From Planctomycetaceae bacterium (GTDB lineage Bacteria; Planctomycetota; Phycisphaerae; Sedimentisphaerales; UBA12454), in the NCBI GenBank assembly GCA_021371795.1, contig JAJFVK010000021.1:1-64000 (forward strand): 64,000 nt of DNA, read 5' to 3'. Every line of letters begins with the position of its first letter. The first letter of the stretch is position 1. The notes under the pieces are model-generated. The model had not been told where the DNA came from, searched no databases, and saw nothing but the letters and a program-made list of their open reading frames with translations. The position numbers and the translations under genes were made by a program. Shown piece after piece: positions 1 to 64,000 of this stretch.

Positions 1-190
1 TCTTGTGCTTTGGCCGCATAAAACGCTCCGTATTTTGCAAGGTAATTGATAAATACAAGTATTATCCTGAATTTAGCGCGAGTATTTTATTTTGCAAGTC
101 CTTATTTGTAAAAATGTTAAATTATTTTTCAGGGACGACTAGAATAATACCATACCGTAATAGTGGATATGTTTATTGGAAGGTAACAGA

Positions 191-223
191 AAAAACAAAA
201 AATAAACAGACACAAAAAGTCTG
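191..223 (-). terminator. Probable intrinsic terminator after the aldo/keto reductase gene
   Basis: Read on the minus strand, a short stem (CAGAC pairing with GTCTG, 7-nt loop) at 207-223 is followed by a T-rich tail, the A-rich run at 191-206 on the plus strand. It lies about 30 bp past the stop of the gene ending at 254. The stem is only 5 bp, so this is a weak call. I see no convincing gene in the remainder of 1-253; the one open frame there has no ribosome binding site and no recognisable product. Confidence 0.4.
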
Positions 224-253
224 CTAATATTGTAAGTCGTGAAATGACAAAGA

Positions 254-1231
254 CTAATTCTTTAGAATATTGTCTATTTGAGTCAATTGCTTTTTGGTGA
301 ATTGCAGATTATCGAGAGCGTTGACGTTTTCGACGATTTGCTCCGGCCTGCTTGCGCCTATCAGTGCAGACGTAACGCGATTGTCTCGCAATACCCACGC
401 AAGAGCCATCTGTGCAAGACTCTGACCTCTTTGCTGCGCAATCTTTTTTAATTCTGCAACTTTTTTGATAATGTCCTTTGTAACCTGTTCGGCTTTTAAA
501 AAGCCGGATGGCTTTGCGGCACGTGAATTTTTGGGTATGCCTTTCAAATATTTATCCGTAAGCAGCCCCTGCGCGAGCGGACAAAAAGCGATGCAGCCAA
601 TACCTTCCTTTTCAAGCACATCAAGCAAACCGTCTTCGACCCATCTGTTGAGCATTGAATATTTTGGCTGATGAATCAGACAGCGATTATTTAGACGTTT
701 GAGTATTTTAGACGCTTCCAAAGTCTGCTTGGGATTATACGAGGAAATACCGGCATATAAAGCCTTTCCGCTGCGAACAGCCTGGTCGAGAGCGGCCATT
801 GTTTCTTCCAGCGGAGTATCGGCATCGAAACGATGCGAATAAAAAATATCGACGTAATCAATGCCCATTCGTTTTAGGGACTGGTCGAGACTTGCCAGCA
901 GATATTTCCGTGAACCGCCGTCGCCGTAAGGACCATCCCACATTCGATAGCCTGCTTTTGATGATATAATCAATTCATCGCGATGGCAGGCCAAATCTGA
1001 TTTGAGGATTTTACCGAAAGTTTCCTCTGCTGAACCGGCAGGCGGGCCGTAATTATTCGCAAGGTCGAAATGCGTAATGCCCAAATCGAAAGCGGTTTTA
1101 ATCATCGCCCTGCAATTGCGCATTTCATCGATTGCACCGAAATTATGCCACAACCCAAGCGATATAGCCGGAAGCGTAATCCCGCTTCGGCCGCAGCGAC
1201 TATATATCATTTTAGCGTATCTATTTGTCAT
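254..1231 (-). CDS. Aldo/keto reductase (YghZ / L-glyceraldehyde 3-phosphate reductase-like)
   Basis: A 325-residue cytosolic NAD(P)H-dependent oxidoreductase with a TIM-barrel fold, normal length for the family. The expected catalytic tetrad is visible: Asp56 and Tyr61 in FDLANNYG, Lys92 in SSKAG, and His133 in FYSHRFD. The early loop GYRMWDGPYGDGGSRKYL resembles the YghZ/Gpr branch, which reduces L-glyceraldehyde 3-phosphate and methylglyoxal-type aldehydes. The substrate here is inferred. The ATG overlaps the stop of the upstream PIN-TRAM gene (ATGA, 1228-1231), so the two are almost certainly co-transcribed and translationally coupled, although no functional link between them is obvious. 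Confidence 0.88.
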   Translation of the reverse strand: MTNRYAKMIYSRCGRSGITLPAISLGLWHNFGAIDEMRNCRAMIKTAFDLGITHFDLANNYGPPAGSAEETFGKILKSDLACHRDELIISSKAGYRMWDGPYGDGGSRKYLLASLDQSLKRMGIDYVDIFYSHRFDADTPLEETMAALDQAVRSGKALYAGISSYNPKQTLEASKILKRLNNRCLIHQPKYSMLNRWVEDGLLDVLEKEGIGCIAFCPLAQGLLTDKYLKGIPKNSRAAKPSGFLKAEQVTKDIIKKVAELKKIAQQRGQSLAQMALAWVLRDNRVTSALIGASRPEQIVENVNALDNLQFTKKQLTQIDNILKN

Positions 1232-2346
1232 GAATTGTACGGCTTTTTATTTCTGTAATTCTGTCTGTCGTCTTTGCCATCGTCATCATTTTGTCCGTTG
1301 GTAGGACGGTCATATCGACCGAAAATCATTCTGCCGGCCGAGGTCTGAAGCGCACTGGTAACAACAATTACCACCTTTTCGCCAATTTTGTTTCTGCCCT
1401 CTTCGACAACAACCATTGTGCCGTCATCAAGATAGCCAATGCCCTGCTGCGATTCTTCGCCGGCCTTGATGATTCTAACCTGCATCGTTTCGCCCGGCAA
1501 AACAACCGTTTTCAATGCGTTCGTCAAATCGTTGATATTTATGACATCAACCTGGCGGACTTGCGCGACTTTGCTCAAATTGTAGTCGTTTGTAACAAGT
1601 TTGCCGTCGCAGTTCTTCGTAAAAGCGACAAGCTTCTGGTCAACCGCTGCGTGCTCATCAACGCCCGGCGGCGGTGTATCGTCCACCTTTATCTCTATCG
1701 TAGGAGTCTCCTGCAATTTGTGGAGCACATCCAGACCTCTTCGGCCGCGAGTTCTTTTCAGTTTGTCCGCTGAATCGGCAACAAGCTGCAATTCGTTCAG
1801 AATAAAACGCGGAATCACAAGCGGAGCGTCAAATAACTTCGTCTGGCAAATATCCGCAATTCGGCCGTCAATAATTACCGAAGTGTCAAGAACCAATGGC
1901 CGAACACCTTTTGTCTGACGTGAAAATTCAACGTAAGGAATGATAAAACGAACCTCGTCCTTTGTTCGCATTATGAAACTGATCACAAAATAACAGATGC
2001 AAATTCCCATCATCCATTTTGTAAGCTTCATATTGCTGCCTTCAAGGCCAAGCCGGAAGACCTCGTTAATCATATCCAAAACGAGTGTCAAAGCCCAACT
2101 GAAGAAAATACCTACAATCAATCCGAAGAAAACGCCTGCCAGCGCACTCAATGAACGCTTGGGCAAAAGCCAGTCTATGAATAAAACTATAATCGCAAGA
2201 ACCAAACCGCCGATAAACACAATCCATATCTGCGTCTGCGTAAGGCTCGCGGCTTCTTCAGGATTCTCAACCTGACTTGTGATACTTAAAAACAACGCGG
2301 CAAAGATAACAATGATAAAAATAGCTCTAATAAAGTGCAATAACAT
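1228..2346 (-). CDS. Membrane-anchored PIN-TRAM domain protein (YacL-like)
   Basis: A 372-residue protein with four hydrophobic segments at about residues 5-21, 39-60, 68-91 and 110-127, then a PIN nuclease-like domain and a C-terminal TRAM domain. The PIN domain begins at about residue 150 (PLVLDTSVIIDGRIADI, with acidic Asp154 and Asp160). The TRAM domain (about 285-350) is recognised by GETMQVRIIKAGEE and the GIGYLDDGTMVVVEEG stretch. This is the architecture of Bacillus YacL-type proteins, putative membrane-bound RNases whose substrate is unknown. The start is supported by an AGGGAG Shine-Dalgarno about 8 nt upstream on the minus strand. It is the first gene of a two-gene unit with the aldo/keto reductase. 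Confidence 0.87.
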   Translation of the reverse strand: MLLHFIRAIFIIVIFAALFLSITSQVENPEEAASLTQTQIWIVFIGGLVLAIIVLFIDWLLPKRSLSALAGVFFGLIVGIFFSWALTLVLDMINEVFRLGLEGSNMKLTKWMMGICICYFVISFIMRTKDEVRFIIPYVEFSRQTKGVRPLVLDTSVIIDGRIADICQTKLFDAPLVIPRFILNELQLVADSADKLKRTRGRRGLDVLHKLQETPTIEIKVDDTPPPGVDEHAAVDQKLVAFTKNCDGKLVTNDYNLSKVAQVRQVDVININDLTNALKTVVLPGETMQVRIIKAGEESQQGIGYLDDGTMVVVEEGRNKIGEKVVIVVTSALQTSAGRMIFGRYDRPTNGQNDDDGKDDRQNYRNKKPYNS

Positions 2347-2489
2347 ATAAATTACTCCCTAAAAAATTATGAATAGATTTTTAACGCTATTTCAAAGAGC
2401 AGATGAAAAACTTACACTAATATAAAATTTAACGCCTGACATATATTAAATTAATATACTTATAATATCGGCTAAATATTTATTAATAT

Positions 2490-3446
2490 CTACTTTTTCA
2501 GTTTAATATGGCAAATGACCGCCAGTGCCCATAAAACACTATTTTTATCGGCCACTTTGGTCTCATATCTCTCGTTTATAGGTATCAGATGTACGCCCCT
2601 GTTGTCATTTCTTACCAGTTTACATGTTACGCCTATCGCGCCGGATAACCGCACCACCGCAGGCAACCCTTCGGCTGCGGCAACCGACGGACTGACGATA
2701 ACCACATCGCCATCGTTAATGCGAGGCGACATACTGTCGCCGTCAACCTGCAACGCAAAACTATCCGGAAAAAGCCTGTGTATCGGCGGACAATTCACAA
2801 ATTGCACCACCTCGTCGTCGCCGTCAACGGTTTGTACCAAATTCGCCTGCGACTTGTTTAAAGCCTGTATAACCGCTCTGGTCTGCGAATCCACAGCAAC
2901 ATCGGCAGACACAGAACTTACAATAGAAGCATTAAGATGTTTTTTCACCAACTGCTCAATTTGCGTTTCAACAATTTTTGAATCCGTGCCAATCGCCTGT
3001 CCCCAGTCAGCAGGAACGCCGGCAGCCGTTCTGCCCAAAACCGGAATCCGGCCGTCAGACACCTTTGTATCCATACCAGCCGATACATTAGATTCAAATA
3101 TTGACTTCTCTTCCAGAAGATTTAGAAACGCCGAAATCGCTTCAACAGCTTGCGGCTGTCGGCCAATAATCTTTTGAGCCTTTTCAAGAATTTTATTATC
3201 AGGAGATAAAACCGCAACAGACATCTGCGAACTTTCACCTGTCAAAAGCCAATTCAAATCTACATTGGCGATCTGGGAGATTTTCACAAGAACCGGCACA
3301 GGCGGAACCCTGTCATTTTCGTAATAACTGTATGTAGAAGGACTTATGCAGAGAAGTTTCGCGAATTTGCTCCTGCCTCTTTCGCCGGCAAACTTAATTC
3401 GCACCTCTATGATGCGTTTTATAATGTTTTTTTCTAATTCATCCAT
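2490..3446 (-). CDS. CI/LexA-like repressor: XRE helix-turn-helix plus S24 peptidase domain
   Basis: A 318-residue transcriptional repressor from the chosen ATG at 3446; an in-frame upstream extension would read through the operator DNA and is rejected. Residues 25-68 form an XRE-type helix-turn-helix (SKFAKLLCISPSTYSYYEN). The C-terminal S24 domain carries the serine-lysine dyad: Ser238 in VDGDSMSPRINDGD and Lys276 in VTCKLVRN. A candidate self-cleavage Ala-Gly lies at 142-143 (GRTAAGVPADW). The Ser-to-Lys distance (38 residues) is typical of LexA/CI, but the Ala-Gly to Ser distance (about 95) is much longer than in LexA (about 35), because of an extra linker at roughly 150-215. RecA-stimulated cleavage is inferred. 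Two matching operators lie just upstream, suggesting autorepression. Confidence 0.82.
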   Translation of the reverse strand: MDELEKNIIKRIIEVRIKFAGERGRSKFAKLLCISPSTYSYYENDRVPPVPVLVKISQIANVDLNWLLTGESSQMSVAVLSPDNKILEKAQKIIGRQPQAVEAISAFLNLLEEKSIFESNVSAGMDTKVSDGRIPVLGRTAAGVPADWGQAIGTDSKIVETQIEQLVKKHLNASIVSSVSADVAVDSQTRAVIQALNKSQANLVQTVDGDDEVVQFVNCPPIHRLFPDSFALQVDGDSMSPRINDGDVVIVSPSVAAAEGLPAVVRLSGAIGVTCKLVRNDNRGVHLIPINERYETKVADKNSVLWALAVICHIKLKK

Positions 3447-3452
3447 AAAAAT

Positions 3453-3498
3453 ATTCGCAAATGCGAATTTTCCTCTTGTATTATACGTAAACGCGAAT
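3453..3498. promoter_or_regulatory. Paired operator sites upstream of the S24 repressor
   Basis: Site 1 at 3453-3468 is an inverted repeat, ATTCGCAAATGCGAAT, with 7-bp arms around a 2-bp centre. Site 2 at 3483-3498 (ATACGTAAACGCGAAT) keeps the GCGAAT half perfectly and a degenerate left half. The sites begin exactly 30 bp apart, close to three helical turns, and start only 7 bp before the repressor ATG. This placement fits cooperative autorepression. The same intergenic stretch also serves the divergent small gene at 3568, which may therefore be co-controlled. Confidence 0.6.
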
Positions 3499-3567
3499 AA
3501 AATCCACAAAATCACGTACTAAGTGTGGAAATGTATCACAAAAATGAAATTTAGTCAAGGAATGGCT

Positions 3568-3744
3568 ATGGAACGTGTGAACAAAAACAACAAGACTGCA
3601 AAAGTTACACGACGGCCGAGGACACCGCAAACGGACACATCACACAAGCAACGTCTTCAGAATTACGCAAAGCAAATGGTAACACTGCTGGCATTGCAGC
3701 AGGCAGTTATGCGAAATCTCACAAAAGAAATCGACGATAGCTAA
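3568..3744 (+). CDS. Small basic protein divergent from the repressor
   Basis: A 58-residue open frame from the ATG at 3568, chosen because an AAGGA Shine-Dalgarno at 3557-3561 lies 6 nt upstream; ATGs at 3544 and 3565 and a GTG at 3523 in or near this frame are less well placed. The product is rich in Lys, Arg, Asn, Thr and Gln (MERVNKNNKTAKVTRRPR at the N-terminus), with a possible helix near the C-terminus (YAKQMVTLLALQQAVM). I do not recognise a family. Its position back-to-back with an S24 repressor, across the paired operators, makes it a candidate target of that repressor. Confidence 0.45.
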   Translation: MERVNKNNKTAKVTRRPRTPQTDTSHKQRLQNYAKQMVTLLALQQAVMRNLTKEIDDS

Positions 3745-3863
3745 TCCTCATTTAAAATCGCTGTTGTGGAGCAGGAAGATTCAGAAATTTTATTGACACA
3801 ACCGGTAGTTTTCATACAATAGACTTCAAGTGATGATGGGGGCAATGATATTTGGAGCTTTTT

Positions 3864-6095
3864 ATGGAAGAGAGTGAAAGTCCAAAACAACAGGCAGTAT
3901 CCGTCGAAACGGCTGTCAAACATATTCAAATGCTTATCGACGGGAAAAAATATAACAAAGCCGGCGAGCTGTTAAAAATCCAAATCCAAAGAAATCCAAA
4001 CCAAAAAGAATTAGTAAAACTATACTCCGACTTCAGACGTCAATATATCAAAGACAAAATTCAAAAATTACAGCAAGAAGCTGATGTGTACCTTCGAAGC
4101 GGCCAAGAAGATAAAGCACAAAAAATATTTCGCGAAATATACCGATTAGACCCGACCCGAACAGAACTCAAAGACGCTTTCAGAAAGACACGCGGTGAAA
4201 TAGCAAAAGACTACAACAAAAGAGTTTTTAAAACAGAAATGGTCGGCCTTTTTACACAAATACTAATTTTCATATTCATTGCCGGGCTGTGCGCAATCGG
4301 TTTGAAATTATACGACAACAACAGACATCTAAAACAAAGTGAACAATATATCTTTTCGCTAAACTTTGACCAGGCACGGCAGGAATTAGACAAATGCAGC
4401 AGATTCTTTTGCCCGCGAAAAAACGAAGTACTTCAAAAACTTCAGGTTGCTGTGGACAACCTTATCGCAAAGGCATATCAGCAAATCGAGTCAAAAAATT
4501 TCAACCTGGCAAGAGAATACCTCGATCTGGCCCTGCGAGGAACAAAAGACCAAACCAAAATCAAAGAAGCGATAGCAGTATATCAACAGCAGGAGGTCCT
4601 GTGGAACGAGGAACTCGCAAGGCAGGAACAACTGCTGAAGGCAGAACAGCAACGGCAGGAAGAACAGAAAATATTAGCAGAAAAAGCTATCGCGGCTAAA
4701 ACTGAATTTGAAAAAAATCTTAACGAAGCAATTCGAAACGACGCTGAAATTGAAGCCGGTGAGATTATAGAGGCCGCCAAAGCCAAAGGCAAAAACGCTG
4801 AAAAATTATACCTGAACAGCAAGTTCGAATCGGCGCAAAAACAATGGCTTCTCGCAACCAACGACTGCAAAAAAGCAACACTGACAGCGGCGGCCATAAT
4901 TGAAAAGAAAAAAGAAACGCTGGCGTTTAAAATCAAATGCTATGATATCAGCGAAAAAGGCGCAAAGATAAACGCCCCCGCCGAGGCAAACGAAATATGG
5001 CTACAGGCCGCGGCAATTTTTAACGACGCAGAAACACAATTCAAAGAACGCAAATTCGTGCAGGCATCGCAGTTATGGCAGCAGGCGGCGGATAAGTACA
5101 GCGAGGCAATCGAATTTACAAAGCAAACCCCAAGTTACACCAAGGCACTAATGTTCGCGAATAAATGGAAAATTCTCAAGCCCGGACTTACGGAAGAAAA
5201 TATTCGCAATTTCTTCGGCGAACCAAAATATATTCAGGCCGATTCTGAAAAACGCGTCTGGTATTATGGAACCGCACCGGAAATCTTCAAAAATTCACAG
5301 GGCAGCTATGAATGGTCTATGCCGACAAACGGATATATTTGTTTTGCGGCCGTTAGTATGCGGATTCTTGTCGACAGAACCAACGACTATTATCAAAAAC
5401 AGACGTCCGAGGAATACAGAATTCATTCAAGAATTATATCTGACCTGAACAGCCAAATTGCTGAAGAAAACCGGCTATACGACTCACGCATAAAAATCAC
5501 AACGGTTACGCATCCGAGAAGAGGCCGTTATCCAGGATTGAGACAGCAGCCGAACAACGATTATTATAACGAAACCCAAAAGCATACAGAGAATATCAAA
5601 GGTCTGAACAATGCTCTCGAAACTGAAAAACAAAGGCATCAGGCAAAATTAATTAAACTTAAACATGACTGCGATGTTAAAAATTATGAACTGGCAAACG
5701 GACTGACGCCAAGAGAACCAAAATATTTCGCGGCAGAATGGCAAATGCCTGACGTCGATAACCTGAAATGCTTTATGCTGCCTGAATCTAAAATTGAAAA
5801 GCCGGCGATAAAGCCGGGATTCAAATGGCAGATTCCGGCCAAATGGCGCTCTTTGAAACTGAACATAAGCGAAGGAGACATCCGCGAAGTTTTGGGCGAA
5901 CCTGATAATAAACGTGAAGAAAACGGCACATTGATTTATCGTTACGGCGAATTAGCAGATTACGGAATAGTAAAACTTGAAAAATGTTCGGACTCCATTG
6001 TCCGGGTAAAATCATGGCAAGAACCGCTCTGGGTACACGTTACGCTGCAACTTACTGAAAAAGCAAACGAAACAAATACTGACAACACCCTGTAA
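3864..6095 (+). CDS. Large membrane protein: TPR-like repeats, one TM helix, two BamE/SmpA-like motifs
   Basis: A 743-residue protein of unrecognised family. The ATG at 3864 is chosen over a TTG at 3852 because GGAG at 3854-3857 sits 6 nt upstream. Residues 1-120 look like tetratricopeptide helices (KYNKAGELLKIQIQRNPNQK), followed by one transmembrane helix at about 125-148, so most of the protein probably lies outside the inner membrane. A Gln/Glu/Lys-rich coiled coil spans roughly 240-300. Two stretches, at about 433-465 (LKPGLTEENIRNFFGEPKYI) and 658-690 (LKLNISEGDIREVLGEPDNK), resemble the SmpA/OmlA (BamE) core motif in which a Gly-Glu-Pro turn follows a short helix. A role in envelope assembly is inference only. 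Confidence 0.75.
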   Translation: MEESESPKQQAVSVETAVKHIQMLIDGKKYNKAGELLKIQIQRNPNQKELVKLYSDFRRQYIKDKIQKLQQEADVYLRSGQEDKAQKIFREIYRLDPTRTELKDAFRKTRGEIAKDYNKRVFKTEMVGLFTQILIFIFIAGLCAIGLKLYDNNRHLKQSEQYIFSLNFDQARQELDKCSRFFCPRKNEVLQKLQVAVDNLIAKAYQQIESKNFNLAREYLDLALRGTKDQTKIKEAIAVYQQQEVLWNEELARQEQLLKAEQQRQEEQKILAEKAIAAKTEFEKNLNEAIRNDAEIEAGEIIEAAKAKGKNAEKLYLNSKFESAQKQWLLATNDCKKATLTAAAIIEKKKETLAFKIKCYDISEKGAKINAPAEANEIWLQAAAIFNDAETQFKERKFVQASQLWQQAADKYSEAIEFTKQTPSYTKALMFANKWKILKPGLTEENIRNFFGEPKYIQADSEKRVWYYGTAPEIFKNSQGSYEWSMPTNGYICFAAVSMRILVDRTNDYYQKQTSEEYRIHSRIISDLNSQIAEENRLYDSRIKITTVTHPRRGRYPGLRQQPNNDYYNETQKHTENIKGLNNALETEKQRHQAKLIKLKHDCDVKNYELANGLTPREPKYFAAEWQMPDVDNLKCFMLPESKIEKPAIKPGFKWQIPAKWRSLKLNISEGDIREVLGEPDNKREENGTLIYRYGELADYGIVKLEKCSDSIVRVKSWQEPLWVHVTLQLTEKANETNTDNTL

Positions 6096-6124
6096 ACAAC
6101 AGGTACGGGAGCTAAATATTATTT

Positions 6125-7507
6125 TCAGCCTTTTTTAATTTGCGGTTTGGGTAAATCTTTTAAAATATCGAGCGATTTATTTAACGTTTCCTCCGGCAAA
6201 TCATAATCGGAAAGTCTGCCTTCCATATACGCGCCGTAGCCGCTTAAATCCATCAGGCCGTGGCCACTGTAACTAAACAAAATAACTTTTTCCAGCCCTT
6301 CTTCGCGTGCTTTTATCGCTTCGTCAATCGTCGCGGCTATCGCGTGACTCGTCTCCGGAGCGCAAATAAAGCCTTCGGTCTTTGCCCAAGTAATCGCGGA
6401 TTCATAACACTTTAACTGATGGTATGCCCGCGGCGCAATCAGCCCATCCACAATAGCCTGGCAAACGAGCGGAGACATCCCGTGATACCGCAAACCGCCG
6501 GCGTGAATCGCTTCCGGAACGAAAGCGTGGCCGAGTGTGTGCATCGCCAAAAGCGGAGTCATACAGGCTGTGTCGCCATGGTCGTACGCAAATTTTCCGC
6601 GTGTCATCGTCGGACAGGCTTTGGGCTCAACAGGAATAATCTCAATTTTCGCACCGTTAATCTTGTCGGCGACAAACGGAAACGCCAAGCCTGCGAAATT
6701 ACTTCCACCGCCTGCGCAGCCAATAACAACATCCGGTTTTTTTATGCCAATACTCTGCAACTGCTTTTTCGCCTCCAGGCCGATGATTGTCTGGTGCAGC
6801 ATAACGTGATTTAATACGCTGCCCAAAGAATATCGCGTTTGGCCGGTTTTGTCGCGGACAGCATCTTCGACAGCTTCTGAAATCGCAATGCCCAGTGAGC
6901 CGGGAGTGTTCGGCATTTCCTTCAAAATCTTGCGGCCAAATTCCGTGTCATTGCTCGGACTTGCAATGCAATTTCCGCCCCAAACCTGCATCATTAATTT
7001 GCGAAACGGCTTCTGGTCGAAACTGATTCGTACCATATAAATCTTGCACTCAAGGCCGAACTGATTGCAGGCATACGCAAGGGCTGAACCCCATTGGCCT
7101 GCGCCGGTTTCAGTTGTGATTTTCTTTATGCCGAAAACTTTATTGTAATAAGCCTGCGGAACAGCGGTGTTTGGTTTGTGGCTGCCGGCAGGACTTGTAC
7201 TTTCATCCTTGTAATATATTTTTGCCGGCGTTTTGAGGAATTTTTCTAATCGCCTTGCCCTTCTTAAAGGTGCAGGCCGCCATTGATACAAAATATCCAG
7301 CACTTCGGATGGTATGTCTATCCAACGCTGCGTACTGACTTCCTGCTCGATGATGTTCATCGGAAAAACCGGCGCGAGCATATCGGGCGTTATCGGTTTA
7401 CCATTCGGACCCAGCGGCGGCTGAACAGGATTTGGCAAATCTGCGGCGATATTATACCACTGCTTGGGTATGTCCTTTTCGCTTAATTGAATCTTTATGT
7501 CTTCCAT
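6125..7507 (-). CDS. trpB: TrpB2-type tryptophan synthase beta subunit
   Basis: A 460-residue PLP enzyme condensing indole (or a related nucleophile) with serine to form tryptophan. The start at 7507 is chosen for the CGGAG Shine-Dalgarno just upstream; a longer frame adds nine residues without one. The PLP lysine is Lys111 in GSHKPN and the phosphate-binding loop is [14 protein letters not shown]. The length and N-terminal [21 protein letters not shown] are typical of the TrpB2 group, which is longer than canonical TrpB and often not linked to trpA. No trpA is present here. It lies 31 bp downstream of uxaC on the same strand, an unexpected partner. Confidence 0.88.
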
Positions 7508-7538
7508 CGCGTTCTCCGAAAATAAAGGAAACAAATTA

Positions 7539-8948
7539 TTACAATTTCATACCGAAATAATTTTTCGCGTTGTTGAAACAAATATTCTCAACCATTTGGC
7601 CAAGCAGCGTCATATCATTTGGAATCAAGCCGAGTTTCACATCGTTGCCGAGCATATTACATAAAATCCTGCGGAAATATTCGTGCCGCGGATACGACAG
7701 AAAACTTCGCGAATCAGTCAGCATACCAACAAACCTGCTCAACAGGCCAAGATTCGATAACGCGGTCATCTGCTTTTCCATGCCGTCCTTCTGGTCGAGG
7801 AACCACCAGCCGGAACCGAGCTGCATCTTGCCCGCGACAGAACCATCCTGATAACAACCTATTATAGTCCCAAGCAATTCGTTATCACGAGGATTCAAAT
7901 TATACAGAATAGTTTTGGCGAGTTTATTCTGCGAATCAAGGCGGTCGAGCAGTTTTACCAGCGGCCTGCCGATTTCAAAATCGCCAATCGAATCAAAACC
8001 GGTGTCCGGGCCGAGTAACTTGAACAATCTTGTATTGTTATTTCTCAACGCTCCGAAGTGGAACTGCTGAACCCAGCCTTTTTCGGCGTCCATAATCGCA
8101 AATTCATACAGCATAGCCGATTTGAATTTCAGGATTTCATCGGCGTTAATTTTTTTGCCGCAGCGAATCTTTTCAAATATTTTTTTGATTTCACTTTCTG
8201 TGTAATCTTCGGCGTAAGCTGTTTCCAAGCCGTGGTCGCTTAATCGGCAATTATTCTCGTGGAAGAAACTGTGGCGTTTGCGAATCGCAGCGAGATAACT
8301 ATCGAAATCTTCAATTTCTATATCGGCCGCGGCTGAAAGTTTATCTATCCACTCGTTCATTGCAATCGTATTTTCCGCAGCCATTCCTTTGTCGGGACGC
8401 CATGCGGGATATACCTTTATCTCGAAGCCGTCGGTCGCGATTTTTCTGTGATGTCGCAAATCGTCAATCGGGTCGTCGGTTGTACAAACGAGTTTTACGT
8501 TCATTTGCCGCATTACGCCGCGGGTGCTGAACTTCGGCTGTTTCAACAACTCCGAGCACTGGTCGTAAATATCTTTTGCCGTCGCAGGAGAAAGAAGCTG
8601 TGTGACGCCGAACGGTTTTTTAAGTTCCATGTGCGTCCAGTGATAGAGCGGATTGCGCAGGCAATGTGGAACGGTTTGAGCCCAGGCCTGGAATTTTTCC
8701 CAATCGGATGCACTGCCGGTGCAGAAACGTTCTTCGACGCCATTGGTTCGCATCGCACGCCATTTGTAATGGTCGCCGGAGAGCCAGATTTGCGCGAGGT
8801 TCTCGAATTTTGCATCGTTTGCTACGAGATGAACCGGCAAATGGCAATGATAATCGTAAATCGGGCATTTTGCAGCGTGGTCGTGATAGAGGCGTTTGGC
8901 AGTTTCGGTTTCCAACAGAAAATCTTCGTGGATAAAATCAGAAGACAT
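7539..8948 (-). CDS. uxaC: Glucuronate isomerase (uronate isomerase)
   Basis: A 469-residue enzyme, almost exactly the length of E. coli UxaC (470). It converts D-glucuronate to D-fructuronate and D-galacturonate to D-tagaturonate, the first step of hexuronate catabolism. It is a member of the amidohydrolase superfamily; the metal-binding His-x-His appears at His34 and His36 in YDYHCHLP. Other family hallmarks include WRPDKGM, the [19 protein letters not shown] stretch and [18 protein letters not shown] near the C-terminus. It suggests breakdown of pectin- or glucuronan-type polysaccharides. It probably heads a unit with trpB2 downstream. Confidence 0.93.
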
Positions 8949-8975
8949 AATTTAATCCTTCGAAATAATTACATA

Positions 8976-9003
8976 AAAAAAACCCCCTGCACAGGTCAGG
9001 GGG
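8976..9003 (-). terminator. Intrinsic terminator of metK
   Basis: On the minus strand a 6-bp G+C-rich stem (CCCCTG at 8985-8990 pairing with CAGGGG at 8998-9003, 7-nt loop) is followed by eight T residues (A run 8976-8983). It lies just beyond the metK stop at 9020. Confidence 0.8.
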
Positions 9004-9019
9004 CTAACTATCATTCGAA

Positions 9020-10225
9020 TTATTTTAAACCGAGGGCTTTTCTTAATTTGCCAACCATATCGGTTTTTTCCCATGTGAAAGTCGCACCTGTTCTGCCAAA
9101 ATGGCCGTGATGCGAAGTAACGGCGTAAATCGGGCGTTTGAGTTTAAGATGGTCAATAATGCCCTTCGGCGTAAGCGGGAATACTTCTCTAATCGCCTTT
9201 TGCAATTTGCTTTCGTCAACTTTCGCAGTGCCCTGTGTTTCAACGTGAACTGAAACCGGCTGTGCGACGCCGATAGCATACGAAAGCTGAATTTCACAAA
9301 TATCTGCCAATCCCGCGGCAACGATATTCTTGGCGACATATCTTGCCATATAGCTTGCGGAACGGTCAACCTTAGACGGGTCTTTGCCGCTGAAGCAGCC
9401 GCCGCCGTGCGCGCCCATTCCGCCGTAAGTATCGACGATAATCTTTCTGCCGGTCAGGCCGCAATCGCCTTTCGGACCGCCAATGACGAATCTGCCGGTC
9501 GGGTTGATGTGGAAGATAATATTTTTATCAACCATTTTCTTCGGGAGAACAGGCAGAATGATTTTCTTAATAATTTCCGTGCGAAGTTTATTGTACGCAA
9601 TGTCCGGAGAATGCTGCGTTGAAACAACAACGGTGTGGATTCTGTACGGTTTGCCGTTTTTGTATTCGACTGTAACCTGACTCTTGCCGTCCGGACGGAG
9701 CCATTTCATTTTGCCGCTCTGACGCATCTGCGCGAGTTTTGCACAAAGCGTGTGAGCAAGCTGAATCGGCATCGGCATAAGCTGCGGCGTTTCCCTGCAC
9801 GCGAAACCAAACATAATCCCCTGGTCTCCGGCACCCTGTTCTTTGTGGAGACCCTGACCTTCGGTAACGCCCTGCGAAATGTCAGGACTCTGTTTGCCGA
9901 TACCAACAAGCACGGCACAACTATCATAATCAAAGCCCATCATCGGGTCGTCGTAGCCTATATCCTTAATCGTCTGGCGAACTACGGCAGCAATATCAAC
10001 GTTTGCTTTCGATGTGATTTCGCCGGCGATCAGTGCCATGCCGGTCTTTACGAGCGTTTCGCACGCAACTCGGCTTTCCTTATCCTTGGCCAGGTGCGCG
10101 TCAAGTATCGCATCGGAAATATAATCTGCGACTTTATCAGGATGGCCCATTGTTACAGATTCGCTTGTAAACAAATAGTTGCCATTTTTAGCTTGTGTAA
10201 GATTCGCTTTTACTTTTTTCGACAT
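9020..10225 (-). CDS. metK: S-adenosylmethionine synthetase
   Basis: A 401-residue cytosolic enzyme forming S-adenosylmethionine from methionine and ATP. The ATG at 10225 is preceded by AAGGAG at 7-nt spacing; a longer frame starting at 10246 would include this ribosome binding site and is rejected. Family signatures are clear: the N-terminal [20 protein letters not shown] (ATP/methionine site), [12 protein letters not shown], and the Gly/Asp-rich [19 protein letters not shown]. It is monocistronic, with a terminator on each side. I looked for a SAM riboswitch upstream and saw none; the leader is short. It supplies the cofactor of the several methyltransferases in this window. Confidence 0.96.
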
Positions 10226-10281
10226 TCTAAACTCCTTATCAGTCAATTATTCCATCTGATTGAAAATTACCTTTTTAAATA

Positions 10282-10307
10282 TAAAAAAGTCTCGGCCTTC
10301 AGGCCGA
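10282..10307 (-). terminator. Intrinsic terminator after the DUF547 gene
   Basis: A strong hairpin, TCGGCC (10292-10297) pairing with GGCCGA (10302-10307), is followed on the minus strand by GAC and a run of six T. It ends transcription of the gene at 10334-11320 before metK. A close relative of this hairpin plus the flanking ATTTTGATTTTT stretch occurs at 23245-23281. Confidence 0.75.
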
Positions 10308-10333
10308 ATCAACAATTTTGATTTTTTATTTAG

Positions 10334-11320
10334 TTAGTTATCCTGCTGATCATTCAGCTTCCAGTTATACTTTAAATATTCAATTGTGAACGTGCCCTGC
10401 TTTAAATATTGAGCGTTGGCCGGCGAAACAAAATCCTTTATAAAATTCAGCACCGCTCTGTCAACAGGCTCTCTTTCTCTGAAAAGTTTGTTTGTGCCAT
10501 ATCGTTTCAAAAAGACGTCCTCGTGCCATTTATACATTTTGAAAATCGGCGAAATGCGAACTATATTATTCGTCTGGTCGATTTGCAGCCCGTCAGCACG
10601 CATAAAATAATTTCGCACCTGCTCGTCAAGCTGATTGTCAATCACCTTGCCGATATAAGGCTCGTTGCGCAGAGCCGCGCTGCTTATTGTTCCATAATTT
10701 ACCGCAAAACAAATACGCGGGTCTTCAAATCTGGCCAGCAGCGATTCGCTCTCAATTTCGTCCAGCGTGTATTGAATACCCATTATCATAAAAAACATCT
10801 CGTCGCGAAGGCCGCGAATGTGCATAACACTGTCGGCCGGATAGAACAAAAGCATAAACCGCGATGGACTAATCGGATACTCGTCAACAATTCCCTTTAA
10901 CGTACAGATATTATAAGCGTTTATCCAGAACGCGATTTTCTCGTTTCTCGACCATGTAATAAAAACTTCCGGCTCAAGACCCGCCAGCCTGTTCAGCATC
11001 GTATTCAGCACGGCACGATGTCTTCGCAGTTTGCCGTAATTTACCAGCCCTGCCGACGTAACATAGTTTTTGAAAACTTCCGAAAACTCGATATTAAAGG
11101 CATCGCCGCCGATATAGCCTTCCGGCGAGTTGGGGCCTTCAACCTCGGCGGCATTCATCAGTTCGCTGCGGGCGTTGGTGTCATTAACGTCATTGGATTC
11201 AGCAGCAGCCGGAACATTTGCGGCTATCAGCGCAACGCTGTCCTGCGCCCCTGCCGGTTGAATCTGCAAGAGATTAAAAACAGGAAAACCAATTATAAAA
11301 ATCATCAGAAATTTATTCAT
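10334..11320 (-). CDS. Exported DUF547 domain protein
   Basis: A 328-residue protein with an N-terminal signal peptide (MNKFLMIFIIGFPVFNLLQI, likely cleaved near PAGAQDS). The body matches DUF547: the hallmark FWINAYNICTLKGIVDEYP at about residues 130-150, an expanded LRDEMFF segment, and the later ICFAVNYGTISSAALRNEPY. DUF547 proteins are found in many bacteria and in plants; no biochemical function is established, and I do not assign one. It appears to be transcribed alone and ends at a strong terminator. Confidence 0.85.
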   Translation of the reverse strand: MNKFLMIFIIGFPVFNLLQIQPAGAQDSVALIAANVPAAAESNDVNDTNARSELMNAAEVEGPNSPEGYIGGDAFNIEFSEVFKNYVTSAGLVNYGKLRRHRAVLNTMLNRLAGLEPEVFITWSRNEKIAFWINAYNICTLKGIVDEYPISPSRFMLLFYPADSVMHIRGLRDEMFFMIMGIQYTLDEIESESLLARFEDPRICFAVNYGTISSAALRNEPYIGKVIDNQLDEQVRNYFMRADGLQIDQTNNIVRISPIFKMYKWHEDVFLKRYGTNKLFREREPVDRAVLNFIKDFVSPANAQYLKQGTFTIEYLKYNWKLNDQQDN

Positions 11321-11462
11321 ATTTCCCTAAATTCTAAACCAACGACTTCCTTATCTATAAGATATAAAACAGTTGATTCTAATAAAATATAAGTAAATTT
11401 CCAGACTAATTTTAAATGAAACAGCAAATTAAGGTACTAAATCGCAGAATCTATGAAATAAC

Positions 11463-11491
11463 TTGACAGAAACGTTTATTTTGAGTACTTT
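11463..11491 (+). promoter_or_regulatory. Candidate sigma-70 promoter for the exported protein at 11542
   Basis: A perfect -35 TTGACA (11463-11468) is followed after 17 bp by TACTTT (11486-11491). The predicted start site would be about 43 bp before the ATG at 11542. The -10 element is weak; TACTAT at 11510-11515 is an alternative. Confidence 0.4.
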
Positions 11492-11541
11492 CCAGGGATA
11501 CTATTTTACCTATTTTCAAGTTTTTGCGGGATTTACATACA

Positions 11542-12633
11542 ATGTACAATAAAAAAAACATATTAAGCTTACTGCTGGCACTTGTAATCTCAAGCCCCCT
11601 TTTGGCAATCAGCACTACCCAAATTGACGCCATCCGAAACAAAGAAGCTATCGCGGATACCGACTCGGCCATTATCGAGGAGTTTTTGGGCGAGGCCTTT
11701 TCCGAACTAATGGCAAAAACAGAGTTTTCAGATGTTGCCGCTCTTCGCAACGTCATTATAAGCAAAAGCTCATCCATAACGACAAGCGGAAAAATATTGT
11801 ACGACCCGAAATATCTGTCCGCATTTGAAAATGAACTGACCAACGCCTTCAAAGAGGCAAAAGCAATGAAGGACGGCAAAGTCAAAAACCTTATCACTGC
11901 AAATTTACTGATGCTTGCTTACGATATCGGCCACGTCGATGCCGCCAAAACAGCACTGCCATATTTGCAGGAATCCAACATTATGATTCGCTACTGGGCG
12001 GCACAAAATTTCGCTAACCCGGCAATCATCAGTCAGCTGAATCAGGGAAATGCGACAGACAGGCCAGAGCTGGCCGCAAAAATACTCAAGGCGGCAAAGG
12101 CCGAGCAGTCAGGCAATATATTGGTCAGCTACGCACAATTCGCAGCCGGACTGAAAGACCCGACAGGCAATGAAATATTGACCGCAATCGCACAAAAACG
12201 AATCGAACAGTATCTTGCGTGGACGGTTACGGACGAAATGTCTGACGATGGCATTTTAAAAGCACTGACGGACAGAATTAAAACCGATACAGACAGCACA
12301 AAAGAAATGGCAAAAAATTTCGCAACGCTGTATTCGCTCGTTGTCCAGCGGTATATTCAGGGACAGCAGACTATCAGCGATACGAGCAAAAGCTATCTGG
12401 CTTCGGTAATTGTTCAGGGCGATAAATACGTGCCTGTGTTCATTCCGGAATGGAATGGGAATTTCAAACGCGCAATCGACAAAGACCTCGCTTCTGTACT
12501 TGCCGAAAGCGATGGCTTGTTCGGCTCGGCAGCGGCAGCGGGCAAACTTTCGACGACAGTAGGTTTCGAGTATGACGGCGCAACAAAGACCGCCCCGCCT
12601 GTGCTGACTAAACCTGCCGCACAAAAACAATAA
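11542..12633 (+). CDS. Exported helical protein of unknown function
   Basis: A 363-residue protein. The ATG at 11542 starts a clear signal peptide (MYNKKNILSLLLALVISS, cleavage probably near PLLAIS). The mature part is mostly alpha-helical, and the segment around LPYLQESNIMIRYWAAQNFA resembles a HEAT-type repeat in which helices are repeated after Ala/Leu-rich turns. The C-terminus is a low-complexity Pro/Ala/Lys tail. No catalytic motif or named family is recognised. It converges on the ELWxxDGT gene, with only 3 bp between the two stop codons. Confidence 0.7.
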   Translation: MYNKKNILSLLLALVISSPLLAISTTQIDAIRNKEAIADTDSAIIEEFLGEAFSELMAKTEFSDVAALRNVIISKSSSITTSGKILYDPKYLSAFENELTNAFKEAKAMKDGKVKNLITANLLMLAYDIGHVDAAKTALPYLQESNIMIRYWAAQNFANPAIISQLNQGNATDRPELAAKILKAAKAEQSGNILVSYAQFAAGLKDPTGNEILTAIAQKRIEQYLAWTVTDEMSDDGILKALTDRIKTDTDSTKEMAKNFATLYSLVVQRYIQGQQTISDTSKSYLASVIVQGDKYVPVFIPEWNGNFKRAIDKDLASVLAESDGLFGSAAAAGKLSTTVGFEYDGATKTAPPVLTKPAAQKQ

Positions 12634-12636
12634 AAG

Positions 12637-14466
12637 CTATTCGCACAGCGTTGCAGGAACTTTACGGCAAATGAGCCATTCCGAGGCCATAACCGCAAAG
12701 TCCTCCATATTTACGACACAGTCGCCGTTAAGGTCGCTCGATACAAATTCAGTGCACGCGCCGGCATCAACGGATAAATCAAAGTAACCCATGCCATAAT
12801 CATAACCAGCAACGCGAATGTAGTAAGTTTTTCCTTTTACCGCATTAAGAATTATCTGCGAATCTGAATATCCATCATAGTCATCGTTACAATCAATAAC
12901 GCTTCCGCCACAAACATTCAAAACTTCAAGGGTTGTATCAAATTCGTCGCTGGAGACAGTAATCGTATATTGCCCCGCTTTTGTCGGCTTGAATGTGTAC
13001 CAGACATCCGCATAATCTCGATAACCGCAGGCTGATTGAATTTCTTCGGTTGCGCCATAATTTGTGTTGGTATAAAATTCACCTGACTGAATCTCGATAG
13101 CATCGGCACATTCATCATTTAATAAGTACATCCAAAGTTCAGTGCCGTGTATGTTTTCGTTAGCCGAGAACAGTATAAAATTTTCAATATTCGTAATATA
13201 CGCAGGATGCGAACTGGCCGAACCGGCATACATATCACCCGTCATATAAGTGCCTTCTTCGGTACCGTCACTTTGCCATAGTTCAGTGCCATAGGCATCA
13301 TTAGCCTGGAAAAATAATTTACCGCCGGCATCAATCAGGTTAAACGGATTTGAAAGCGTTGCACCAGGATATATATCTTTAACCAGCGAAACAGTGCCGT
13401 AATCGCCATCACATTTCCACAGTTCAATGCCATTTGTGCTGTCATTAGCAGAGAAAAACAGGACGCCATTTACGTTCGTCAAATAATACGGAGACGAGCT
13501 TGTTTCTCCTCCATATATATCCCTGACCATAATAGTGCCGGCATGCGTGCCATCGCTTTTCCATAACTCCACACCATAAATGCCGTCATTGGCATTGAAA
13601 TACAACGTACCATTTACATTTGCCAGATTACTCGGAGATGCACTTGACGAGCCGGAACGTATATTCTTAACCACCGCAGTGCCGGATTCAGTACCGTCAC
13701 TTTTCCATAACTCATAGCCATTAGTGGCATCTTCTGCCGTGAAAAAGAGAGTACCGTTAACCTCTGTCAGATTAGCCGGATATGAGCTTGATGCGCCTGT
13801 ATATATATCTTTGACCATAACGGTACCTTTTTCCGTACCATCACTTCTCCATAGCTCCTGACCGTTTATACTGTTATTGGCCGAGAAAAACAGGGTGCCA
13901 TTAACAGACTTCATATTATAAGGATATGAGCCCGATATCCCTGAACATATATCCTTAACCATCACAGTACCGGCATAGGTGCCATCGCTTTTCCATAACT
14001 CCACACCATTTGTGCCGTCATTGGCTCGGAAATACAAAGTGCCGTTAACATTCGTCAGACTTTCCGGAGTAGAGCCGGACGAGCCTGGAGATATATTCTT
14101 AACAAGGCAAGTACCGGCCGATGTACCATCGCTTTTCCATAACTCATAGCCGTTTATGCCGTCCTGGGCACAGAAAAACAGAACACCGTTGACATCAGTC
14201 AGAGACGAAGGATATGAGTGCATCCAACCCGGATATATATCCTTAACAAGGCAGGTACCTTCGGGCGTACCATCGCTTTTCCATACCTCCGCGCCATAAG
14301 TGCCGTCACTGCCATAGAAATATAGAGTGTCGTTGACCTTCGCGACATTGCTGATGGCCGAATTTTCGGAGCCGGGATTTATATCCTTCAACAGAAATGG
14401 TGAGCCTGCGAATGCAGCAAAAGAAACAGTGAATAAAATCGTAAACATGTGTGAGAAAATTTTCAT
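12637..14466 (-). CDS. Secreted ELWxxDGT-repeat protein with PPC-like domain and dockerin-like tail
   Basis: A 609-residue secreted protein: signal peptide (MKIFSHMFTILFTVSFAAFA), then about nine repeats of about 48 residues, each containing LYFxANDGxxGxELWKSDGT followed by KDIxPGxxxSxP. These are ELWxxDGT repeats, thought to form a beta-propeller-like fold. After residue about 450 comes a pre-peptidase C-terminal (PPC)-like beta domain (ADVWYTFKPTKAGQYTITVS). The C-terminus has a single dockerin-like calcium motif (DLNGDCVVNMEDFAVMASEW), typical of Planctomycetes secreted proteins. Start is supported by AGGAGG upstream on the minus strand. Function is probably extracellular or cell-surface; ligand unknown. 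Confidence 0.88.
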   Translation of the reverse strand: MKIFSHMFTILFTVSFAAFAGSPFLLKDINPGSENSAISNVAKVNDTLYFYGSDGTYGAEVWKSDGTPEGTCLVKDIYPGWMHSYPSSLTDVNGVLFFCAQDGINGYELWKSDGTSAGTCLVKNISPGSSGSTPESLTNVNGTLYFRANDGTNGVELWKSDGTYAGTVMVKDICSGISGSYPYNMKSVNGTLFFSANNSINGQELWRSDGTEKGTVMVKDIYTGASSSYPANLTEVNGTLFFTAEDATNGYELWKSDGTESGTAVVKNIRSGSSSASPSNLANVNGTLYFNANDGIYGVELWKSDGTHAGTIMVRDIYGGETSSSPYYLTNVNGVLFFSANDSTNGIELWKCDGDYGTVSLVKDIYPGATLSNPFNLIDAGGKLFFQANDAYGTELWQSDGTEEGTYMTGDMYAGSASSHPAYITNIENFILFSANENIHGTELWMYLLNDECADAIEIQSGEFYTNTNYGATEEIQSACGYRDYADVWYTFKPTKAGQYTITVSSDEFDTTLEVLNVCGGSVIDCNDDYDGYSDSQIILNAVKGKTYYIRVAGYDYGMGYFDLSVDAGACTEFVSSDLNGDCVVNMEDFAVMASEWLICRKVPATLCE

Positions 14467-14647
14467 TTCTTCATCCTCCTAAAGAGTATATAAGGCATGA
14501 ATTGTAGCGTTTTATTAATGAAAAATCAAGAATATTATAACACGAAATGTGAGATCGTAAAATCAGGATTGATTATTTGGTAAAATTCGGGTAATCTACT
14601 TGTAAGTGTTGTCTTAAGCGATATTTAGTAAATTTAGGGAAGTTTTG

Positions 14648-16381
14648 ATGAACGGACGCTCAAATACAAAGGAACTTGTGATACTGTTCATAGTTCTCAT
14701 TGTTTTGAGCCTGCAATTTTCGTCAAAGTTTCAAATGAAACGCTTTGAGCATCGCATAGACACCCTCGAAAAAACATTCTCCAGCACCCCTGCTGCAAAT
14801 CTCGCTGCCGGTAATCAAAATTATTATACGCCTGATGAAAATGACGGCGACTGGCTCATCTGGGCAATGCCGGTCGAACCAAAAACGCTCAATCTCATCT
14901 CCGTCAATGTTGATATTTACTCACGATGGATAATGTTTCCGAACGTGTTCGAGCCGTTGATGGAATATGATTTTGATGAAGTTCGAATGAAGCCGATGCT
15001 TGCGAAAAGCTGCGAAATTTCGTCTGACGGATTAGAGATTACTTACACACTGCGCGACGATATTCATTTTTCCGACGGCGTACCAATTACCGCTGACGAT
15101 GTGGTTTTTACATATAAGACTATCATCAATCCACTGATTGACGCCGCCGATGTGGCGCAGCAGTTTATCGAAGTTAAAGACGTTGAAAAAATCGACAGCA
15201 AAACCGTTAAGTTCCAATTTCACCGGCCATATTTCAAGGCGATGGAAATTTCATCGTTATGGACTATCGGCGTATTTCCAAAACATATTTACGATTTCAA
15301 AGACCCGCAGGAATTCAACCGTCGAATTTCCAATCCGGTCGGCAGCGGGCCTTATGTATTCGAGAAATGGGATTCTGGCGAAAAGGCAGTTTTTACACGC
15401 AATGAAAATTACTGGAATCCGGCTGCGATGCCGAAAATCAAAAAACGAATCTATAAATTCATCATCAACGACAAGGCAAGAATTCAGGCAATCCGCAGCG
15501 GCGATGTCGATATGATGATTCCGGCACCGGAACAGTATGTTGACGCGATTAAAGATGAGAAATTTACCAAAGATTTTAAATGTCTGGCTTACTGGTCACC
15601 GGGCACGCCGTTTTACTTCATAGGATGGAATGCCGATACGCCATTTTTCGCAGACCGCAACGTCCGGCTGGCAATGACGCAGATGATTGACCGCAAATCA
15701 ATTATCGAACATCTGTTGAAAAAAAGCGGCAAAGAAATCACCGGGCCTTTCTATCTTTATGGGCCGGAAAACGACCCGAATATTCAGCCGTGGTCTTATG
15801 ATGTCGCAAACGCCAACCGGCTTCTCGACGAGGCGGGCTGGAAAGATACAGACGGCGACGGAATTCGAGATAAAAATGGAGTCCCGTTCAGATTTAAGTT
15901 TTCTTATTCTGCGGATTATGTATTATACCAAAACATCGCTAATGTGCTTAAAGATTCGGCAGCTAAAGTCGGAATCGAACTGGTACCGGAGCCGGTAGAA
16001 TGGTCGATTCTCATTACGAACCTGCCAGACCATAAATTCGAGTCTGTGATTATGGGCTGGGGCGGAGATATTATACAGGATGAATATCAGTTGTTTCATT
16101 CTTCGCAGACAATAAACAGGGGTTCAAATTACGTAAACTTCAAAAACGCACAAGCTGATGAACTTCTTGAAGAAATACGACAAACTATCGATGAGCCGAA
16201 GCGTATTGAGTTAAGTCGAAAATTACACGGCCTGCTTCATAATGAGCAGCCATATACATTTTTATTCACAAGGCCGACATATCGTATTATCGCGCCGCGG
16301 TTTGAAAACGTAACAGTTCACAAACTCGGCCTTAGAGAAGAAGAATGGTTTGTGCCGAAAGAAAAACAAAGGTATAAATGA
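14648..16381 (+). CDS. Peptide ABC transporter substrate-binding protein 1 (SBP_bac_5 family)
   Basis: A 577-residue DppA/OppA-type extracytoplasmic binding protein. The ATG at 14648 is used because AGGGA at 14636-14640 lies 7 nt upstream; TTG at 14645 is an alternative. An N-terminal hydrophobic helix (ELVILFIVLIVLSLQF) without a lipobox cysteine suggests a membrane-anchored rather than lipidated protein. Family landmarks are LRDDIHFSDGVPITADDVVFT, NPVGSGPYVFEKWD and the C-terminal YTFLFTRPTYRI. First gene of a six-gene transporter unit. It is clearly paralogous to the next gene: both end in the same VPKEKQRYK tail. Confidence 0.9.
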   Translation: MNGRSNTKELVILFIVLIVLSLQFSSKFQMKRFEHRIDTLEKTFSSTPAANLAAGNQNYYTPDENDGDWLIWAMPVEPKTLNLISVNVDIYSRWIMFPNVFEPLMEYDFDEVRMKPMLAKSCEISSDGLEITYTLRDDIHFSDGVPITADDVVFTYKTIINPLIDAADVAQQFIEVKDVEKIDSKTVKFQFHRPYFKAMEISSLWTIGVFPKHIYDFKDPQEFNRRISNPVGSGPYVFEKWDSGEKAVFTRNENYWNPAAMPKIKKRIYKFIINDKARIQAIRSGDVDMMIPAPEQYVDAIKDEKFTKDFKCLAYWSPGTPFYFIGWNADTPFFADRNVRLAMTQMIDRKSIIEHLLKKSGKEITGPFYLYGPENDPNIQPWSYDVANANRLLDEAGWKDTDGDGIRDKNGVPFRFKFSYSADYVLYQNIANVLKDSAAKVGIELVPEPVEWSILITNLPDHKFESVIMGWGGDIIQDEYQLFHSSQTINRGSNYVNFKNAQADELLEEIRQTIDEPKRIELSRKLHGLLHNEQPYTFLFTRPTYRIIAPRFENVTVHKLGLREEEWFVPKEKQRYK

Positions 16382-16382
16382 A

Positions 16383-16416
16383 ACCACGAATTGACACGAA
16401 AATACACGAAAAAATA
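16383..16416. repeat. Degenerate CACGAA word repeat
   Basis: The 51-bp spacer between the two binding-protein genes is largely ACCACGAATTGACACGAA followed by AATACACGAAAAAAT, a degenerate tandem of the word ACACGAA. The same word pattern recurs at 19215-19241 before the DppC-type permease. Such spacers occur in several environmental bacterial lineages; function is unknown. Confidence 0.55.
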
Positions 16417-16432
16417 AAATAGGAATTTATAT

Positions 16433-18175
16433 ATGAATAATAAGGGTTTGATTACATTTTTGTTATTTATCCTGCTGTTGGGGATGATTGGCTTGCAGAT
16501 TTTGTCAATGATTCAGTCGGATAGATTATATGAACGACTGAACCGTCTTATCGATGCAACCGCCGGCAGGCAAACCTTTACAACTACAACCACCACAGGA
16601 ACGACAACACCGCCATCAGGTACCGGCTACCCCGGCGATGAAGGTGACTGGCTGATAGAATCGATAGCGGCAGAACCGGCAACGCTTAACGAATTAGTAG
16701 AATCTTCAACATGGTCAACGAGATGGATTGTCAGCGAAAATATTTTTGAACCAATGCTTTCATATGAGCCAAATGAATTCAAACTGCGCGGAATTCTGGC
16801 CGAGAAATTTTCGATTTCTGAAAATGGTCTGGAAATTTATTTCAAACTTAGAGACAACGCTCATTTTTCCGATGGCACACCTGTTACAACAGACGATATA
16901 ATTTTTACTTTTGAAACCATAACAGACCCAAATGTTGATGCTGCCGGTTATGCCAATTACTTTCAGGATGTTGATAGATATGAAAAACTTAATGACAGAG
17001 AAATTAAGTTTTATATGAAAAAAGTTTATTTCCTGTCGCTCGAATATCTCGGCGGAATGCCGATACATCCCAAACATATATATAAATATAAAAATGCAAA
17101 TGAATTTAATAACCGCACAAGCAATCCGGTCGGCAGCGGGCCTTATGTATTCGAGAAATGGGATACAGGCCAGCAGGTAGTTTTGAATCGTAACGAGAAT
17201 TATTGGGATAAAAGTAAAAAACCAAATATAAGAAAAAAAGTTTATAAATTTATCACTAATGATACCGCAGCATTGCAGGCATTACAGGCCGGTGAGGTTG
17301 ATTACCTGCGGCCGCTGCCGGAACAGTTTGGCATAAAAAGCCAGGAAGAAGAATTCAAAAACAAATTTTATTGCCTGTCCTATTGGGATGCGGGCAATAC
17401 GGGATATTTCTGGATAGGCTGGAATCAGTCCAGGCCCTTTTTTGCCGAACGAAATGTCCGATTGGCAATGACATATCTTGTCGACCGAGAAGCTATACGT
17501 GAACACGTTCTGCGAAATCCCGAAGCGCAAATTCCAACAGGTCCCTTCTATATATACGGGCCACAGAGCGATCCTAATATTAAACCGTGGCCTTACGACC
17601 CAGTGAAAGCCGCTCAATTACTCGACGAAGCCGGCTGGATAGACCATGACGGCGATGGTATACGTGATAAAAATGGTGTTCCATTCAAATTCAATTATAT
17701 GATTGTCAGCGGCACATCTTTGCACGAACAGATAGCGAAACTACTGAAGGACACCGCAGCGAGAGTCGGCATTGAAGTAACGCTCGACCCGTTTGAATGG
17801 TCTGTGTTTATCAAACGAGTACAGGACCGCGATTTTGACGCTGTAAGTATGTCATGGGGCGGCGGAGTTAAAAGCGACCCTTATCAAATATGGCATTCTT
17901 CGCAGATGAAACAGGGATCAAACTATGTACATTTTAACAATTCTGAAGCGGATGCTCTCATTGAAGAAGCAAGACAGACTTTGGATGAAGAGAAACGCAA
18001 TGCACTGTATCATCGTTTCCACCGGATTCTTCACGAAGAACAGCCTTATACATTTATCTACACAAGACCGGAACAACGTTTTCTCGACAAAAGATTTGAA
18101 AACGTAAAAATTTATAAACTCGGCATCGACCCAATGGAATGGTATGTGCCGAAGGAAAAACAAAGATACAAATAA
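16433..18175 (+). CDS. Peptide ABC transporter substrate-binding protein 2 (SBP_bac_5 family)
   Basis: A 580-residue paralogue of the preceding gene, starting at an ATG with AGGA 8 nt upstream. It has an N-terminal hydrophobic anchor (ITFLLFILLLGMIGLQIL), a short Thr-rich linker (about residues 46-60), and then the SBP_bac_5 body with LRDNAHFSDGTPVTTDDIIFT, NPVGSGPYVFEKWD and DGDGIRDKNGVPF, all shared with protein 1. Two binding proteins feeding one permease suggests two peptide specificities or a recent duplication. Peptide as substrate is inferred from family; some members bind nickel, oligosaccharides or other ligands. Confidence 0.9.
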   Translation: MNNKGLITFLLFILLLGMIGLQILSMIQSDRLYERLNRLIDATAGRQTFTTTTTTGTTTPPSGTGYPGDEGDWLIESIAAEPATLNELVESSTWSTRWIVSENIFEPMLSYEPNEFKLRGILAEKFSISENGLEIYFKLRDNAHFSDGTPVTTDDIIFTFETITDPNVDAAGYANYFQDVDRYEKLNDREIKFYMKKVYFLSLEYLGGMPIHPKHIYKYKNANEFNNRTSNPVGSGPYVFEKWDTGQQVVLNRNENYWDKSKKPNIRKKVYKFITNDTAALQALQAGEVDYLRPLPEQFGIKSQEEEFKNKFYCLSYWDAGNTGYFWIGWNQSRPFFAERNVRLAMTYLVDREAIREHVLRNPEAQIPTGPFYIYGPQSDPNIKPWPYDPVKAAQLLDEAGWIDHDGDGIRDKNGVPFKFNYMIVSGTSLHEQIAKLLKDTAARVGIEVTLDPFEWSVFIKRVQDRDFDAVSMSWGGGVKSDPYQIWHSSQMKQGSNYVHFNNSEADALIEEARQTLDEEKRNALYHRFHRILHEEQPYTFIYTRPEQRFLDKRFENVKIYKLGIDPMEWYVPKEKQRYK

Positions 18176-18212
18176 GTTGATAGTTGTTAGTTGATAGTGA
18201 ATAGTTGCACGA

Positions 18213-19211
18213 ATGACGACATATATAATACGACGAATACTTTTGATGATACCGACGATACTCGGCATAACCATAATGGTTTTTGCCATCAGCAGAGCTG
18301 CGCCGGGCGACCCGGTCAGTCTTTCTATGGGGCCGGGCGGACAAATGGACGCGGCTCGCGCAGCAGATGTTCGTAAAGCCCGAATGGCACTTTACGGCCT
18401 TGACAAGCCGATTCATATCCAATACTACACCTGGCTCAAACGTGTCGTCAAACTCGATTTCGGCGATTCAATTAAGCACCATCAGCCGGTAATTAAACTC
18501 ATCGCCAAACGACTGCCGATTACAATTACGCTGAATGTAATTTCAATTCTGATTATCTACATAATTTCGATTCCGCTGGGCATTTTGACGGCCGTGCGGC
18601 AAGGCAAATTCACAGACAAGGTAAGCTCCATAATTTTATTTATGCTCTGGTCGCTGCCGAGTATGTGGGTCGGACAAATGCTAATCGGATATTTCTGCGG
18701 GCCGACGTTCAAGAACTGGTTTCCGCCTGCGGGCTTGAGCAGTAACTTCGCCGAGTCGCTTCCGTTCTTTCCATGGCTTGCCGACAGGCTTTGGCATTTG
18801 GCGCTGCCGGTGCTTTGCTTGAGCTACGGCGGATTCGCGTATCTGACAAAACAGGTGCGGGCTGGAATGCTCGACAATCTGCGCAGCGATTATATCCGAA
18901 CCGCACGCGCCAAAGGACTTGGCAACTGGACGGTTATCTTCCGCCATGCTTTCCGCAACAGTATTATTCCTGTCATTACAATTATGGCGACACTGCTGCC
19001 TGCGATGATTGGCGGCTCGGTTATTATCGAAAGTATTTTCAGTATTCCCGGTATGGGAAGACTCGCGTTCGAGGCTATTACCACTCGCGATTATAACGTC
19101 GTGATGGCTGTAGCGACAATCGCGGGCTTCCTCGACCTTGTCGGCCTGCTGCTTGCCGATATCGCGTACGCTATCGCAGACCCACGAATCAGTTTTGAGC
19201 GGATGGATTAA
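18213..19211 (+). CDS. dppB: ABC transporter permease, DppB/OppB type
   Basis: A 332-residue inner-membrane permease with six predicted helices. It begins with the family-typical MTTYIIRRILLMIPTILGIT. The EAA loop that contacts the ATPases is seen as YIRTARAKGLGNWTVIFRHA, about residues 229-248. The next permease starts 11 bp downstream. The short spacer before the gene (18176-18207) is another degenerate word repeat (GTTGATAGTTGTTAGTTGA). The gene symbol reflects family position only, since the exact substrate is unknown. Confidence 0.92.
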   Translation: MTTYIIRRILLMIPTILGITIMVFAISRAAPGDPVSLSMGPGGQMDAARAADVRKARMALYGLDKPIHIQYYTWLKRVVKLDFGDSIKHHQPVIKLIAKRLPITITLNVISILIIYIISIPLGILTAVRQGKFTDKVSSIILFMLWSLPSMWVGQMLIGYFCGPTFKNWFPPAGLSSNFAESLPFFPWLADRLWHLALPVLCLSYGGFAYLTKQVRAGMLDNLRSDYIRTARAKGLGNWTVIFRHAFRNSIIPVITIMATLLPAMIGGSVIIESIFSIPGMGRLAFEAITTRDYNVVMAVATIAGFLDLVGLLLADIAYAIADPRISFERMD

Positions 19212-19214
19212 ATT

Positions 19215-19241
19215 AACCACGAATGAACACGAATATACACA
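19215..19241. repeat. ACACGAAT word repeat supplying the dppC start codon
   Basis: AACCACGAATGAACACGAAT followed by ATACACA spans the end of the 11-bp spacer and the first codons of the next gene. The ATG of the DppC-type permease lies inside this repeat (ACGAATGAAC), so its N-terminal residues MNTNIHN appear to be repeat-derived. Confidence 0.5.
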
Positions 19242-20428
19242 ACTTAAAAAATGAATGGGGTACTTCTTACGGACAGCTTGTCTGGCAGCAGTTTACTAAA
19301 TACCGCGCAAATATGATTTGTATGTGGTTTCTGGTTATGCTGTTTACAATCGCGGTTCTCGCTCCGTTTATCGCCAACGATAAGCCTTTGGTAATTCACA
19401 TCGACGGGAAAGTGCAGTTCCCGCTTTTCGCAACGCTGACAGCAAACGATTATTCGGTATTTCTTACAGCCATTATCGCTATCACATTGGTTCTGCTGAT
19501 TAAACGCAACAGCAGAAAGGTTGACCCTTTTATGCGGGCGTCTGTTTTGTCGCAGCAGGTTTTTGTCTGCGTATCAATATTGATTTTCGGCATCGCCTCG
19601 CTGCAATATTTTCTTCCGCGTAAACTCGATGCGACGGATTACAAACAAATGCTCGAAAGCGGAAAGGCATCAAACGCTGTTTTCCCCATCGTTCCTTATG
19701 GCTATGCACGAACGGATATCAAATTAAGCCAGCTGCCGCCGACCAAAGAACACTGGCTCGGCACTGATGATGTCGGCTCGGACGTTTTGTGCAGACTGAT
19801 TCACGGCACAAGAGTTTCACTTTCGGTTGGCTTTGTCGCGGTCGGCATATCGAGTGTTATCGGCATTGCTTTCGGCGCTTTAATGGGCTACTTCGGCGGC
19901 AAAGTCGATTTCCTCGGAATGAGACTGCTGGAGATTATGATGTCTGTGCCGACGTTCTTTTTGATTATTACGATTGTCGCGTTTTTTCCGCGAAGCCTTT
20001 TCAATATTATGGTAATCATAGGCCTGACAAGCTGGACCAGCGACGCAAGATTCGTCCGCGCCGAATTCTTCAAGCTGCGCAATCAGGATTTTGTGCAGGC
20101 GGCGATTTCACTCGGTTTGCCTTTGCGGAGCATTCTGTTCAGGCACATGCTGCCAAACGGTATCGCGCCGGTTCTTGTAAATCTGACTTTCGGTATCGCA
20201 GGCGCGATATTCATCGAAGCAGCGTTGAGCTTTTTGGGATTCGGTGTTGCCCCGCCTACACCGAGCTGGGGACAAATGTTGAGTACAGGCTTGAGCACTT
20301 CCGGCCAGTTCCTTTGGTGGCTGTCATTGTTTCCCGGCCTGGCTATATTTTTTACTATTACCGCTTACAACCTGCTCGGCGAAGGACTGCGCGACGCAAT
20401 CGACCCGAAATTGAGAAAGGCAGTATGA
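19223..20428 (+). CDS. dppC: ABC transporter permease, DppC/OppC type, with extended N-terminal region
   Basis: A 401-residue permease, about 100 residues longer than typical DppC. After the first helix (about 32-55) there is an extra region with two further hydrophobic segments (about 72-92 and 110-131) before the usual substrate-loop phrase KEHWLGTDDVGSDVLCRLIHGTR. The EAA loop appears as FVQAAISLGLPLRSILFRHM and the C-terminus has the conserved FLGFGVAPPTPSWGQMLS. The start codon sits within a word repeat and has no evident Shine-Dalgarno, so the true start could be further in. The stop overlaps the next start (ATGA). Confidence 0.9.
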   Translation: MNTNIHNLKNEWGTSYGQLVWQQFTKYRANMICMWFLVMLFTIAVLAPFIANDKPLVIHIDGKVQFPLFATLTANDYSVFLTAIIAITLVLLIKRNSRKVDPFMRASVLSQQVFVCVSILIFGIASLQYFLPRKLDATDYKQMLESGKASNAVFPIVPYGYARTDIKLSQLPPTKEHWLGTDDVGSDVLCRLIHGTRVSLSVGFVAVGISSVIGIAFGALMGYFGGKVDFLGMRLLEIMMSVPTFFLIITIVAFFPRSLFNIMVIIGLTSWTSDARFVRAEFFKLRNQDFVQAAISLGLPLRSILFRHMLPNGIAPVLVNLTFGIAGAIFIEAALSFLGFGVAPPTPSWGQMLSTGLSTSGQFLWWLSLFPGLAIFFTITAYNLLGEGLRDAIDPKLRKAV

Positions 20429-21417
20429 CAGGCAGCGAAACACTATTATCCGTACAGAATCTTTCAACGTGGTTCGAGACTGAACTTGGCACGGCAAAGT
20501 CTGTGCAGAATGTTTCATTCGATATTGCAAAGGGCAAAACTCTCGCGCTTGTCGGCGAAAGCGGATGCGGCAAAAGTGTTACATCCCTTTCAATTATGAG
20601 ACTGATTCCGACGCCGCCGGGCAGAATCGTATCGGGCAAAATACTTTTTGACGGCCAGAACATTCTCGATTTTTCCGAAAAGCAAATGCGAAAAATCCGC
20701 GGCAACAAAATCGGTATGATTTTCCAGGAGCCGATGACAAGCCTTAATCCGGTTTATACTATCGGTCAGCAGATTATCGAAACGATTACGCTGCACCAGA
20801 ACAAAAGCGAACAGCAGGCATGGGCAATGGCCGAAGAAATGCTCACGAAGGTTCATATTCCCGAACCTGCCCGCAGAATGTATGAATATCCGCATTTGCT
20901 ATCGGGCGGTATGCGGCAGCGTGTGATGATTGCGATGGCGATTTCGTGCAAGCCTGCGCTTTTGATTGCAGATGAACCAACAACTGCGCTGGACGTTACA
21001 ATCCAGGCACAGATACTGGATTTACTCGACGAACTTCAGCACAGCGAAAATATGAGTATTCTGCTGATTACGCACGACCTTGGCGTTGTGGCGCAAAGAA
21101 GTGATGACGTCGCGGTGATGTACGCTTCGCGAATCGTCGAGAAAAGCTCTTGCAAGGAACTTTTCAATAATCCGCTGCATCCGTATACGCAGGGACTTCT
21201 GAACTCGCTTCCGCAACTCGGCACAAAAAAGAAAAGACTGAATACAATAGCCGGCAATGTACCTGAACCAATGAGTTTCCCCACCGGCTGCAAATTTCAT
21301 CCCCGCTGCCCTATCGGATGCAACGATAAAAAATGCCAGACCGTCGAGCCGGAGTTAAAAGAAGTTTCTAATGGTCATTTTGCTGCATGTTGGCACGCAC
21401 CGGGATACGAAAAATAA
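20425..21417 (+). CDS. dppD: Peptide ABC transporter ATP-binding protein, DppD/OppD type
   Basis: A 330-residue ATPase. A longer frame runs back into dppC, but the ATG at 20425 overlaps the dppC stop and aligns with the family. Walker A is GESGCGKS, the ABC signature is LSGGMRQR and Walker B is LLIADEPTTALD. The C-terminal cysteine-bearing oligopeptide/dipeptide extension CKFHPRCPIGCNDKKC, which can hold an iron-sulfur cluster in relatives, is present. It energises transport together with the DppF-type partner that follows after one base. Confidence 0.94.
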   Translation: MTGSETLLSVQNLSTWFETELGTAKSVQNVSFDIAKGKTLALVGESGCGKSVTSLSIMRLIPTPPGRIVSGKILFDGQNILDFSEKQMRKIRGNKIGMIFQEPMTSLNPVYTIGQQIIETITLHQNKSEQQAWAMAEEMLTKVHIPEPARRMYEYPHLLSGGMRQRVMIAMAISCKPALLIADEPTTALDVTIQAQILDLLDELQHSENMSILLITHDLGVVAQRSDDVAVMYASRIVEKSSCKELFNNPLHPYTQGLLNSLPQLGTKKKRLNTIAGNVPEPMSFPTGCKFHPRCPIGCNDKKCQTVEPELKEVSNGHFAACWHAPGYEK

Positions 21418-21418
21418 T

Positions 21419-22375
21419 ATGAGCGATAATATTTTAAAAGTTGAAAATTTAAAGACGTGGTTCGCCATCAAAAAAGGCTTGCTGCGCAGAACGGCCGGTT
21501 ATGTACGGGCGGTTGACGATGTCAGCTTTGAAGTTCCCACCGGCAAAACATTCGGCCTTGTCGGCGAAAGCGGCTCCGGCAAAACTACCACCGCAAGAAC
21601 TATCGCGAGACTGATTCCCGCAACAAGCGGCAATGTGATTTTCGAAGGCAAAAGCATTCTGAATCTTCACCAGTCACAACTGCGGAGTATTCGCAAGGAT
21701 ATTTCTTATGTTTTTCAGGACCCGTACAGTTCACTGAATCCGAGAATGACTGTCGGCTCGATTTTGGGCGAGCCTTTGCGTGTTCATAAAATCGCAAAAG
21801 GTTCGGAACTAATCGACAGGATTTCAACGCTGCTGAAAAAAGTAGGTTTGCAGTCGAGTCATATCAACCGCTATCCGCATGAATTTTCCGGCGGTCAACG
21901 GCAGCGAATCGGCATCGCGCGTGCGCTTGCGCTTGAGCCGAAACTTGTAATTTGCGACGAGCCGGTAAGTGCACTTGACGTTTCAATTCAATCGCAAATT
22001 CTAAATCTGCTAAAGGATTTGCAGGAGCAATTCAACTTAACATATCTTTTTATCGCGCACGATTTGTCGGTTGTGCAATTTATCAGCGATATGGTTGCGG
22101 TAATGTATCTCGGCAAAATTGTCGAAATCGCACCATCGACGGCGTTGTACGAAAAGCCGTTGCATCCATATACAAAATTGTTGCTTAACGCGATTCCGAT
22201 GCCTGTTCCGGAGCGAAAGAAACACACCGGCCAGATGATTGCCGGCGGCGAAAACTGCCCGAATGGCTGTCCATTTGCACCCAGATGCCCCCTTGCCGAC
22301 GCCGGCTGCCGACAATCGGCGCCACCGCTCAAAGAGGTCGAAACCGGTCATAGTGCAGCTTGTTTCAAAGTTTGA
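21419..22375 (+). CDS. dppF: Peptide ABC transporter ATP-binding protein, DppF/OppF type
   Basis: A 318-residue ATPase, last gene of the transporter unit. The ATG at 21419 begins one base after the dppD stop. Walker A is GESGSGKT, signature FSGGQRQR, Walker B LVICDEPVSALD, and the C-terminal cysteine motif is CPFAPRCPLADAGC. With the two binding proteins and two permeases this makes a complete importer of the PepT (peptide/opine/nickel) family. Confidence 0.94.
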   Translation: MSDNILKVENLKTWFAIKKGLLRRTAGYVRAVDDVSFEVPTGKTFGLVGESGSGKTTTARTIARLIPATSGNVIFEGKSILNLHQSQLRSIRKDISYVFQDPYSSLNPRMTVGSILGEPLRVHKIAKGSELIDRISTLLKKVGLQSSHINRYPHEFSGGQRQRIGIARALALEPKLVICDEPVSALDVSIQSQILNLLKDLQEQFNLTYLFIAHDLSVVQFISDMVAVMYLGKIVEIAPSTALYEKPLHPYTKLLLNAIPMPVPERKKHTGQMIAGGENCPNGCPFAPRCPLADAGCRQSAPPLKEVETGHSAACFKV

Positions 22376-22486
22376 CATTGAATATTGACAGTTTTGACGC
22401 ATTATGATACCATACATCCGTAAGTGCTGAATAATTAGACGTTTAAAGCATACTATTTTAGCGGATGATTTGCGCAGGGTACAGAT

Positions 22487-22894
22487 ATGGAAAATAATAT
22501 TCGCTGGCAGCAGAGATTTGATAATTTTGAAAAGGCTTTTGCTTTGTTAAAGGGAGCTTTTGAGAAAGATGCTGCGGCGATGTCTGATCTCGAAAAAGAA
22601 GGTGTTATTCAGCGGTTTGAATATACTTTTGAGTTGGCGTGGAAAACTCTCAAGGATTATCTCATTTTCAATGGTGTGTCTTTTGACCAGATCACACCAA
22701 AAAGCGTAATAAAACAGGCGTTTGCCGCGAAAATTATCGCAGACGGCCAGTTATGGATTGATATGCTCGAACAGCGAAATTTGATGTCCCACACATACAG
22801 CAATGAATCCTTTGAGAGTATTTTTGACAATATCGCAAAGCCTTATCTTAATGAATTGGAACAGTTATATAAATGGCTGAAGAAGCAAAAATAA
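22487..22894 (+). CDS. HEPN-type protein of an MNT/HEPN pair (HI0074/HepT-like)
   Basis: A 135-residue helical protein of the nucleotidyltransferase substrate-binding (HI0074) family. The conserved RX4HXY motif of HEPN RNases is present as RNLMSHTY (Arg97, His102, Tyr104). The family phrase FEYTFELAWKTLKDYL is also clear. Its stop region overlaps the start of the next gene by 22 bp, the usual arrangement of MNT/HEPN toxin-antitoxin pairs. In characterised pairs the HEPN protein is the RNase toxin and its Tyr is AMPylated by the partner; in the HI0073/HI0074 subset toxicity has not been generally shown. Confidence 0.85.
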   Translation: MENNIRWQQRFDNFEKAFALLKGAFEKDAAAMSDLEKEGVIQRFEYTFELAWKTLKDYLIFNGVSFDQITPKSVIKQAFAAKIIADGQLWIDMLEQRNLMSHTYSNESFESIFDNIAKPYLNELEQLYKWLKKQK

Positions 22895-23193
22895 AAAAAT
22901 TCGGACTTGCACCAAAGGCCGCAGACCTTATTAGCGATGTGTTCCACCGTCATCCGGAAATATCCAAAGTTATGGTGTTCGGCTCAAGAGCAATGGAACG
23001 GTTTCAGGACTATTCGGACGTCGATCTGGCAATATGGGGAGAGGTAAATTTAAACGTCATCGGACGCATTATGCGTGAACTTGACGAACTGCCTTTGCCG
23101 TATAGTTTTGACGTAAAGGCTTATGAAATGATTAATTACGCTCCTCTAAAGCATCATATCGATAAATTTGGGAAAATACTATATTCCGCGTAG
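22873..23193 (+). CDS. Minimal nucleotidyltransferase (MNT, HI0073/MntA-like)
   Basis: A 106-residue protein with the MNT signature GSX10DXD: Gly37-Ser38 and Asp49/Asp51 in FGSRAMERFQDYSDVDLAIW. A third acidic residue is likely Asp80 in PYSFDVKAYE. It overlaps the HEPN gene. In known systems it neutralises the partner toxin by transferring AMP to its conserved tyrosine. An antitoxin or modifying role here is inferred from pairing and motifs. Confidence 0.85.
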   Translation: MAEEAKIKKFGLAPKAADLISDVFHRHPEISKVMVFGSRAMERFQDYSDVDLAIWGEVNLNVIGRIMRELDELPLPYSFDVKAYEMINYAPLKHHIDKFGKILYSA

Positions 23194-23243
23194 GATGCAA
23201 AACTTGCTCGACTTTTCCGCCGATATTGGTATAATTAGAACAG

Positions 23244-23300
23244 CTTCGGTCGAAAGACCGAATCATCCATTTTGATTTTTAATTTTTGAATTTTTAGTTC
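23244..23300. repeat. Hairpin with flanking T-rich tail, related to the one at 10282-10323
   Basis: TTCGGTC and GACCGAA form a 7-bp stem around GAAA, followed by ATCATCCATTTTGATTTTT. The element at 10291-10323 has the same plan: CGGCC stem, then CGAATCAACAATTTTGATTT. The two share CCGAATCA and ATTTTGATTTTT at the same spacing, with compensating stem changes. A TATAAT (23230-23235) lies just before, so this may form the leader end of the STAS gene transcript. Confidence 0.45.
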
Positions 23301-23306
23301 AGTTAT

Positions 23307-23678
23307 ATGACCGACTATAATATCACAAAAATAACGACTGACAACGCTATAACGACACTTTCTTTCAACGTCGCAAGTTTGGCGGCAGGCATCGATATGG
23401 ATGCCGTGGCCAGGCAAATTTCGGACTTTATCGCCAAACAGAAACCCCAAAATCTGATTGTCGATTTCGCCGGCGTAAAATTCTTCTCATCGCAAACACT
23501 CGGTGTTCTTATCGACGCAAGAAAAAAAATGGCCGCAATGAAAGCGAATATGGTTATCAGCGGAATTAACCCGCAGCTATATCGCGTTTTTAAAATTACC
23601 AACCTTGATAAATTGTTCGTCTTTTATCCGGATGCGCAAAGCGCGATCAGCGAACTGGGAAAAAGTCAAAAAAACTAA
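23307..23678 (+). CDS. STAS domain protein (anti-sigma factor antagonist-like)
   Basis: A 123-residue single STAS domain. The phosphorylatable serine region of SpoIIAA/RsbV-type proteins is seen as FAGVKFFSSQTLGVLIDARKK, with FSS replacing the usual MDSS/ISS. The C-terminus, LFVFYPDAQSAISEL, is typical. Such proteins work in partner-switching with an anti-sigma kinase, but no kinase or sigma gene is adjacent, so the partner is unknown. It precedes the ACT-domain gene by 33 bp and is probably co-transcribed with it. Confidence 0.85.
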   Translation: MTDYNITKITTDNAITTLSFNVASLAAGIDMDAVARQISDFIAKQKPQNLIVDFAGVKFFSSQTLGVLIDARKKMAAMKANMVISGINPQLYRVFKITNLDKLFVFYPDAQSAISELGKSQKN

Positions 23679-23711
23679 ACGTTCCATGTCGAAATTTTGA
23701 AAGGAGAACGT

Positions 23712-24167
23712 ATGGAAATGCTAAAACAATTCTCAATTTTTATGGTAAACAAGCCCGGCATTCTGTCTCGAATCCTCGATGAATTCACCAAATCAAAAAT
23801 CAATATTAGCGCTCTTACAGTTATGGATTCTGTGGAGCACGGCGTTCTGCGGGTTGTTCCGGAAGACGCCGACAAATTGCGCAACGCGCTGAATAAGACT
23901 AACATTCAGTTCAATGAAACCGAAGTGCTTTGCGTAACACTGCCGAATAAATCCGGCGCATTTGCGTCTATAACCGACAAGCTCGCCAAAGCACATATCA
24001 ATATCGCGTACGCTTATGTAACTTCAGGTGCTAAAGGCGGAAAGACAACTGCGGTGATGAAAGTCGCCGATGTCAAAAAGGCAATGAAAGTCCTGCAAAA
24101 CACCGGCACTCCTTCGGACAGCAGAAGATATGCCGAACGCAGAACCAAGGCCGCTCGCAAAGGCTGA
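23712..24167 (+). CDS. Tandem ACT-domain protein
   Basis: A 151-residue protein. The ATG at 23712 has AAGGAG at 23701-23706; an upstream in-frame TTG is rejected. The first ACT domain (about 1-65) begins LKQFSIFMVNKPGILSRILD and the second (about 67-130) begins VLCVTLPNKSGAFASITDKL, both with the Gly at the ligand turn. The C-terminus is a basic tail rich in Arg and Lys. ACT pairs bind amino acids; stand-alone ones of this type are presumed small-ligand sensors. Ligand and partner are unknown. Confidence 0.85.
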   Translation: MEMLKQFSIFMVNKPGILSRILDEFTKSKINISALTVMDSVEHGVLRVVPEDADKLRNALNKTNIQFNETEVLCVTLPNKSGAFASITDKLAKAHINIAYAYVTSGAKGGKTTAVMKVADVKKAMKVLQNTGTPSDSRRYAERRTKAARKG

Positions 24168-24235
24168 CGCCAATAGTTTTGAGTCTTGAGTTTTTAGTTT
24201 CGAGTTACAGACTAAAAAAAATATCAAAATATTTC

Positions 24236-24264
24236 TTGACATTTTTCTATGGAAAATATATTTA
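24236..24264 (+). promoter_or_regulatory. Sigma-70 promoter before the methyltransferase leader
   Basis: A perfect TTGACA (24236-24241) is followed after 17 bp by TATTTA (24259-24264); TATATT at 24257-24262 is an alternative. The predicted start is near 24271, some 230 nt before the next annotated gene. Confidence 0.5.
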
Positions 24265-24270
24265 TGATTT

Positions 24271-24476
24271 CTCGTTTAGAAATTTAATGGAAATTTTAAT
24301 GTTCGAGTCTACGACAAATTGGTTTAAACATCTTTCAACCGCTACAACGGGCAGGAAGATGGTCTGCGTTTATGCCATTATGCCGGTGATTAAGGAGAAT
24401 AATCCCTAAAAGACTTTGAACATATATTATGATTTTAAAAAGCCTTGCAGGGAACAAACCTTGCAAGGCTTTTTTA
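24271..24476 (+). ncRNA. Structured leader or small transcript ending at a terminator before the methyltransferase
   Basis: About 205 nt lie between a good promoter and a strong intrinsic terminator that stops only 25 nt before the methyltransferase ATG. This is the layout of a riboswitch, attenuator or small RNA. The stretch also contains a 36-codon open frame (24299-24409, product beginning MFESTTNWFKHLSTAT) with only a weak ribosome binding site, so a leader peptide or small protein is another option. I could not match it to a known riboswitch class by eye. Confidence 0.35.
24440..24476 (+). terminator. Strong intrinsic terminator
   Basis: AAGCCTTGCA and TGCAAGGCTT form a 10-bp stem (about 24440-24449 with 24462-24471) followed by a T run. 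The methyltransferase start at 24501 follows closely. Confidence 0.85.
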
Positions 24477-24500
24477 TTTGTCCAAATAAGGAAATTTAAA

Positions 24501-25250
24501 ATGAAAAAGCATCAAAACTGGTATGAAGACAAAAATCTGTGGAAAAATCTCGAAACAACGCTGTTCAATCCGAGACGTATCGCGGCGGCTAAAGATGAAA
24601 TGAAGCAGGTTATTAAACTTTCGAGAATGCGCAAAGGCGCACGAGTCCTTGATTTGTGCTGCGGAGTCGGCAGACATTCGCTGGAGTTGTCACGCAGAGG
24701 CTTTAAAGTTGTCGGCGTTGACCTGACAGAACAATACGTCAATACGGCACACAAAGCAGCCCGCGCGGAAGGTCTGAACGTACAGTTTATTCGTGATGAT
24801 ATGAGACGATTCTGCCAGCTCGATTATTTCGATGCGGTAATCAATATGTACACGGCGTTCGGTTATTTCGAGAGCCCTGCCGACGACAGGCGAGTTATAA
24901 GTAATATTTATTATTCGCTGCGCAAAGGCGGGACGCTGATTATGGAAACAATGTCGAAAGAGATTCTGGCACGCATATATCAGCCGCGACTGTGGTCTGA
25001 AGAAAACGGCGTTATCTGTTTGCAGGAACATAAAGTTTCGCAAAACTGGTCGTGGGTCGAGAATAAATGGCTGCTGCTTAAAGGCAGGAAACGATATGAA
25101 ATCCGGTTCGGTCATCGGCTTTATTCGGCGGCGGAATTGACCACCCTGCTCAAAGACTGCGGCTTTAGTTCGGTAAAAATATTCGGCGATTGGGATTGTA
25201 ACGATTATGACCATAACGCAAAAAGATTAATTGCGGTAGCAAAAAAATAA
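24501..25250 (+). CDS. Class I SAM-dependent methyltransferase (1 of 3)
   Basis: A 249-residue protein; the ATG at 24501 is preceded by AAGGA at 8-nt spacing, and a longer frame passing through the terminator is rejected. Motif I is VLDLCCGVGRHSLELSRRG and the acidic end of beta-2 is VVGVDLTEQY. The middle region (DYFDAVINMYTAFGYF) and C-terminus belong to the methyltransferase-domain-25/11 type. The substrate cannot be told from sequence. It is first of three tandem methyltransferases only distantly related to each other. Confidence 0.87.
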   Translation: MKKHQNWYEDKNLWKNLETTLFNPRRIAAAKDEMKQVIKLSRMRKGARVLDLCCGVGRHSLELSRRGFKVVGVDLTEQYVNTAHKAARAEGLNVQFIRDDMRRFCQLDYFDAVINMYTAFGYFESPADDRRVISNIYYSLRKGGTLIMETMSKEILARIYQPRLWSEENGVICLQEHKVSQNWSWVENKWLLLKGRKRYEIRFGHRLYSAAELTTLLKDCGFSSVKIFGDWDCNDYDHNAKRLIAVAKK

Positions 25251-25264
25251 GAAAGGAATATACA

Positions 25265-26002
25265 ATGAAACAGTGGTATGAAACTTTGTATGAGAATAAC
25301 GCGAAAAAATATGACTCTGAACGTTTTGTACAGGGAACAGTTGGCGAAGTTGATTTTATTGAAAGGGAGTTGAGTTTTGATAAGACAAAAACAATTTTGG
25401 ACGTCGGCTGCGGCACCGGCAGGCATTCCATTGAATTAGCCAAAAGGGGCTATAAAGTTACAGGTATCGATTTGTCAAAAGCACAGATTGAAAGAGCAAG
25501 GCAGAAAGCCAAAGAGGCAAACGTGCAAATTGACTTCATACAAAAGGATGCGCGTAAATTACAGTTCAAAGAATGCTTTGACGCGGCAATTTTGATTTGC
25601 GAAGGCAGTTTCGCATTAATGGAAACAGATGAAATGAATTTTAAGATTCTTCAAAATGTCTCAAAGGCTTTAAAGGAAGATGGCAAATTCATTTTAACGA
25701 CATTAAACGCCTTATTTCCGCTTACGCACGATAAAACCATCGAAGACCCCAATTTTAAACAGATAGATTTTAATATAACGACTTTGAGAGAAACAGTTAT
25801 TCTGAAATTTAAAGATGATTCTGAAAAAGAAAACCAGATTACATGCAACATACGGTATTACTGCCCTTCTGAAATTACATGGTATTTGAAGTCATTGAAA
25901 TTCAAAGACATAGGAATGTTCGGCTGTAAACTCGGAGCATTCAACAGAAAAGACAAACTGTCAAAAGATGATTATGAAATACTGGTTGTAGCTCAAAAGT
26001 AA
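25265..26002 (+). CDS. Class I SAM-dependent methyltransferase (2 of 3)
   Basis: A 245-residue protein starting 14 bp after the previous gene with AAGGA upstream. Motif I is ILDVGCGTGRHSIELAKRG, then VTGIDLSKAQIERARQKA. The N-terminus MKQWYETLYENNAKKYDSE and the C-terminus (YEILVVAQK) resemble those of the preceding protein, suggesting an old duplication. It is more A+T-rich and lysine-rich than its neighbours. Substrate unknown. Confidence 0.87.
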   Translation: MKQWYETLYENNAKKYDSERFVQGTVGEVDFIERELSFDKTKTILDVGCGTGRHSIELAKRGYKVTGIDLSKAQIERARQKAKEANVQIDFIQKDARKLQFKECFDAAILICEGSFALMETDEMNFKILQNVSKALKEDGKFILTTLNALFPLTHDKTIEDPNFKQIDFNITTLRETVILKFKDDSEKENQITCNIRYYCPSEITWYLKSLKFKDIGMFGCKLGAFNRKDKLSKDDYEILVVAQK

Positions 26003-26017
26003 CTTAAGGATTACAAA

Positions 26018-26185
26018 ATGAGTATTATCACATTTTTAATGATAAAAAGCGTAAGGGATAAAGAGCAAAGCGACGACGAGCCTGACAAACGGCAAAAACT
26101 AAGAAGCGGTCTGCTAAGAAAAATTGCAGGGAAAACCGCAAAATCGCTGCTTAGGTTAAATAATAAGAAAACAACTAAACAATAA
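26018..26185 (+). CDS. Small basic protein between two methyltransferase genes
   Basis: A 55-residue open frame with AAGGA at 26006-26010, 7 nt before the ATG, and tight spacing to both neighbours (15 and 20 bp), as expected of an operon member. The product begins MSIITFLMIKSVRDKEQSDD and is Lys/Arg-rich throughout, with a predicted amphipathic helix in the second half (GLLRKIAGKTAKSLLRL). I recognise no family. Confidence 0.5.
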   Translation: MSIITFLMIKSVRDKEQSDDEPDKRQKLRSGLLRKIAGKTAKSLLRLNNKKTTKQ

Positions 26186-26205
26186 GAATACAGGAATACA
26201 CAAAA

Positions 26206-26916
26206 ATGGCTAAAATACCTGAATGGCAATACGATGAATTTAAACACTGCGGCGTTGACTTTTCCAATCCGGATGAGGTCGAAAGCTACCAGAAGACTCA
26301 TCAGCGAATGAGAGACTTTAAACACGAAACGCAGGAAATGATAAAGTTTATTGGGATAAGCGATAAAGATACCGTTATTGATTTCGGATGCGGGACGGGA
26401 GCGTTTGTTCTTAATGCCGCCGATATGTGCGGAAAGATTTATGCGGTTGATGTTTCGAAAGCAATGCTCGGCTTTTGCAAAAATAAATGCAAAGAGGCTA
26501 AAATATCGAATGTAAAATTCAAACACGCAGGCTTTCTGACTTACGAACATAAGGCAAAGTCCGCTGATGTGATTATTACTAAATTAGCATTGCATCATCT
26601 GCCGGACTTCTGGAAACTGGTCGCGTTAAGGCGAATGGCAACGATGCTAAAAAAAGGCGGCAAACTTTATCTTTGCGACATCGTGTATTCATTCAAAATA
26701 AAAGATTATAAGAAATCTATTGAAAAATGGAGAAACGTAACGGCTAAGAAAAACGCCATGGATTTTAAACGTAGAATCGAAATACATATCGGGCAGGAAT
26801 TCAGTACGACCGATTGGATAATGGAAGGCCTGCTCAAACAGGCAGGTTTTAAAATCTTAAAAACTGAGTATAAAGACGGTTTCTTCGCAACATATTTATG
26901 CAGCAAACGTAACTAA
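26206..26916 (+). CDS. Class I SAM-dependent methyltransferase (3 of 3)
   Basis: A 236-residue protein with motif I VIDFGCGTGAFVLNAADMCG and post-I YAVDVSKAMLGFCKNK. The segment ITKLALHHLPDFWKLVALRR and DIVYSFKIKDYKK are typical of UbiE/type-11 small-molecule methyltransferases. It converges with glmS; only one base separates the stop codons. Confidence 0.87.
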   Translation: MAKIPEWQYDEFKHCGVDFSNPDEVESYQKTHQRMRDFKHETQEMIKFIGISDKDTVIDFGCGTGAFVLNAADMCGKIYAVDVSKAMLGFCKNKCKEAKISNVKFKHAGFLTYEHKAKSADVIITKLALHHLPDFWKLVALRRMATMLKKGGKLYLCDIVYSFKIKDYKKSIEKWRNVTAKKNAMDFKRRIEIHIGQEFSTTDWIMEGLLKQAGFKILKTEYKDGFFATYLCSKRN

Positions 26917-26917
26917 A

Positions 26918-28780
26918 TTATTCGACAGTAACGCTTTTTGCAAGATTTCTTGGTTTATCGACATCATGGCCGCGAAGCACTGCAGCGTGATACGCAAGAA
27001 TCTGCAATGGTACAACCGTAACCATCGGCTGAAGTTCTTCGGCAACTTCAGGAACCTGAATCAGAAAATCTGCGTACTGCTTAATGTGGTCGTCGCCCTG
27101 ATTTGCGACAACAATCGTTCTGCCGCCGCGGGCACGAACTTCTTCGATGTTGCCGATGACTTTTTCATACTGCGAACATTTGGTCGCGATAAATACCGCA
27201 GGCATACCTTTGTTGATAAGTGCAATCGGCCCGTGCTTCATTTCCGCTGCCGGCAGGCCTTCGGCGTGAATATAACTAATCTCTTTTAGTTTAAGCGCAC
27301 CTTCCAAAGCGACCGGATAATTAAATCCGCGGCCCAAAAAGAGCCAATTCTCCCTGTCGCACGTCGCTTCGGCAATTTTTTTAATATGTTCTGACAATGA
27401 AAGAACCTGTTCGATTTTAGATGGAATTTTTGAAAGCTCGTCAATGTAAAATCTCGACTGTTCGCTGCTCAAATGTCTGCGTCTGCCAAGTTCAATCGCC
27501 AACATCGCAAGAACGGCAACCTGCGCGGTGAAAGCCTTCGTACTGGCGACGCCGATTTCCGGGCCTACTCTCAAATACACGCCGGTATCAGTTGTCCGCG
27601 CTATCGTTGAACCTACCACATTAACAATGCCTAACGTTACAGCGCCACGCTCCTTTGCCTGTTCCACCGCGGCAAGAGTATCGGCTGTTTCGCCGGACTG
27701 GCTGATAGCGATTACAATCGTACCATCTTCGATAATTGGATTGCGATATCTGAACTCACTTGCATATTGAGTTTCGGTATTGATTCTGGCCAACTGCTCA
27801 ATTAAAAACTCGCCAATCAGACCCGCGTGCCAGGCGGTTCCGCAGGCGTTAATAACAATTCTCTTTGCTCTGGTAATTTCACGCCAGTATTTGCTGATAC
27901 CGCCCAGGACTATTCGGCCATCCCGCAAATCCAATCTGCCGCCAAGGCAAGTGGCCAATGATTTTGGCTGCTCACAAATTTCCTTGAGCATATAGTGCTT
28001 GAAGCCGTCCAGTTCAATCGCGTCGAGTGAAAACTCAAGCTGCTTCATTTCTTTGTGTATCTCAACGTTGTCAATTGTTTTGGTATGAAAACCTTTGTGC
28101 GTTATCGTAACCATTTCATTGTCGGCAAGATATATAACCTGCGTTGTATGCTGGACTATTGCCGAAGCATCTGAAGCGATAATATATTCGTTCTTGCCCA
28201 AACCCAAAATCAGCGGACTGCCCTTTTTAGCTCCGATAAGCATATCAGGAAAATCAGTGCAAACTATTGCCAGACCATAAGTTCCGACCAATTCATTCAA
28301 CGCGTGCTGAACAGCCCATTCAAAGCGATTCTGCCCTTCTTGCGGGCACTCCTGACTGTCAGTGTTAGCATACAGATAACCGATTAAATTTGCTATAACT
28401 TCAGTGTCTGTCTCGCTTTGAAATTTGCAGCCCTTGCTGATTAAAAATGTTTTTAGCGCGCTGTAATTTTCAATAATTCCATTATGAGCCAGCGCGATTT
28501 TGCCTGTGTAGTCCAAATGAGGATGGGCATTTATGGTGTTTGGCTCGCCGTGGGTCGCCCAACGTGTATGGCCGATGCCCAAAACTTCGGCGGTGTTCGG
28601 CTCGCGCAGCAGAGATTCAAGAACGCTGATTCGGCCGCTCGACTTGATTACTCTAATAGCATTACCGTTGATAAGGCCGACACCTGATGAGTCGTAACCC
28701 CTGTATTCTAAACGCTTTAGACCCTCAATCAAAATCGGTTGAGCAGGTTTGCTGCCCAAATATGCTACAATGCCGCACAT
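26918..28780 (-). CDS. glmS: Glutamine-fructose-6-phosphate aminotransferase (isomerizing)
   Basis: A 620-residue cytosolic enzyme making glucosamine 6-phosphate from fructose 6-phosphate and glutamine, the entry to amino sugar synthesis for peptidoglycan and lipopolysaccharide. The start at 28780 gives the required N-terminal MCGIVAYLG, with Cys2 as the amidotransferase nucleophile after Met removal. The frame stays open upstream through the antisense of the tRNA gene, but that extension is not protein. Two SIS domains follow (about 290-430 and 460-610), with SQSGETADTLAAVEQAKERG and the C-terminal DKPRNLAKSVTVE. No glmS ribozyme fits in the 28-nt leader. Confidence 0.96.
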   Translation of the reverse strand: MCGIVAYLGSKPAQPILIEGLKRLEYRGYDSSGVGLINGNAIRVIKSSGRISVLESLLREPNTAEVLGIGHTRWATHGEPNTINAHPHLDYTGKIALAHNGIIENYSALKTFLISKGCKFQSETDTEVIANLIGYLYANTDSQECPQEGQNRFEWAVQHALNELVGTYGLAIVCTDFPDMLIGAKKGSPLILGLGKNEYIIASDASAIVQHTTQVIYLADNEMVTITHKGFHTKTIDNVEIHKEMKQLEFSLDAIELDGFKHYMLKEICEQPKSLATCLGGRLDLRDGRIVLGGISKYWREITRAKRIVINACGTAWHAGLIGEFLIEQLARINTETQYASEFRYRNPIIEDGTIVIAISQSGETADTLAAVEQAKERGAVTLGIVNVVGSTIARTTDTGVYLRVGPEIGVASTKAFTAQVAVLAMLAIELGRRRHLSSEQSRFYIDELSKIPSKIEQVLSLSEHIKKIAEATCDRENWLFLGRGFNYPVALEGALKLKEISYIHAEGLPAAEMKHGPIALINKGMPAVFIATKCSQYEKVIGNIEEVRARGGRTIVVANQGDDHIKQYADFLIQVPEVAEELQPMVTVVPLQILAYHAAVLRGHDVDKPRNLAKSVTVE

Positions 28781-28819
28781 AATGTTTATCCTAAAAAAAC
28801 AATCAAAAATTCGTAAATC

Positions 28820-28847
28820 ATTATATCGGCTAATATCAATTTGTAAA
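28820..28847 (-). promoter_or_regulatory. Sigma-70 promoter of glmS
   Basis: On the minus strand, TTTACA (28842-28847) and a perfect TATAAT (28820-28825) are 16 bp apart. The predicted start is about 30 nt before the glmS ATG. Confidence 0.6.
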
Positions 28848-28902
28848 TAATCAAAGTCCCTATTGCAAATTGGACTTAAATATAGTAGTATCCAATGTCT
28901 AC

Positions 28903-28977
28903 CGGGGTGTAGCTCAGCTTGGCTAGAGCGTCTGGTTTGGGACCAGAAGGCCGTAGGTTCGAATCCTATCACCCCGA
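28903..28977 (+). tRNA. tRNA-Pro (anticodon UGG)
   Basis: A complete 75-nt cloverleaf: acceptor CGGGGTG (28903-28909) pairs with CACCCCG (28970-28976), discriminator A at 28977. The D arm contains AGCTCAGCTTGGCTAGAGC, the anticodon arm is TCTGG-TTTGGGA-CCAGA with anticodon TGG, and the T arm contains GGTTCGAATCC. CCA is not encoded. It is divergent from glmS. In the 300 bp that follow I see only the promoter of the GLUG-repeat gene. Confidence 0.97.
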
Positions 28978-29212
28978 TTTTGAGCAAAGCTCAAAGTCAG
29001 AGCAGTAGAAGAGAGATAGTAGAAAATAGAACAATTCACCTACTCCGCAGACAATTATGATGGTTGGGTTACTTAATATCTCTACTGCGGTCAACCGTTG
29101 TCGCCGGCTTTGTAAATATCAAGTCCTTTGATATACGGATAGGCAAATTCGCGCAAAAAGACGCACAAAAGTCAAAAATGTGCAAAAAACAGGATAAAAA
29201 TATTATATCCTA

Positions 29213-29240
29213 TTGACAAATAATGGAATGTGGATAATAT
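29213..29240 (+). promoter_or_regulatory. Candidate sigma-70 promoter of the GLUG-repeat protein
   Basis: A perfect TTGACA (29213-29218) is followed after 16 bp by TAATAT (29235-29240). The predicted start is about 30 nt before the ATG at 29279. Confidence 0.55.
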
Positions 29241-29278
29241 CATATTCTATATATTTAATTCGTTCATTGGAGAAAGTG

Positions 29279-32200
29279 ATGGGTATGGAAATGAAGAAGA
29301 TTTTCCTATTATCAACAGCGGTTGTAATATTACAGTTTTGTTTAAGCTCTTATGCGGAAACGTACAGCGGCGGAAGCGGAACAAGCACATCACCCTACTT
29401 AATCGCAACAGCAGCAGACATCAACACACTCGGCTCAACTTCGGCAGACTGGAACAAATGCTTCAAAATGATCGCCGATATCAATATGGCAAGTTTTACC
29501 GGTACGCAATATAAAATTATTGGCAACGGCTCAACAGCATTCACCGGCGTATTCGACGGCAACGGTCATAAAATTTATAAACTGAATTTCATTATTTCAA
29601 CCACTTCTTATGCTGGTTTCTTTGGAAATGCCCACAATGCAACAATTAAAAATTTGGGTATAGAAGACGTTAACTTATCAATGTTATCAGTAAACTATTC
29701 TGGCGGTTTAATAGGGCGGGTGTCATCGTGTACCATTTCAGATTGTTATATTACAGGTAAAATTACAGCCGATTTCATCGGCGGTTTGGTAGGATATCAA
29801 AGCAACCGTACCATCATAAAAAATTGCCATAGCACACTTGACATCACTTGTTTTATGGGAGCTGGCGGATTAGTTGGTGGACAGGAAGGAAACATATATG
29901 ATTCCTATAGCACAGGTACCATTAGTTGCAGTTCTGGTTCCTCTTCAAATGTAGTGGGTGGGCTTGTTGGTGCACAAAATATTAATACAGAGACAAAAAA
30001 TTGTTATAGCACAGTCAACATTTCTTCGAATGTAAGAGCTGGCGGTTTAGTTGGCAGATGCGATGGAAGCCTTATAACAAACTGTTATGCGGCAGGCTCT
30101 ATTAATGGTTATTGTGCAGGTGGACTAGTTGGTTATTTTAGAGGTACCATTAAAAATTGCTATTCAACTGGCGCAGTTAATGGCACATATATGTTTGGAG
30201 GATTAATTGGCTACACATATAATTCCGGAGTCACCTTCCAAAATTGTTTTTGGGATACCGAAACTTCTTTATGCAGCAATGGTGTTGGAACAGGTTCGTC
30301 GGTCGGTATTACAGGCAAAACAACGGCGGAAATGAAAATGCTGGCAACGTATGCAAACGCAGGCTGGAGTATAGGTGATATTTACGGAGACGATTCAGTC
30401 GTCTGGCTTATGATGCCTGACGGACAGGATTATCCAACATTTCAGTACTTTTATTGGTTTGAACGCTTTGCAGCAACACCTCCGCTATCCGGCAGCGGAA
30501 CAGAGGATGACCCATATCAGATAAATTCCGCGGAAGATTTTAACGCATTGGGCAATTCTTGCATTGCGTGGGACAAATACATAGTTTTAACGGCTGATAT
30601 TAATATGGCAGGCTATCCGGTTGTGCCTATCGGTAACGCTTACTACAAATTTATCGGCGATTTCAATGGTCAGGGCTTTATCATTCGCAACGTAACGATG
30701 GATATGCCGAACAAAAATTATGTCGGCCTGTTCGGACGTGTCTGCAACGACGCTGTTATTGCCAATTTAGGCGTTGAAGATGTAAATATTGCCGGTAAAA
30801 AACTCGTCGGCGGTTTAGCGGGATTCAACAGCGGCGGAACAATTTCAAATTGCTATGTAACAGGTTGCGTAAAGCCGAACTCGTCGGCTTTCGCAGGAGG
30901 CCTTATAGGCTTCAGCGGACGCGGTACAATTACAGACTGCAATGCAGATGTCGATATAATAGGTTCAGGCCAGAACATCGGAGGTCTTGTAGGATGCAAT
31001 GCGAAAAGAAATACTGTTTTCAACTGCTTCGCAACCGGCACAATTACAGATGCAAACGCAAAAAGATTTGGTTCTTCGGCAGGCGGACTTGTCGGCAATA
31101 ACTCCGGCAAAATTCAGCAGTGTTACGCTGATTGCGACATTACAGCAAATCTCAATTCATCTTCCGAACACTTCAACATCGGCGGTTTAGCAGGCGATAA
31201 TACTTACGGCCTGATTTCCCACTGTTACGCAAACGGCAATGTTAATTTTGTTACATCAGCTCCGTCAACTGCATTAATCAATACCGGCGGAGTGTTGGGA
31301 TCCAATGTTTATAGCGATGTCAACGATTGCTATTCGACAGGTCAGATTACTTTTAATTGCGGCACTGAAACGCAATATATTGTCGGCGGCGTTGTCGGGT
31401 GGAATCTTGGCAGAACAATCAATCGCTGCTATTCAACTTGCGCAATTGGTTCCGGTTCATCGCCCGAAGCAGACTACGGTGTCGGCGGAGTCGCAGGCCT
31501 CGATTCTAACAGCGTTATACAGGGATGCTTCTGGGATATCCAGACAAGCGGCAAAACTATAAGCGGCGGCGGCAAAGGTTTGACAACCGAGCAAATGAAA
31601 ACAATGCTGCTTTATCAAAACGCCGGCTGGACAGGCAACGGCTGGGTCATGAACGACGGTATGGATTATCCGCGATTAGCCTGGGAGAACACCGGCGGCG
31701 TTGCGATTCCTGCAGAACAACTGCCACCTTTGACAGGAAGCGGAACAATAGAAGACCCATATCAGATATGGACAGCGGCTGATTTTGCGTATTTGAGCTG
31801 GTACAAATCTATTATCGATAAACATTTCATATTGATGGCCGACCTCGATTTGCAAAATGTCAGAATTCATCCGATTAGCGAGTTTGGGCCGTTTACAGGT
31901 ACATTCAACGGCAACGGACATAAAATTAAAAATGTCTCTATCTATGAACCGGCCGCCTCTTATACAGGTTTGTTCGGTCGTGTAGGTACAGGTGCAGTTA
32001 TAAAAAATCTCGACATCAAAAACGCCAACATTGTCGGCGGCGATTATACAGGCGGATTGATAGGCAAAAATGACGGCGGAACTATCAGCAAATGCGGCAC
32101 CACGGGCACCGTCGATGGTTTCACTTGTGTCGGTGGGTTAATTGGCAAAAATACCGGAACGATTGACTGGTGCTATTCAACGGCTGATACTACCGCGTGG

Positions 32201-33853
32201 GAAGATATGACTTCCTGTGTCGGCGGCCTGATTGGACGGTCGAGTAATAACATTACCTATAGTTATGCAACCGGCGATGTAACATGCCGTTATTCTTCAA
32301 ATTCTTATATCGGTGGTCTGGTCGGACGTGTTTATTCCGTCTCAACAATACAAAAATGCTATTCTGTTGGCTATATATCGGCCACTGGAAAAAATATAAA
32401 AAAAGGCGGCCTTCTCGGCGATTTATATCCAGTCAGTATTATCCCCCCGTATAATCCTGTTAATATTACTGTTACATCCTGTTATTGGGATATACAAACC
32501 AGCGGAATGACAACAAGTGCCGGCGGAACAGGTGCTAAGGGTAGAACCACTGCACAAATGCAAATCCCAAACTCAAGCACCTTTACAAATTGGAGCATCG
32601 GAGATTCTAAATGGTATGGTGCATATATAGCATATCCTGCTCATTATCCGTGCCTGTCATGGCAGCTTGATATACCTGCTCCCGATGTGATCGCAATGCC
32701 GCAGGCGGATGCCAATAACGCCATCATTGCCGCCGGTTTTACAGTTGGAACAATAACTAAAGCCTATAGCGATTCGATTCCGGTTGGTTGTGTTGCAAAC
32801 CAAAATCCTGCCCCAGGAGAAAAAGTAATAACAGGCGTACCAATTAATATTGTAATAAGTTCAAATATTAGCGAAGATGGGACTGTGATAACACCAGTTC
32901 TGATTTCCGATGTCAATGGTTTATTAGCAATGGCCGCTGCGCCGGCAGAATACAATAAATACTTTATCCTCACGGCTGATATTAATATGGCCGGTCGGAC
33001 TTTTTACGGTGCAGTTATTGCCGCCGATACTGACGCAAATAGTACTTTTCACGGCACCCCCTTTACTGGTATATTTGACGGCAAAGGTCATAAAATTAAA
33101 AATCTTAGGATATCTTTTTCAAGCAAAAGCTATATTGGTTTATTTGGCCGACTAAATGGCGGAACGGTTAAAAACCTTGGTCTTGAAGATTTGTGGATCA
33201 ACGGTTCTACAAATTCTTTTTATATCGGCGGTCTTGTTGGATATAATTATGGCGGAAGCATTAATAATTGTTACTCAACTGGTCATGTCTACGCTTCTCA
33301 ATCTCCTTATACAGGCGGACTTGCGGGAGTAAACCTTAGTGATATCAGCAATTCCTATTCAAAATGTTATATCACTTTGTCGCCTTATTCCGGCGGTTTG
33401 GTTGGATACAACACCAACACAGGCAATATTAGAAATTGCTATTCAACAGGCGTCGTCAGCAATTATCCCCCTACTATCGGCGGTTTGGCAGGATACAATA
33501 GTGGCAATATTTCCGACTGCTTCTGGGATGTCAACTCTTCCGGAGTAACAACAAGCAACGGCGGGACAGGAAAAACAACAACTGAAATGAAAACTCTTTC
33601 CACTTTCACAAATGCTGGCTGGGATTTCAATACCCCTGTCTGGAAAATTTGCGATGGAACAAATTACCCAAAACTTGCGTGGCAAAGACCTTTAGCCGGC
33701 GACTTCGTCTGTCCTGACGGAGTTGATATGTACGACCTGACTGTTCTGGCTGGTCAGTGGCTTTACGAAAATTCCGCTTCAGATATTAATGGAGACAGCA
33801 TTGTGAATATGCGTGATTTCGCGAAATTCGCGGAAAACTGGATGAACGAATAA
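29279..33853 (+). CDS. Giant secreted GLUG-repeat protein with PASTA-like domain and dockerin-like tail
   Basis: A 1,524-residue secreted or surface protein. The ATG at 29279 is chosen for GGAG at 29269-29272; it opens a signal peptide (MGMEMKKIFLLSTAVVILQF). The body has four modules of 260-400 residues. Each starts with a phrase like GSGTEDDPYQINSAEDFNAL plus ADINMAG, continues with many short GLUG repeats (GGLVGxNxGxIxNCYSTG), and ends near CFWD...GGTGKTTAEMKTL...AGW. Between modules 3 and 4 (about residues 1130-1195) is a PASTA-like domain (ANQNPAPGEKVITGVPINIV). The C-terminus has dockerin-like motifs (DINGDSIVNMRDFAKFAENW). GLUG proteins are often adhesins; the ligand is unknown. Confidence 0.9.
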   Translation: MGMEMKKIFLLSTAVVILQFCLSSYAETYSGGSGTSTSPYLIATAADINTLGSTSADWNKCFKMIADINMASFTGTQYKIIGNGSTAFTGVFDGNGHKIYKLNFIISTTSYAGFFGNAHNATIKNLGIEDVNLSMLSVNYSGGLIGRVSSCTISDCYITGKITADFIGGLVGYQSNRTIIKNCHSTLDITCFMGAGGLVGGQEGNIYDSYSTGTISCSSGSSSNVVGGLVGAQNINTETKNCYSTVNISSNVRAGGLVGRCDGSLITNCYAAGSINGYCAGGLVGYFRGTIKNCYSTGAVNGTYMFGGLIGYTYNSGVTFQNCFWDTETSLCSNGVGTGSSVGITGKTTAEMKMLATYANAGWSIGDIYGDDSVVWLMMPDGQDYPTFQYFYWFERFAATPPLSGSGTEDDPYQINSAEDFNALGNSCIAWDKYIVLTADINMAGYPVVPIGNAYYKFIGDFNGQGFIIRNVTMDMPNKNYVGLFGRVCNDAVIANLGVEDVNIAGKKLVGGLAGFNSGGTISNCYVTGCVKPNSSAFAGGLIGFSGRGTITDCNADVDIIGSGQNIGGLVGCNAKRNTVFNCFATGTITDANAKRFGSSAGGLVGNNSGKIQQCYADCDITANLNSSSEHFNIGGLAGDNTYGLISHCYANGNVNFVTSAPSTALINTGGVLGSNVYSDVNDCYSTGQITFNCGTETQYIVGGVVGWNLGRTINRCYSTCAIGSGSSPEADYGVGGVAGLDSNSVIQGCFWDIQTSGKTISGGGKGLTTEQMKTMLLYQNAGWTGNGWVMNDGMDYPRLAWENTGGVAIPAEQLPPLTGSGTIEDPYQIWTAADFAYLSWYKSIIDKHFILMADLDLQNVRIHPISEFGPFTGTFNGNGHKIKNVSIYEPAASYTGLFGRVGTGAVIKNLDIKNANIVGGDYTGGLIGKNDGGTISKCGTTGTVDGFTCVGGLIGKNTGTIDWCYSTADTTAWEDMTSCVGGLIGRSSNNITYSYATGDVTCRYSSNSYIGGLVGRVYSVSTIQKCYSVGYISATGKNIKKGGLLGDLYPVSIIPPYNPVNITVTSCYWDIQTSGMTTSAGGTGAKGRTTAQMQIPNSSTFTNWSIGDSKWYGAYIAYPAHYPCLSWQLDIPAPDVIAMPQADANNAIIAAGFTVGTITKAYSDSIPVGCVANQNPAPGEKVITGVPINIVISSNISEDGTVITPVLISDVNGLLAMAAAPAEYNKYFILTADINMAGRTFYGAVIAADTDANSTFHGTPFTGIFDGKGHKIKNLRISFSSKSYIGLFGRLNGGTVKNLGLEDLWINGSTNSFYIGGLVGYNYGGSINNCYSTGHVYASQSPYTGGLAGVNLSDISNSYSKCYITLSPYSGGLVGYNTNTGNIRNCYSTGVVSNYPPTIGGLAGYNSGNISDCFWDVNSSGVTTSNGGTGKTTTEMKTLSTFTNAGWDFNTPVWKICDGTNYPKLAWQRPLAGDFVCPDGVDMYDLTVLAGQWLYENSASDINGDSIVNMRDFAKFAENWMNE

Positions 33854-33854
33854 A

Positions 33855-34391
33855 TTAAAATTTCCGGCTGTCATACGCCCAATGTAAAAGCGCCTGCCGC
33901 TGTCTTGGCCGGCATTTGCAATCGCCCTTCTTACAATTCAATTTTATCTGCGCGATATGTCTGCGAATCGCTTTCCATCTTTTTATCTGTCTGCGGTCTT
34001 CATCGCCGAGTCGTCGCCCCATATAATATCTGCAATACCACTGAAACCAGCCGCGCGGGTCGTCAGCATATATCCAGCCCTTTTCTCGCCAAACAGATAA
34101 CGGCTGACTTGCGTCAACGCCGAAGAAATTCAATTTCGGATTGCGCTTTTCAGGACTAAATTTTGCTTTGGCAAACCAATCATCAGGAAATTCGTCGCGA
34201 CAATCTGTCATATACTTGCCTGCAAAAACGCCAAGACGAAGCATTTCCTTCGGCGTCAATTGCGGATGAAAATCTGTATCGAAATTCCGCCCCATCGGCT
34301 CGGCAAGCTCGTAACGACAATTCCTCTCCATCTTATCGTTCACAATAACGGTTATCTTTTTTGCTCGTGGCATAGTGAAAGTAAACTTCAC
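33855..34391 (-). CDS. Conserved hypothetical protein (Trp/Arg-rich, cytosolic)
   Basis: A 178-residue protein without signal peptide or membrane segments. The start shown is a GTG at 34391 (MKFTFTMPRAKKITV); an in-frame ATG at 34373 is equally possible, since neither has a strong Shine-Dalgarno. The C-terminal half carries a distinctive DDPRGWFQWYCRYYMGRR followed by DRRQIKRWKAIRRH and CRPRQRQALLHWAYDSR, a pattern I have seen in conserved uncharacterised proteins of many bacteria. No function is assigned. It converges with the GLUG gene (1 bp between stops). Confidence 0.7.
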   Translation of the reverse strand: MKFTFTMPRAKKITVIVNDKMERNCRYELAEPMGRNFDTDFHPQLTPKEMLRLGVFAGKYMTDCRDEFPDDWFAKAKFSPEKRNPKLNFFGVDASQPLSVWREKGWIYADDPRGWFQWYCRYYMGRRLGDEDRRQIKRWKAIRRHIAQIKLNCKKGDCKCRPRQRQALLHWAYDSRKF

Positions 34392-34998
34392 AGCCTATGG
34401 TAATTCACAACAACAATATTGTCAAGAATTGACAATTCGTTTGTTGGAAATTGGAGTATTTGGAATTTAGAAACTCAATCGAAAGTTTGAAATAAAAAAA
34501 CGCACGTTTTGGAAACACCGATTTTTCATTTCTACGTTTTTTGGCAATTTTACTGCTGTTTACTATTGTTTTACTTAATTCCAGTGCATTCTACCGTCAT
34601 TTTGTGATTTTTTTTGTTTGCGAAACTTGCATCTTGCGCGATTTTGCGACAAAAACGCGCACGTTCTATTGGCTACCGGCTACTGACTACTACATATAGT
34701 GTATGTGAAATTTTGCGCACGCGAAAACCTGCGCCGATTTTGCGATTTTTCGAAAATTTTGATTTTTTAGAAGGATTTTGATGTGTTTTTTGGCATTTTG
34801 CCGAATACGTGCGCATTTTAAACAGTGTTTTTGATGAAAAATTGAAAAACGACAAAAAACGATAATCTGATATATGTCAAATAGTTAGAATGATTTTCGT
34901 TGAAAACATGCGCATTCTTACTTTGAGCAAAAACGCTTATAACCCTTTATTTTTCGTTGGTGTGCAGGATACGATAGATGCGCGAAATAACACTGTTT
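34392..34998. other. 607-bp gene-free region with recurring GCGCA motifs
   Basis: No supportable gene. The plus strand is T-rich with long A/T runs, interrupted by scattered motifs resembling ACGTGCGCATT: about 34499-34506 (ACGCACGT), 34655-34663 (ACGCGCACG), 34716-34726, 34807-34815 (CGTGCGCAT) and 34906-34912 (ATGCGCA). GATTTTGCGA also occurs twice (34641 and 34736). A short piece near 34670-34690 (CTACCGGCTACTGACTACTA) is a degenerate word repeat. The stretch separates two minus-strand genes and may contain the promoter of the gene at 33855. Confidence 0.5.
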
Positions 34999-35697
34999 TT
35001 AAAATTCGGGGATTACTTCGGGATATAACAAACCTGTCGGCGTGATTCTGAAAATATAAATCAGGCCTTTGCGAAGTTGCGTGTATGTAACAGAACCATA
35101 AATCGCTGTAATTCCATACTCGGCCAACTGGTCAGGATTATTAGCCAAATCCCAAATCGCCGACCAGAAAATCTGCCGGTCTTTGAGCGACAGCTCTTTA
35201 AAAATTTCATTATATCTCTTTGATGGTGAGCCGAAATCCTCAATTGGAAAGCCTGAATCAGGCGTCATTTTTTCGCCGTAGATTCTCCGCCAAAGGTACA
35301 GACTGCGTTTTCTGCCGTCCATTACCATATTGTCGGAAAACTTCACAATCAGCGCGTCAAAATGGACAATATCGCCTTCAATCGTGTATTCCCGTTCAAG
35401 AACTTTTTCCAGTTCATTGTCGCGGGCAGTTTCGACAAACCGCAGTGTAGTCTTTAAAATCTTGCCTTTTTCGTCTTTTGTCTGTCCGACAACCTTGGCG
35501 TAGCCGATTTTGCTCTCTTCGGTGAGGTTTGTGATGGATTTTTTGAGTGTTTTGTTCTCTGTCAGCAGGTCATTAAGAGCCGTTCCGCCGCGATAAATGC
35601 CGATAGCAACCAAATAGATTGCCCCAATTATTATAAGACCAAAGGCAAGAGTCGGCAGCGCGCCTAAAATTTTGAATATTTTCCGTAATACAGCCAT
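34999..35697 (-). CDS. Membrane-anchored protein of unknown function
   Basis: A 232-residue protein with one N-terminal transmembrane helix (ALPTLAFGLIIIGAIYLVAI, about residues 13-32), then a short coiled coil (LTENKTLKKSITNLTEESK) and a soluble domain of mixed alpha/beta character. No family is recognised. The soluble domain has FRITPTGLLYPEVIPEF at its end. It is transcribed divergently from the TPR lipoprotein gene. Confidence 0.7.
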   Translation of the reverse strand: MAVLRKIFKILGALPTLAFGLIIIGAIYLVAIGIYRGGTALNDLLTENKTLKKSITNLTEESKIGYAKVVGQTKDEKGKILKTTLRFVETARDNELEKVLEREYTIEGDIVHFDALIVKFSDNMVMDGRKRSLYLWRRIYGEKMTPDSGFPIEDFGSPSKRYNEIFKELSLKDRQIFWSAIWDLANNPDQLAEYGITAIYGSVTYTQLRKGLIYIFRITPTGLLYPEVIPEF

Positions 35698-35808
35698 ATC
35701 CCCGCCAATCGTCCTGAAAAAAGATTTCTATTGAATTCTTACAGCTAAATAATACAGTCTATGGGCGGTTTTGTCAAATTTTAACATAGAGCCAAATACG
35801 CTTGACAA

Positions 35809-35839
35809 GCGTTTAAAGAAGTTGATAATGTTACACATA
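35809..35839 (+). promoter_or_regulatory. Promoter with palindromic -35 region before the TPR lipoprotein
   Basis: TTGACA (35812-35817) lies in the centre of a 13-bp palindrome, CGCTTGACAAGCG (35809-35821). GATAAT at 35834-35839 is a good -10 after 16 bp. The palindrome over the -35 element could be a repressor operator. Confidence 0.5.
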
Positions 35840-35875
35840 CTATACGGATCTTAACAATTTGAAAGGATTTAAGAA

Positions 35876-36688
35876 ATGAAGAAAATAGCGTTGTTACTTA
35901 TATTTACATCTATAGCCCTTTACCAGACAGGGTGCCAGCAAAAACAGTTGTATGAAGAATACAAGAGCCCCGATGTTTTTGAGCAAATAACTCCCTCGGC
36001 ACAAACCGAAATCGGCCTGGCTGAATCCGTATCGCAAAAGCGTATGGAATATCGTTCTGAACTCGAAAAAATGAAATCTTATTACGAGCAAAGCGGCAAC
36101 CAGTTAAAAATTGACTGGGTAGATAGAGAATTGAAATTCATCAACGATGCCCCAAGATACACCTATATTATACAGGCTGAAGTCGCAGGCAGTGACCTTC
36201 GCGCAAAAGACCTAATACCTAAAGCCGACGTGATTTACAGAAAAGCAGTCACACGGTATGAAAACGCCTGCATCCTTCCGCTGCCCGGCACGCCAATACT
36301 CACAGGCAAGACCCTCATAAGCAGACGAAGAATGCAAATCGCGCTGAACTGGTTCAACGAAGTAATCACCGAGTATCCGACAAGCGATAAAATCGATGAT
36401 TGTGCATGGTACGCGGCGAAAATTCACGACTTTTTCGGCGATTATTCAATAGCCGTTCTGTATTACAAACGCGCGTTCCAGTGGGACCCGGCAACGCCAT
36501 ATCCGGCAAGATACTGTGCAGCCAAACTGCTGGATTATAAGCTGATGGAAAAAGACCAAGCGGTTGAGCTTTACAGGGAATCGCTTGAAAGAGAAGAGGC
36601 TTATCATAATAACAACTCCGCAATCGAACAGCGAGTCAGACAACTGACCAATCCTGTCGGTGAGGGAAATGATATTCAGCTTCAATAA
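35876..36688 (+). CDS. TPR-containing lipoprotein (BamD-like organisation)
   Basis: A 270-residue predicted lipoprotein: signal MKKIALLLIFTSIALYQTGC with the acceptor Cys20, although the lipobox (QTGC) is not canonical. The region from about 145 to 250 looks like tetratricopeptide repeats (ALNWFNEVITEYPTSDKIDD, IAVLYYKRAFQWDPATPYPA), similar to the YfiO/BamD layout. The first half is not recognised. An outer-membrane-associated scaffolding role is inferred. A strong terminator follows. Confidence 0.75.
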   Translation: MKKIALLLIFTSIALYQTGCQQKQLYEEYKSPDVFEQITPSAQTEIGLAESVSQKRMEYRSELEKMKSYYEQSGNQLKIDWVDRELKFINDAPRYTYIIQAEVAGSDLRAKDLIPKADVIYRKAVTRYENACILPLPGTPILTGKTLISRRRMQIALNWFNEVITEYPTSDKIDDCAWYAAKIHDFFGDYSIAVLYYKRAFQWDPATPYPARYCAAKLLDYKLMEKDQAVELYRESLEREEAYHNNNSAIEQRVRQLTNPVGEGNDIQLQ

Positions 36689-36716
36689 GTTTTAGTCATT
36701 ATGGTTGACATTGACG

Positions 36717-36749
36717 CAGGCCTGTACAAAAATACAGGCCTGTTTTTTT
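36717..36749 (+). terminator. Strong intrinsic terminator after the TPR lipoprotein
   Basis: A perfect 10-bp stem, CAGGCCTGTA and TACAGGCCTG (36717-36726 with 36733-36742), 6-nt loop, then seven T residues. It ends 8 bp before the tilS ATG, so tilS transcription either starts very close by or reads through. Confidence 0.9.
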
Positions 36750-36757
36750 AGGTATGT

Positions 36758-38152
36758 ATGCAAACAATCGAAAAGAAAGTTGAAATATTTATCAGGCAAA
36801 AGAATCTGATGCCGGCGGACGGTAAGATTCTTTTGGCGGTCTCCGGCGGCGCGGATTCTGTCGCCCTGCTCTGCATACTTCATAAACTATTTCCCGGCAA
36901 TCTGCATATCGCTCACATCAACCACCAACTTCGCGGAACAGACAGTTTAAACGATGAATATTATGTTCGGCAGCTTGCTGAAAAATATAAACTGCCTGTT
37001 ACAACAAAACTTGTCGATGTAAATACATTCGCAAAAAAACAAAAACTTTCCATCGAAACCGCGGCGCGTCAGCTTAGGCTCGAAGCACTGACTAAAATCG
37101 CAGACAAACACAACTGCACCGCAATCGCAACGGCTCATCATAAAAACGACAACGTAGAAACCGTGATTCAGCGAATACTGCGGGGAACAGGTTATAAGGG
37201 GCTTGCGGGCATAAGGGCGAAAACCGTATTTAACGAAAAAACTTTTGTCAGGCCCCTGCTTTGTCTGTCGAGAGATGAAATTGAAAAATATCTTAAAACG
37301 CAAAACATCTTGTGGCAGAACGATTATACAAACACTGATACCAGATTCACACGAAACCGTATAAGGCACAAACTTCTGCCCTATTTAATGGAAGAAAGTC
37401 CCGGTATCGTCGAAACACTAAATGACCTCGCTGACAAATGTGAGCGACTGAATAGTAATATTAAAAATCTCTGCGAAGCTGCCGCGGTTGATTGTTTTAT
37501 TGCGCAGAACAAAAAACAAATCACTATTGATATATTAAAATTTACAAATCTGCCAAAACCTGTGCAGGTGGAACTGATACAAAAAGCACTGACGCAGATT
37601 AAGTGCGGCCTGCAAAAATATACTTTCGAACATTATAAAAAAATAATCGATTTCATTAGTTCCGCAAAAGCAGGAAAAAATCTTGCGATTCCGGGAAAAA
37701 TTAACATCACGAAAGGTTATGACAAATTTTTCATCGGAACATCAAAAATTAAGGATGATGAAGTTGGGTCTGTAACTTTAAATTTGCCGGGCAAAACAGT
37801 TTTTGAAAATTATATAATTGAGACGGAAATTCTGAAAAACACAGGTATCAAAAATATCAAAAACAGTAACAACCTTGTCGAATTTTTCAATTTTGAACAA
37901 ATTACGCCGCCTTTAACCGTGCGTTGCCGCCAAAAAGGCGATAAGTTTAAACCTTTTGGCCAAAACAGCCTGAAAAAAGTCGGCAAATTTCTTACTACCG
38001 AGAAAATCGATGTCGAACAGAAAAACAAAACCTTTATCATCTGCGATAATGATTCAATTATCTGGGTTGCGCCGATTCGACGCAGTAATAAAGCGATAAT
38101 AGACTCAAATGCACTTAAAACCCTCAAAATTACCATCTCATATATACATTAA
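36758..38152 (+). CDS. tilS: tRNA(Ile)-lysidine synthase
   Basis: A 464-residue cytosolic enzyme attaching lysine to C34 of the CAU-anticodon tRNA-Ile so that it reads AUA codons; essential in nearly all bacteria. The PP-loop ATP motif is SGGADS (residues 29-34), followed by HINHQLRGTDS and TAHHKNDNVETVIQRILRGTG, and TRNRIRHKLLPYL. The C-terminal TilS domain contains VRCRQKGDKFKPFGQNSLKKVGKFL. The ATG at 36758 has a short AGG 5 nt upstream directly after the terminator T run. Confidence 0.95.
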   Translation: MQTIEKKVEIFIRQKNLMPADGKILLAVSGGADSVALLCILHKLFPGNLHIAHINHQLRGTDSLNDEYYVRQLAEKYKLPVTTKLVDVNTFAKKQKLSIETAARQLRLEALTKIADKHNCTAIATAHHKNDNVETVIQRILRGTGYKGLAGIRAKTVFNEKTFVRPLLCLSRDEIEKYLKTQNILWQNDYTNTDTRFTRNRIRHKLLPYLMEESPGIVETLNDLADKCERLNSNIKNLCEAAAVDCFIAQNKKQITIDILKFTNLPKPVQVELIQKALTQIKCGLQKYTFEHYKKIIDFISSAKAGKNLAIPGKINITKGYDKFFIGTSKIKDDEVGSVTLNLPGKTVFENYIIETEILKNTGIKNIKNSNNLVEFFNFEQITPPLTVRCRQKGDKFKPFGQNSLKKVGKFLTTEKIDVEQKNKTFIICDNDSIIWVAPIRRSNKAIIDSNALKTLKITISYIH

Positions 38153-38180
38153 ACATTTTGTTAATTTTTTTGGATTTATA

Positions 38181-38210
38181 TTGACTTTAATACCACAAAT
38201 TTGGTAAGAT
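38181..38210 (+). promoter_or_regulatory. Candidate promoter of the PEP-CTERM cluster
   Basis: TTGACT (38181-38186) and TAAGAT (38205-38210), 18 bp apart, lie about 75 bp before the first PEP-CTERM gene. Moderately good match. Confidence 0.4.
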
Positions 38211-38283
38211 GAGCAAGATTATATACTGCTGATTTGCTGTTTCAGTGTTGAAAAGCGGCAAATTGGTTAGGGAGGTCGAGAAA

Positions 38284-38982
38284 ATGGATAGGACGAGAAA
38301 ACTATATACAGTTGCGCTCTGCATAGCGGCAGTGCTGTTTGCGTGCGCGGGGGTAAACGCCTCGGTTTTGAATGTTTCAGATATTCAAATTTCCAATCCG
38401 GGCACATTCTATAGTTACGCATCGGGAACAGGCAGTTTAAGCCTCAATTCATCTATCACAGGTTTGCTTAAACTCACAGGCGAATCATATAATTATTCCT
38501 TCACTAATGCTTCAATAAGTATGAGTTCTACTCTTGTTCAGGATACAAGCACCGGCGGCCTGGCAAACGGTCTTTTCAGCGGCGGCCAAACAATAACAAT
38601 CACAGGGACAATCAAATACACCCCTACCAATACAACTGTATATACCGGAACGATCCTTGCCGCGACAATGTGCATCGATTCAAGTTGCCAATGGATACTG
38701 ACCGAAAGCACATCCGGCGCAATTAACGGCAATGTAAATTTCATTCCGTTAACAACTGTCGGCCTTGGCAGCGGAATCACTTTCGGCAGTAATGTTCTTA
38801 AAATTGGAGATTTCAGAAGCGATTTCGCGTTCAAAGGTTTGCTTACAAATCCGACTAAATTTGCCACGACACAAACATTAAGGGGCGTGGCGAGTACAAT
38901 CCAGATAACAGCGATACCTGAACCGACATCCATAGCTATATTTGTATTATCTTTAGTAACATTGGGACTTAAAAAAAAGTAA
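38284..38982 (+). CDS. PEP-CTERM sorted exoprotein 1
   Basis: A 232-residue secreted protein. The ATG at 38284 has GGAGG at 38271-38275. Signal peptide LYTVALCIAAVLFACAGVNA; Ser/Thr/Gly-rich beta-type body; C-terminal sorting signal IPEPTSIAIFVLSLVTLGLKKK (Pro-Glu-Pro, hydrophobic helix, basic end). The signal would be processed by an exosortase at the inner membrane; none is in this window. First of four PEP-CTERM genes in a row; its signal is the most divergent. Confidence 0.85.
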   Translation: MDRTRKLYTVALCIAAVLFACAGVNASVLNVSDIQISNPGTFYSYASGTGSLSLNSSITGLLKLTGESYNYSFTNASISMSSTLVQDTSTGGLANGLFSGGQTITITGTIKYTPTNTTVYTGTILAATMCIDSSCQWILTESTSGAINGNVNFIPLTTVGLGSGITFGSNVLKIGDFRSDFAFKGLLTNPTKFATTQTLRGVASTIQITAIPEPTSIAIFVLSLVTLGLKKK

Positions 38983-39037
38983 GACAGTGAAAAATAGTAT
39001 AAGACCGAACAGATAATTATATTTGGGAGTGAACGAA

Positions 39038-39721
39038 ATGAAGAAGTTGATAATGTTGGGCATAGTGCTGCTATTTTCAGCACAGGTGCTTTACGCTGAA
39101 ACAATCGAAGCGTTAGGCATTGATATTGCGCAGGCTATGGGCGCAAGTTCCGGCTATGATGCAGGCACAGGAACTATAACATGGTCCGGCGGCGCAGCAG
39201 GTTGGGTATTAACAGACAACGGCACATTCCATTTCTTTGACAGTGTCGTTAATATCGACATCGCAGCGGCAATCAACGGAGTTACCGATTTGAGCAGCGG
39301 CGGCATTGCAAGTGCAAGTTTCAGCGCGGCATTATGGAATATTAACCTGACCATCAGCGGCTACGCAATTCCGGTCGCAAGCATTTCCGGACATCTGTCA
39401 AGCAACTACGTTGAAACAGAAGTCGATACCGATATGCTTGAAGGACGCGCGATTGTAGTTGTTGATTCAGCGACATTTAACGATGCGTATTGGACGGCTG
39501 TTTTAGGCCAGCCAATTACGTGGAATGGCGTCGGCGACCTTGCGGGCATTATCGCAAACACAGCCCTGCCGGATGGAACAAATTATCAAAGCTACGCACA
39601 GAGCTACACATCGGATAACCTGATTGTAACACTTTATGCGGATGAAAATCAGGTTCCTGAACCGGCGACAATCGCAATTCTCGCACTTGGCGCTTTGGGA
39701 ATGATTAGCAGAAGAAAATAG
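39038..39721 (+). CDS. PEP-CTERM sorted exoprotein 2
   Basis: A 227-residue secreted protein starting at an ATG with GGGAG at 39025-39029; an upstream in-frame TTG overlaps that site and is rejected. Signal peptide LIMLGIVLLFSAQVLYA; C-terminus VPEPATIAILALGALGMISRRK. The body is rich in Ala, Gly, Thr and Asn and shows no known domain. Confidence 0.85.
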   Translation: MKKLIMLGIVLLFSAQVLYAETIEALGIDIAQAMGASSGYDAGTGTITWSGGAAGWVLTDNGTFHFFDSVVNIDIAAAINGVTDLSSGGIASASFSAALWNINLTISGYAIPVASISGHLSSNYVETEVDTDMLEGRAIVVVDSATFNDAYWTAVLGQPITWNGVGDLAGIIANTALPDGTNYQSYAQSYTSDNLIVTLYADENQVPEPATIAILALGALGMISRRK

Positions 39722-39726
39722 TAAAT

Positions 39727-39753
39727 GCTGCAATGTGTAAAGCAGCTTTGTTT
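39727..39753 (+). terminator. Weak terminator after PEP-CTERM gene 2
   Basis: GCTGC and GCAGC form a 5-bp stem with a 10-nt loop followed by TTTGTTTA. A weak candidate. Confidence 0.35.
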
Positions 39754-39783
39754 AGTATATTTTGAGAATGGGAAAACGAGAAA

Positions 39784-40485
39784 ATGAAGAATGTAGTATT
39801 GTTGTGTGGATTATTGGGAATCTTGGCACTGCCAATGATAGCGGATGCCTGCATGGTACAGTATTCTGTTACTGTTACAGCCAGCTTTGACGGTAAGTCA
39901 TTTACAGAGACCTTCAGCGGTCAGGGCAAAACTGATGCGGCCGGTTACCTGGAATGCACTCTTGTCGATAAATTGCTTACTATGGGCGATGACGGTGCAG
40001 AAATCGAAAAACTTGTGTTGAAAATGAATGCTGACCCGGAAGTCGGCGTTGAGTTCGGCGTTCGCGCAGGTTCTTCTGCGACAACATACAGCGTTTTGTC
40101 TGATGTTGTAACATTTGACACGCTGGTAAATCCGACGGCTTACGCATCAGCAGGTGTTTCGCTGACAGACAGAAACAGCAATGGCGCACAAATTACAGGA
40201 TTGTTCAGCGGCGGCAAAGTTCATCAGGCAAGATATAATAGTTCGTCGGTATATGCCAATCTGGTAAACGGCTTCAGCGTTGCAAACGGCGGCTCATCAG
40301 GTGGTTACGAAGATGTCGGCACTGACGTGATCAGCGGTTCTGTTTCGAGCATCGAATCGGAATTCCGCTTCACGCTTTCAGCCAGAGATTCAGCATCGGG
40401 CACAAGCACATTTGCTGTTATTCCTGAACCGGCGACAATCGCGATTCTTGCTATCGGTGCGTTGAGTCTGATTAGAAAGAAATAA
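39784..40485 (+). CDS. PEP-CTERM sorted exoprotein 3
   Basis: A 233-residue secreted protein: signal peptide MKNVVLLCGLLGILALPMIA, beta-rich body with two early cysteines, and the C-terminal signal IPEPATIAILAIGALSLIRKK. The ten-residue stretch around EPATIAIL is shared with genes 2 and 4. No known domain in the body. A good terminator follows at 40504. Confidence 0.85.
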   Translation: MKNVVLLCGLLGILALPMIADACMVQYSVTVTASFDGKSFTETFSGQGKTDAAGYLECTLVDKLLTMGDDGAEIEKLVLKMNADPEVGVEFGVRAGSSATTYSVLSDVVTFDTLVNPTAYASAGVSLTDRNSNGAQITGLFSGGKVHQARYNSSSVYANLVNGFSVANGGSSGGYEDVGTDVISGSVSSIESEFRFTLSARDSASGTSTFAVIPEPATIAILAIGALSLIRKK

Positions 40486-40503
40486 ATTGTAATAGTGAGT
40501 TAC

Positions 40504-40533
40504 GTCGGCATATATTTTATGTGCCGACTTTTT
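40504..40533 (+). terminator. Intrinsic terminator after PEP-CTERM gene 3
   Basis: GTCGGCA (40504-40510) pairs with TGCCGAC (40522-40528), followed by five T. Confidence 0.8.
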
Positions 40534-40571
40534 ATTTTAAGATTATTTTTTTGGAATTGGAGAAGAAGAAA

Positions 40572-41507
40572 ATGAAGAAAGCATTATTGGTCTGCGCACT
40601 TTTAGCATCTATTGTCGGAACAGCAAACGCTATGGCAATCCCAACCACCAACGCTTATGTGGCAACGGTTCTGGGTTCAAACGCCTACACAATTCAAAAC
40701 GGTGGAACACAATTGTATTTCCATCCGCAGCCGGATACTCAATATACCTGGAATGAAAATAACGGTTCTGCATCAGAAACACTGGCAACGTACACTTATA
40801 ACGGCGTAACATATAACCGTGATGGAATGAAAACTTTCGCATGTTCAAGTGTTGCTTACGGTAAAACATTAGGCAGCGTAAAAATCGAATTCGATTATTA
40901 TACAGGCGCTGACCCAACCACCGGAATCAATATCGTTTATTATCCAACCGTCAACTTTTTTGTAACAGATGGTACAGGACATTATGCAATATGGTCCGCA
41001 ACTTCCGGCGGTACTCCTTTTAGTACAGCCGCAACAGGCGAAACAGGCTGGTCTCGTTTCACCCTTGATTTGACAAGTTTATCAAACAGTACATGGGGTC
41101 AAATGAATGAATACAATGGCGGCACCACCGCCAAGCCTTATTGGGACACAATTAAAAATTGGACAATCGCAGGTTTTTATGATTATCAGCGTACACCCGA
41201 AGGCGGATTCGAAGCATGGGACAACACACTTTGGGCGGATATCACCAATGTCGGAACACTTGATACAACGCTGAATCAATATGGCATTTCTCTTAGCTGG
41301 GGCGATACAGTCGGCGGAATGTACGAAGATGGCAACGGCGAAATCGGATCAGCAGCAAACAGACCTTACGGACAGGCTGGACGTATGATTAAAGATTATA
41401 CCATTTCTGTCGGCGAAACAACTTACGATGTAGTATTCGTTCCAGAACCGGCGACAATCGCTATACTTGGATTGGGTGCGTTCTGTCTGATTCGCAAAAG
41501 AAAATAA
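40572..41507 (+). CDS. PEP-CTERM sorted exoprotein 4
   Basis: A 311-residue secreted protein. The ATG at 40572 gives a normal signal peptide (MKKALLVCALLASIVGTANA) and follows a GGAG; the frame opens 51 bp earlier. The body has Trp/Tyr-rich beta segments (FYDYQRTPEGGFEAWDNTLW) that may form a jelly-roll-like fold, and ends VPEPATIAILGLGAFCLIRKRK. Longest of the four. A terminator follows. Confidence 0.86.
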   Translation: MKKALLVCALLASIVGTANAMAIPTTNAYVATVLGSNAYTIQNGGTQLYFHPQPDTQYTWNENNGSASETLATYTYNGVTYNRDGMKTFACSSVAYGKTLGSVKIEFDYYTGADPTTGINIVYYPTVNFFVTDGTGHYAIWSATSGGTPFSTAATGETGWSRFTLDLTSLSNSTWGQMNEYNGGTTAKPYWDTIKNWTIAGFYDYQRTPEGGFEAWDNTLWADITNVGTLDTTLNQYGISLSWGDTVGGMYEDGNGEIGSAANRPYGQAGRMIKDYTISVGETTYDVVFVPEPATIAILGLGAFCLIRKRK

Positions 41508-41551
41508 ATTTCTATGCAGTGTCGCTGAAACGGCACTGAAAATTATAGATT

Positions 41552-41590
41552 GCCTGCACCAGAGGTTAAGCCTTTGTTGCAGGCTTTTTT
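41552..41590 (+). terminator. Intrinsic terminator ending the PEP-CTERM cluster
   Basis: GCCTGCA (41552-41558) pairs with TGCAGGC (41578-41584), followed by six T. A small internal AGG/CCT stem lies in the loop. Confidence 0.8.
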
Positions 41591-41592
41591 GT

Positions 41593-42264
41593 TTACTTAT
41601 TAGCAGAATAAAGCGTTACTGTGCCGAAGGTTAAAGGCTCCGCTTTTATAGCCGCAAAACCGGATTTTTTCAGTATTCGGCAAAAGTCTTCGCCATACGG
41701 AAATGCCTGTATTGTTCGGCTTAAATAACGATACGGTGTAAAATCGCCTGTGATGATTTTACCCAGCAACGGAATCCAAAAATTCAAATAAAGCAAATGC
41801 AAAAACCTTATCACGGAATTTTGCGGAAGTGAAAATTCAAGTATTCGCAGTTCGCCGCCGGGCTTCAAAACTCTGAACATTTCGTTCAGTCCGGTTCGCA
41901 AATCCTCGAAATTTCGCACGCCAAACGCGCAGGTTACCGCATCAAAATTATTATCAGGATATGGAATCGCTTCAGCTTTGGCCTGTTTGAAATCTATTCT
42001 GCCGCAGTATAATTTCTTTTTAGCGATTGTCAGCATCAGTTCCGATATATCTATCGCCGATGCCGATGAGACTTCGCAATACTTCAATAACGCTGACAAG
42101 ACATCCCCTGTGCCAATCGCCACATCAAGGACTTTTAAACCCTTTTGTCCATTCAGTGATTGAGCTAATTTTCTGCGCCAGCACTTGTCTAAGCCGAAAG
42201 ATGAAACACGATTGAAAATGTCGTAGCGACAGGCTATTCCGTCGAATAATTTTTCAATATTCAT
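41593..42264 (-). CDS. ubiE: Demethylmenaquinone/ubiquinone C-methyltransferase
   Basis: A 223-residue class I methyltransferase catalysing the C-methylation step of menaquinone (or ubiquinone) synthesis. Motif I is VLDVAIGTGDVLSALLKYC; the family signatures FNRVSSFGLDKCWRRKL at the N-terminus and DAVTCAFGVRNFEDLRTGLNE plus LRILEFSLPQ are present. Planctomycetes use menaquinone, so MenG (also called UbiE) is the likely role. It follows the lipoprotein gene directly (no gap) and lies third in a unit led by ribBA. Confidence 0.9.
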   Translation of the reverse strand: MNIEKLFDGIACRYDIFNRVSSFGLDKCWRRKLAQSLNGQKGLKVLDVAIGTGDVLSALLKYCEVSSASAIDISELMLTIAKKKLYCGRIDFKQAKAEAIPYPDNNFDAVTCAFGVRNFEDLRTGLNEMFRVLKPGGELRILEFSLPQNSVIRFLHLLYLNFWIPLLGKIITGDFTPYRYLSRTIQAFPYGEDFCRILKKSGFAAIKAEPLTFGTVTLYSANK

Positions 42265-42867
42265 TTATCGCTTTAATTCGATTCTGTCCGACAGACGTTT
42301 GCCCTCGGCAGTAAAGCACACCGCTTCAAGAACGTAAGTCCCAGTCAATTCGCTGTCGAGATTCAACTCAAATTTATAACAGCGCAAATAATCCTGCCAT
42401 AAAAGATTATTCTCTTTGGCATCCGTCAAATCAAAATCCGGCCAGAGTTTTATTCTGCCGCCTGCTGGGTCGGCCGAACGCTGGACTTTGGAATAAAGTT
42501 CAAACTGCCAAATGCCCTGCGCTTTTAATCGGGAATTAAACTGGTCGCTGACATCAATATACGCGGTTATCTGCCAGGGTTTGGAAAATTCCGTGAGCTG
42601 ATTAAAACTGATTTTCTGTGGAACAAAAATGCTCGCCTTTTGAAATATTCCGAAATGCTTTTCCGGCGCTTTTTCAGATACCTGACAACCGGACATGGCC
42701 AGTAATGACAATGTCATTACTAAAATTCGAATATCTAATTTTGAAATCCTAAACAAATTCAAATTACCAAAATTCAAATGCTTCAAACTTCTGTCATTTT
42801 GCACATTTAAAAATTCGGGTTCTGAATTTGTTTCGTATTTCGGATTTCGTGTTTCGTGTTTTTTCAT
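42265..42867 (-). CDS. Predicted lipoprotein with repeat-derived N-terminal extension
   Basis: The open frame is 200 codons from an ATG at 42867 that overlaps the ribBA stop (ATGA) and has GAGG 5 nt upstream. The first 47 or so residues (MKKHETRNPKYETNSEPEF onward) are translated from an intergenic-type word repeat. The real protein may begin at Met51 (42717), which opens a short lipoprotein-like sequence ending at a lipobox cysteine (LSLLAMSGC, Cys61). From there about 140 residues form a beta-rich domain of unknown family. Either the extension is translated and the signal is internal, or translation restarts inside. I favour a mature lipoprotein beginning at Cys61. Confidence 0.6.
   Translation of the reverse strand: MKKHETRNPKYETNSEPEFLNVQNDRSLKHLNFGNLNLFRISKLDIRILVMTLSLLAMSGCQVSEKAPEKHFGIFQKASIFVPQKISFNQLTEFSKPWQITAYIDVSDQFNSRLKAQGIWQFELYSKVQRSADPAGGRIKLWPDFDLTDAKENNLLWQDYLRCYKFELNLDSELTGTYVLEAVCFTAEGKRLSDRIELKR
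42718..42865. repeat. Degenerate word-repeat element fused in frame to a lipoprotein gene
   Basis: Read on the minus strand, this 148-bp stretch is a chain of related words: AACACGAAACACGAAATCCG, GAAATACGAAACAAATTCAG, then variations of AATTTGAA and AATTCGAA. It resembles intergenic repeat spacers found in Planctomycetes and other environmental lineages. Its downstream end abuts a 17-bp palindrome, TAATGACAATGTCATTA (42707-42723). Confidence 0.6.
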
Positions 42868-44102
42868 AAGTCCTCACTTAAAATATGGCCGAATCTGACT
42901 TTTTTTGTTTCAAGGTATTTTTTGTTGTGCGGGCCGGCCTTTGCCTGCAACGGAAGCTGCTCAACAACCTTGATTCCGTACACCTCAAGACGCGAAACCT
43001 TTTTGGGATTATTCGTAAGTATCCGAACCTGCCGCAATCCCAAATCTCTGATTATCTGTGCGCCGATTCCATAATCGCGTTTGTCAGCACTGAAGCCAAG
43101 CTGCAAATTCGCATCTACGGTATCAAGCCCCTGCTCCTGCAATTTATACGCGTGCAATTTGTTGGCAAGACCGATGCCTCTGCCCTCCTGACGCAAATAA
43201 ATCACTGCGCCGCGGCCTTCCTTTTCAATCATCTGCATCGCGGTAATCAACTGCTCGCCGCATTCACATCTCTGCGAATGGAACAAATCGCCGGTAAGAC
43301 ATTCCGAATGAACACGAATAAGCACCGGCTCGTTTATCACAATCGGATTGCCCTTGTCATCCACTTTGCCGACATCACCCTTACATACCGCAAGATGCGG
43401 CTCGGCGTCGGTAATGCTCTGAAATGCGATAAGCTGAAACTCGCCGTAGTCGGTCGGCAAAAATACCGATTGAATGCGTTTTATCTGGTTCTCACGCTGG
43501 AGACGATATTCGATTAACTTGGCGATTGATGTAATTTTAAGACCGTGCTTTTTGCAGAATTCCAAAAGCTGCGGAACGCGAGCCATCGAGCCGTCCTCGT
43601 TCATAATCTCACAAATAACGCCGGCAGGTTTCAAGCCTGCAATTCTCATCAAATCGACAGAGCCTTCGGTCTGGCCTGCACGAACGAGCACGCCGCCGTC
43701 TTTTGCGCGAAGCGGAAAGATATGCCCCGGCCTCGCGAGGTCTTTTGGTTTAGCTTTATCCGCGATAGAGACAAGAATCGTGTGCGCCCTGTCGGCTGCG
43801 CTGATGCCGGTGGTGATTCCGTTCGCTGCGTCGATACTGACGGTAAACGCGGTGCCGAGCTTGGCGGTGTTTTCAACAGCCTGTGGATAAAGGCCGAGCG
43901 CATCGCATTTTTCGCCTGTCATCGGCAGACAAATCAAACCACATGCGTGCCTGACCATAAAGTTTATTATTTCAGGCGTTACCAGTTCCGCTGCGCAGAC
44001 GAGGTCGCCTTCGTTTTCCCTGTCTTCGTCATCGACAAGGACTATCATTTTACCTTTTTTAAGGTCTTCAAGTACTTCCGGTATGCTACTAAACTCTACC
44101 AT
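42864..44102 (-). CDS. ribBA: Bifunctional DHBP synthase / GTP cyclohydrolase II (riboflavin)
   Basis: A 412-residue fusion that provides both precursors of riboflavin. The RibB domain (about 1-205) makes 3,4-dihydroxy-2-butanone 4-phosphate: DDEDRENEGDLVCAAE and RAHTILVSIADKAKPKDLA are family landmarks. The RibA domain (about 210-400) opens GTP: zinc ligands in CLTGDLFHSQRCECGEQL, and RQEGRGIGLANKLHAYKLQ. No FMN riboswitch is visible upstream. It heads a unit with the lipoprotein gene and ubiE. Confidence 0.95.
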   Translation of the reverse strand: MVEFSSIPEVLEDLKKGKMIVLVDDEDRENEGDLVCAAELVTPEIINFMVRHACGLICLPMTGEKCDALGLYPQAVENTAKLGTAFTVSIDAANGITTGISAADRAHTILVSIADKAKPKDLARPGHIFPLRAKDGGVLVRAGQTEGSVDLMRIAGLKPAGVICEIMNEDGSMARVPQLLEFCKKHGLKITSIAKLIEYRLQRENQIKRIQSVFLPTDYGEFQLIAFQSITDAEPHLAVCKGDVGKVDDKGNPIVINEPVLIRVHSECLTGDLFHSQRCECGEQLITAMQMIEKEGRGAVIYLRQEGRGIGLANKLHAYKLQEQGLDTVDANLQLGFSADKRDYGIGAQIIRDLGLRQVRILTNNPKKVSRLEVYGIKVVEQLPLQAKAGPHNKKYLETKKVRFGHILSEDL

Positions 44103-44185
44103 AGTTAAATCAACTTACTTTCAATTCATATCAAATATCAAAATTTAAAAATCAAAATGACATATAAAAATTTAAAAATATCATA

Positions 44186-44914
44186 TTACAATGTCCAGCC
44201 GCCGTCAACTGTGATAGTTTGGCCGGTAATGTAATCATTTTCAATCAGGAATTTTACTGCCGCTGCGACTTCTTCCGCCAATCCTTCGCGACCGGCAGGA
44301 ATACGAGATAGAATTCCCTTTTTCTGTTCGACAGTAACGCCTTTCTGCCAATGTACAACGCCCGGCGCAACGGCGTTGACAGTAATATTCGGAGCCAACT
44401 CCTTCGCAAGAGAAATCGTCGCGGATTCAAGTGCCGCTTTGGACGCGGTATAAACGCTATATTCTTTTGGATGCTTTTCGATTGTCGCATCGGTAATATT
44501 AATAATTTTTCCGGCTTTTTTATTTTTCTTGAGCAGTGCAGCAAATTTTTGTGTCATTACCATCGCTGAAGTGAAATTCAAATCGAAAATCTTCCGGACA
44601 TAATCACCGGTGATTTTTTCGCTCGGCATTTTCTCGAAAACAGCCGCGGCGTTAATTAAAATCTCCGGCTGTGAGAATTTTTTAATCTTCGTAAAGATTT
44701 TTTCGACATCCTGTGGTTTCGTAAGGTCAGCCGCAAGGGAAAGACTCCTGGCACCGTTTTTTTTAATTGCCGATTCGAGTGCGTTTGCCGCTTTTTTATT
44801 TTTATGATAAACGCAGATGCAATTCACCCCTGCCTGCGCAAGCGATAATACTATCGTGCGAGCAAGTTTTCCGGTCGAGCCGGTGATTATTACGGTTTTG
44901 CCTTTAATATCCAT
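44186..44914 (-). CDS. Short-chain dehydrogenase/reductase (FabG/pteridine-reductase-like)
   Basis: A 242-residue SDR enzyme with a Rossmann fold. The cofactor loop is GSTGKLA (residues 12-18), NAG is replaced by NAA in ILINAAAVFEK, and the catalytic Tyr-x-x-x-Lys is YTASK. The N-terminal half, VYHKNKKAANALESAIKKNG with the basic residue after beta-2, suggests NADPH preference. Oxoacyl-ACP reductase or pteridine reductase activity are both possible; substrate not assigned. It is divergent from pdxJ. Confidence 0.85.
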   Translation of the reverse strand: MDIKGKTVIITGSTGKLARTIVLSLAQAGVNCICVYHKNKKAANALESAIKKNGARSLSLAADLTKPQDVEKIFTKIKKFSQPEILINAAAVFEKMPSEKITGDYVRKIFDLNFTSAMVMTQKFAALLKKNKKAGKIINITDATIEKHPKEYSVYTASKAALESATISLAKELAPNITVNAVAPGVVHWQKGVTVEQKKGILSRIPAGREGLAEEVAAAVKFLIENDYITGQTITVDGGWTL

Positions 44915-45009
44915 AGCCTTGCATTATAGCCGTAATTTGCGATAATTTAAAGATGTTTTTCGCTTGCTGAAATTGTACGTTTTTGTATAATTCTGCCGGA
45001 AGTTCGATT

Positions 45010-45747
45010 ATGACCCATTTAAGTGTAAATCTGAATAAAATTGCGCTGCTTCGAAATGCGCGTTCGCTGGATATTCCAAGCGTAATCAAAGCGGCAAAAA
45101 CCTGCATCGCTGCCGGTGCGTACGGAATTACCGTGCATCCCCGGCCGGACGAGAGGCATATCAGATACTCCGATGTTTATGATTTAAAGCCGATCGTTGC
45201 CAGCGTTGAGTATAATATTGAAGGCAATCCGTTTACCGGCAAGTTTATGGATTTAATGCCTGACATTCATCCCACACAGGCGACGCTTGTGCCGGATGCA
45301 ATCGGTGCGATAACGAGCGACCACGGCTGGAATCTCGATAAAACCAACTGCGAAAGACTAATTCCGGTTATTGAGAAGTTAAAGCGTCTCGATATCAGGG
45401 TAAGTCTGTTTGTTGACCCTGTTATCGAGACTGTCGAAATGGCAAAAAAAATCGGAGCAGATAGAATTGAGCTTTATACCGAGCCTTACGCAAGCGCGTT
45501 CGCATCGAAAAATAATCTCGAATCCCTGACGGCAAAATTCGCAGCCGCCGCGAAGCACGCAGGCCAAATCGGACTGGGCGTAAACGCAGGCCACGATTTG
45601 AATCTTGATAATCTTGGGTATTTCTGCAAGAATGTAAAGCCTGTGATGGAAGTTTCAATCGGGCACGCATTAATTGCTGATGCGCTCGATATGGGGCTTT
45701 CGGCAACGGTAAAAGCTTATATAAAAATATTAAATGATAACTCATAA
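45010..45747 (+). CDS. pdxJ: Pyridoxine 5'-phosphate synthase
   Basis: A 245-residue TIM-barrel enzyme condensing 1-deoxyxylulose 5-phosphate with 3-amino-2-oxopropyl phosphate in the DXP-dependent vitamin B6 route. The ATG at 45010 is used because GGAAG lies just upstream and the mature N-terminus (LSVNLNKIALLRNARS) aligns. Landmarks: GITVHPRPDERHIRYSDVYD, GVNAGHDLNLDNL and VSIGHALIADALDMGL. It sits 13 bp before dapA, and the two form an operon. Confidence 0.94.
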   Translation: MTHLSVNLNKIALLRNARSLDIPSVIKAAKTCIAAGAYGITVHPRPDERHIRYSDVYDLKPIVASVEYNIEGNPFTGKFMDLMPDIHPTQATLVPDAIGAITSDHGWNLDKTNCERLIPVIEKLKRLDIRVSLFVDPVIETVEMAKKIGADRIELYTEPYASAFASKNNLESLTAKFAAAAKHAGQIGLGVNAGHDLNLDNLGYFCKNVKPVMEVSIGHALIADALDMGLSATVKAYIKILNDNS

Positions 45748-45760
45748 TTAGGAATTTAAA

Positions 45761-46633
45761 ATGTTTAACGGAGCAATGGTAGCGTTAATTACACCGTTCA
45801 ATAATGGCGAAGTAGATTTCAATACACTCGATGAACTGGTGCATTTCCAACTCAAAAGCGGAACTGACGGCATCGTTCCATGCGGCACAACAGGCGAATC
45901 GCCGACACTTTCACATCCAGAACACAAACAGGTTATCGAACGCATAGTAAAAATCGTCAACGGCAAAGTCCCTGTCATCGCAGGCACCGGCTCGAACAGT
46001 ACAGCCGAGGCAATCGAACTGACCGCATTCGCAAAAAAAGTCGGCGCAGACGCTTCTTTGCAGGTAACGCCATACTACAACAAACCAACACAGGAAGGTT
46101 TCTTTCAGCATTTCGCGGCGATTGCCGAAGAAGTCGATTTGCCGATGGTGCTTTACAATATTCCCGGCAGATGCGGCGCGGGCATGACGGCTCAAACAAT
46201 CGCACGTCTTGCGAAAATTGAAAACATCGTCGCGGTAAAAGAAGCGACAGGCCAGTTGGACGTCTCCAGTGAAATCGCGAACCTCTGCGACCTGACAATC
46301 CTTTCGGGCGATGACTCTTTGACGCTGCCGATAGCCTCTGTCGGCGGCAAAGGTGTTATCAGTGTTGTTGGAAATATCGTCCCCGGCGATGTAAAAGCTA
46401 TGACCGATTTGATTCTTGAGGGCGATTTGGTTTCGGCAAGAAAATGGCACAATAAACTTTTCAAACTCGCAAGAACAATGCTCGGCATCGCGACAAACCC
46501 GATTCCGATTAAAGCGGCAATGGCAATGCTCGGCATGTCTTCAGAAGAAATGCGTCTACCGATGACGCCGCTCGAACCGGCACAGAAAGAAACGCTCCGA
46601 AAGCTGTTAAAAGAATACGGCTTGAACGTTTAG
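45761..46633 (+). CDS. dapA: 4-hydroxy-tetrahydrodipicolinate synthase
   Basis: A 290-residue aldolase of the lysine/diaminopimelate pathway, joining pyruvate with aspartate semialdehyde. Landmarks: the GTTGESPTLSHPEH substrate loop, YYNKPTQEGFFQHF, YNIPGRCG and the Schiff-base lysine in ENIVAVKEATGQLD, followed by LSGDDSLTLP. It uses AGGAATTTAAA as ribosome binding region. Converges with the glycosyltransferase gene. Confidence 0.96.
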   Translation: MFNGAMVALITPFNNGEVDFNTLDELVHFQLKSGTDGIVPCGTTGESPTLSHPEHKQVIERIVKIVNGKVPVIAGTGSNSTAEAIELTAFAKKVGADASLQVTPYYNKPTQEGFFQHFAAIAEEVDLPMVLYNIPGRCGAGMTAQTIARLAKIENIVAVKEATGQLDVSSEIANLCDLTILSGDDSLTLPIASVGGKGVISVVGNIVPGDVKAMTDLILEGDLVSARKWHNKLFKLARTMLGIATNPIPIKAAMAMLGMSSEEMRLPMTPLEPAQKETLRKLLKEYGLNV

Positions 46634-46655
46634 ACATAATAGAGGCGAAAAATTA

Positions 46656-47777
46656 TTACAGCAAAGGCAGCGGCGAAGCACATTGTCTGGTTTCGCTGTA
46701 TATTTTCAGTAGTGTGCTGACCATTGAGCTTACCGAATTGTTTTTACGAAGCTGATCCTGCAGATTCATCGCCAGTGTGCACGTTCTCTGTTTGTCATCG
46801 AGAAGTTTTTGCAGCACAGAATAAATGCTCAACTCGTCATTACGGTCAAAAAGAACCGCAGAGAAATCTTCCTGCAGTAATTCTTCGACGTTGTTTCTGT
46901 CAGCGGCGACAGCCAAACCTGCGCCGGCCGCTTCTATAATCACAGGGTCAAAACTGCCGGAATAGTTTGTGTGAATCAACACGTCGCAGCCGCGAAATAC
47001 CGAACGCATCGGCCTTACCGGAGGCGAAAGAACGACCGTTTGCGACAGACCAGTCTGCTTGACAAAATCGCGAATCTGCTTTTCTGCCCGTCCCTGCCCC
47101 ATAAAAATCACGACAAAATCATATCCGTCAACGGCAAGATGACGAATCGCATTAAGCAGCGGCTCGAAAATCTTGAAATTGTCGAACCGGCAGAGCGTAA
47201 TCATACTCGGCAGCCGTGCAGGCGACGAAAAGCAACTGCATACATCATCGGTAAAAGCCCCGGGATTAACCTGTGTGATTTTTTCTTTTGCGAAATATTT
47301 TTCAAGACCTGTACCAATTTTGGCCGAAGGCACAATAATTTTTTCAAAAAACCTGTCGATAAGCATACGATACGGCAGTGACACATTTGTGGAATTGATA
47401 GTAATAACCGCAGGGATATCGAGATGCTCGGCGACCGACTTGGCAAGCATTGATTTTGCAGTGCCGAAACAATGAATAATACCTGGCCTGACTTCCTCGA
47501 TACGCTCGAGCAGATTCTTTTTGTTATGTGCGTAAAACAATGGAAAACGCAGTACCGGATGCTCGATAATCCTTGCACCGGGAAAGAGAAGAAATTCAAT
47601 ATCGCTTTTAGGCGGCACAACTATCGCGGTTCTGACGTCCTGCGCTTCAAAACCGAAAAGCAAATGCCTGAACGACGAACAATACTGATTGACCGTTACC
47701 CTGTCGGAAATAATCAAAGGCCGGATCGTACTTTCGGTTTCATTTTGATTTTCAATTTCTGTTTCGCTTTGAAACAT
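46656..47777 (-). CDS. Glycosyltransferase (GT4-like, group 1)
   Basis: A 373-residue predicted GT-B fold glycosyltransferase. The C-terminal nucleotide-sugar domain has SMITLCRFDNFKIFEPLLNA, VVIFMGQGRAEKQIRDFV and the E-x7-E-type motif FDPVIIEAAGAGLAVAADRN. No membrane segment. The acceptor is unknown; cell-envelope glycan or exopolysaccharide synthesis is likely from family. It is downstream of panB (103 bp apart). Confidence 0.83.
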   Translation of the reverse strand: MFQSETEIENQNETESTIRPLIISDRVTVNQYCSSFRHLLFGFEAQDVRTAIVVPPKSDIEFLLFPGARIIEHPVLRFPLFYAHNKKNLLERIEEVRPGIIHCFGTAKSMLAKSVAEHLDIPAVITINSTNVSLPYRMLIDRFFEKIIVPSAKIGTGLEKYFAKEKITQVNPGAFTDDVCSCFSSPARLPSMITLCRFDNFKIFEPLLNAIRHLAVDGYDFVVIFMGQGRAEKQIRDFVKQTGLSQTVVLSPPVRPMRSVFRGCDVLIHTNYSGSFDPVIIEAAGAGLAVAADRNNVEELLQEDFSAVLFDRNDELSIYSVLQKLLDDKQRTCTLAMNLQDQLRKNNSVSSMVSTLLKIYSETRQCASPLPLL

Positions 47778-47879
47778 AATTCTACCATGCTTAAATTAAC
47801 ATTTCCGATAATCCGCGGGTAATATTTTTACATAAAACATCACGGTTTTTATCGCGGAAGTTTCTTACCCTTAAGGGTA

Positions 47880-48707
47880 TCACCCGATACTTTTAATAAG
47901 TTTCTCGTATTCGCCCGGCTTCATGTGATAACTGTGCTCATCATCAGGAAAAACGCCCTGCTTAATTTGACTGTTATATAGAGCAATGGCCTCAATAGCT
48001 GCTTTGCCGATATTGCCGAAACCTTTTGAAAATTTCGGAACAGGCCCTTCTTTTAAATTTAAAATATCCGGCAAAACCAGAACCTGTCCGTCGCAATCAG
48101 GACCGGAACCGCAACTGATAACAGGCACCGACACTTTCTGTGTAATGATTTTTGCAACCTCTCTTGCTGTGCCTTCAAGCAGAAGCATTTGAGCGCCGAT
48201 TTTAACGGATTTTTCTGCAAGTTCGATAATTGCCGCGCCAACCTCGGCGGTGGTACCTTCCGCTTTGTACTTACCGGTTTGAGGCCGAATACCAAGATGC
48301 GGCATAACCGCGATACCGGAATCGATTATAGCTTTTATCGTATCGAAATCGGACTCGGCAGCCTCAATCTTCACAATGTCCGCACCGCACTCATCAACGA
48401 ACCGTCTGGCATTTTTAACCGTTTCATCTCTACCTTTGGAACAGCCCTGATAAGGCATATCCGCAACAAGCAGCAAATCAGAATTTGCCCTGCGAACGCC
48501 TGCGGTTATAGCAATCATAAAATCCATTGAGACGTCAACAGTATTGGTAAACCCGAGCATAAACTGCGACGCCGAATCGCCCACCAAAAACACATCGACC
48601 CCGGCCGCGGCACAAAGAACCGCGCTGGTATAATCATAGCAGCTCACCACGGAAAACTTCTGTCCGTGCTGCTTGGCCTCTCGTAATGTAGTAATGGTAA
48701 CTTTCAT
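47880..48707 (-). CDS. panB: 3-methyl-2-oxobutanoate hydroxymethyltransferase
   Basis: A 275-residue TIM-barrel enzyme transferring a hydroxymethyl group from methylene-tetrahydrofolate to ketoisovalerate, the first committed step of pantothenate synthesis. Landmarks: VSCYDYTSAVLCAAAGVDVF, VGDSASQFMLGFTNT, VADMPYQGC and VKIEAAE, then VMPHLGIRPQ and SCGSGPDCDGQVLVLPD. Length is normal. A 14-bp palindrome, TACCCTTAAGGGTA (47866-47879), lies immediately after its stop. Confidence 0.95.
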   Translation of the reverse strand: MKVTITTLREAKQHGQKFSVVSCYDYTSAVLCAAAGVDVFLVGDSASQFMLGFTNTVDVSMDFMIAITAGVRRANSDLLLVADMPYQGCSKGRDETVKNARRFVDECGADIVKIEAAESDFDTIKAIIDSGIAVMPHLGIRPQTGKYKAEGTTAEVGAAIIELAEKSVKIGAQMLLLEGTAREVAKIITQKVSVPVISCGSGPDCDGQVLVLPDILNLKEGPVPKFSKGFGNIGKAAIEAIALYNSQIKQGVFPDDEHSYHMKPGEYEKLIKSIG

Positions 48708-48789
48708 ATAGGCAATGCTTTAGGATATTTCAAAAACATCGTATTGGCAAGCAGATTTTGACGTGCAAAAAATTTTTATAAATTTAGAC

Positions 48790-48817
48790 TTGATTTTTAA
48801 ATTTTATATGTAATAAT
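48790..48817 (+). promoter_or_regulatory. Candidate promoter of a small transcript
   Basis: TTGATT (48790-48795) and TAATAAT (48811-48817) are about 16 bp apart, with TG just before the -10 element. It points into a 100-bp stretch with two terminator-like hairpins and no plus-strand gene. Confidence 0.35.
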
Positions 48818-48819
48818 GT

Positions 48820-48876
48820 TCAGCTTATTGAAGGACATTTACCGGCTATTTTAGTCGGTTTTTCAAACTTTTTCAT
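48820..48876 (-). CDS. Possible 18-codon leader peptide with a very strong ribosome binding site, upstream of panB
   Basis: On the minus strand an ATG at 48876 is preceded by AGGAGGAGGGTG, and the frame reads MKKFEKPTKIAGKCPSIS before a stop at 48820. It lies 113 nt upstream of the panB ATG on the same strand, so it could be a leader peptide. A hairpin-forming AAGCCAGA...TCTGGCTT lies before the ribosome binding site. The same DNA can be read as a plus-strand small RNA instead (next entry). Only one of the two needs to be real. Confidence 0.35.
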   Translation of the reverse strand: MKKFEKPTKIAGKCPSIS

Positions 48877-48931
48877 CACCCTCCTCCTAAGCCAGATTCT
48901 GATAACAAATTAGGGTCTGGCTTTCTTTATA
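48823..48931 (+). ncRNA. Possible small RNA with two hairpins and a CCTCCTCC segment
   Basis: From the predicted start near 48823 the transcript would contain hairpin 1 at 48841-48859 (ACCGGCT/AGTCGGT) with a T run, an unpaired CACCCTCCTCCTAA segment, and hairpin 2 at 48889-48923 (AAGCCAGA/TCTGGCTT) with a T-rich tail. The CCTCCTCC segment could pair with Shine-Dalgarno sequences. The alternative is that this segment is simply the complement of a strong ribosome binding site on the minus strand. Confidence 0.3.
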
Positions 48932-48986
48932 TTTAGTGTTTACAAATACACAATGTTTCTATTTCAAGCAAGAACAAAAATTTTAT

Positions 48987-49027
48987 TTGAACAAAAGTAA
49001 TCATACTGTATAATTTACAAAATTGTA
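48987..49027 (+). promoter_or_regulatory. Sigma-70 promoter of the sigma-54 activator gene with an overlapping TACA-N4-TGTA site
   Basis: TTGAAC (48987-48992) and a perfect TATAAT (49009-49014), 16 bp apart, predict a start near 49021. The inverted repeat TACAAAATTGTA at 49016-49027 covers that start. The same repeat occurs in pairs at the three sigma-54 promoters downstream. A single copy over the start site fits negative autoregulation by the activator. The rest of 48932-49076 shows nothing else. Confidence 0.6.
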
Positions 49028-49076
49028 TTTTCCTGTGTTTTGCTAACAATTTTGTAACTATAATGAAGGCATAAAA

Positions 49077-50606
49077 ATGACCGGTAAAATTTCCGATGGC
49101 GTAATGCTTTTAGGCGATATGGCAAGGGCTTTTGCTGAATCGCTCAACCTTGAGCTGACGATGAAAGCTATTTTGAAGTCCCTGGACACACACGTCAAGC
49201 TGCAAAAAGGCACCATTACCCTTTTAGACCCGGAAACAGAAACAATCAATATCAAAGTCGCGCACGGTTTAAGCGAAAAATCCAAGCAGCTCGGCAGCTA
49301 CAAAGTCGGCGAAGGCGTTACCGGCACAGTTGTTCAAACCGGTAAAGAAATTGTCGTGCCGGACATTTCCAAAGACAACAGATTTCTTCACCGTACACAT
49401 GCCAGAAAAGATTCTGAAGGCAAACAGATTTCATTTTATTGTGTGCCAATCAAACTTGAAGGCAAAACTATCGGTACATTGAGCGTTGACAGACAGGCAC
49501 ATAAAACGGACGATGTTCACTCGGTTCTCAATCTTCTGAATGTAATCGCGACAATGATTGCACAGGCTGTCAAGCTCAACAAACTTGTCGAATCGGACAG
49601 AAGACAGCTTTCAGAAGAAAACATTCGCCTGCGACAGGAATTAAAAACGCATTTCAATATAGATAATATGGTCGGCACAAGCAATGCCATTAAGCAAATA
49701 TACCGGCTCATCGAACAGGTAGCCGACAGCAACGCAACGGTGCTGATACGAGGTGAAAGCGGAACAGGCAAAGACCTCGTCGCGCACGCAATTCACTATA
49801 ATTGCAGCAGAGCAAGCAAACCGTTTGTAAAGGTAAACTGCACCGCTTTGCCTGAAACGCTGCTGGAAAGTGAATTGTTCGGCCATGAGAAAGGCGCTTT
49901 TACAGGCGCAACAGAAAGAAAAATCGGCAGATTTGAAAAAGCCAGCGGCGGAACAATCTTCCTCGATGAAATCGGCGACTTTTCAATGAATTTACAAGTT
50001 AAACTGCTGCGAATCATTCAGTTCAAGGAATTTGAACGTGTCGGCGGAACGGATACAATCAAAGCGAATGTAAGAATTGTCGTCGCGACAAATAAAAACC
50101 TCGAAGAACAGATAAAAGAAAAACTTTTCAGAGAAGACCTGTATTACAGAATCAATGTTTTTCCGATTTTCCTGCCGCCGCTGCGTGAACGCAAGGACGA
50201 TATTATGCTGCTTGCGGATTATTTCCTTGAACAATTCGCACGCGAAAACAACAAACGCATCACGCGCATTTCCACTCCCGCGATTGAAATGCTGACAAGC
50301 TACCACTGGCCCGGTAATGTCCGCGAACTGGAAAACTGCATCGAAAGAGCGATATTGCTCTGCAACGATGATGTGATTCGCTCGGAACATCTTCCGCCAT
50401 CTCTTCAGATGATTAAGAAAAGCGAATCGCTGACCGGTCGATCACTTACGGAAATCATAGAAAACAAAGAAAAGGAATTAATCATTGATTCGCTGAAAAA
50501 ATACAGCGGGCAACAACGAAAAGCCGCCACCGAACTTGGATTAACAGAACGAATCCTCGGTTATAAAATTAAAAAGTACGGAATATTTCCGAAACTGTTG
50601 TCATAA
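49077..50606 (+). CDS. Sigma-54-dependent transcriptional activator, GAF-AAA-Fis (NifA-like)
   Basis: A 509-residue bacterial enhancer-binding protein. Residues about 15-170 form a GAF sensor domain (NIKVAHGLSEKSKQ, GEGVTGTVVQTGKEIVVPDI). The AAA+ domain has Walker A GESGTGKD (226-233), the sigma-54 contact loop GAFTGA (273-278), Walker B TIFLDE (293-298) and the arginine-rich segment PLRERKDDI. A Fis-type helix-turn-helix ends the protein (QRKAATELGLTERILGYKIK). There is no receiver domain, so signalling is probably through the GAF domain, either by a ligand or by P-II binding as with NifA. Its position and the repeated sites downstream make it the likely activator of this nitrogen island. 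Confidence 0.93.
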   Translation: MTGKISDGVMLLGDMARAFAESLNLELTMKAILKSLDTHVKLQKGTITLLDPETETINIKVAHGLSEKSKQLGSYKVGEGVTGTVVQTGKEIVVPDISKDNRFLHRTHARKDSEGKQISFYCVPIKLEGKTIGTLSVDRQAHKTDDVHSVLNLLNVIATMIAQAVKLNKLVESDRRQLSEENIRLRQELKTHFNIDNMVGTSNAIKQIYRLIEQVADSNATVLIRGESGTGKDLVAHAIHYNCSRASKPFVKVNCTALPETLLESELFGHEKGAFTGATERKIGRFEKASGGTIFLDEIGDFSMNLQVKLLRIIQFKEFERVGGTDTIKANVRIVVATNKNLEEQIKEKLFREDLYYRINVFPIFLPPLRERKDDIMLLADYFLEQFARENNKRITRISTPAIEMLTSYHWPGNVRELENCIERAILLCNDDVIRSEHLPPSLQMIKKSESLTGRSLTEIIENKEKELIIDSLKKYSGQQRKAATELGLTERILGYKIKKYGIFPKLLS

Positions 50607-50609
50607 AAT

Positions 50610-50650
50610 TACAAAAACGTAACTTTTAAACATCGTTATACATTTTTGTA
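50610..50650 (+). promoter_or_regulatory. Paired upstream activator sites for the porin-amtB1-glnK1 operon
   Basis: TACAAAAACGTA (50610-50621) and TACATTTTTGTA (50639-50650) have centres 29 bp apart, about 141 and 112 bp before the predicted sigma-54 start. They match the TACA-N4-TGTA pattern seen before amtB2, glnN and the activator gene. Confidence 0.65.
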
Positions 50651-50730
50651 TATTTTTATATAATTGTACCATCTATCGGTTTTTGCCATAACCATCTCAT
50701 CACAATAAACTTACGAAATCATTTTTCATC

Positions 50731-50746
50731 TGGCACGCTTCTTGCT
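50731..50746 (+). promoter_or_regulatory. Sigma-54 promoter (-24/-12) of the porin operon
   Basis: TGGCACGCTTCTTGCT matches the TGGCAC-N5-TTGCW consensus completely, with GG and GC 12 bp apart. The predicted start is near 50757, about 42 nt before the ATG at 50799. Confidence 0.88.
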
Positions 50747-50798
50747 TTTATATCAAACAGTTGGTTTTTAATTCTTAATACTTTTACGGAGAAATGAA

Positions 50799-51578
50799 AT
50801 GAGAAAGTTAGCAGCGTTGATTTTGGTTTCGCTCTGTGCCTCGGCGGTACTGGCAGAAGATGATGACAAGATTGGTGTTACGCTTACCAGTGATTTCAAC
50901 AGCAAGTATGTTTGGCGCGGCCAGTTGCTGAACGATGATTTTGTTTTTCAGCCCGGTGCAACAGTAACGTACAAAGGTTTCTCGTTCAATGCCTGGGGCA
51001 ACATGGGACTTACTGAATACAATAAGGGTTTGGGATACGACAGCGGTGAATTTACAGAATGGGATTTCACGTTAAGTTACAGCGGGAAATTCAGTCCAGA
51101 AGGAAAACTTGGCTATAACATTGGTATGATTCACTATCAGTTCCCAAGTTCATATTTGGATACAACAGAATTATTTTGGGGACTGACTTATGATACGTTC
51201 CTTAGCCCGACACTTACAGTGTATCACGATATCGATGAAGCCGGCGGCGGTATATACGCAAACTTCGCAGTATCGCACAAAATAGAAAAAATAATTAAAG
51301 TTACTGAAAAAATTTCTGCCGACCTTGTGCTTGGTGCATCTGTGGGCTGGGGCAATACGGAATACAACGAATGGTATTGGGGCGCACAATCAGCCGACAG
51401 CAGACTCAACGATTTGGTATTCAAAGCTGCGTTGCCTTTTGCACTGCCGGGCGACTGGTCAATTACTCCGAGTATAAGTTTTGTTACTCTGGCTGACGGC
51501 AACATACGAAATTCAGATATGTATAGTACATCAAGCGATTACTTCATCGCGGGTGTAAGTATTTCAAAATCTTTCTAA
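50799..51578 (+). CDS. Outer-membrane beta-barrel protein, TorF/Gcw_chp-like putative porin
   Basis: A 259-residue protein with a signal peptide (MRKLAALILVSLCASAVLA) and a beta-barrel body ending in Phe (VSISKSF), as outer-membrane proteins do. The opening GVTLTSDFNSKYVWRGQLLN is characteristic of the putative porins that in Proteobacteria often sit beside amtB-glnK. It is the first gene after a sigma-54 promoter and 40 bp before amtB1, so a role in passing ammonium or another nitrogen source across the outer membrane is likely. Family naming is from memory of the motif. Confidence 0.78.
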   Translation: MRKLAALILVSLCASAVLAEDDDKIGVTLTSDFNSKYVWRGQLLNDDFVFQPGATVTYKGFSFNAWGNMGLTEYNKGLGYDSGEFTEWDFTLSYSGKFSPEGKLGYNIGMIHYQFPSSYLDTTELFWGLTYDTFLSPTLTVYHDIDEAGGGIYANFAVSHKIEKIIKVTEKISADLVLGASVGWGNTEYNEWYWGAQSADSRLNDLVFKAALPFALPGDWSITPSISFVTLADGNIRNSDMYSTSSDYFIAGVSISKSF

Positions 51579-51617
51579 GTTAAAAAATTTACTAACTAAA
51601 TTTAAGGAATTAATAAA

Positions 51618-52967
51618 ATGAAAAGGGTAAAATTATCTTTGGCGGGACTTGTTTGCGTCCTGATTGTCGCGATGCCTGCGATATGTATGGCTGAAGACGC
51701 GGCACCAACCCTCGAAAGCATCAAAGCAGAATTGCAAATGAACATTAACATTGTCTGGACATGTGTCGCGGCGTTTCTGGTGTTCTTTATGCAGGCCGGC
51801 TTCGCATTGGTCGAGACAGGCTTTACACGCGCGAAAAACGCAGTGAATATTCTGATGAAAAATCTTATGGACTTTGTAATCGGAAGTCTTGTATTTTTCC
51901 TTGTCGGATTCGGATTGATGTTCGGCGTATCGAACGGCATTTTCGGAACATCTATGTTCGGACTTGCCGGTACTGAACCAGGTTCAAGCTGGAACTGGAC
52001 GTTTCTGATTTTCCAAACGGTCTTTGCCGCAACTTCCGCGACAATCGTTTCTGGTGCGATGGCAGAACGAACTAAATTTATCAGCTACCTGATTTACAGC
52101 GCGATTATAAGCCTTGTAATTTATCCGGTATTCGGCTCGTGGGTATGGGGTAATCTGCTGCTGACCGACAACAACAGTTGGCTGGCAAAACTGGGCTTCC
52201 ATGATTTCGCAGGTTCGACAGTCGTACATTCAATCGGCGGATGGCTCGCACTTGCAGGCGCTATCACATTAGGCCCGCGTATTGGAAAATACGGTCTAAA
52301 CGGAAAACCTCGTGCGATTCTCGGCCACAGTATGCCGCTGGCAACATTGGGCGTTTTCATTCTCTGGTTCGGCTGGTTCGGCTTCAACCCCGGCAGCACA
52401 ACCGCAGGCAACGGGTTGGCAGGCTACATTGCTGTTACTACAAATTTAGCCGGTTGTGCCGGTGCTTTGACCGCGTTGATAGCATCCTGGAAAATCATTA
52501 AAAAACCTGATATTGGTATGACGCTCAACGGTGCATTGGCAGGTCTGGTCGCAATCACCGCACCGTGCGACGGAGTATCGCCGGTAAGCGCAATCATCAT
52601 CGGAGGCATCGCGGGTGTGTTAGTCGTACTTAGCGTATTGTTCTTAGATTATGTTCTTAAAATTGACGACCCGGTCGGTGCTGTCAGCGTTCACGCAGTC
52701 AACGGATGCTGGGGAACTTTATCTTACGGTTTGTTTGCCATCAACGGCGGCCTCTTTACCGGCGGCGGCATTAAACTGCTCGGAATACAGGCTCTCGGTG
52801 CAGGCACTGCTTTCGTATGGGCATTTGGACTTGGCATAATATTGTTCTGGATTCTTCGCAAAACCGTTGGTCTGCGTACCTCGGCCGAAGAAGAACTTAA
52901 AGGGCTTGATATCGGTGAACACGGAAACGAAGCTTACGCAGGCTTCCAAGTATTCACTAACGAATAA
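51618..52967 (+). CDS. amtB: Ammonium transporter 1 (Amt family)
   Basis: A 449-residue inner-membrane ammonium channel with a cleavable signal peptide ([18 protein letters not shown]) and eleven helices. The twin pore histidines lie in [13 protein letters not shown] and [11 protein letters not shown]. The signature [19 protein letters not shown] is present. The N-terminal helix [19 protein letters not shown] marks a different subfamily from amtB2. It is followed after 14 bp by its P-II protein. Confidence 0.95.
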
Positions 52968-52981
52968 CGGAGACACTAAAA

Positions 52982-53323
52982 ATGAAACTAATAGTTGCAT
53001 ACATACAACCACATAAACTTAACGATGTAAAACAATCGTTGTACAAAGCCGAAGTTTACAAAATGAGCGTAACAAACTCATTGGGCTGCGGACAGCAAAA
53101 AGGTTATCACGAATCGTATCGAGGCGTAGATGTCGAAGTGAATCTTCTGAAAAAAATCCGTCTCGAAGTCGCAGTCAACGAAGGGTTCGTTGAAAAAACC
53201 ATCAAAGCCATTATCGATGGCGCCAGGACAGGGCAAATCGGCGACGGCAAAATATTTGTTCTCGAACTGCCGGAGTGCATTAGAATCCGCACAGGCGAAC
53301 GAGGAGGTGAAGCTATTGGCTGA
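52982..53323 (+). CDS. glnK: P-II signal transduction protein 1 (GlnK-like), without Tyr51
   Basis: A 113-residue trimeric sensor of 2-oxoglutarate and ATP/ADP that blocks the partner Amt channel. Conserved elements: T-loop base GQQKG with Gln39, YRG at 46-48, and the C-terminal [14 protein letters not shown] and RIRTGE. Residue 51, the tyrosine uridylylated by GlnD in enterobacteria, is valine here (YRGVDVEV), and residue 49 is also valine, so the cyanobacterial phosphoserine is absent. Control is therefore probably by ligand binding only. Last gene of the porin-amtB1-glnK1 operon. Confidence 0.95.
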
Positions 53324-53385
53324 TATTCTAACATTAAACAGTCGTCCATAGAAACAGGCACCACTTCCAACAGTGCCAAAGATTT

Positions 53386-53417
53386 AGGGGCTTTGTGTAA
53401 GGGCAAAGTCCCTATTT
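53386..53417 (+). terminator. Terminator of the porin-amtB1-glnK1 operon
   Basis: AGGGGCTTTG (53386-53395) pairs with CAAAGTCCCT (53404-53413) over 10 bp with one G-T pair. The tail ATTTCTG is only moderately T-rich. A smaller hairpin, GGCAC/GTGCC, precedes it at 53357-53377. Confidence 0.65.
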
Positions 53418-53433
53418 CTGTATATTTAAAAAC

Positions 53434-53475
53434 TACAAAATTGTCCGTACAGTGAATATAATCTACAAAATTGTA
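53434..53475 (+). promoter_or_regulatory. Paired upstream activator sites for amtB2-glnK2
   Basis: TACAAAATTGTC (53434-53445) and TACAAAATTGTA (53464-53475) are exactly 30 bp apart, with centres about 142 and 112 bp before the predicted sigma-54 start. The promoter-proximal copy is identical to the one over the activator gene's start site. Confidence 0.68.
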
Positions 53476-53555
53476 TTAAATAAGTTTTTAATATATTTTT
53501 AACCACCAACGCACAAATACTTAGACGGCAGACACTTACGATAAACGATATTCAC

Positions 53556-53571
53556 TGGCACACTTCTTGCA
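53556..53571 (+). promoter_or_regulatory. Sigma-54 promoter (-24/-12) of amtB2-glnK2
   Basis: TGGCACACTTCTTGCA matches the TGGCAC-N5-TTGCW consensus completely, GG and GC 12 bp apart. Predicted start near 53582, about 46 nt before the ATG at 53628. Confidence 0.88.
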
Positions 53572-53627
53572 TTAATACAAATAAGTTAATTATGTATTTT
53601 TGTTTATAGAAAGGAAGTGGTGCTATA

Positions 53628-54944
53628 ATGGTCAGCGCTCGTACATTGTTAATTTGTGGAGTATTGTTGCTCATCTCATCGTCAGCAAGTTTTGCCGGCG
53701 ACTCCCCCGCTCCGTCAATCGACACAGGCGACACGGCATGGATGCTCATGGCGACAGCATTGGTTATGCTAATGACGCCGGGGCTTGCATTTTTCTACGG
53801 CGGCCTGGTTCGCAGAAAAAATTATTTGAGTATCCTGATGCAGTGTTTTATCGCACTGGCATTGATAAGCATTCAATGGGTGCTGTTCGGCTACAGTTTA
53901 TCGTTCGCACCGGGAGCAAGCTGGATTGGCGGCCTGCAATGGTTCTGCCTTAAAGGCGTAGGACTTGAACCATATCCCGACTACGCGGCAACAATTCCAC
54001 ATCAATTATTTATGATGTTCCAGGCAATGTTCGCAATTATCACTCCCGCCCTTATAATTGGAGCGTTCGCGGAAAGAATGAAATTTTCAGCGTTTCTGCT
54101 TTTCACTCTGCTTTGGGCAACATTCATATATGACCCTGTCGCACACTGGGTATGGGGCGTCGGCGGATGGCTTAGAAATCTGGGCGCACTGGATTTTGCA
54201 GGCGGTACCGTTGTTCACATCAACGCTGGTATCGCGGCATTGGTTAGCGCAATTGTTATCGGCAAAAGAACCAGCTATATAAAATATTCAGTAGCTCCGC
54301 ACAATCTTCCGTTCAGTGTACTGGGCGCAGCATTGCTGTGGTTCGGCTGGTTCGGCTTCAACGCAGGAAGCGCACTTGGCGCAAACGGCATTGCAGTCAA
54401 CGCGTTTGTCGTAACCAACACCGCAGCGGCAGCGGCGGCATTAAGCTGGGCTTTCCTTGACTGGATATTCAATGGCAAACCGACAATGCTCGGTACAATT
54501 TCAGGTGCGGTCGCAGGTCTTGTCGCCATCACACCGGCGGCAGGCTACGTCGGCGTTGGCTCTGCGATAATAATCGGCCTGCTTGTCAGTGTGTTCTGCT
54601 TTATCGCGGTAAGCTTTATCAAACACAAATTAGGATACGATGATTCACTTGACGCCTTCGGCGTGCACGGTATAGGCGGTATTTGGGGATCGCTGGCGAC
54701 AGGATTATTCGCGTCAAAAGCTGTTAACCCCGCAGGCGCAGACGGCCTTTTTTTCGGCAACCCGCATTTGCTGTTGGTTCAGTTCGGCGCAACAGCAGTA
54801 ACGATAGTTTACGCTTTTGTCGGAACTTTAATTATCTACAAAATAATCGACGCATTGATCGGCGTACGAGTCGCGGATGAAGACGAGGCAATCGGCCTCG
54901 ACCTTACCCAACACAACGAACGTGCGTACACAATGCTTGAGTAA
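53628..54944 (+). CDS. amtB: Ammonium transporter 2 (Amt family)
   Basis: A 438-residue ammonium channel with signal peptide (LLICGVLLLISSSASFA). Closer to the classical AmtB than the first copy: GDTAWMLMATALVMLMTPGLAFFYGGLVRRKN at the first helix is the family entry motif, and the pore histidines lie in DFAGGTVVHINAG and DAFGVHGIGGIWG. The signature is [22 protein letters not shown] lies 12 nt before the ATG, a little far. Followed by its own P-II gene after 28 bp. Confidence 0.95.
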   Translation: MVSARTLLICGVLLLISSSASFAGDSPAPSIDTGDTAWMLMATALVMLMTPGLAFFYGGLVRRKNYLSILMQCFIALALISIQWVLFGYSLSFAPGASWIGGLQWFCLKGVGLEPYPDYAATIPHQLFMMFQAMFAIITPALIIGAFAERMKFSAFLLFTLLWATFIYDPVAHWVWGVGGWLRNLGALDFAGGTVVHINAGIAALVSAIVIGKRTSYIKYSVAPHNLPFSVLGAALLWFGWFGFNAGSALGANGIAVNAFVVTNTAAAAAALSWAFLDWIFNGKPTMLGTISGAVAGLVAITPAAGYVGVGSAIIIGLLVSVFCFIAVSFIKHKLGYDDSLDAFGVHGIGGIWGSLATGLFASKAVNPAGADGLFFGNPHLLLVQFGATAVTIVYAFVGTLIIYKIIDALIGVRVADEDEAIGLDLTQHNERAYTMLE

Positions 54945-54972
54945 TATCAAATAACTGAAAGGATAAAATACA

Positions 54973-55314
54973 ATGAAACTTGTAATTGCTGTAATTCAGC
55001 CGCATAGACTCGAAGAAGTAAAAGAAGAACTTTACAAAGAAGAAATAAACCTGATGACTGTAAGCGAAGTGCTCGGCCACGGCAGACAAAAAGGCGTTAC
55101 CGAAGTTTATCGCGGAATGAAAGAAACAGGAAATCTGTTACGAAAAATCCGACTCGAAATAGCGGTAAATGATAATTTCGTAGAGCGTGCAATCTCTGCA
55201 ATCGCCAGAGGCGCAAAAACAGGCAAAACCGGTGACGGCAAAATCTTTGTCGTTGAATTGCCCGAATGCGTCAGGATTCGTACCGGCGAAAGAGGCAGCG
55301 AAGCTATCGGTTAA
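54973..55314 (+). CDS. glnK: P-II signal transduction protein 2 (GlnK-like), without Tyr51
   Basis: A 113-residue P-II protein closely related to the first copy. Gln39 (GHGRQKG), YRG at 46-48, TGKTGDGKIFVVEL and [13 protein letters not shown] are present. Residue 51 is glutamate (YRGMKETGN), so the GlnD target tyrosine is absent here too. The differing T-loops of the two copies (VDVEV versus MKETG) suggest each recognises its own Amt partner. Confidence 0.95.
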   Translation: MKLVIAVIQPHRLEEVKEELYKEEINLMTVSEVLGHGRQKGVTEVYRGMKETGNLLRKIRLEIAVNDNFVERAISAIARGAKTGKTGDGKIFVVELPECVRIRTGERGSEAIG

Positions 55315-55363
55315 TTCCACCTGCCGACATACTTGTCGAATATCGAGACAAATATGTAAAAAA

Positions 55364-55405
55364 TACAAAAATGTAGTTTTATTAAGAAAAAACTACATAA
55401 ACGTA
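55364..55405 (+). promoter_or_regulatory. Paired upstream activator sites for glnN
   Basis: TACAAAAATGTA (55364-55375) and TACATAAACGTA (55394-55405) are exactly 30 bp apart, with centres about 150 and 120 bp before the predicted sigma-54 start; the distance is about 8 bp longer than at the other two operons. Confidence 0.63.
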
Positions 55406-55450
55406 AACATTCAACTTTTCTGTTGAAATTAAATTGTGATGTAATATCTT

Positions 55451-55509
55451 TACCAGTAATGCCATACGGAATTTTTTATCCGTCCGGTAATACTGGTATA
55501 GAAATTGCA
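55451..55509 (+). promoter_or_regulatory. Sigma-54 promoter of glnN, overlapped by an inverted repeat
   Basis: TGGTATAGAAATTGCA (55494-55509) keeps GG and GC 12 bp apart and matches the -12 half fully; the -24 half is TGGTAT instead of TGGCAC. The right arm of a perfect 8-bp inverted repeat, TACCAGTA (55451-55458) with TACTGGTA (55491-55498), overlaps the -24 element; inside it ACGGA and TCCGT can also pair. Predicted start near 55520. Confidence 0.7.
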
Positions 55510-55558
55510 TAAAATATTAGGTGTTTGAAGGTGTTTAAAACTTTTTAGGAGTATGAAA

Positions 55559-57667
55559 ATGACTGAAAACTGTGAATCGGTTACGGCCGTATTCGGTAAG
55601 AATGTGTTCAACGACGTTGTTATGAAAGAACGTCTGCCAAAGGTAGTATATAAAGAGTTCAAGAAGACAATCGCCGAGGGCAGATTCCTCGATATGGCAC
55701 TGGCCAACATAGTCGCCAATACGATGAAGGATTGGGCAATCGAAAAAGGCGCAACGCACTTCTGCCACTGGTTCCAGCCGATGACAGGTTTGACTGCTGA
55801 AAAGCACGATTCATTTATCTCGCCGACTCCTGAAGGCACAACCATTATGGAGTTCAGCGGCAAGGAACTCATTCAGGGCGAACCTGACGCTTCGAGTTTT
55901 CCGTCCGGCGGATTGAGAGCTACATTCGAAGCTCGCGGTTATACAGCATGGGACTGCACAAGCCCGGTATTCATTAAAGAAACCGGCAAAAATATCACGC
56001 TGTTTATTCCGTGCGCATTCTGCTCATATCACGCAGAAGCACTCGACAAGAAAACTCCCCTGTTGCGTTCAATGGACGCACTGAACAAACAGGCTCTTAG
56101 GGTTTTGAAGGTATTGGGCAATACAACAACGAAAATCGTCAACGCTACATTAGGTCCGGAACAGGAATACTTCCTGATTGACAAGAAGTACTATGAAAAA
56201 CGGCTCGACCTTATGCTGACCGGCAGAACACTCTTCGGCGCAGCGACTCCTCGCGGTCAGGAAATGAGCGATCACTATTTCGGCTCACTGCACGAAAGAA
56301 TCGCGTCTTATATGCACGATTTAAATTTCGAGCTTTGGAAACTCGGCGTTTCAGCCAAGACACAGCACAACGAAGTATCGCCTGCACAGTATGAGCTTGC
56401 TCCGGTATTCAGCACCGTGAACGTCGCGACGGACCACAATCAGCTCGTGATGGAAACGATGCAGAAAATCGCATTAAGACACAATTTCGTCTGCCTGCTT
56501 TATGAAAAACCATTCAGAGGCGTTAACGGCTCCGGCAAACACAATAACTGGAGTATGTCAACTGACGACGGTCTGAACCTGCTCGAACCGGGCAGCACAC
56601 CGCACGATAATATGATATTCCTTGTTATGCTTTGTGCGGTTATCAAAGCGGTTGATAAATATGCCAAGCTGCTCCGCGCAAGCGTCGCTTCGCCGGGCAA
56701 CGACCACAGACTCGGAGCTCACGAAGCACCGCCCGCAATCGTGTCGATATTCCTCGGCGACCAGTTGACAGACATTGTTGAACAGCTCGCAATCGGCAGC
56801 GCAAAGGCTTCAAAGGCCGGTGGTCAGTTGAAACTCGGCGTATCTTCTCTGCCGCAGCTTCCGAAAGACAGCACCGACAGAAACAGAACTTCGCCGTTCG
56901 CTTTCACAGGCAACAAGTTCGAGTTCCGTATGGTTGGTTCAAGCCAGTCAACAGCAGGCCCGATGTTCGTATTGAACACCATCGTGGCACAATCTCTGAT
57001 GGAAATCGCGGATGAACTCGAAAAGAGCAGCAATGTAAAAGCTACCGCACAGAAGATTCTGACGAAAATCGCAAAGGAAAACAGCAGAGTCATCTTCAAC
57101 GGCGACAACTACACTGAAGCATGGGCAAAGGAAGCTGAAAAACGCGGCCTGCCGAATATTAAATCGTCTGTTGACGCGACAAAAATTATTGCTGACGAAG
57201 AAAACATTAAATTGTTTACAACGCACAAAGTGCTGTCAAAGCCTGAACTGAAGGCAAGAACTGAAATTCTGCTCGACGCATACAGCACGACAATTATTAT
57301 CGAAGGCAAGACGGCTTTGAACATGGCACAGCGTCAGATTTTGCCGACAGCAATTGAATATGCTTCAAAACTGGCAAAAGCTATCGATCGTATCAGTAAT
57401 GCCGGCAGCAATCCTGACACCGAGAAAACTATTCTCGACAAGACCTGCAAACTCATTACAGACCTTAATAACAGCATGGAAGAACTGAAAAATGCAATTT
57501 CCAAGGCAAATGACATTGACAGTACCGCCAAAAAAGCGGAAACTTGCAGAGATACTATAGTAGTCGGTATGAATGCGGTCAGAAAAGCCTCTGACGAACT
57601 GGAGTTAATCGTTGACGCGAAAATGTGGCCCCTTCCCACTTACGCGGAAATGCTTTTCGGCAAATAA
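55559..57667 (+). CDS. glnN: Glutamine synthetase type III
   Basis: A 702-residue GSIII enzyme (GSI is about 470 residues), forming glutamine from glutamate, ammonium and ATP. The ATG at 55559 is chosen over 55553 because AGGAG at 55547-55551 is then 7 nt away. Landmarks: HFCHWFQPMTGLTAEKHDSF, ATLGPEQEYFLID, KTQHNEVSPAQYELAPVF, GSGKHNNWSMST and the C-terminal half specific to type III, ending WPLPTYAEMLFGK. It assimilates the ammonium brought in by the two Amt channels and feeds GltBD downstream. Confidence 0.96.
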   Translation: MTENCESVTAVFGKNVFNDVVMKERLPKVVYKEFKKTIAEGRFLDMALANIVANTMKDWAIEKGATHFCHWFQPMTGLTAEKHDSFISPTPEGTTIMEFSGKELIQGEPDASSFPSGGLRATFEARGYTAWDCTSPVFIKETGKNITLFIPCAFCSYHAEALDKKTPLLRSMDALNKQALRVLKVLGNTTTKIVNATLGPEQEYFLIDKKYYEKRLDLMLTGRTLFGAATPRGQEMSDHYFGSLHERIASYMHDLNFELWKLGVSAKTQHNEVSPAQYELAPVFSTVNVATDHNQLVMETMQKIALRHNFVCLLYEKPFRGVNGSGKHNNWSMSTDDGLNLLEPGSTPHDNMIFLVMLCAVIKAVDKYAKLLRASVASPGNDHRLGAHEAPPAIVSIFLGDQLTDIVEQLAIGSAKASKAGGQLKLGVSSLPQLPKDSTDRNRTSPFAFTGNKFEFRMVGSSQSTAGPMFVLNTIVAQSLMEIADELEKSSNVKATAQKILTKIAKENSRVIFNGDNYTEAWAKEAEKRGLPNIKSSVDATKIIADEENIKLFTTHKVLSKPELKARTEILLDAYSTTIIIEGKTALNMAQRQILPTAIEYASKLAKAIDRISNAGSNPDTEKTILDKTCKLITDLNNSMEELKNAISKANDIDSTAKKAETCRDTIVVGMNAVRKASDELELIVDAKMWPLPTYAEMLFGK

Positions 57668-57702
57668 AAAGTTTAAAACTATTATACAATTTATTGTTGA
57701 AT

Positions 57703-57734
57703 GAATGGCCGATTTTTGGGAAAATCGGCCATTC
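57703..57734 (+). terminator. Long perfect hairpin between glnN and gltB
   Basis: GAATGGCCGATTTT (57703-57716) pairs with AAAATCGGCCATTC (57721-57734), 14 bp, loop TGGG. There is no T run after it, so it may be a Rho-independent terminator of poor quality, an RNA stability element for the glnN message, or an attenuator before gltB (ATG 27 bp later). Confidence 0.6.
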
Positions 57735-57760
57735 TATGAATACCTGTTTCTAAGGACAAA

Positions 57761-60700
57761 ATGGCAAACGTACAGAAAGATTTTGGCTTATACGAAGTAA
57801 AAACCGAACACGATGCCTGCGGTATCGGCGCTGTCGTTAATATATCAGGCAAAGCCGACCATTCCATCGTTAAATATGGCAAAGAAATTCTCATTAACCT
57901 CCATCACCGCGGTGCGGCCGGCGCAGACGAAACCACCGGCGACGGAGCGGGCATTTTGATGCAGATTCCGCACGAGTTTTTTTTTGCACAAACGAAAAAT
58001 AAAATAAATCTGCCTTCAGCGGGTAATTACGCCGTCGCGATGGTCTTCTCACCAAAAGACGAATCACTCCGCGAAAAATGTCTGGCAATGCTCAAACAAG
58101 CCGTTGAGTTTCACTCAATGAAAATCATCGGACAAAGAATCGTGCCGGTAAAACCGGATTGTCTGGGCAAAATCGCGCTCGAAGCCGAGCCGCACATCAG
58201 TCAGATTTTTATCGACGCCTGCGGATTCAAAGACGCAGAGCTTGAGAAAAAACTATTCCTCGCCCGCAAACGCACAGAAAAACAGGTACGCGAAACATTC
58301 GGCGAAGCGGCAAGTGATTTCTACATCTGCTCGATGAGTTCACGAACAATCTGCTATAAAGGTATGTTTATGGCATGGCAGCTTGCGGCGTATTATCCCG
58401 ACCTTTCGGATGAGACGATGAAAAGCGCGTTGGCAATCGTGCATCAGCGTTACAGTACGAACACATTTCCGAACTGGCGTTTAGCACAGCCGTTCCGCTG
58501 CATCGCACACAACGGCGAAATCAACACATTAAGCGGCAACAAAAACAGTATGTCCGCACGTGAATATAAAATGTCATCGTCTGCGTTTGGCGAATATATG
58601 AGCGACTGCTTCCCTGTTCTGGCCCCCGATGGCAGCGACTCGGCGTGTTTCGATAATTCGCTGGAACTTTTAGTTCAGGCCGGGCGTACCATGCCGCACG
58701 CGATGATGATGATGATTCCCGAAGCCTTTGGCGTAAAATACCACATGAGCACGGATAAACGCGCGTTCTATGAATATCACGCCTCGTTTATGGAACCTTG
58801 GGACGGCCCTGCCGCGATGGTCTTCACCGACGGCCAAATCATCGGCGGAACACTCGACCGCAACGGCCTGCGTCCATGCCGATATGTAGTAACAACCGAC
58901 GGCCTTGCAATTCTGGCAAGCGAGGCCGGTGTAGTGGAATTTCCACCGGAAAGAATCCAGAAGAAAGGCCGGCTTCAGCCCGGTCACATGTTCCTCGTCG
59001 ATACCGTCGAAGGCCGCATAGTTACCGACAACGAAATCAAAAGCAAAATCTCGCGGCAAAAACCGTATCGCCGCTGGCTCGAAGAAAACCGCATTGAGCT
59101 TCGCGGATTATTCGACAGCCCGAAACTTGCGACAATCGACCGCGAAACCATATATCAGCGTCTGCGAATGTTCGGCTTCAATCGTGAAGAACTCCGAATG
59201 GTTCTAAAACCAATGGGTCTTAACGGTCAGGAGCCGGTCGGCTCGATGGGCAACGACGCCGCCCTTGCGGTCTTGAGCAATCAATCGAAATTATTGTTCA
59301 ATTATTTTAAACAGTTATTCGCACAGGTTACCAACCCGCCGATTGACCCGCTGCGTGAAGGTCTTGTAATGAGTCTTATGGGATTCACAGGCAAAAAATC
59401 TAATCTGCTCGACGAATCGCCTCTGCATTGCAGACAGTTAAAACTTCCGCATCCTGTTCTGACAAACGAAGATATTTTGCGTTTGCGTTCGGTCAATCGC
59501 AAGGATTTTAAAGTTGTAACTATCGCCGCGTTATTCGATGCGCAGACTGATAACTCCGGCGCAAGCCTGCGGGCGGGAATTGATAAGCTCGTCGAAGATG
59601 CAAAGGCCGCTGTCAAAGACGGAGCGTCGCTGCTGATTATCAGCGACCACAACGCCTCGCAGAGCAAAGCGGCGATTCCTTCACTGCTGGCGACTGCCGC
59701 AGTTCACAACGGACTGCTTAAAGCGGGTCTGCGAGCCGATTCAGGCATTATCGTTGAAAGTGGAGAGCCGCGTGAAGTTATGCACTTCTGCCTGCTTTGC
59801 GGTTATGGCGCCAACGGCGTTAATCCGTATCTTGCATTCGAGGGACTTAATGAATTGCAAAGAATGGGTGAACTGCCGCCGACGATGGAGCCGGTGCAAA
59901 TCGCCGATAATTTTATCGCTGCGATTAAAAAAGGCATTCTCAAAACGATGAGCAAGATGGGCATCTCGACCCTGCGAAGCTATCACACCGCCGGACTGTT
60001 CGAGGCCATCGGTTTGAATAAACAATTTGTAAATGAATTTTTCACGAACACAAGCTCGCGTATTCAGGGCATCGGTCTTGACGAACTGGCAAAAGAAACT
60101 CTCATTCGTCATAACGACGCTTTCACTCCTCGCCAAGGCGGACAGCTTGAGCTTGAATACGGCGGCGATTATCATTACAGAATTAAAGGCGAAGCTCACC
60201 TGTGGAATCCTGTTACGATTTCGTGTTTGCAGCACGCTGTAAGAAATAAAGACGCCAAAGCGTATGATGAATTTTCAAAAGCAGTAAATAATCAGGATTC
60301 AAAACTCTGTACGCTGCGAAGTCTTTTCGAATTCCAAAACGGAAATCCAATTTCAATTGACCAGGTCGAACCAGCAGCAGAAATTGTCAAACGCTTTTGC
60401 ACCGGCGCGATGAGCCACGGCTCGATAAGCAAAGAAGCGCATGAGTGCATGGCCGCGGCAATGAACAAAATCGGCGGCATGAGCAACACCGGAGAAGGCG
60501 GCGAAGACGAGCAGCGATATATCGAAAAGCCGGGGCAGGTATCGCTGAACTGCCAGATTAAACAGGTAGCAAGCGGACGATTCGGCGTAACGATTAATTA
60601 TCTTTCGCACGCGACCGAATTGCAGATTAAAATGGCACAGGGTGCAAAACCCGGCGAAGGCGGTCAGCTCCCCGGCCATAAAGTTACCGAAGAAATCGCA

Positions 60701-62317
60701 AAACTGCGACATTCGACTCCGGGCGTAACTTTGATTTCTCCCCCGCCGCATCACGATATTTATTCTATCGAAGATTTGGCACAATTAATATACGACCTCA
60801 AGTGCAGCAACCCCGGCGTTAGAGTTTCAGTTAAACTCGTTGCCGAAATCGGCGTCGGAACAATCGCCGCAGGTGTTGCAAAAGGAAACGCAGACGAAGT
60901 TCTAATCAGCGGACACGACGGCGGAACTGGTGCAAGCCCGTTAAGTTCAATCAAACACACCGGCTGTCCGTGGGAATTGGGTGTTGCGGAAACGCAGCAG
61001 GTACTTGTTGCCAATAATTTACGGGATAGAATTACGCTCCAGACTGACGGCCAAATCAAAACAGGTCGTGATGTTGTCATTGCCACACTGCTCGGCGCGG
61101 AAAGATTCGGTTTCGGCACCGGCGCACTTGTTACGATGGGATGCACGCTTTTGCGGAAATGCCACGAAGGCGCGTGTACGTTCGGCATCGCGACACAGGA
61201 CCCGGAACTGCGAGCGCGTTTCGCAGGCAAACCGGAATATCTTGAAAACTATATGTTTTTCGTTGCCGAGGAGGTTCGCAAAATTATGGCAGAACTCGGT
61301 TTCAGAAAATTTGAAGATATGGTCGGCAAAGTTGAGCATTTGTGTACTCAAAAAGCAATCGAGCATTACAAAGCAAAAGGTCTGGATTTCTCGGCACTGT
61401 TCGTTCAACCGGATATTTCAGACGGCAGAGCGATCCACAAAGTTACCGTACAGCAGAACAAACTGGCTGACCATCTCGATTGGCAGATAATCGAAAAACT
61501 CAAATCCGCGATTGACGGCAAACAAAAAGCGTCGATTGATATGACGATTCGCAACGTCAACCGAACAGTTGGTACAATATTGAGTAACTATGTTACGAAA
61601 AAATACGGCGCAGCGGGTCTGCCGGACGGTACGCTTGATCTGAATTTCACCGGCTCGGCAGGTCAGAGTTTCGGCGCGTTTTTATCGCCCGGCATTACGC
61701 TCAAACTCACAGGCCAGGCAAACGATTATGTCGGCAAGGGTCTGTCAGGCGGCAGAATCGTTGTCATTACGCCGAGCGGCTCGAAATTTGCCGCACACGA
61801 AAATATCATCGCAGGCAACACGCTGCTTTACGGCGCGACGAAAGGCGAACTCTTCATCAACGGTATGGCAGGCGAAAGATTCGCCGTTCGCAATTCCGGA
61901 ACAACGGCGGTTGTCGAAGGCTTGGGCGATCACGGTTGCGAATATATGACTGGCGGAACAGTCGTCGTACTCGGCAAAACCGGCTGCAACTTCGCTGCGG
62001 GCATGAGCGGCGGTATTGCGTATGTCCTCGATGAAATGCAGTTATTCGACACGCTCTGCAACCTCGACATGGTCGAGTTGGAGAGCATTTATCTTGAAGA
62101 AGATAAAAATATTTTGAAAGAGTTGATTACGCGACATTACAAATGGACGAACAGCAAACAGGCTCACAGGATTCTGGATTCATGGTCTGATATGCTCGGC
62201 AAATTTGTAAAGGTTGTTCCGATTGATTACCGCAAGTCGCTCGAAAAGATGCGTGCGGCCGAACAGCGGCACACCGAAACAACACCGGCAACTGAAGAAG
62301 TGTTTCTTAAAGGTTAA
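57761..62317 (+). CDS. gltB: Glutamate synthase large subunit
   Basis: A 1,518-residue enzyme making two glutamates from glutamine and 2-oxoglutarate. Cys20 in EHDACGIGAVV is the probable nucleophile of the class II amidotransferase domain after propeptide removal. The FMN-binding synthase domain contains GHDGGTGASPLSSIKHTG, and the cysteines of the 3Fe-4S cluster lie in GCTLLRKCHEGACTFGIATQ. The C-terminal right-handed beta-helix domain (GXXGXXXG repeats) is seen from about residue 1270. No sigma-54 promoter or activator pair is visible before it. Confidence 0.97.
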   Translation: MANVQKDFGLYEVKTEHDACGIGAVVNISGKADHSIVKYGKEILINLHHRGAAGADETTGDGAGILMQIPHEFFFAQTKNKINLPSAGNYAVAMVFSPKDESLREKCLAMLKQAVEFHSMKIIGQRIVPVKPDCLGKIALEAEPHISQIFIDACGFKDAELEKKLFLARKRTEKQVRETFGEAASDFYICSMSSRTICYKGMFMAWQLAAYYPDLSDETMKSALAIVHQRYSTNTFPNWRLAQPFRCIAHNGEINTLSGNKNSMSAREYKMSSSAFGEYMSDCFPVLAPDGSDSACFDNSLELLVQAGRTMPHAMMMMIPEAFGVKYHMSTDKRAFYEYHASFMEPWDGPAAMVFTDGQIIGGTLDRNGLRPCRYVVTTDGLAILASEAGVVEFPPERIQKKGRLQPGHMFLVDTVEGRIVTDNEIKSKISRQKPYRRWLEENRIELRGLFDSPKLATIDRETIYQRLRMFGFNREELRMVLKPMGLNGQEPVGSMGNDAALAVLSNQSKLLFNYFKQLFAQVTNPPIDPLREGLVMSLMGFTGKKSNLLDESPLHCRQLKLPHPVLTNEDILRLRSVNRKDFKVVTIAALFDAQTDNSGASLRAGIDKLVEDAKAAVKDGASLLIISDHNASQSKAAIPSLLATAAVHNGLLKAGLRADSGIIVESGEPREVMHFCLLCGYGANGVNPYLAFEGLNELQRMGELPPTMEPVQIADNFIAAIKKGILKTMSKMGISTLRSYHTAGLFEAIGLNKQFVNEFFTNTSSRIQGIGLDELAKETLIRHNDAFTPRQGGQLELEYGGDYHYRIKGEAHLWNPVTISCLQHAVRNKDAKAYDEFSKAVNNQDSKLCTLRSLFEFQNGNPISIDQVEPAAEIVKRFCTGAMSHGSISKEAHECMAAAMNKIGGMSNTGEGGEDEQRYIEKPGQVSLNCQIKQVASGRFGVTINYLSHATELQIKMAQGAKPGEGGQLPGHKVTEEIAKLRHSTPGVTLISPPPHHDIYSIEDLAQLIYDLKCSNPGVRVSVKLVAEIGVGTIAAGVAKGNADEVLISGHDGGTGASPLSSIKHTGCPWELGVAETQQVLVANNLRDRITLQTDGQIKTGRDVVIATLLGAERFGFGTGALVTMGCTLLRKCHEGACTFGIATQDPELRARFAGKPEYLENYMFFVAEEVRKIMAELGFRKFEDMVGKVEHLCTQKAIEHYKAKGLDFSALFVQPDISDGRAIHKVTVQQNKLADHLDWQIIEKLKSAIDGKQKASIDMTIRNVNRTVGTILSNYVTKKYGAAGLPDGTLDLNFTGSAGQSFGAFLSPGITLKLTGQANDYVGKGLSGGRIVVITPSGSKFAAHENIIAGNTLLYGATKGELFINGMAGERFAVRNSGTTAVVEGLGDHGCEYMTGGTVVVLGKTGCNFAAGMSGGIAYVLDEMQLFDTLCNLDMVELESIYLEEDKNILKELITRHYKWTNSKQAHRILDSWSDMLGKFVKVVPIDYRKSLEKMRAAEQRHTETTPATEEVFLKG

Positions 62318-62324
62318 CGAAAAT

Positions 62325-62357
62325 TTGAAATTTGAAATCTGAGATTTGAGATTGGAA
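62325..62357. repeat. GAAATTTGA word repeat between gltB and gltD
   Basis: The 42-bp spacer is mostly AATTTGAAATTTGAAATCTG followed by AGATTTGAGATTGG, another short degenerate word repeat. It leaves gltD without a clear Shine-Dalgarno. Confidence 0.5.
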
Positions 62358-62359
62358 TT

Positions 62360-63778
62360 ATGGCAGAAATTAGAGGTTTCTTAAAATATAAACGCAAAAA
62401 AACAGGTTATCGTCCGATTGAGCAGCGGATTTGTGATTACCGCGAAGTCGAACTGACGCTCACACCGGAGGATATCATCCAGCAGGCGGCGCGTTGCATC
62501 GACTGCGGCATACCGTTCTGTCACGGCATGGGCTGTCCGCTGGGCAACAACATTCCGGAATTTAACGATTATGTTTACAAAGGCCAATGGCAGCAGGCGT
62601 GCGATGTTCTGCACTCGACGAACAACTTCCCGGAAATCACCGGCAGAATTTGTCCCGCCCCCTGCGAAACAGCGTGCACACTGGCGGTTAACGATGAGCC
62701 TGTATTCATCAGACACATCGAATATCAAATTGTCGAACGCGGCTTCAAAGAAGGCTGGATAAAACCGGTTATCGCGCAGCAGAAAACAGGCAAACGCATC
62801 GCTGTCATAGGTTCAGGCCCTGCCGGCCTTGCCGCCGCACAGCAGCTTGCGCGTGCAGGCCACAATGTTGTCGTTTTTGAAAAAGATGATAAAATCGGCG
62901 GCCTTTTACGTTACGGCATTCCGGATTTCAAACTCGACAAGAGCGTACTCGACCGAAGAATCGAGCAGTTAACTGCCGAAAGCGTTCAGTTCCAAACCGG
63001 CGTCGAAGTCGGCAAAGATATTTCCTCACATTATCTCAAACAACGATACGATTGTGTCTGCATCACTATGGGCGCAGGCCAGGCCAGAGATTTGGCTGTT
63101 ACCGGCCGCGGTTACGAAAATGTCGTTTTCGCGTGGGATTATCTCGCACAGCAAAATAAACTTTGCAACGGCGAATTAGTTGAAGATAAAATCATCAACG
63201 CAAAAGATAAATCCGTCATCGTCATCGGCGGCGGAGACACCGGCAGCGATTGCGTCGGAACAGCTCGTCGTCAGGGCGCAAAAAAGATTTACCAGCTTGA
63301 GATTCTACCAAAACCGCCGGCAATCCGTCCATCGGATACCCCATGGCCGAACTGGCCGAGGATTATGCGAACTTCATCTTCGCACGAAGAAGGCTGCGAA
63401 AGAATGTGGAGCGTAAAAACCACTAAAATTTCAGGTGCGGAAACATCCGTCAGCGAACTGCACGGCTGCTCTGTCGAATGGGAAAAAACTCCCCGCGGCT
63501 GGAACATCAAAGAACTTGTCGGCACAGATTTTACACTTAAAGCCGACCTTGTCATTCTGGCGATGGGATTTTTGCACATAAAGCACGATGGCTTAATTGA
63601 TGGTCTCGGCCTGAAACTGACAGAAAACGGAAATATCGCCTGCACGGACTTCCAGTCGAGCGATCCTGCCGTTTTTGTGGCCGGAGATTCACTGCTCGGA
63701 GCGTCGCTGGTTGTAAAGGCGATTGACACAGGCAGAAAAGCCGCTGAACAAATTAACGAATGGCTGAAAAATAAATGA
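62360..63778 (+). CDS. gltD: Glutamate synthase small subunit
   Basis: A 472-residue NAD(P)H-oxidising subunit that passes electrons to GltB. The N-terminal cysteines for two 4Fe-4S clusters are in CIDCGIPFCHGMGCPLGN and GRICPAPCETACTL. The FAD-binding motif is GSGPAGLAAAQQLARAGHNV and the NAD(P)H motif is VIVIGGGDTGSDCVGTARRQ. The C-terminal VFVAGDSLLGASLVVKAIDTG is typical. It follows gltB by 42 bp. Confidence 0.96.
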   Translation: MAEIRGFLKYKRKKTGYRPIEQRICDYREVELTLTPEDIIQQAARCIDCGIPFCHGMGCPLGNNIPEFNDYVYKGQWQQACDVLHSTNNFPEITGRICPAPCETACTLAVNDEPVFIRHIEYQIVERGFKEGWIKPVIAQQKTGKRIAVIGSGPAGLAAAQQLARAGHNVVVFEKDDKIGGLLRYGIPDFKLDKSVLDRRIEQLTAESVQFQTGVEVGKDISSHYLKQRYDCVCITMGAGQARDLAVTGRGYENVVFAWDYLAQQNKLCNGELVEDKIINAKDKSVIVIGGGDTGSDCVGTARRQGAKKIYQLEILPKPPAIRPSDTPWPNWPRIMRTSSSHEEGCERMWSVKTTKISGAETSVSELHGCSVEWEKTPRGWNIKELVGTDFTLKADLVILAMGFLHIKHDGLIDGLGLKLTENGNIACTDFQSSDPAVFVAGDSLLGASLVVKAIDTGRKAAEQINEWLKNK

Positions 63779-63839
63779 AGATTGTAGAATGAAGATTGAA
63801 TATTGAAAGAAAGTGCGTTAAATTCTTCAATCTATTATA

Positions 63840-63888
63840 TCCCCGATTCTTTAGGATTTTTCTTCCTTGAAAGAAAAATCAGAGGGGA
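63840..63888. other. Long hairpin in the gltD-nadE spacer
   Basis: GATTTTTCTT (63855-63864) pairs with AAGAAAAATC (63871-63880) over 10 bp, and TCCCC (63840-63844) with GGGGA (63884-63888) extends it. Flanking words (GAAGATTGAATATTGAAAG before, CAATCTTCAATTTTCAATTT after) are roughly inverse, so the whole 63785-63910 spacer is palindromic. It could act as a bidirectional terminator or be a repeat element. Confidence 0.5.
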
Positions 63889-63942
63889 CAATCTTCAATT
63901 TTCAATTTCATTTCTGTTTTTTTTCTGTATAATACGAAGCCA

Positions 63943-64000
63943 ATGAATTTACGAACTGGTTTATCGCAAATAAACACCACCGTAGGTGATTTTACCGGAA
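63943..64000 (+). CDS. nadE: Probable glutamine-dependent NAD+ synthetase, 5' end only
   Basis: The last 58 bases encode MNLRTGLSQINTTVGDFTG, running off the window. LSQINTTVGDFTG closely resembles the start of the nitrilase-like amidase domain of glutamine-dependent NAD+ synthetases (typically ALAQINPTVGD). A perfect TATAAT at 63928-63933 would put the start site only about 3 nt before this ATG, so the transcript may be almost leaderless. The call rests on 19 residues. Confidence 0.55.
   Translation, partial: MNLRTGLSQINTTVGDFTG

Follow-up and report, generated by a model that had tools for sequence, protein, structure and literature searches.

The activator gene and its neighbourhood

The window, by which we mean the whole 64,000-nucleotide stretch of planctomycete DNA that was analysed, carries a gene for a sigma-54 activator followed by genes of ammonium transport and assimilation. 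The features of this region are listed below in their order along the sequence, with the strand where the feature has one.

About 48824-48930, + strand: candidate trans-acting small RNA, made of a hairpin, the invariant TTTTCATCACCCTCCTC and then a terminator hairpin
48987-49014, + strand: candidate promoter P1, TTGAAC-16-TATAAT, with its -10 directly ahead of site 1, an arrangement conserved solely within the window's family
49016-49027: leader operator site 1, TACAAAATTGTA, a perfect copy of the motif, conserved in the leaders of orthologues
49045-49056: leader operator site 2, AACAATTTTGTA, one mismatch, 29 bp centre to centre from site 1, conserved in the leaders of orthologues
49059-49064, + strand: -10 of candidate promoter P2, a perfect TATAAT just past site 2; weak -35 in the source genome
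49077-50606, + strand: activator gene (GAF, sigma-54 AAA+ with GAFTGA, Fis-type HTH; Pfam and NCBIfam nifA)
50610-50650: target pair with 29-bp spacing, preceding the porin-like gene and amt-glnK
50731-50746, + strand: -24/-12 element TGGCACGCTTCTTGCT, +100 bp from the centre of the preceding pair
50799-51578, + strand: porin-like secreted protein, the first gene past the activator and before amt, with homologues beside pairs in relatives
51618-53323, + strand: amt (ammonium transporter) and glnK (PII), by Pfam
53434-53475: target pair with 30-bp spacing, preceding the second amt-glnK
53556-53571, + strand: -24/-12 element TGGCACACTTCTTGCA, +101 bp from the centre of the preceding pair
53628-55314, + strand: second amt and glnK, by Pfam
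55364-55405: target pair with 30-bp spacing, preceding glutamine synthetase III
55494-55509, + strand: weaker -24/-12 element TGGTATAGAAATTGCA, +109 bp from the centre of the preceding pair
55553-57667, + strand: glutamine synthetase type III, by Pfam

What kind of regulator does this gene encode? The receiver domain that precedes the AAA+ domain in NtrC is absent from the protein, with a GAF domain in its place according to Pfam, and this order of GAF, sigma-54 AAA+ with GAFTGA and Fis-type HTH is that of the NifA/AnfA/VnfA group. The protein narrowly passes the NCBIfam nifA model (535.3 bits, cut-off 528.85) and stays under the cut-off of the ntrC model (345.9 bits against 558.6). A comparison with solved structures ranked a Nif-specific regulatory protein first, and rpoN was found in the genome. 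An automatic label of nitrogen-fixation regulator would nevertheless mislead, because nifH over the cut-off was found neither in the source genome nor in 12 relatives; a role in nitrogen fixation was rejected on that ground. Nor is this an AnfA or NifA in the strict sense of nitrogenase control, its neighbours being amt, glnK and glutamine synthetase III. The protein looks AnfA-like in its DNA recognition but, judged from these neighbours, appears to regulate ammonium uptake and assimilation. In one relative (G023, C1:1317195-1318687) the orthologue is split into two matches with an internal TGA, either because the gene is broken or because the assembly is wrong there.

The porin-like protein belongs to no Pfam family. 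The recurrence of its homologues beside site pairs in many relatives suggests a possible role as an outer-membrane protein under nitrogen control.

Immediately upstream of the activator, the region at about 48824-48930 is probably a small RNA, a candidate that recurs across the order. Its 17-mer TTTTCATCACCCTCCTC, which contains the anti-Shine-Dalgarno CCCUCCUCC, is present in 37 of 59 genomes, most often as one or two copies each, with no occurrence in the control. A terminator-like hairpin follows on the 3′ side in all 26 copies read, including L104, where the stem is wholly different. The stem of the candidate is mostly conserved, with three compensated pairs. The loci are those of the window, L002-L004, L006, L029 and L095-L114, and among the sequences read the candidate adjoins the activator only in the window's family. 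Rfam gave no match at the candidate, the only hit in the region being at chance level and elsewhere. On the reverse strand a ribosome-binding site and an ATG can be read, but the encoded peptide is not conserved.

A pair of sites in the activator leader

The original prediction described a single perfect copy of the enhancer motif over the start site of the activator gene. The perfect copy TACAAAATTGTA does lie at 49016-49027, over the start predicted from P1 (about 49021). It is not alone: a scan allowing two mismatches brought up AACAATTTTGTA at 49045-49056, 29 bp away, which had been missed. This layout matches that of the target pairs in the window at 50610/50639 (29 bp), 53434/53464 (30 bp) and 55364/55394 (30 bp). 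The argument that a single site blocks the polymerase while a pair activates is therefore rejected, because the activator's own leader holds a pair too.

Pattern searches located the pair at four places, and no more, in the 2.85-Mb genome; they lie together in the activator cluster, within 7 kb, whereas a reversed-pattern control over the same genome returned no pairs. Across 59 genomes (the source and its relatives) the pair pattern occurred 0 to 4 times per genome and never in the controls. Single sites are common, with 117 found by a looser pattern against 148 in the control, so that only the pair is informative. Moreover, all 30 pair loci fetched from relatives adjoin homologues of the activator, the porin-like gene, amt, glnK or glutamine synthetase III. 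We infer from this distribution that the activator itself is the binder. Another protein recognising the same motif could be sought among the at least six further matches to the activator that the genome holds; these are all much weaker, and the confinement of the pairs to the activator's cluster, beside the same genes in relatives, makes such a binder very unlikely.

Conservation was assessed in 30 activator loci from whole genomes, including the source, and 19 further named genomes. Together they represent 48 planctomycete genomes at the order level, those with a name belonging to Phycisphaerae or Sedimentisphaerales, and a single Dependentiae outgroup. With a modest score as threshold, both leader sites are recognised in 47 of the 48 order-level genomes, at a spacing of 29 bp in 39, 30 bp in 6, 27 bp in one and 40 bp in one; the pair is missing in L018 and in the outgroup (L062), and some relatives (L009, L020, L029) have one weak site. 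At an equal score, 29- or 30-bp pairs are found in 45 of 48 real leaders as opposed to 2 of 600 shuffled ones, counts that, the genomes being kin, represent non-independent events.

Could the repeats act as RNA, or be promoter hexamers only? The two sites are mutually complementary and both contain hexamer-like parts. Folding of the leader RNA, however, is no better than that of shuffles (z 0.25), and a leader hairpin was rejected on that ground; likewise, hexamers alone were discarded because the outer halves of both palindromes are conserved as well. Given that the same motif stands upstream of sigma-54 promoters, we regard both explanations as highly improbable.

Enhancer sites are able to act over long distances, and the targets lie 1.7 to 6.5 kb downstream of the leader. 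The activator might thus bind its leader pair with little effect on its own gene, the pair serving mainly as a roadblock to readthrough or as a second enhancer or sink that tunes nearby targets. No target, however, lacks a pair of its own at the usual distance, and the activator keeps its leader pair even where the next gene has none (L010, L012, L014 and L028), which renders this role quite unlikely.

Promoters at the leader and at the targets

That no -24/-12 element lies near the activator gene, as had been proposed, was borne out. The best score at the leader and gene start is 1.0, compared with 18.1 for the two amt-type targets. A sigma-54 promoter within the leader, close to it or at the gene start was considered; TGGCAAGGGCTTTTGCT (about 49120-49136) resembles one but was rejected for its wrong spacing. 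When the surroundings of the leader pairs were scanned in all relatives, no usable element appeared; the top score was 9.2 and none stood at the target distance. By contrast, there are 15 clear pairs beyond the activator gene, and each of them is followed, +100 to +121 from its centre, by an element with a score of 12.9 to 18.1. The three target pairs of the window each consist of two TAC-N6-GTA palindromes upstream of a -24/-12 element, the arrangement that characterises AnfA. A third, weaker site, TATATAATTGTA, is found at 50657-50668, just past the first target pair. Between the enhancer pair and the gene for glutamine synthetase III there is also a long inverted repeat, TACCAGTAATGCCATACGGA...TCCGTCCGGTAATACTGGTA (55447-55499), which reaches into the -24 element; in Rfam it gave a chance-level miRNA match only.

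At the leader, the predicted sigma-70-like promoter was found where it had been placed (P1: TTGAAC 48987-48992, 16-bp spacer, TATAAT 49009-49014; 10 of 12 matches). Such a match is by itself weak evidence; 24 occur in 5.5 kb and about 10 are expected. A second candidate, P2, has a TTG within the inter-site spacer and its -10 just past site 2. By a generic sigma-70 matrix, which is not specific to planctomycetes, the placement of P1 exceeds 300 shuffles in the window's family and not elsewhere, whereas that of P2 exceeds them both in the window's family and in other lineages. The start at about 49021, predicted from P1, is thus just one of at least two candidates; of the two promoters, P2 is the more widely conserved.

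Under P1, the pair spans about -5 to +36; under P2, site 2 falls within the -35/-10 spacer and site 1 is centred near -50. By position, P1 and P2 alike predict interference with the polymerase. Only about 18-31 nt separate the end of site 2 from the aligned protein start in the window's family, too little for a whole sigma-70 promoter downstream of the pair.

Positive autoregulation would need the pair to activate the gene through P2 or through a sigma-54 promoter overlooked by the scan. In its favour, the leader pair is built like the enhancers, and site 1 near -50 under P2 would occupy a position from which some activators work. On the other hand, site 2 would then sit inside the spacer of P2, under P1 the pair would lie over the start, and -24/-12 elements are lacking around the leader pairs, which together make this alternative unlikely.

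The own sites of the activator thus lie over a candidate sigma-70 promoter devoid of a -24/-12 element, which in sequence terms is the arrangement of a self-repressing sigma-54 activator, and its best reading is an AnfA/NifA-like nitrogen activator repressing its own gene. We consider it likely that, from its leader pair, the activator holds down its own sigma-70 transcription while driving the sigma-54 targets from the enhancer pairs. Negative autoregulation coupled to positive control of the targets had been suggested before on the single-site argument; that reason does not stand, and the idea survives because of the position of the pair, which lies shortly ahead of the start codon and over candidate sigma-70 promoters in 47 of 48 leaders and never with a -24/-12 element.

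Accordingly worded as a model, the activator would, probably in the form of two dimers, bind both TAC-N6-GTA palindromes of its leader (49016-49027 and 49045-49056). Once bound, it would overlap the sigma-70 promoter region, presumably that of P1 or P2, and hinder binding or escape of the RNA polymerase, with the net effect of keeping its own level down. At the porin-like/amt/glnK genes, the second amt/glnK and glutamine synthetase III, the pair about 100-110 bp upstream of the -24/-12 element would serve as a sigma-54 enhancer. Nitrogen status would gate the activator, perhaps by way of the GAF domain, on which PII or 2-oxoglutarate might act. Gating by PII is plausible because two glnK genes are among the targets and because PII has been proposed to work through AnfA in Rhodopseudomonas (PMC12093980).

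Leader and target pairs differ in position and, mostly, in spacing. A spacing of 29 bp occurs in 39 of 45 leader pairs and in 8 of 50 other pairs (Fisher p about 2e-12, a value inflated by shared ancestry). Target pairs are usually 30 bp apart, one exception being the window's own first target pair. We present this contrast as an observation and not as a demonstrated code. One might imagine a two-dimer module with two modes set by position and 1 bp of spacing, in which 29 bp over the own promoter would give a repressing complex and 30 bp at the enhancers an active hexamer, a proposal that we hold to be doubtful. If true, repression and activation would be told apart by a conserved code, the inter-site spacing.

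Relation to known nitrogen regulators

The principle of control is already known, and the activator circuit is probably a new example of it. PspF and XylR are sigma-54 activators that lower transcription of their own sigma-70 promoters (pspF and Pr), and their own-promoter sites also serve a divergent target promoter. The leader pair described here differs from that arrangement in being separate from all target pairs. A search for literature directly on pspF autoregulation or on planctomycete nitrogen regulators found none.

The E. coli NtrC protein represses glnAp1 and glnLp and activates glnAp2 (PMC3870243). The likeness is that of a sigma-54 nitrogen activator repressing sigma-70 promoters that feed its own gene (PMC3870243). 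NtrC, however, has a receiver domain, other sites and a gene within the glnA operon, whereas the planctomycete activator is a GAF protein, is encoded by a separate gene and has a leader pair to itself.

In DNA recognition the closer parallel is AnfA, with the consensus TAC-N6-GTA. Rhodobacter capsulatus has two such palindromes ahead of a -24/-12 promoter just past the activator gene (PMC7294313). The window shares with it the order of GAF, AAA+ and HTH, the paired palindromes and a -24/-12 element just past the activator gene. The VnfA motif has the GTA half in common (PMC9542535). Autoregulation of anfA is not mentioned in the passages of PMC7294313 considered here. Unlike AnfA, which serves Fe-nitrogenase, the activator has as putative targets ammonium transport, PII and glutamine synthetase III.

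The window thus presents a compact planctomycete nitrogen circuit with one AnfA/NifA-like activator, four paired operators, two amt genes with PII and glutamine synthetase III, in a lineage known mostly through metagenome-assembled genomes. If the contrast between 29 and 30 bp matters, the way in which an enhancer-binding protein decides between repression and activation could be tested directly with it. The circuit suggests that AnfA-type DNA recognition can serve ordinary ammonium assimilation without nitrogenase.
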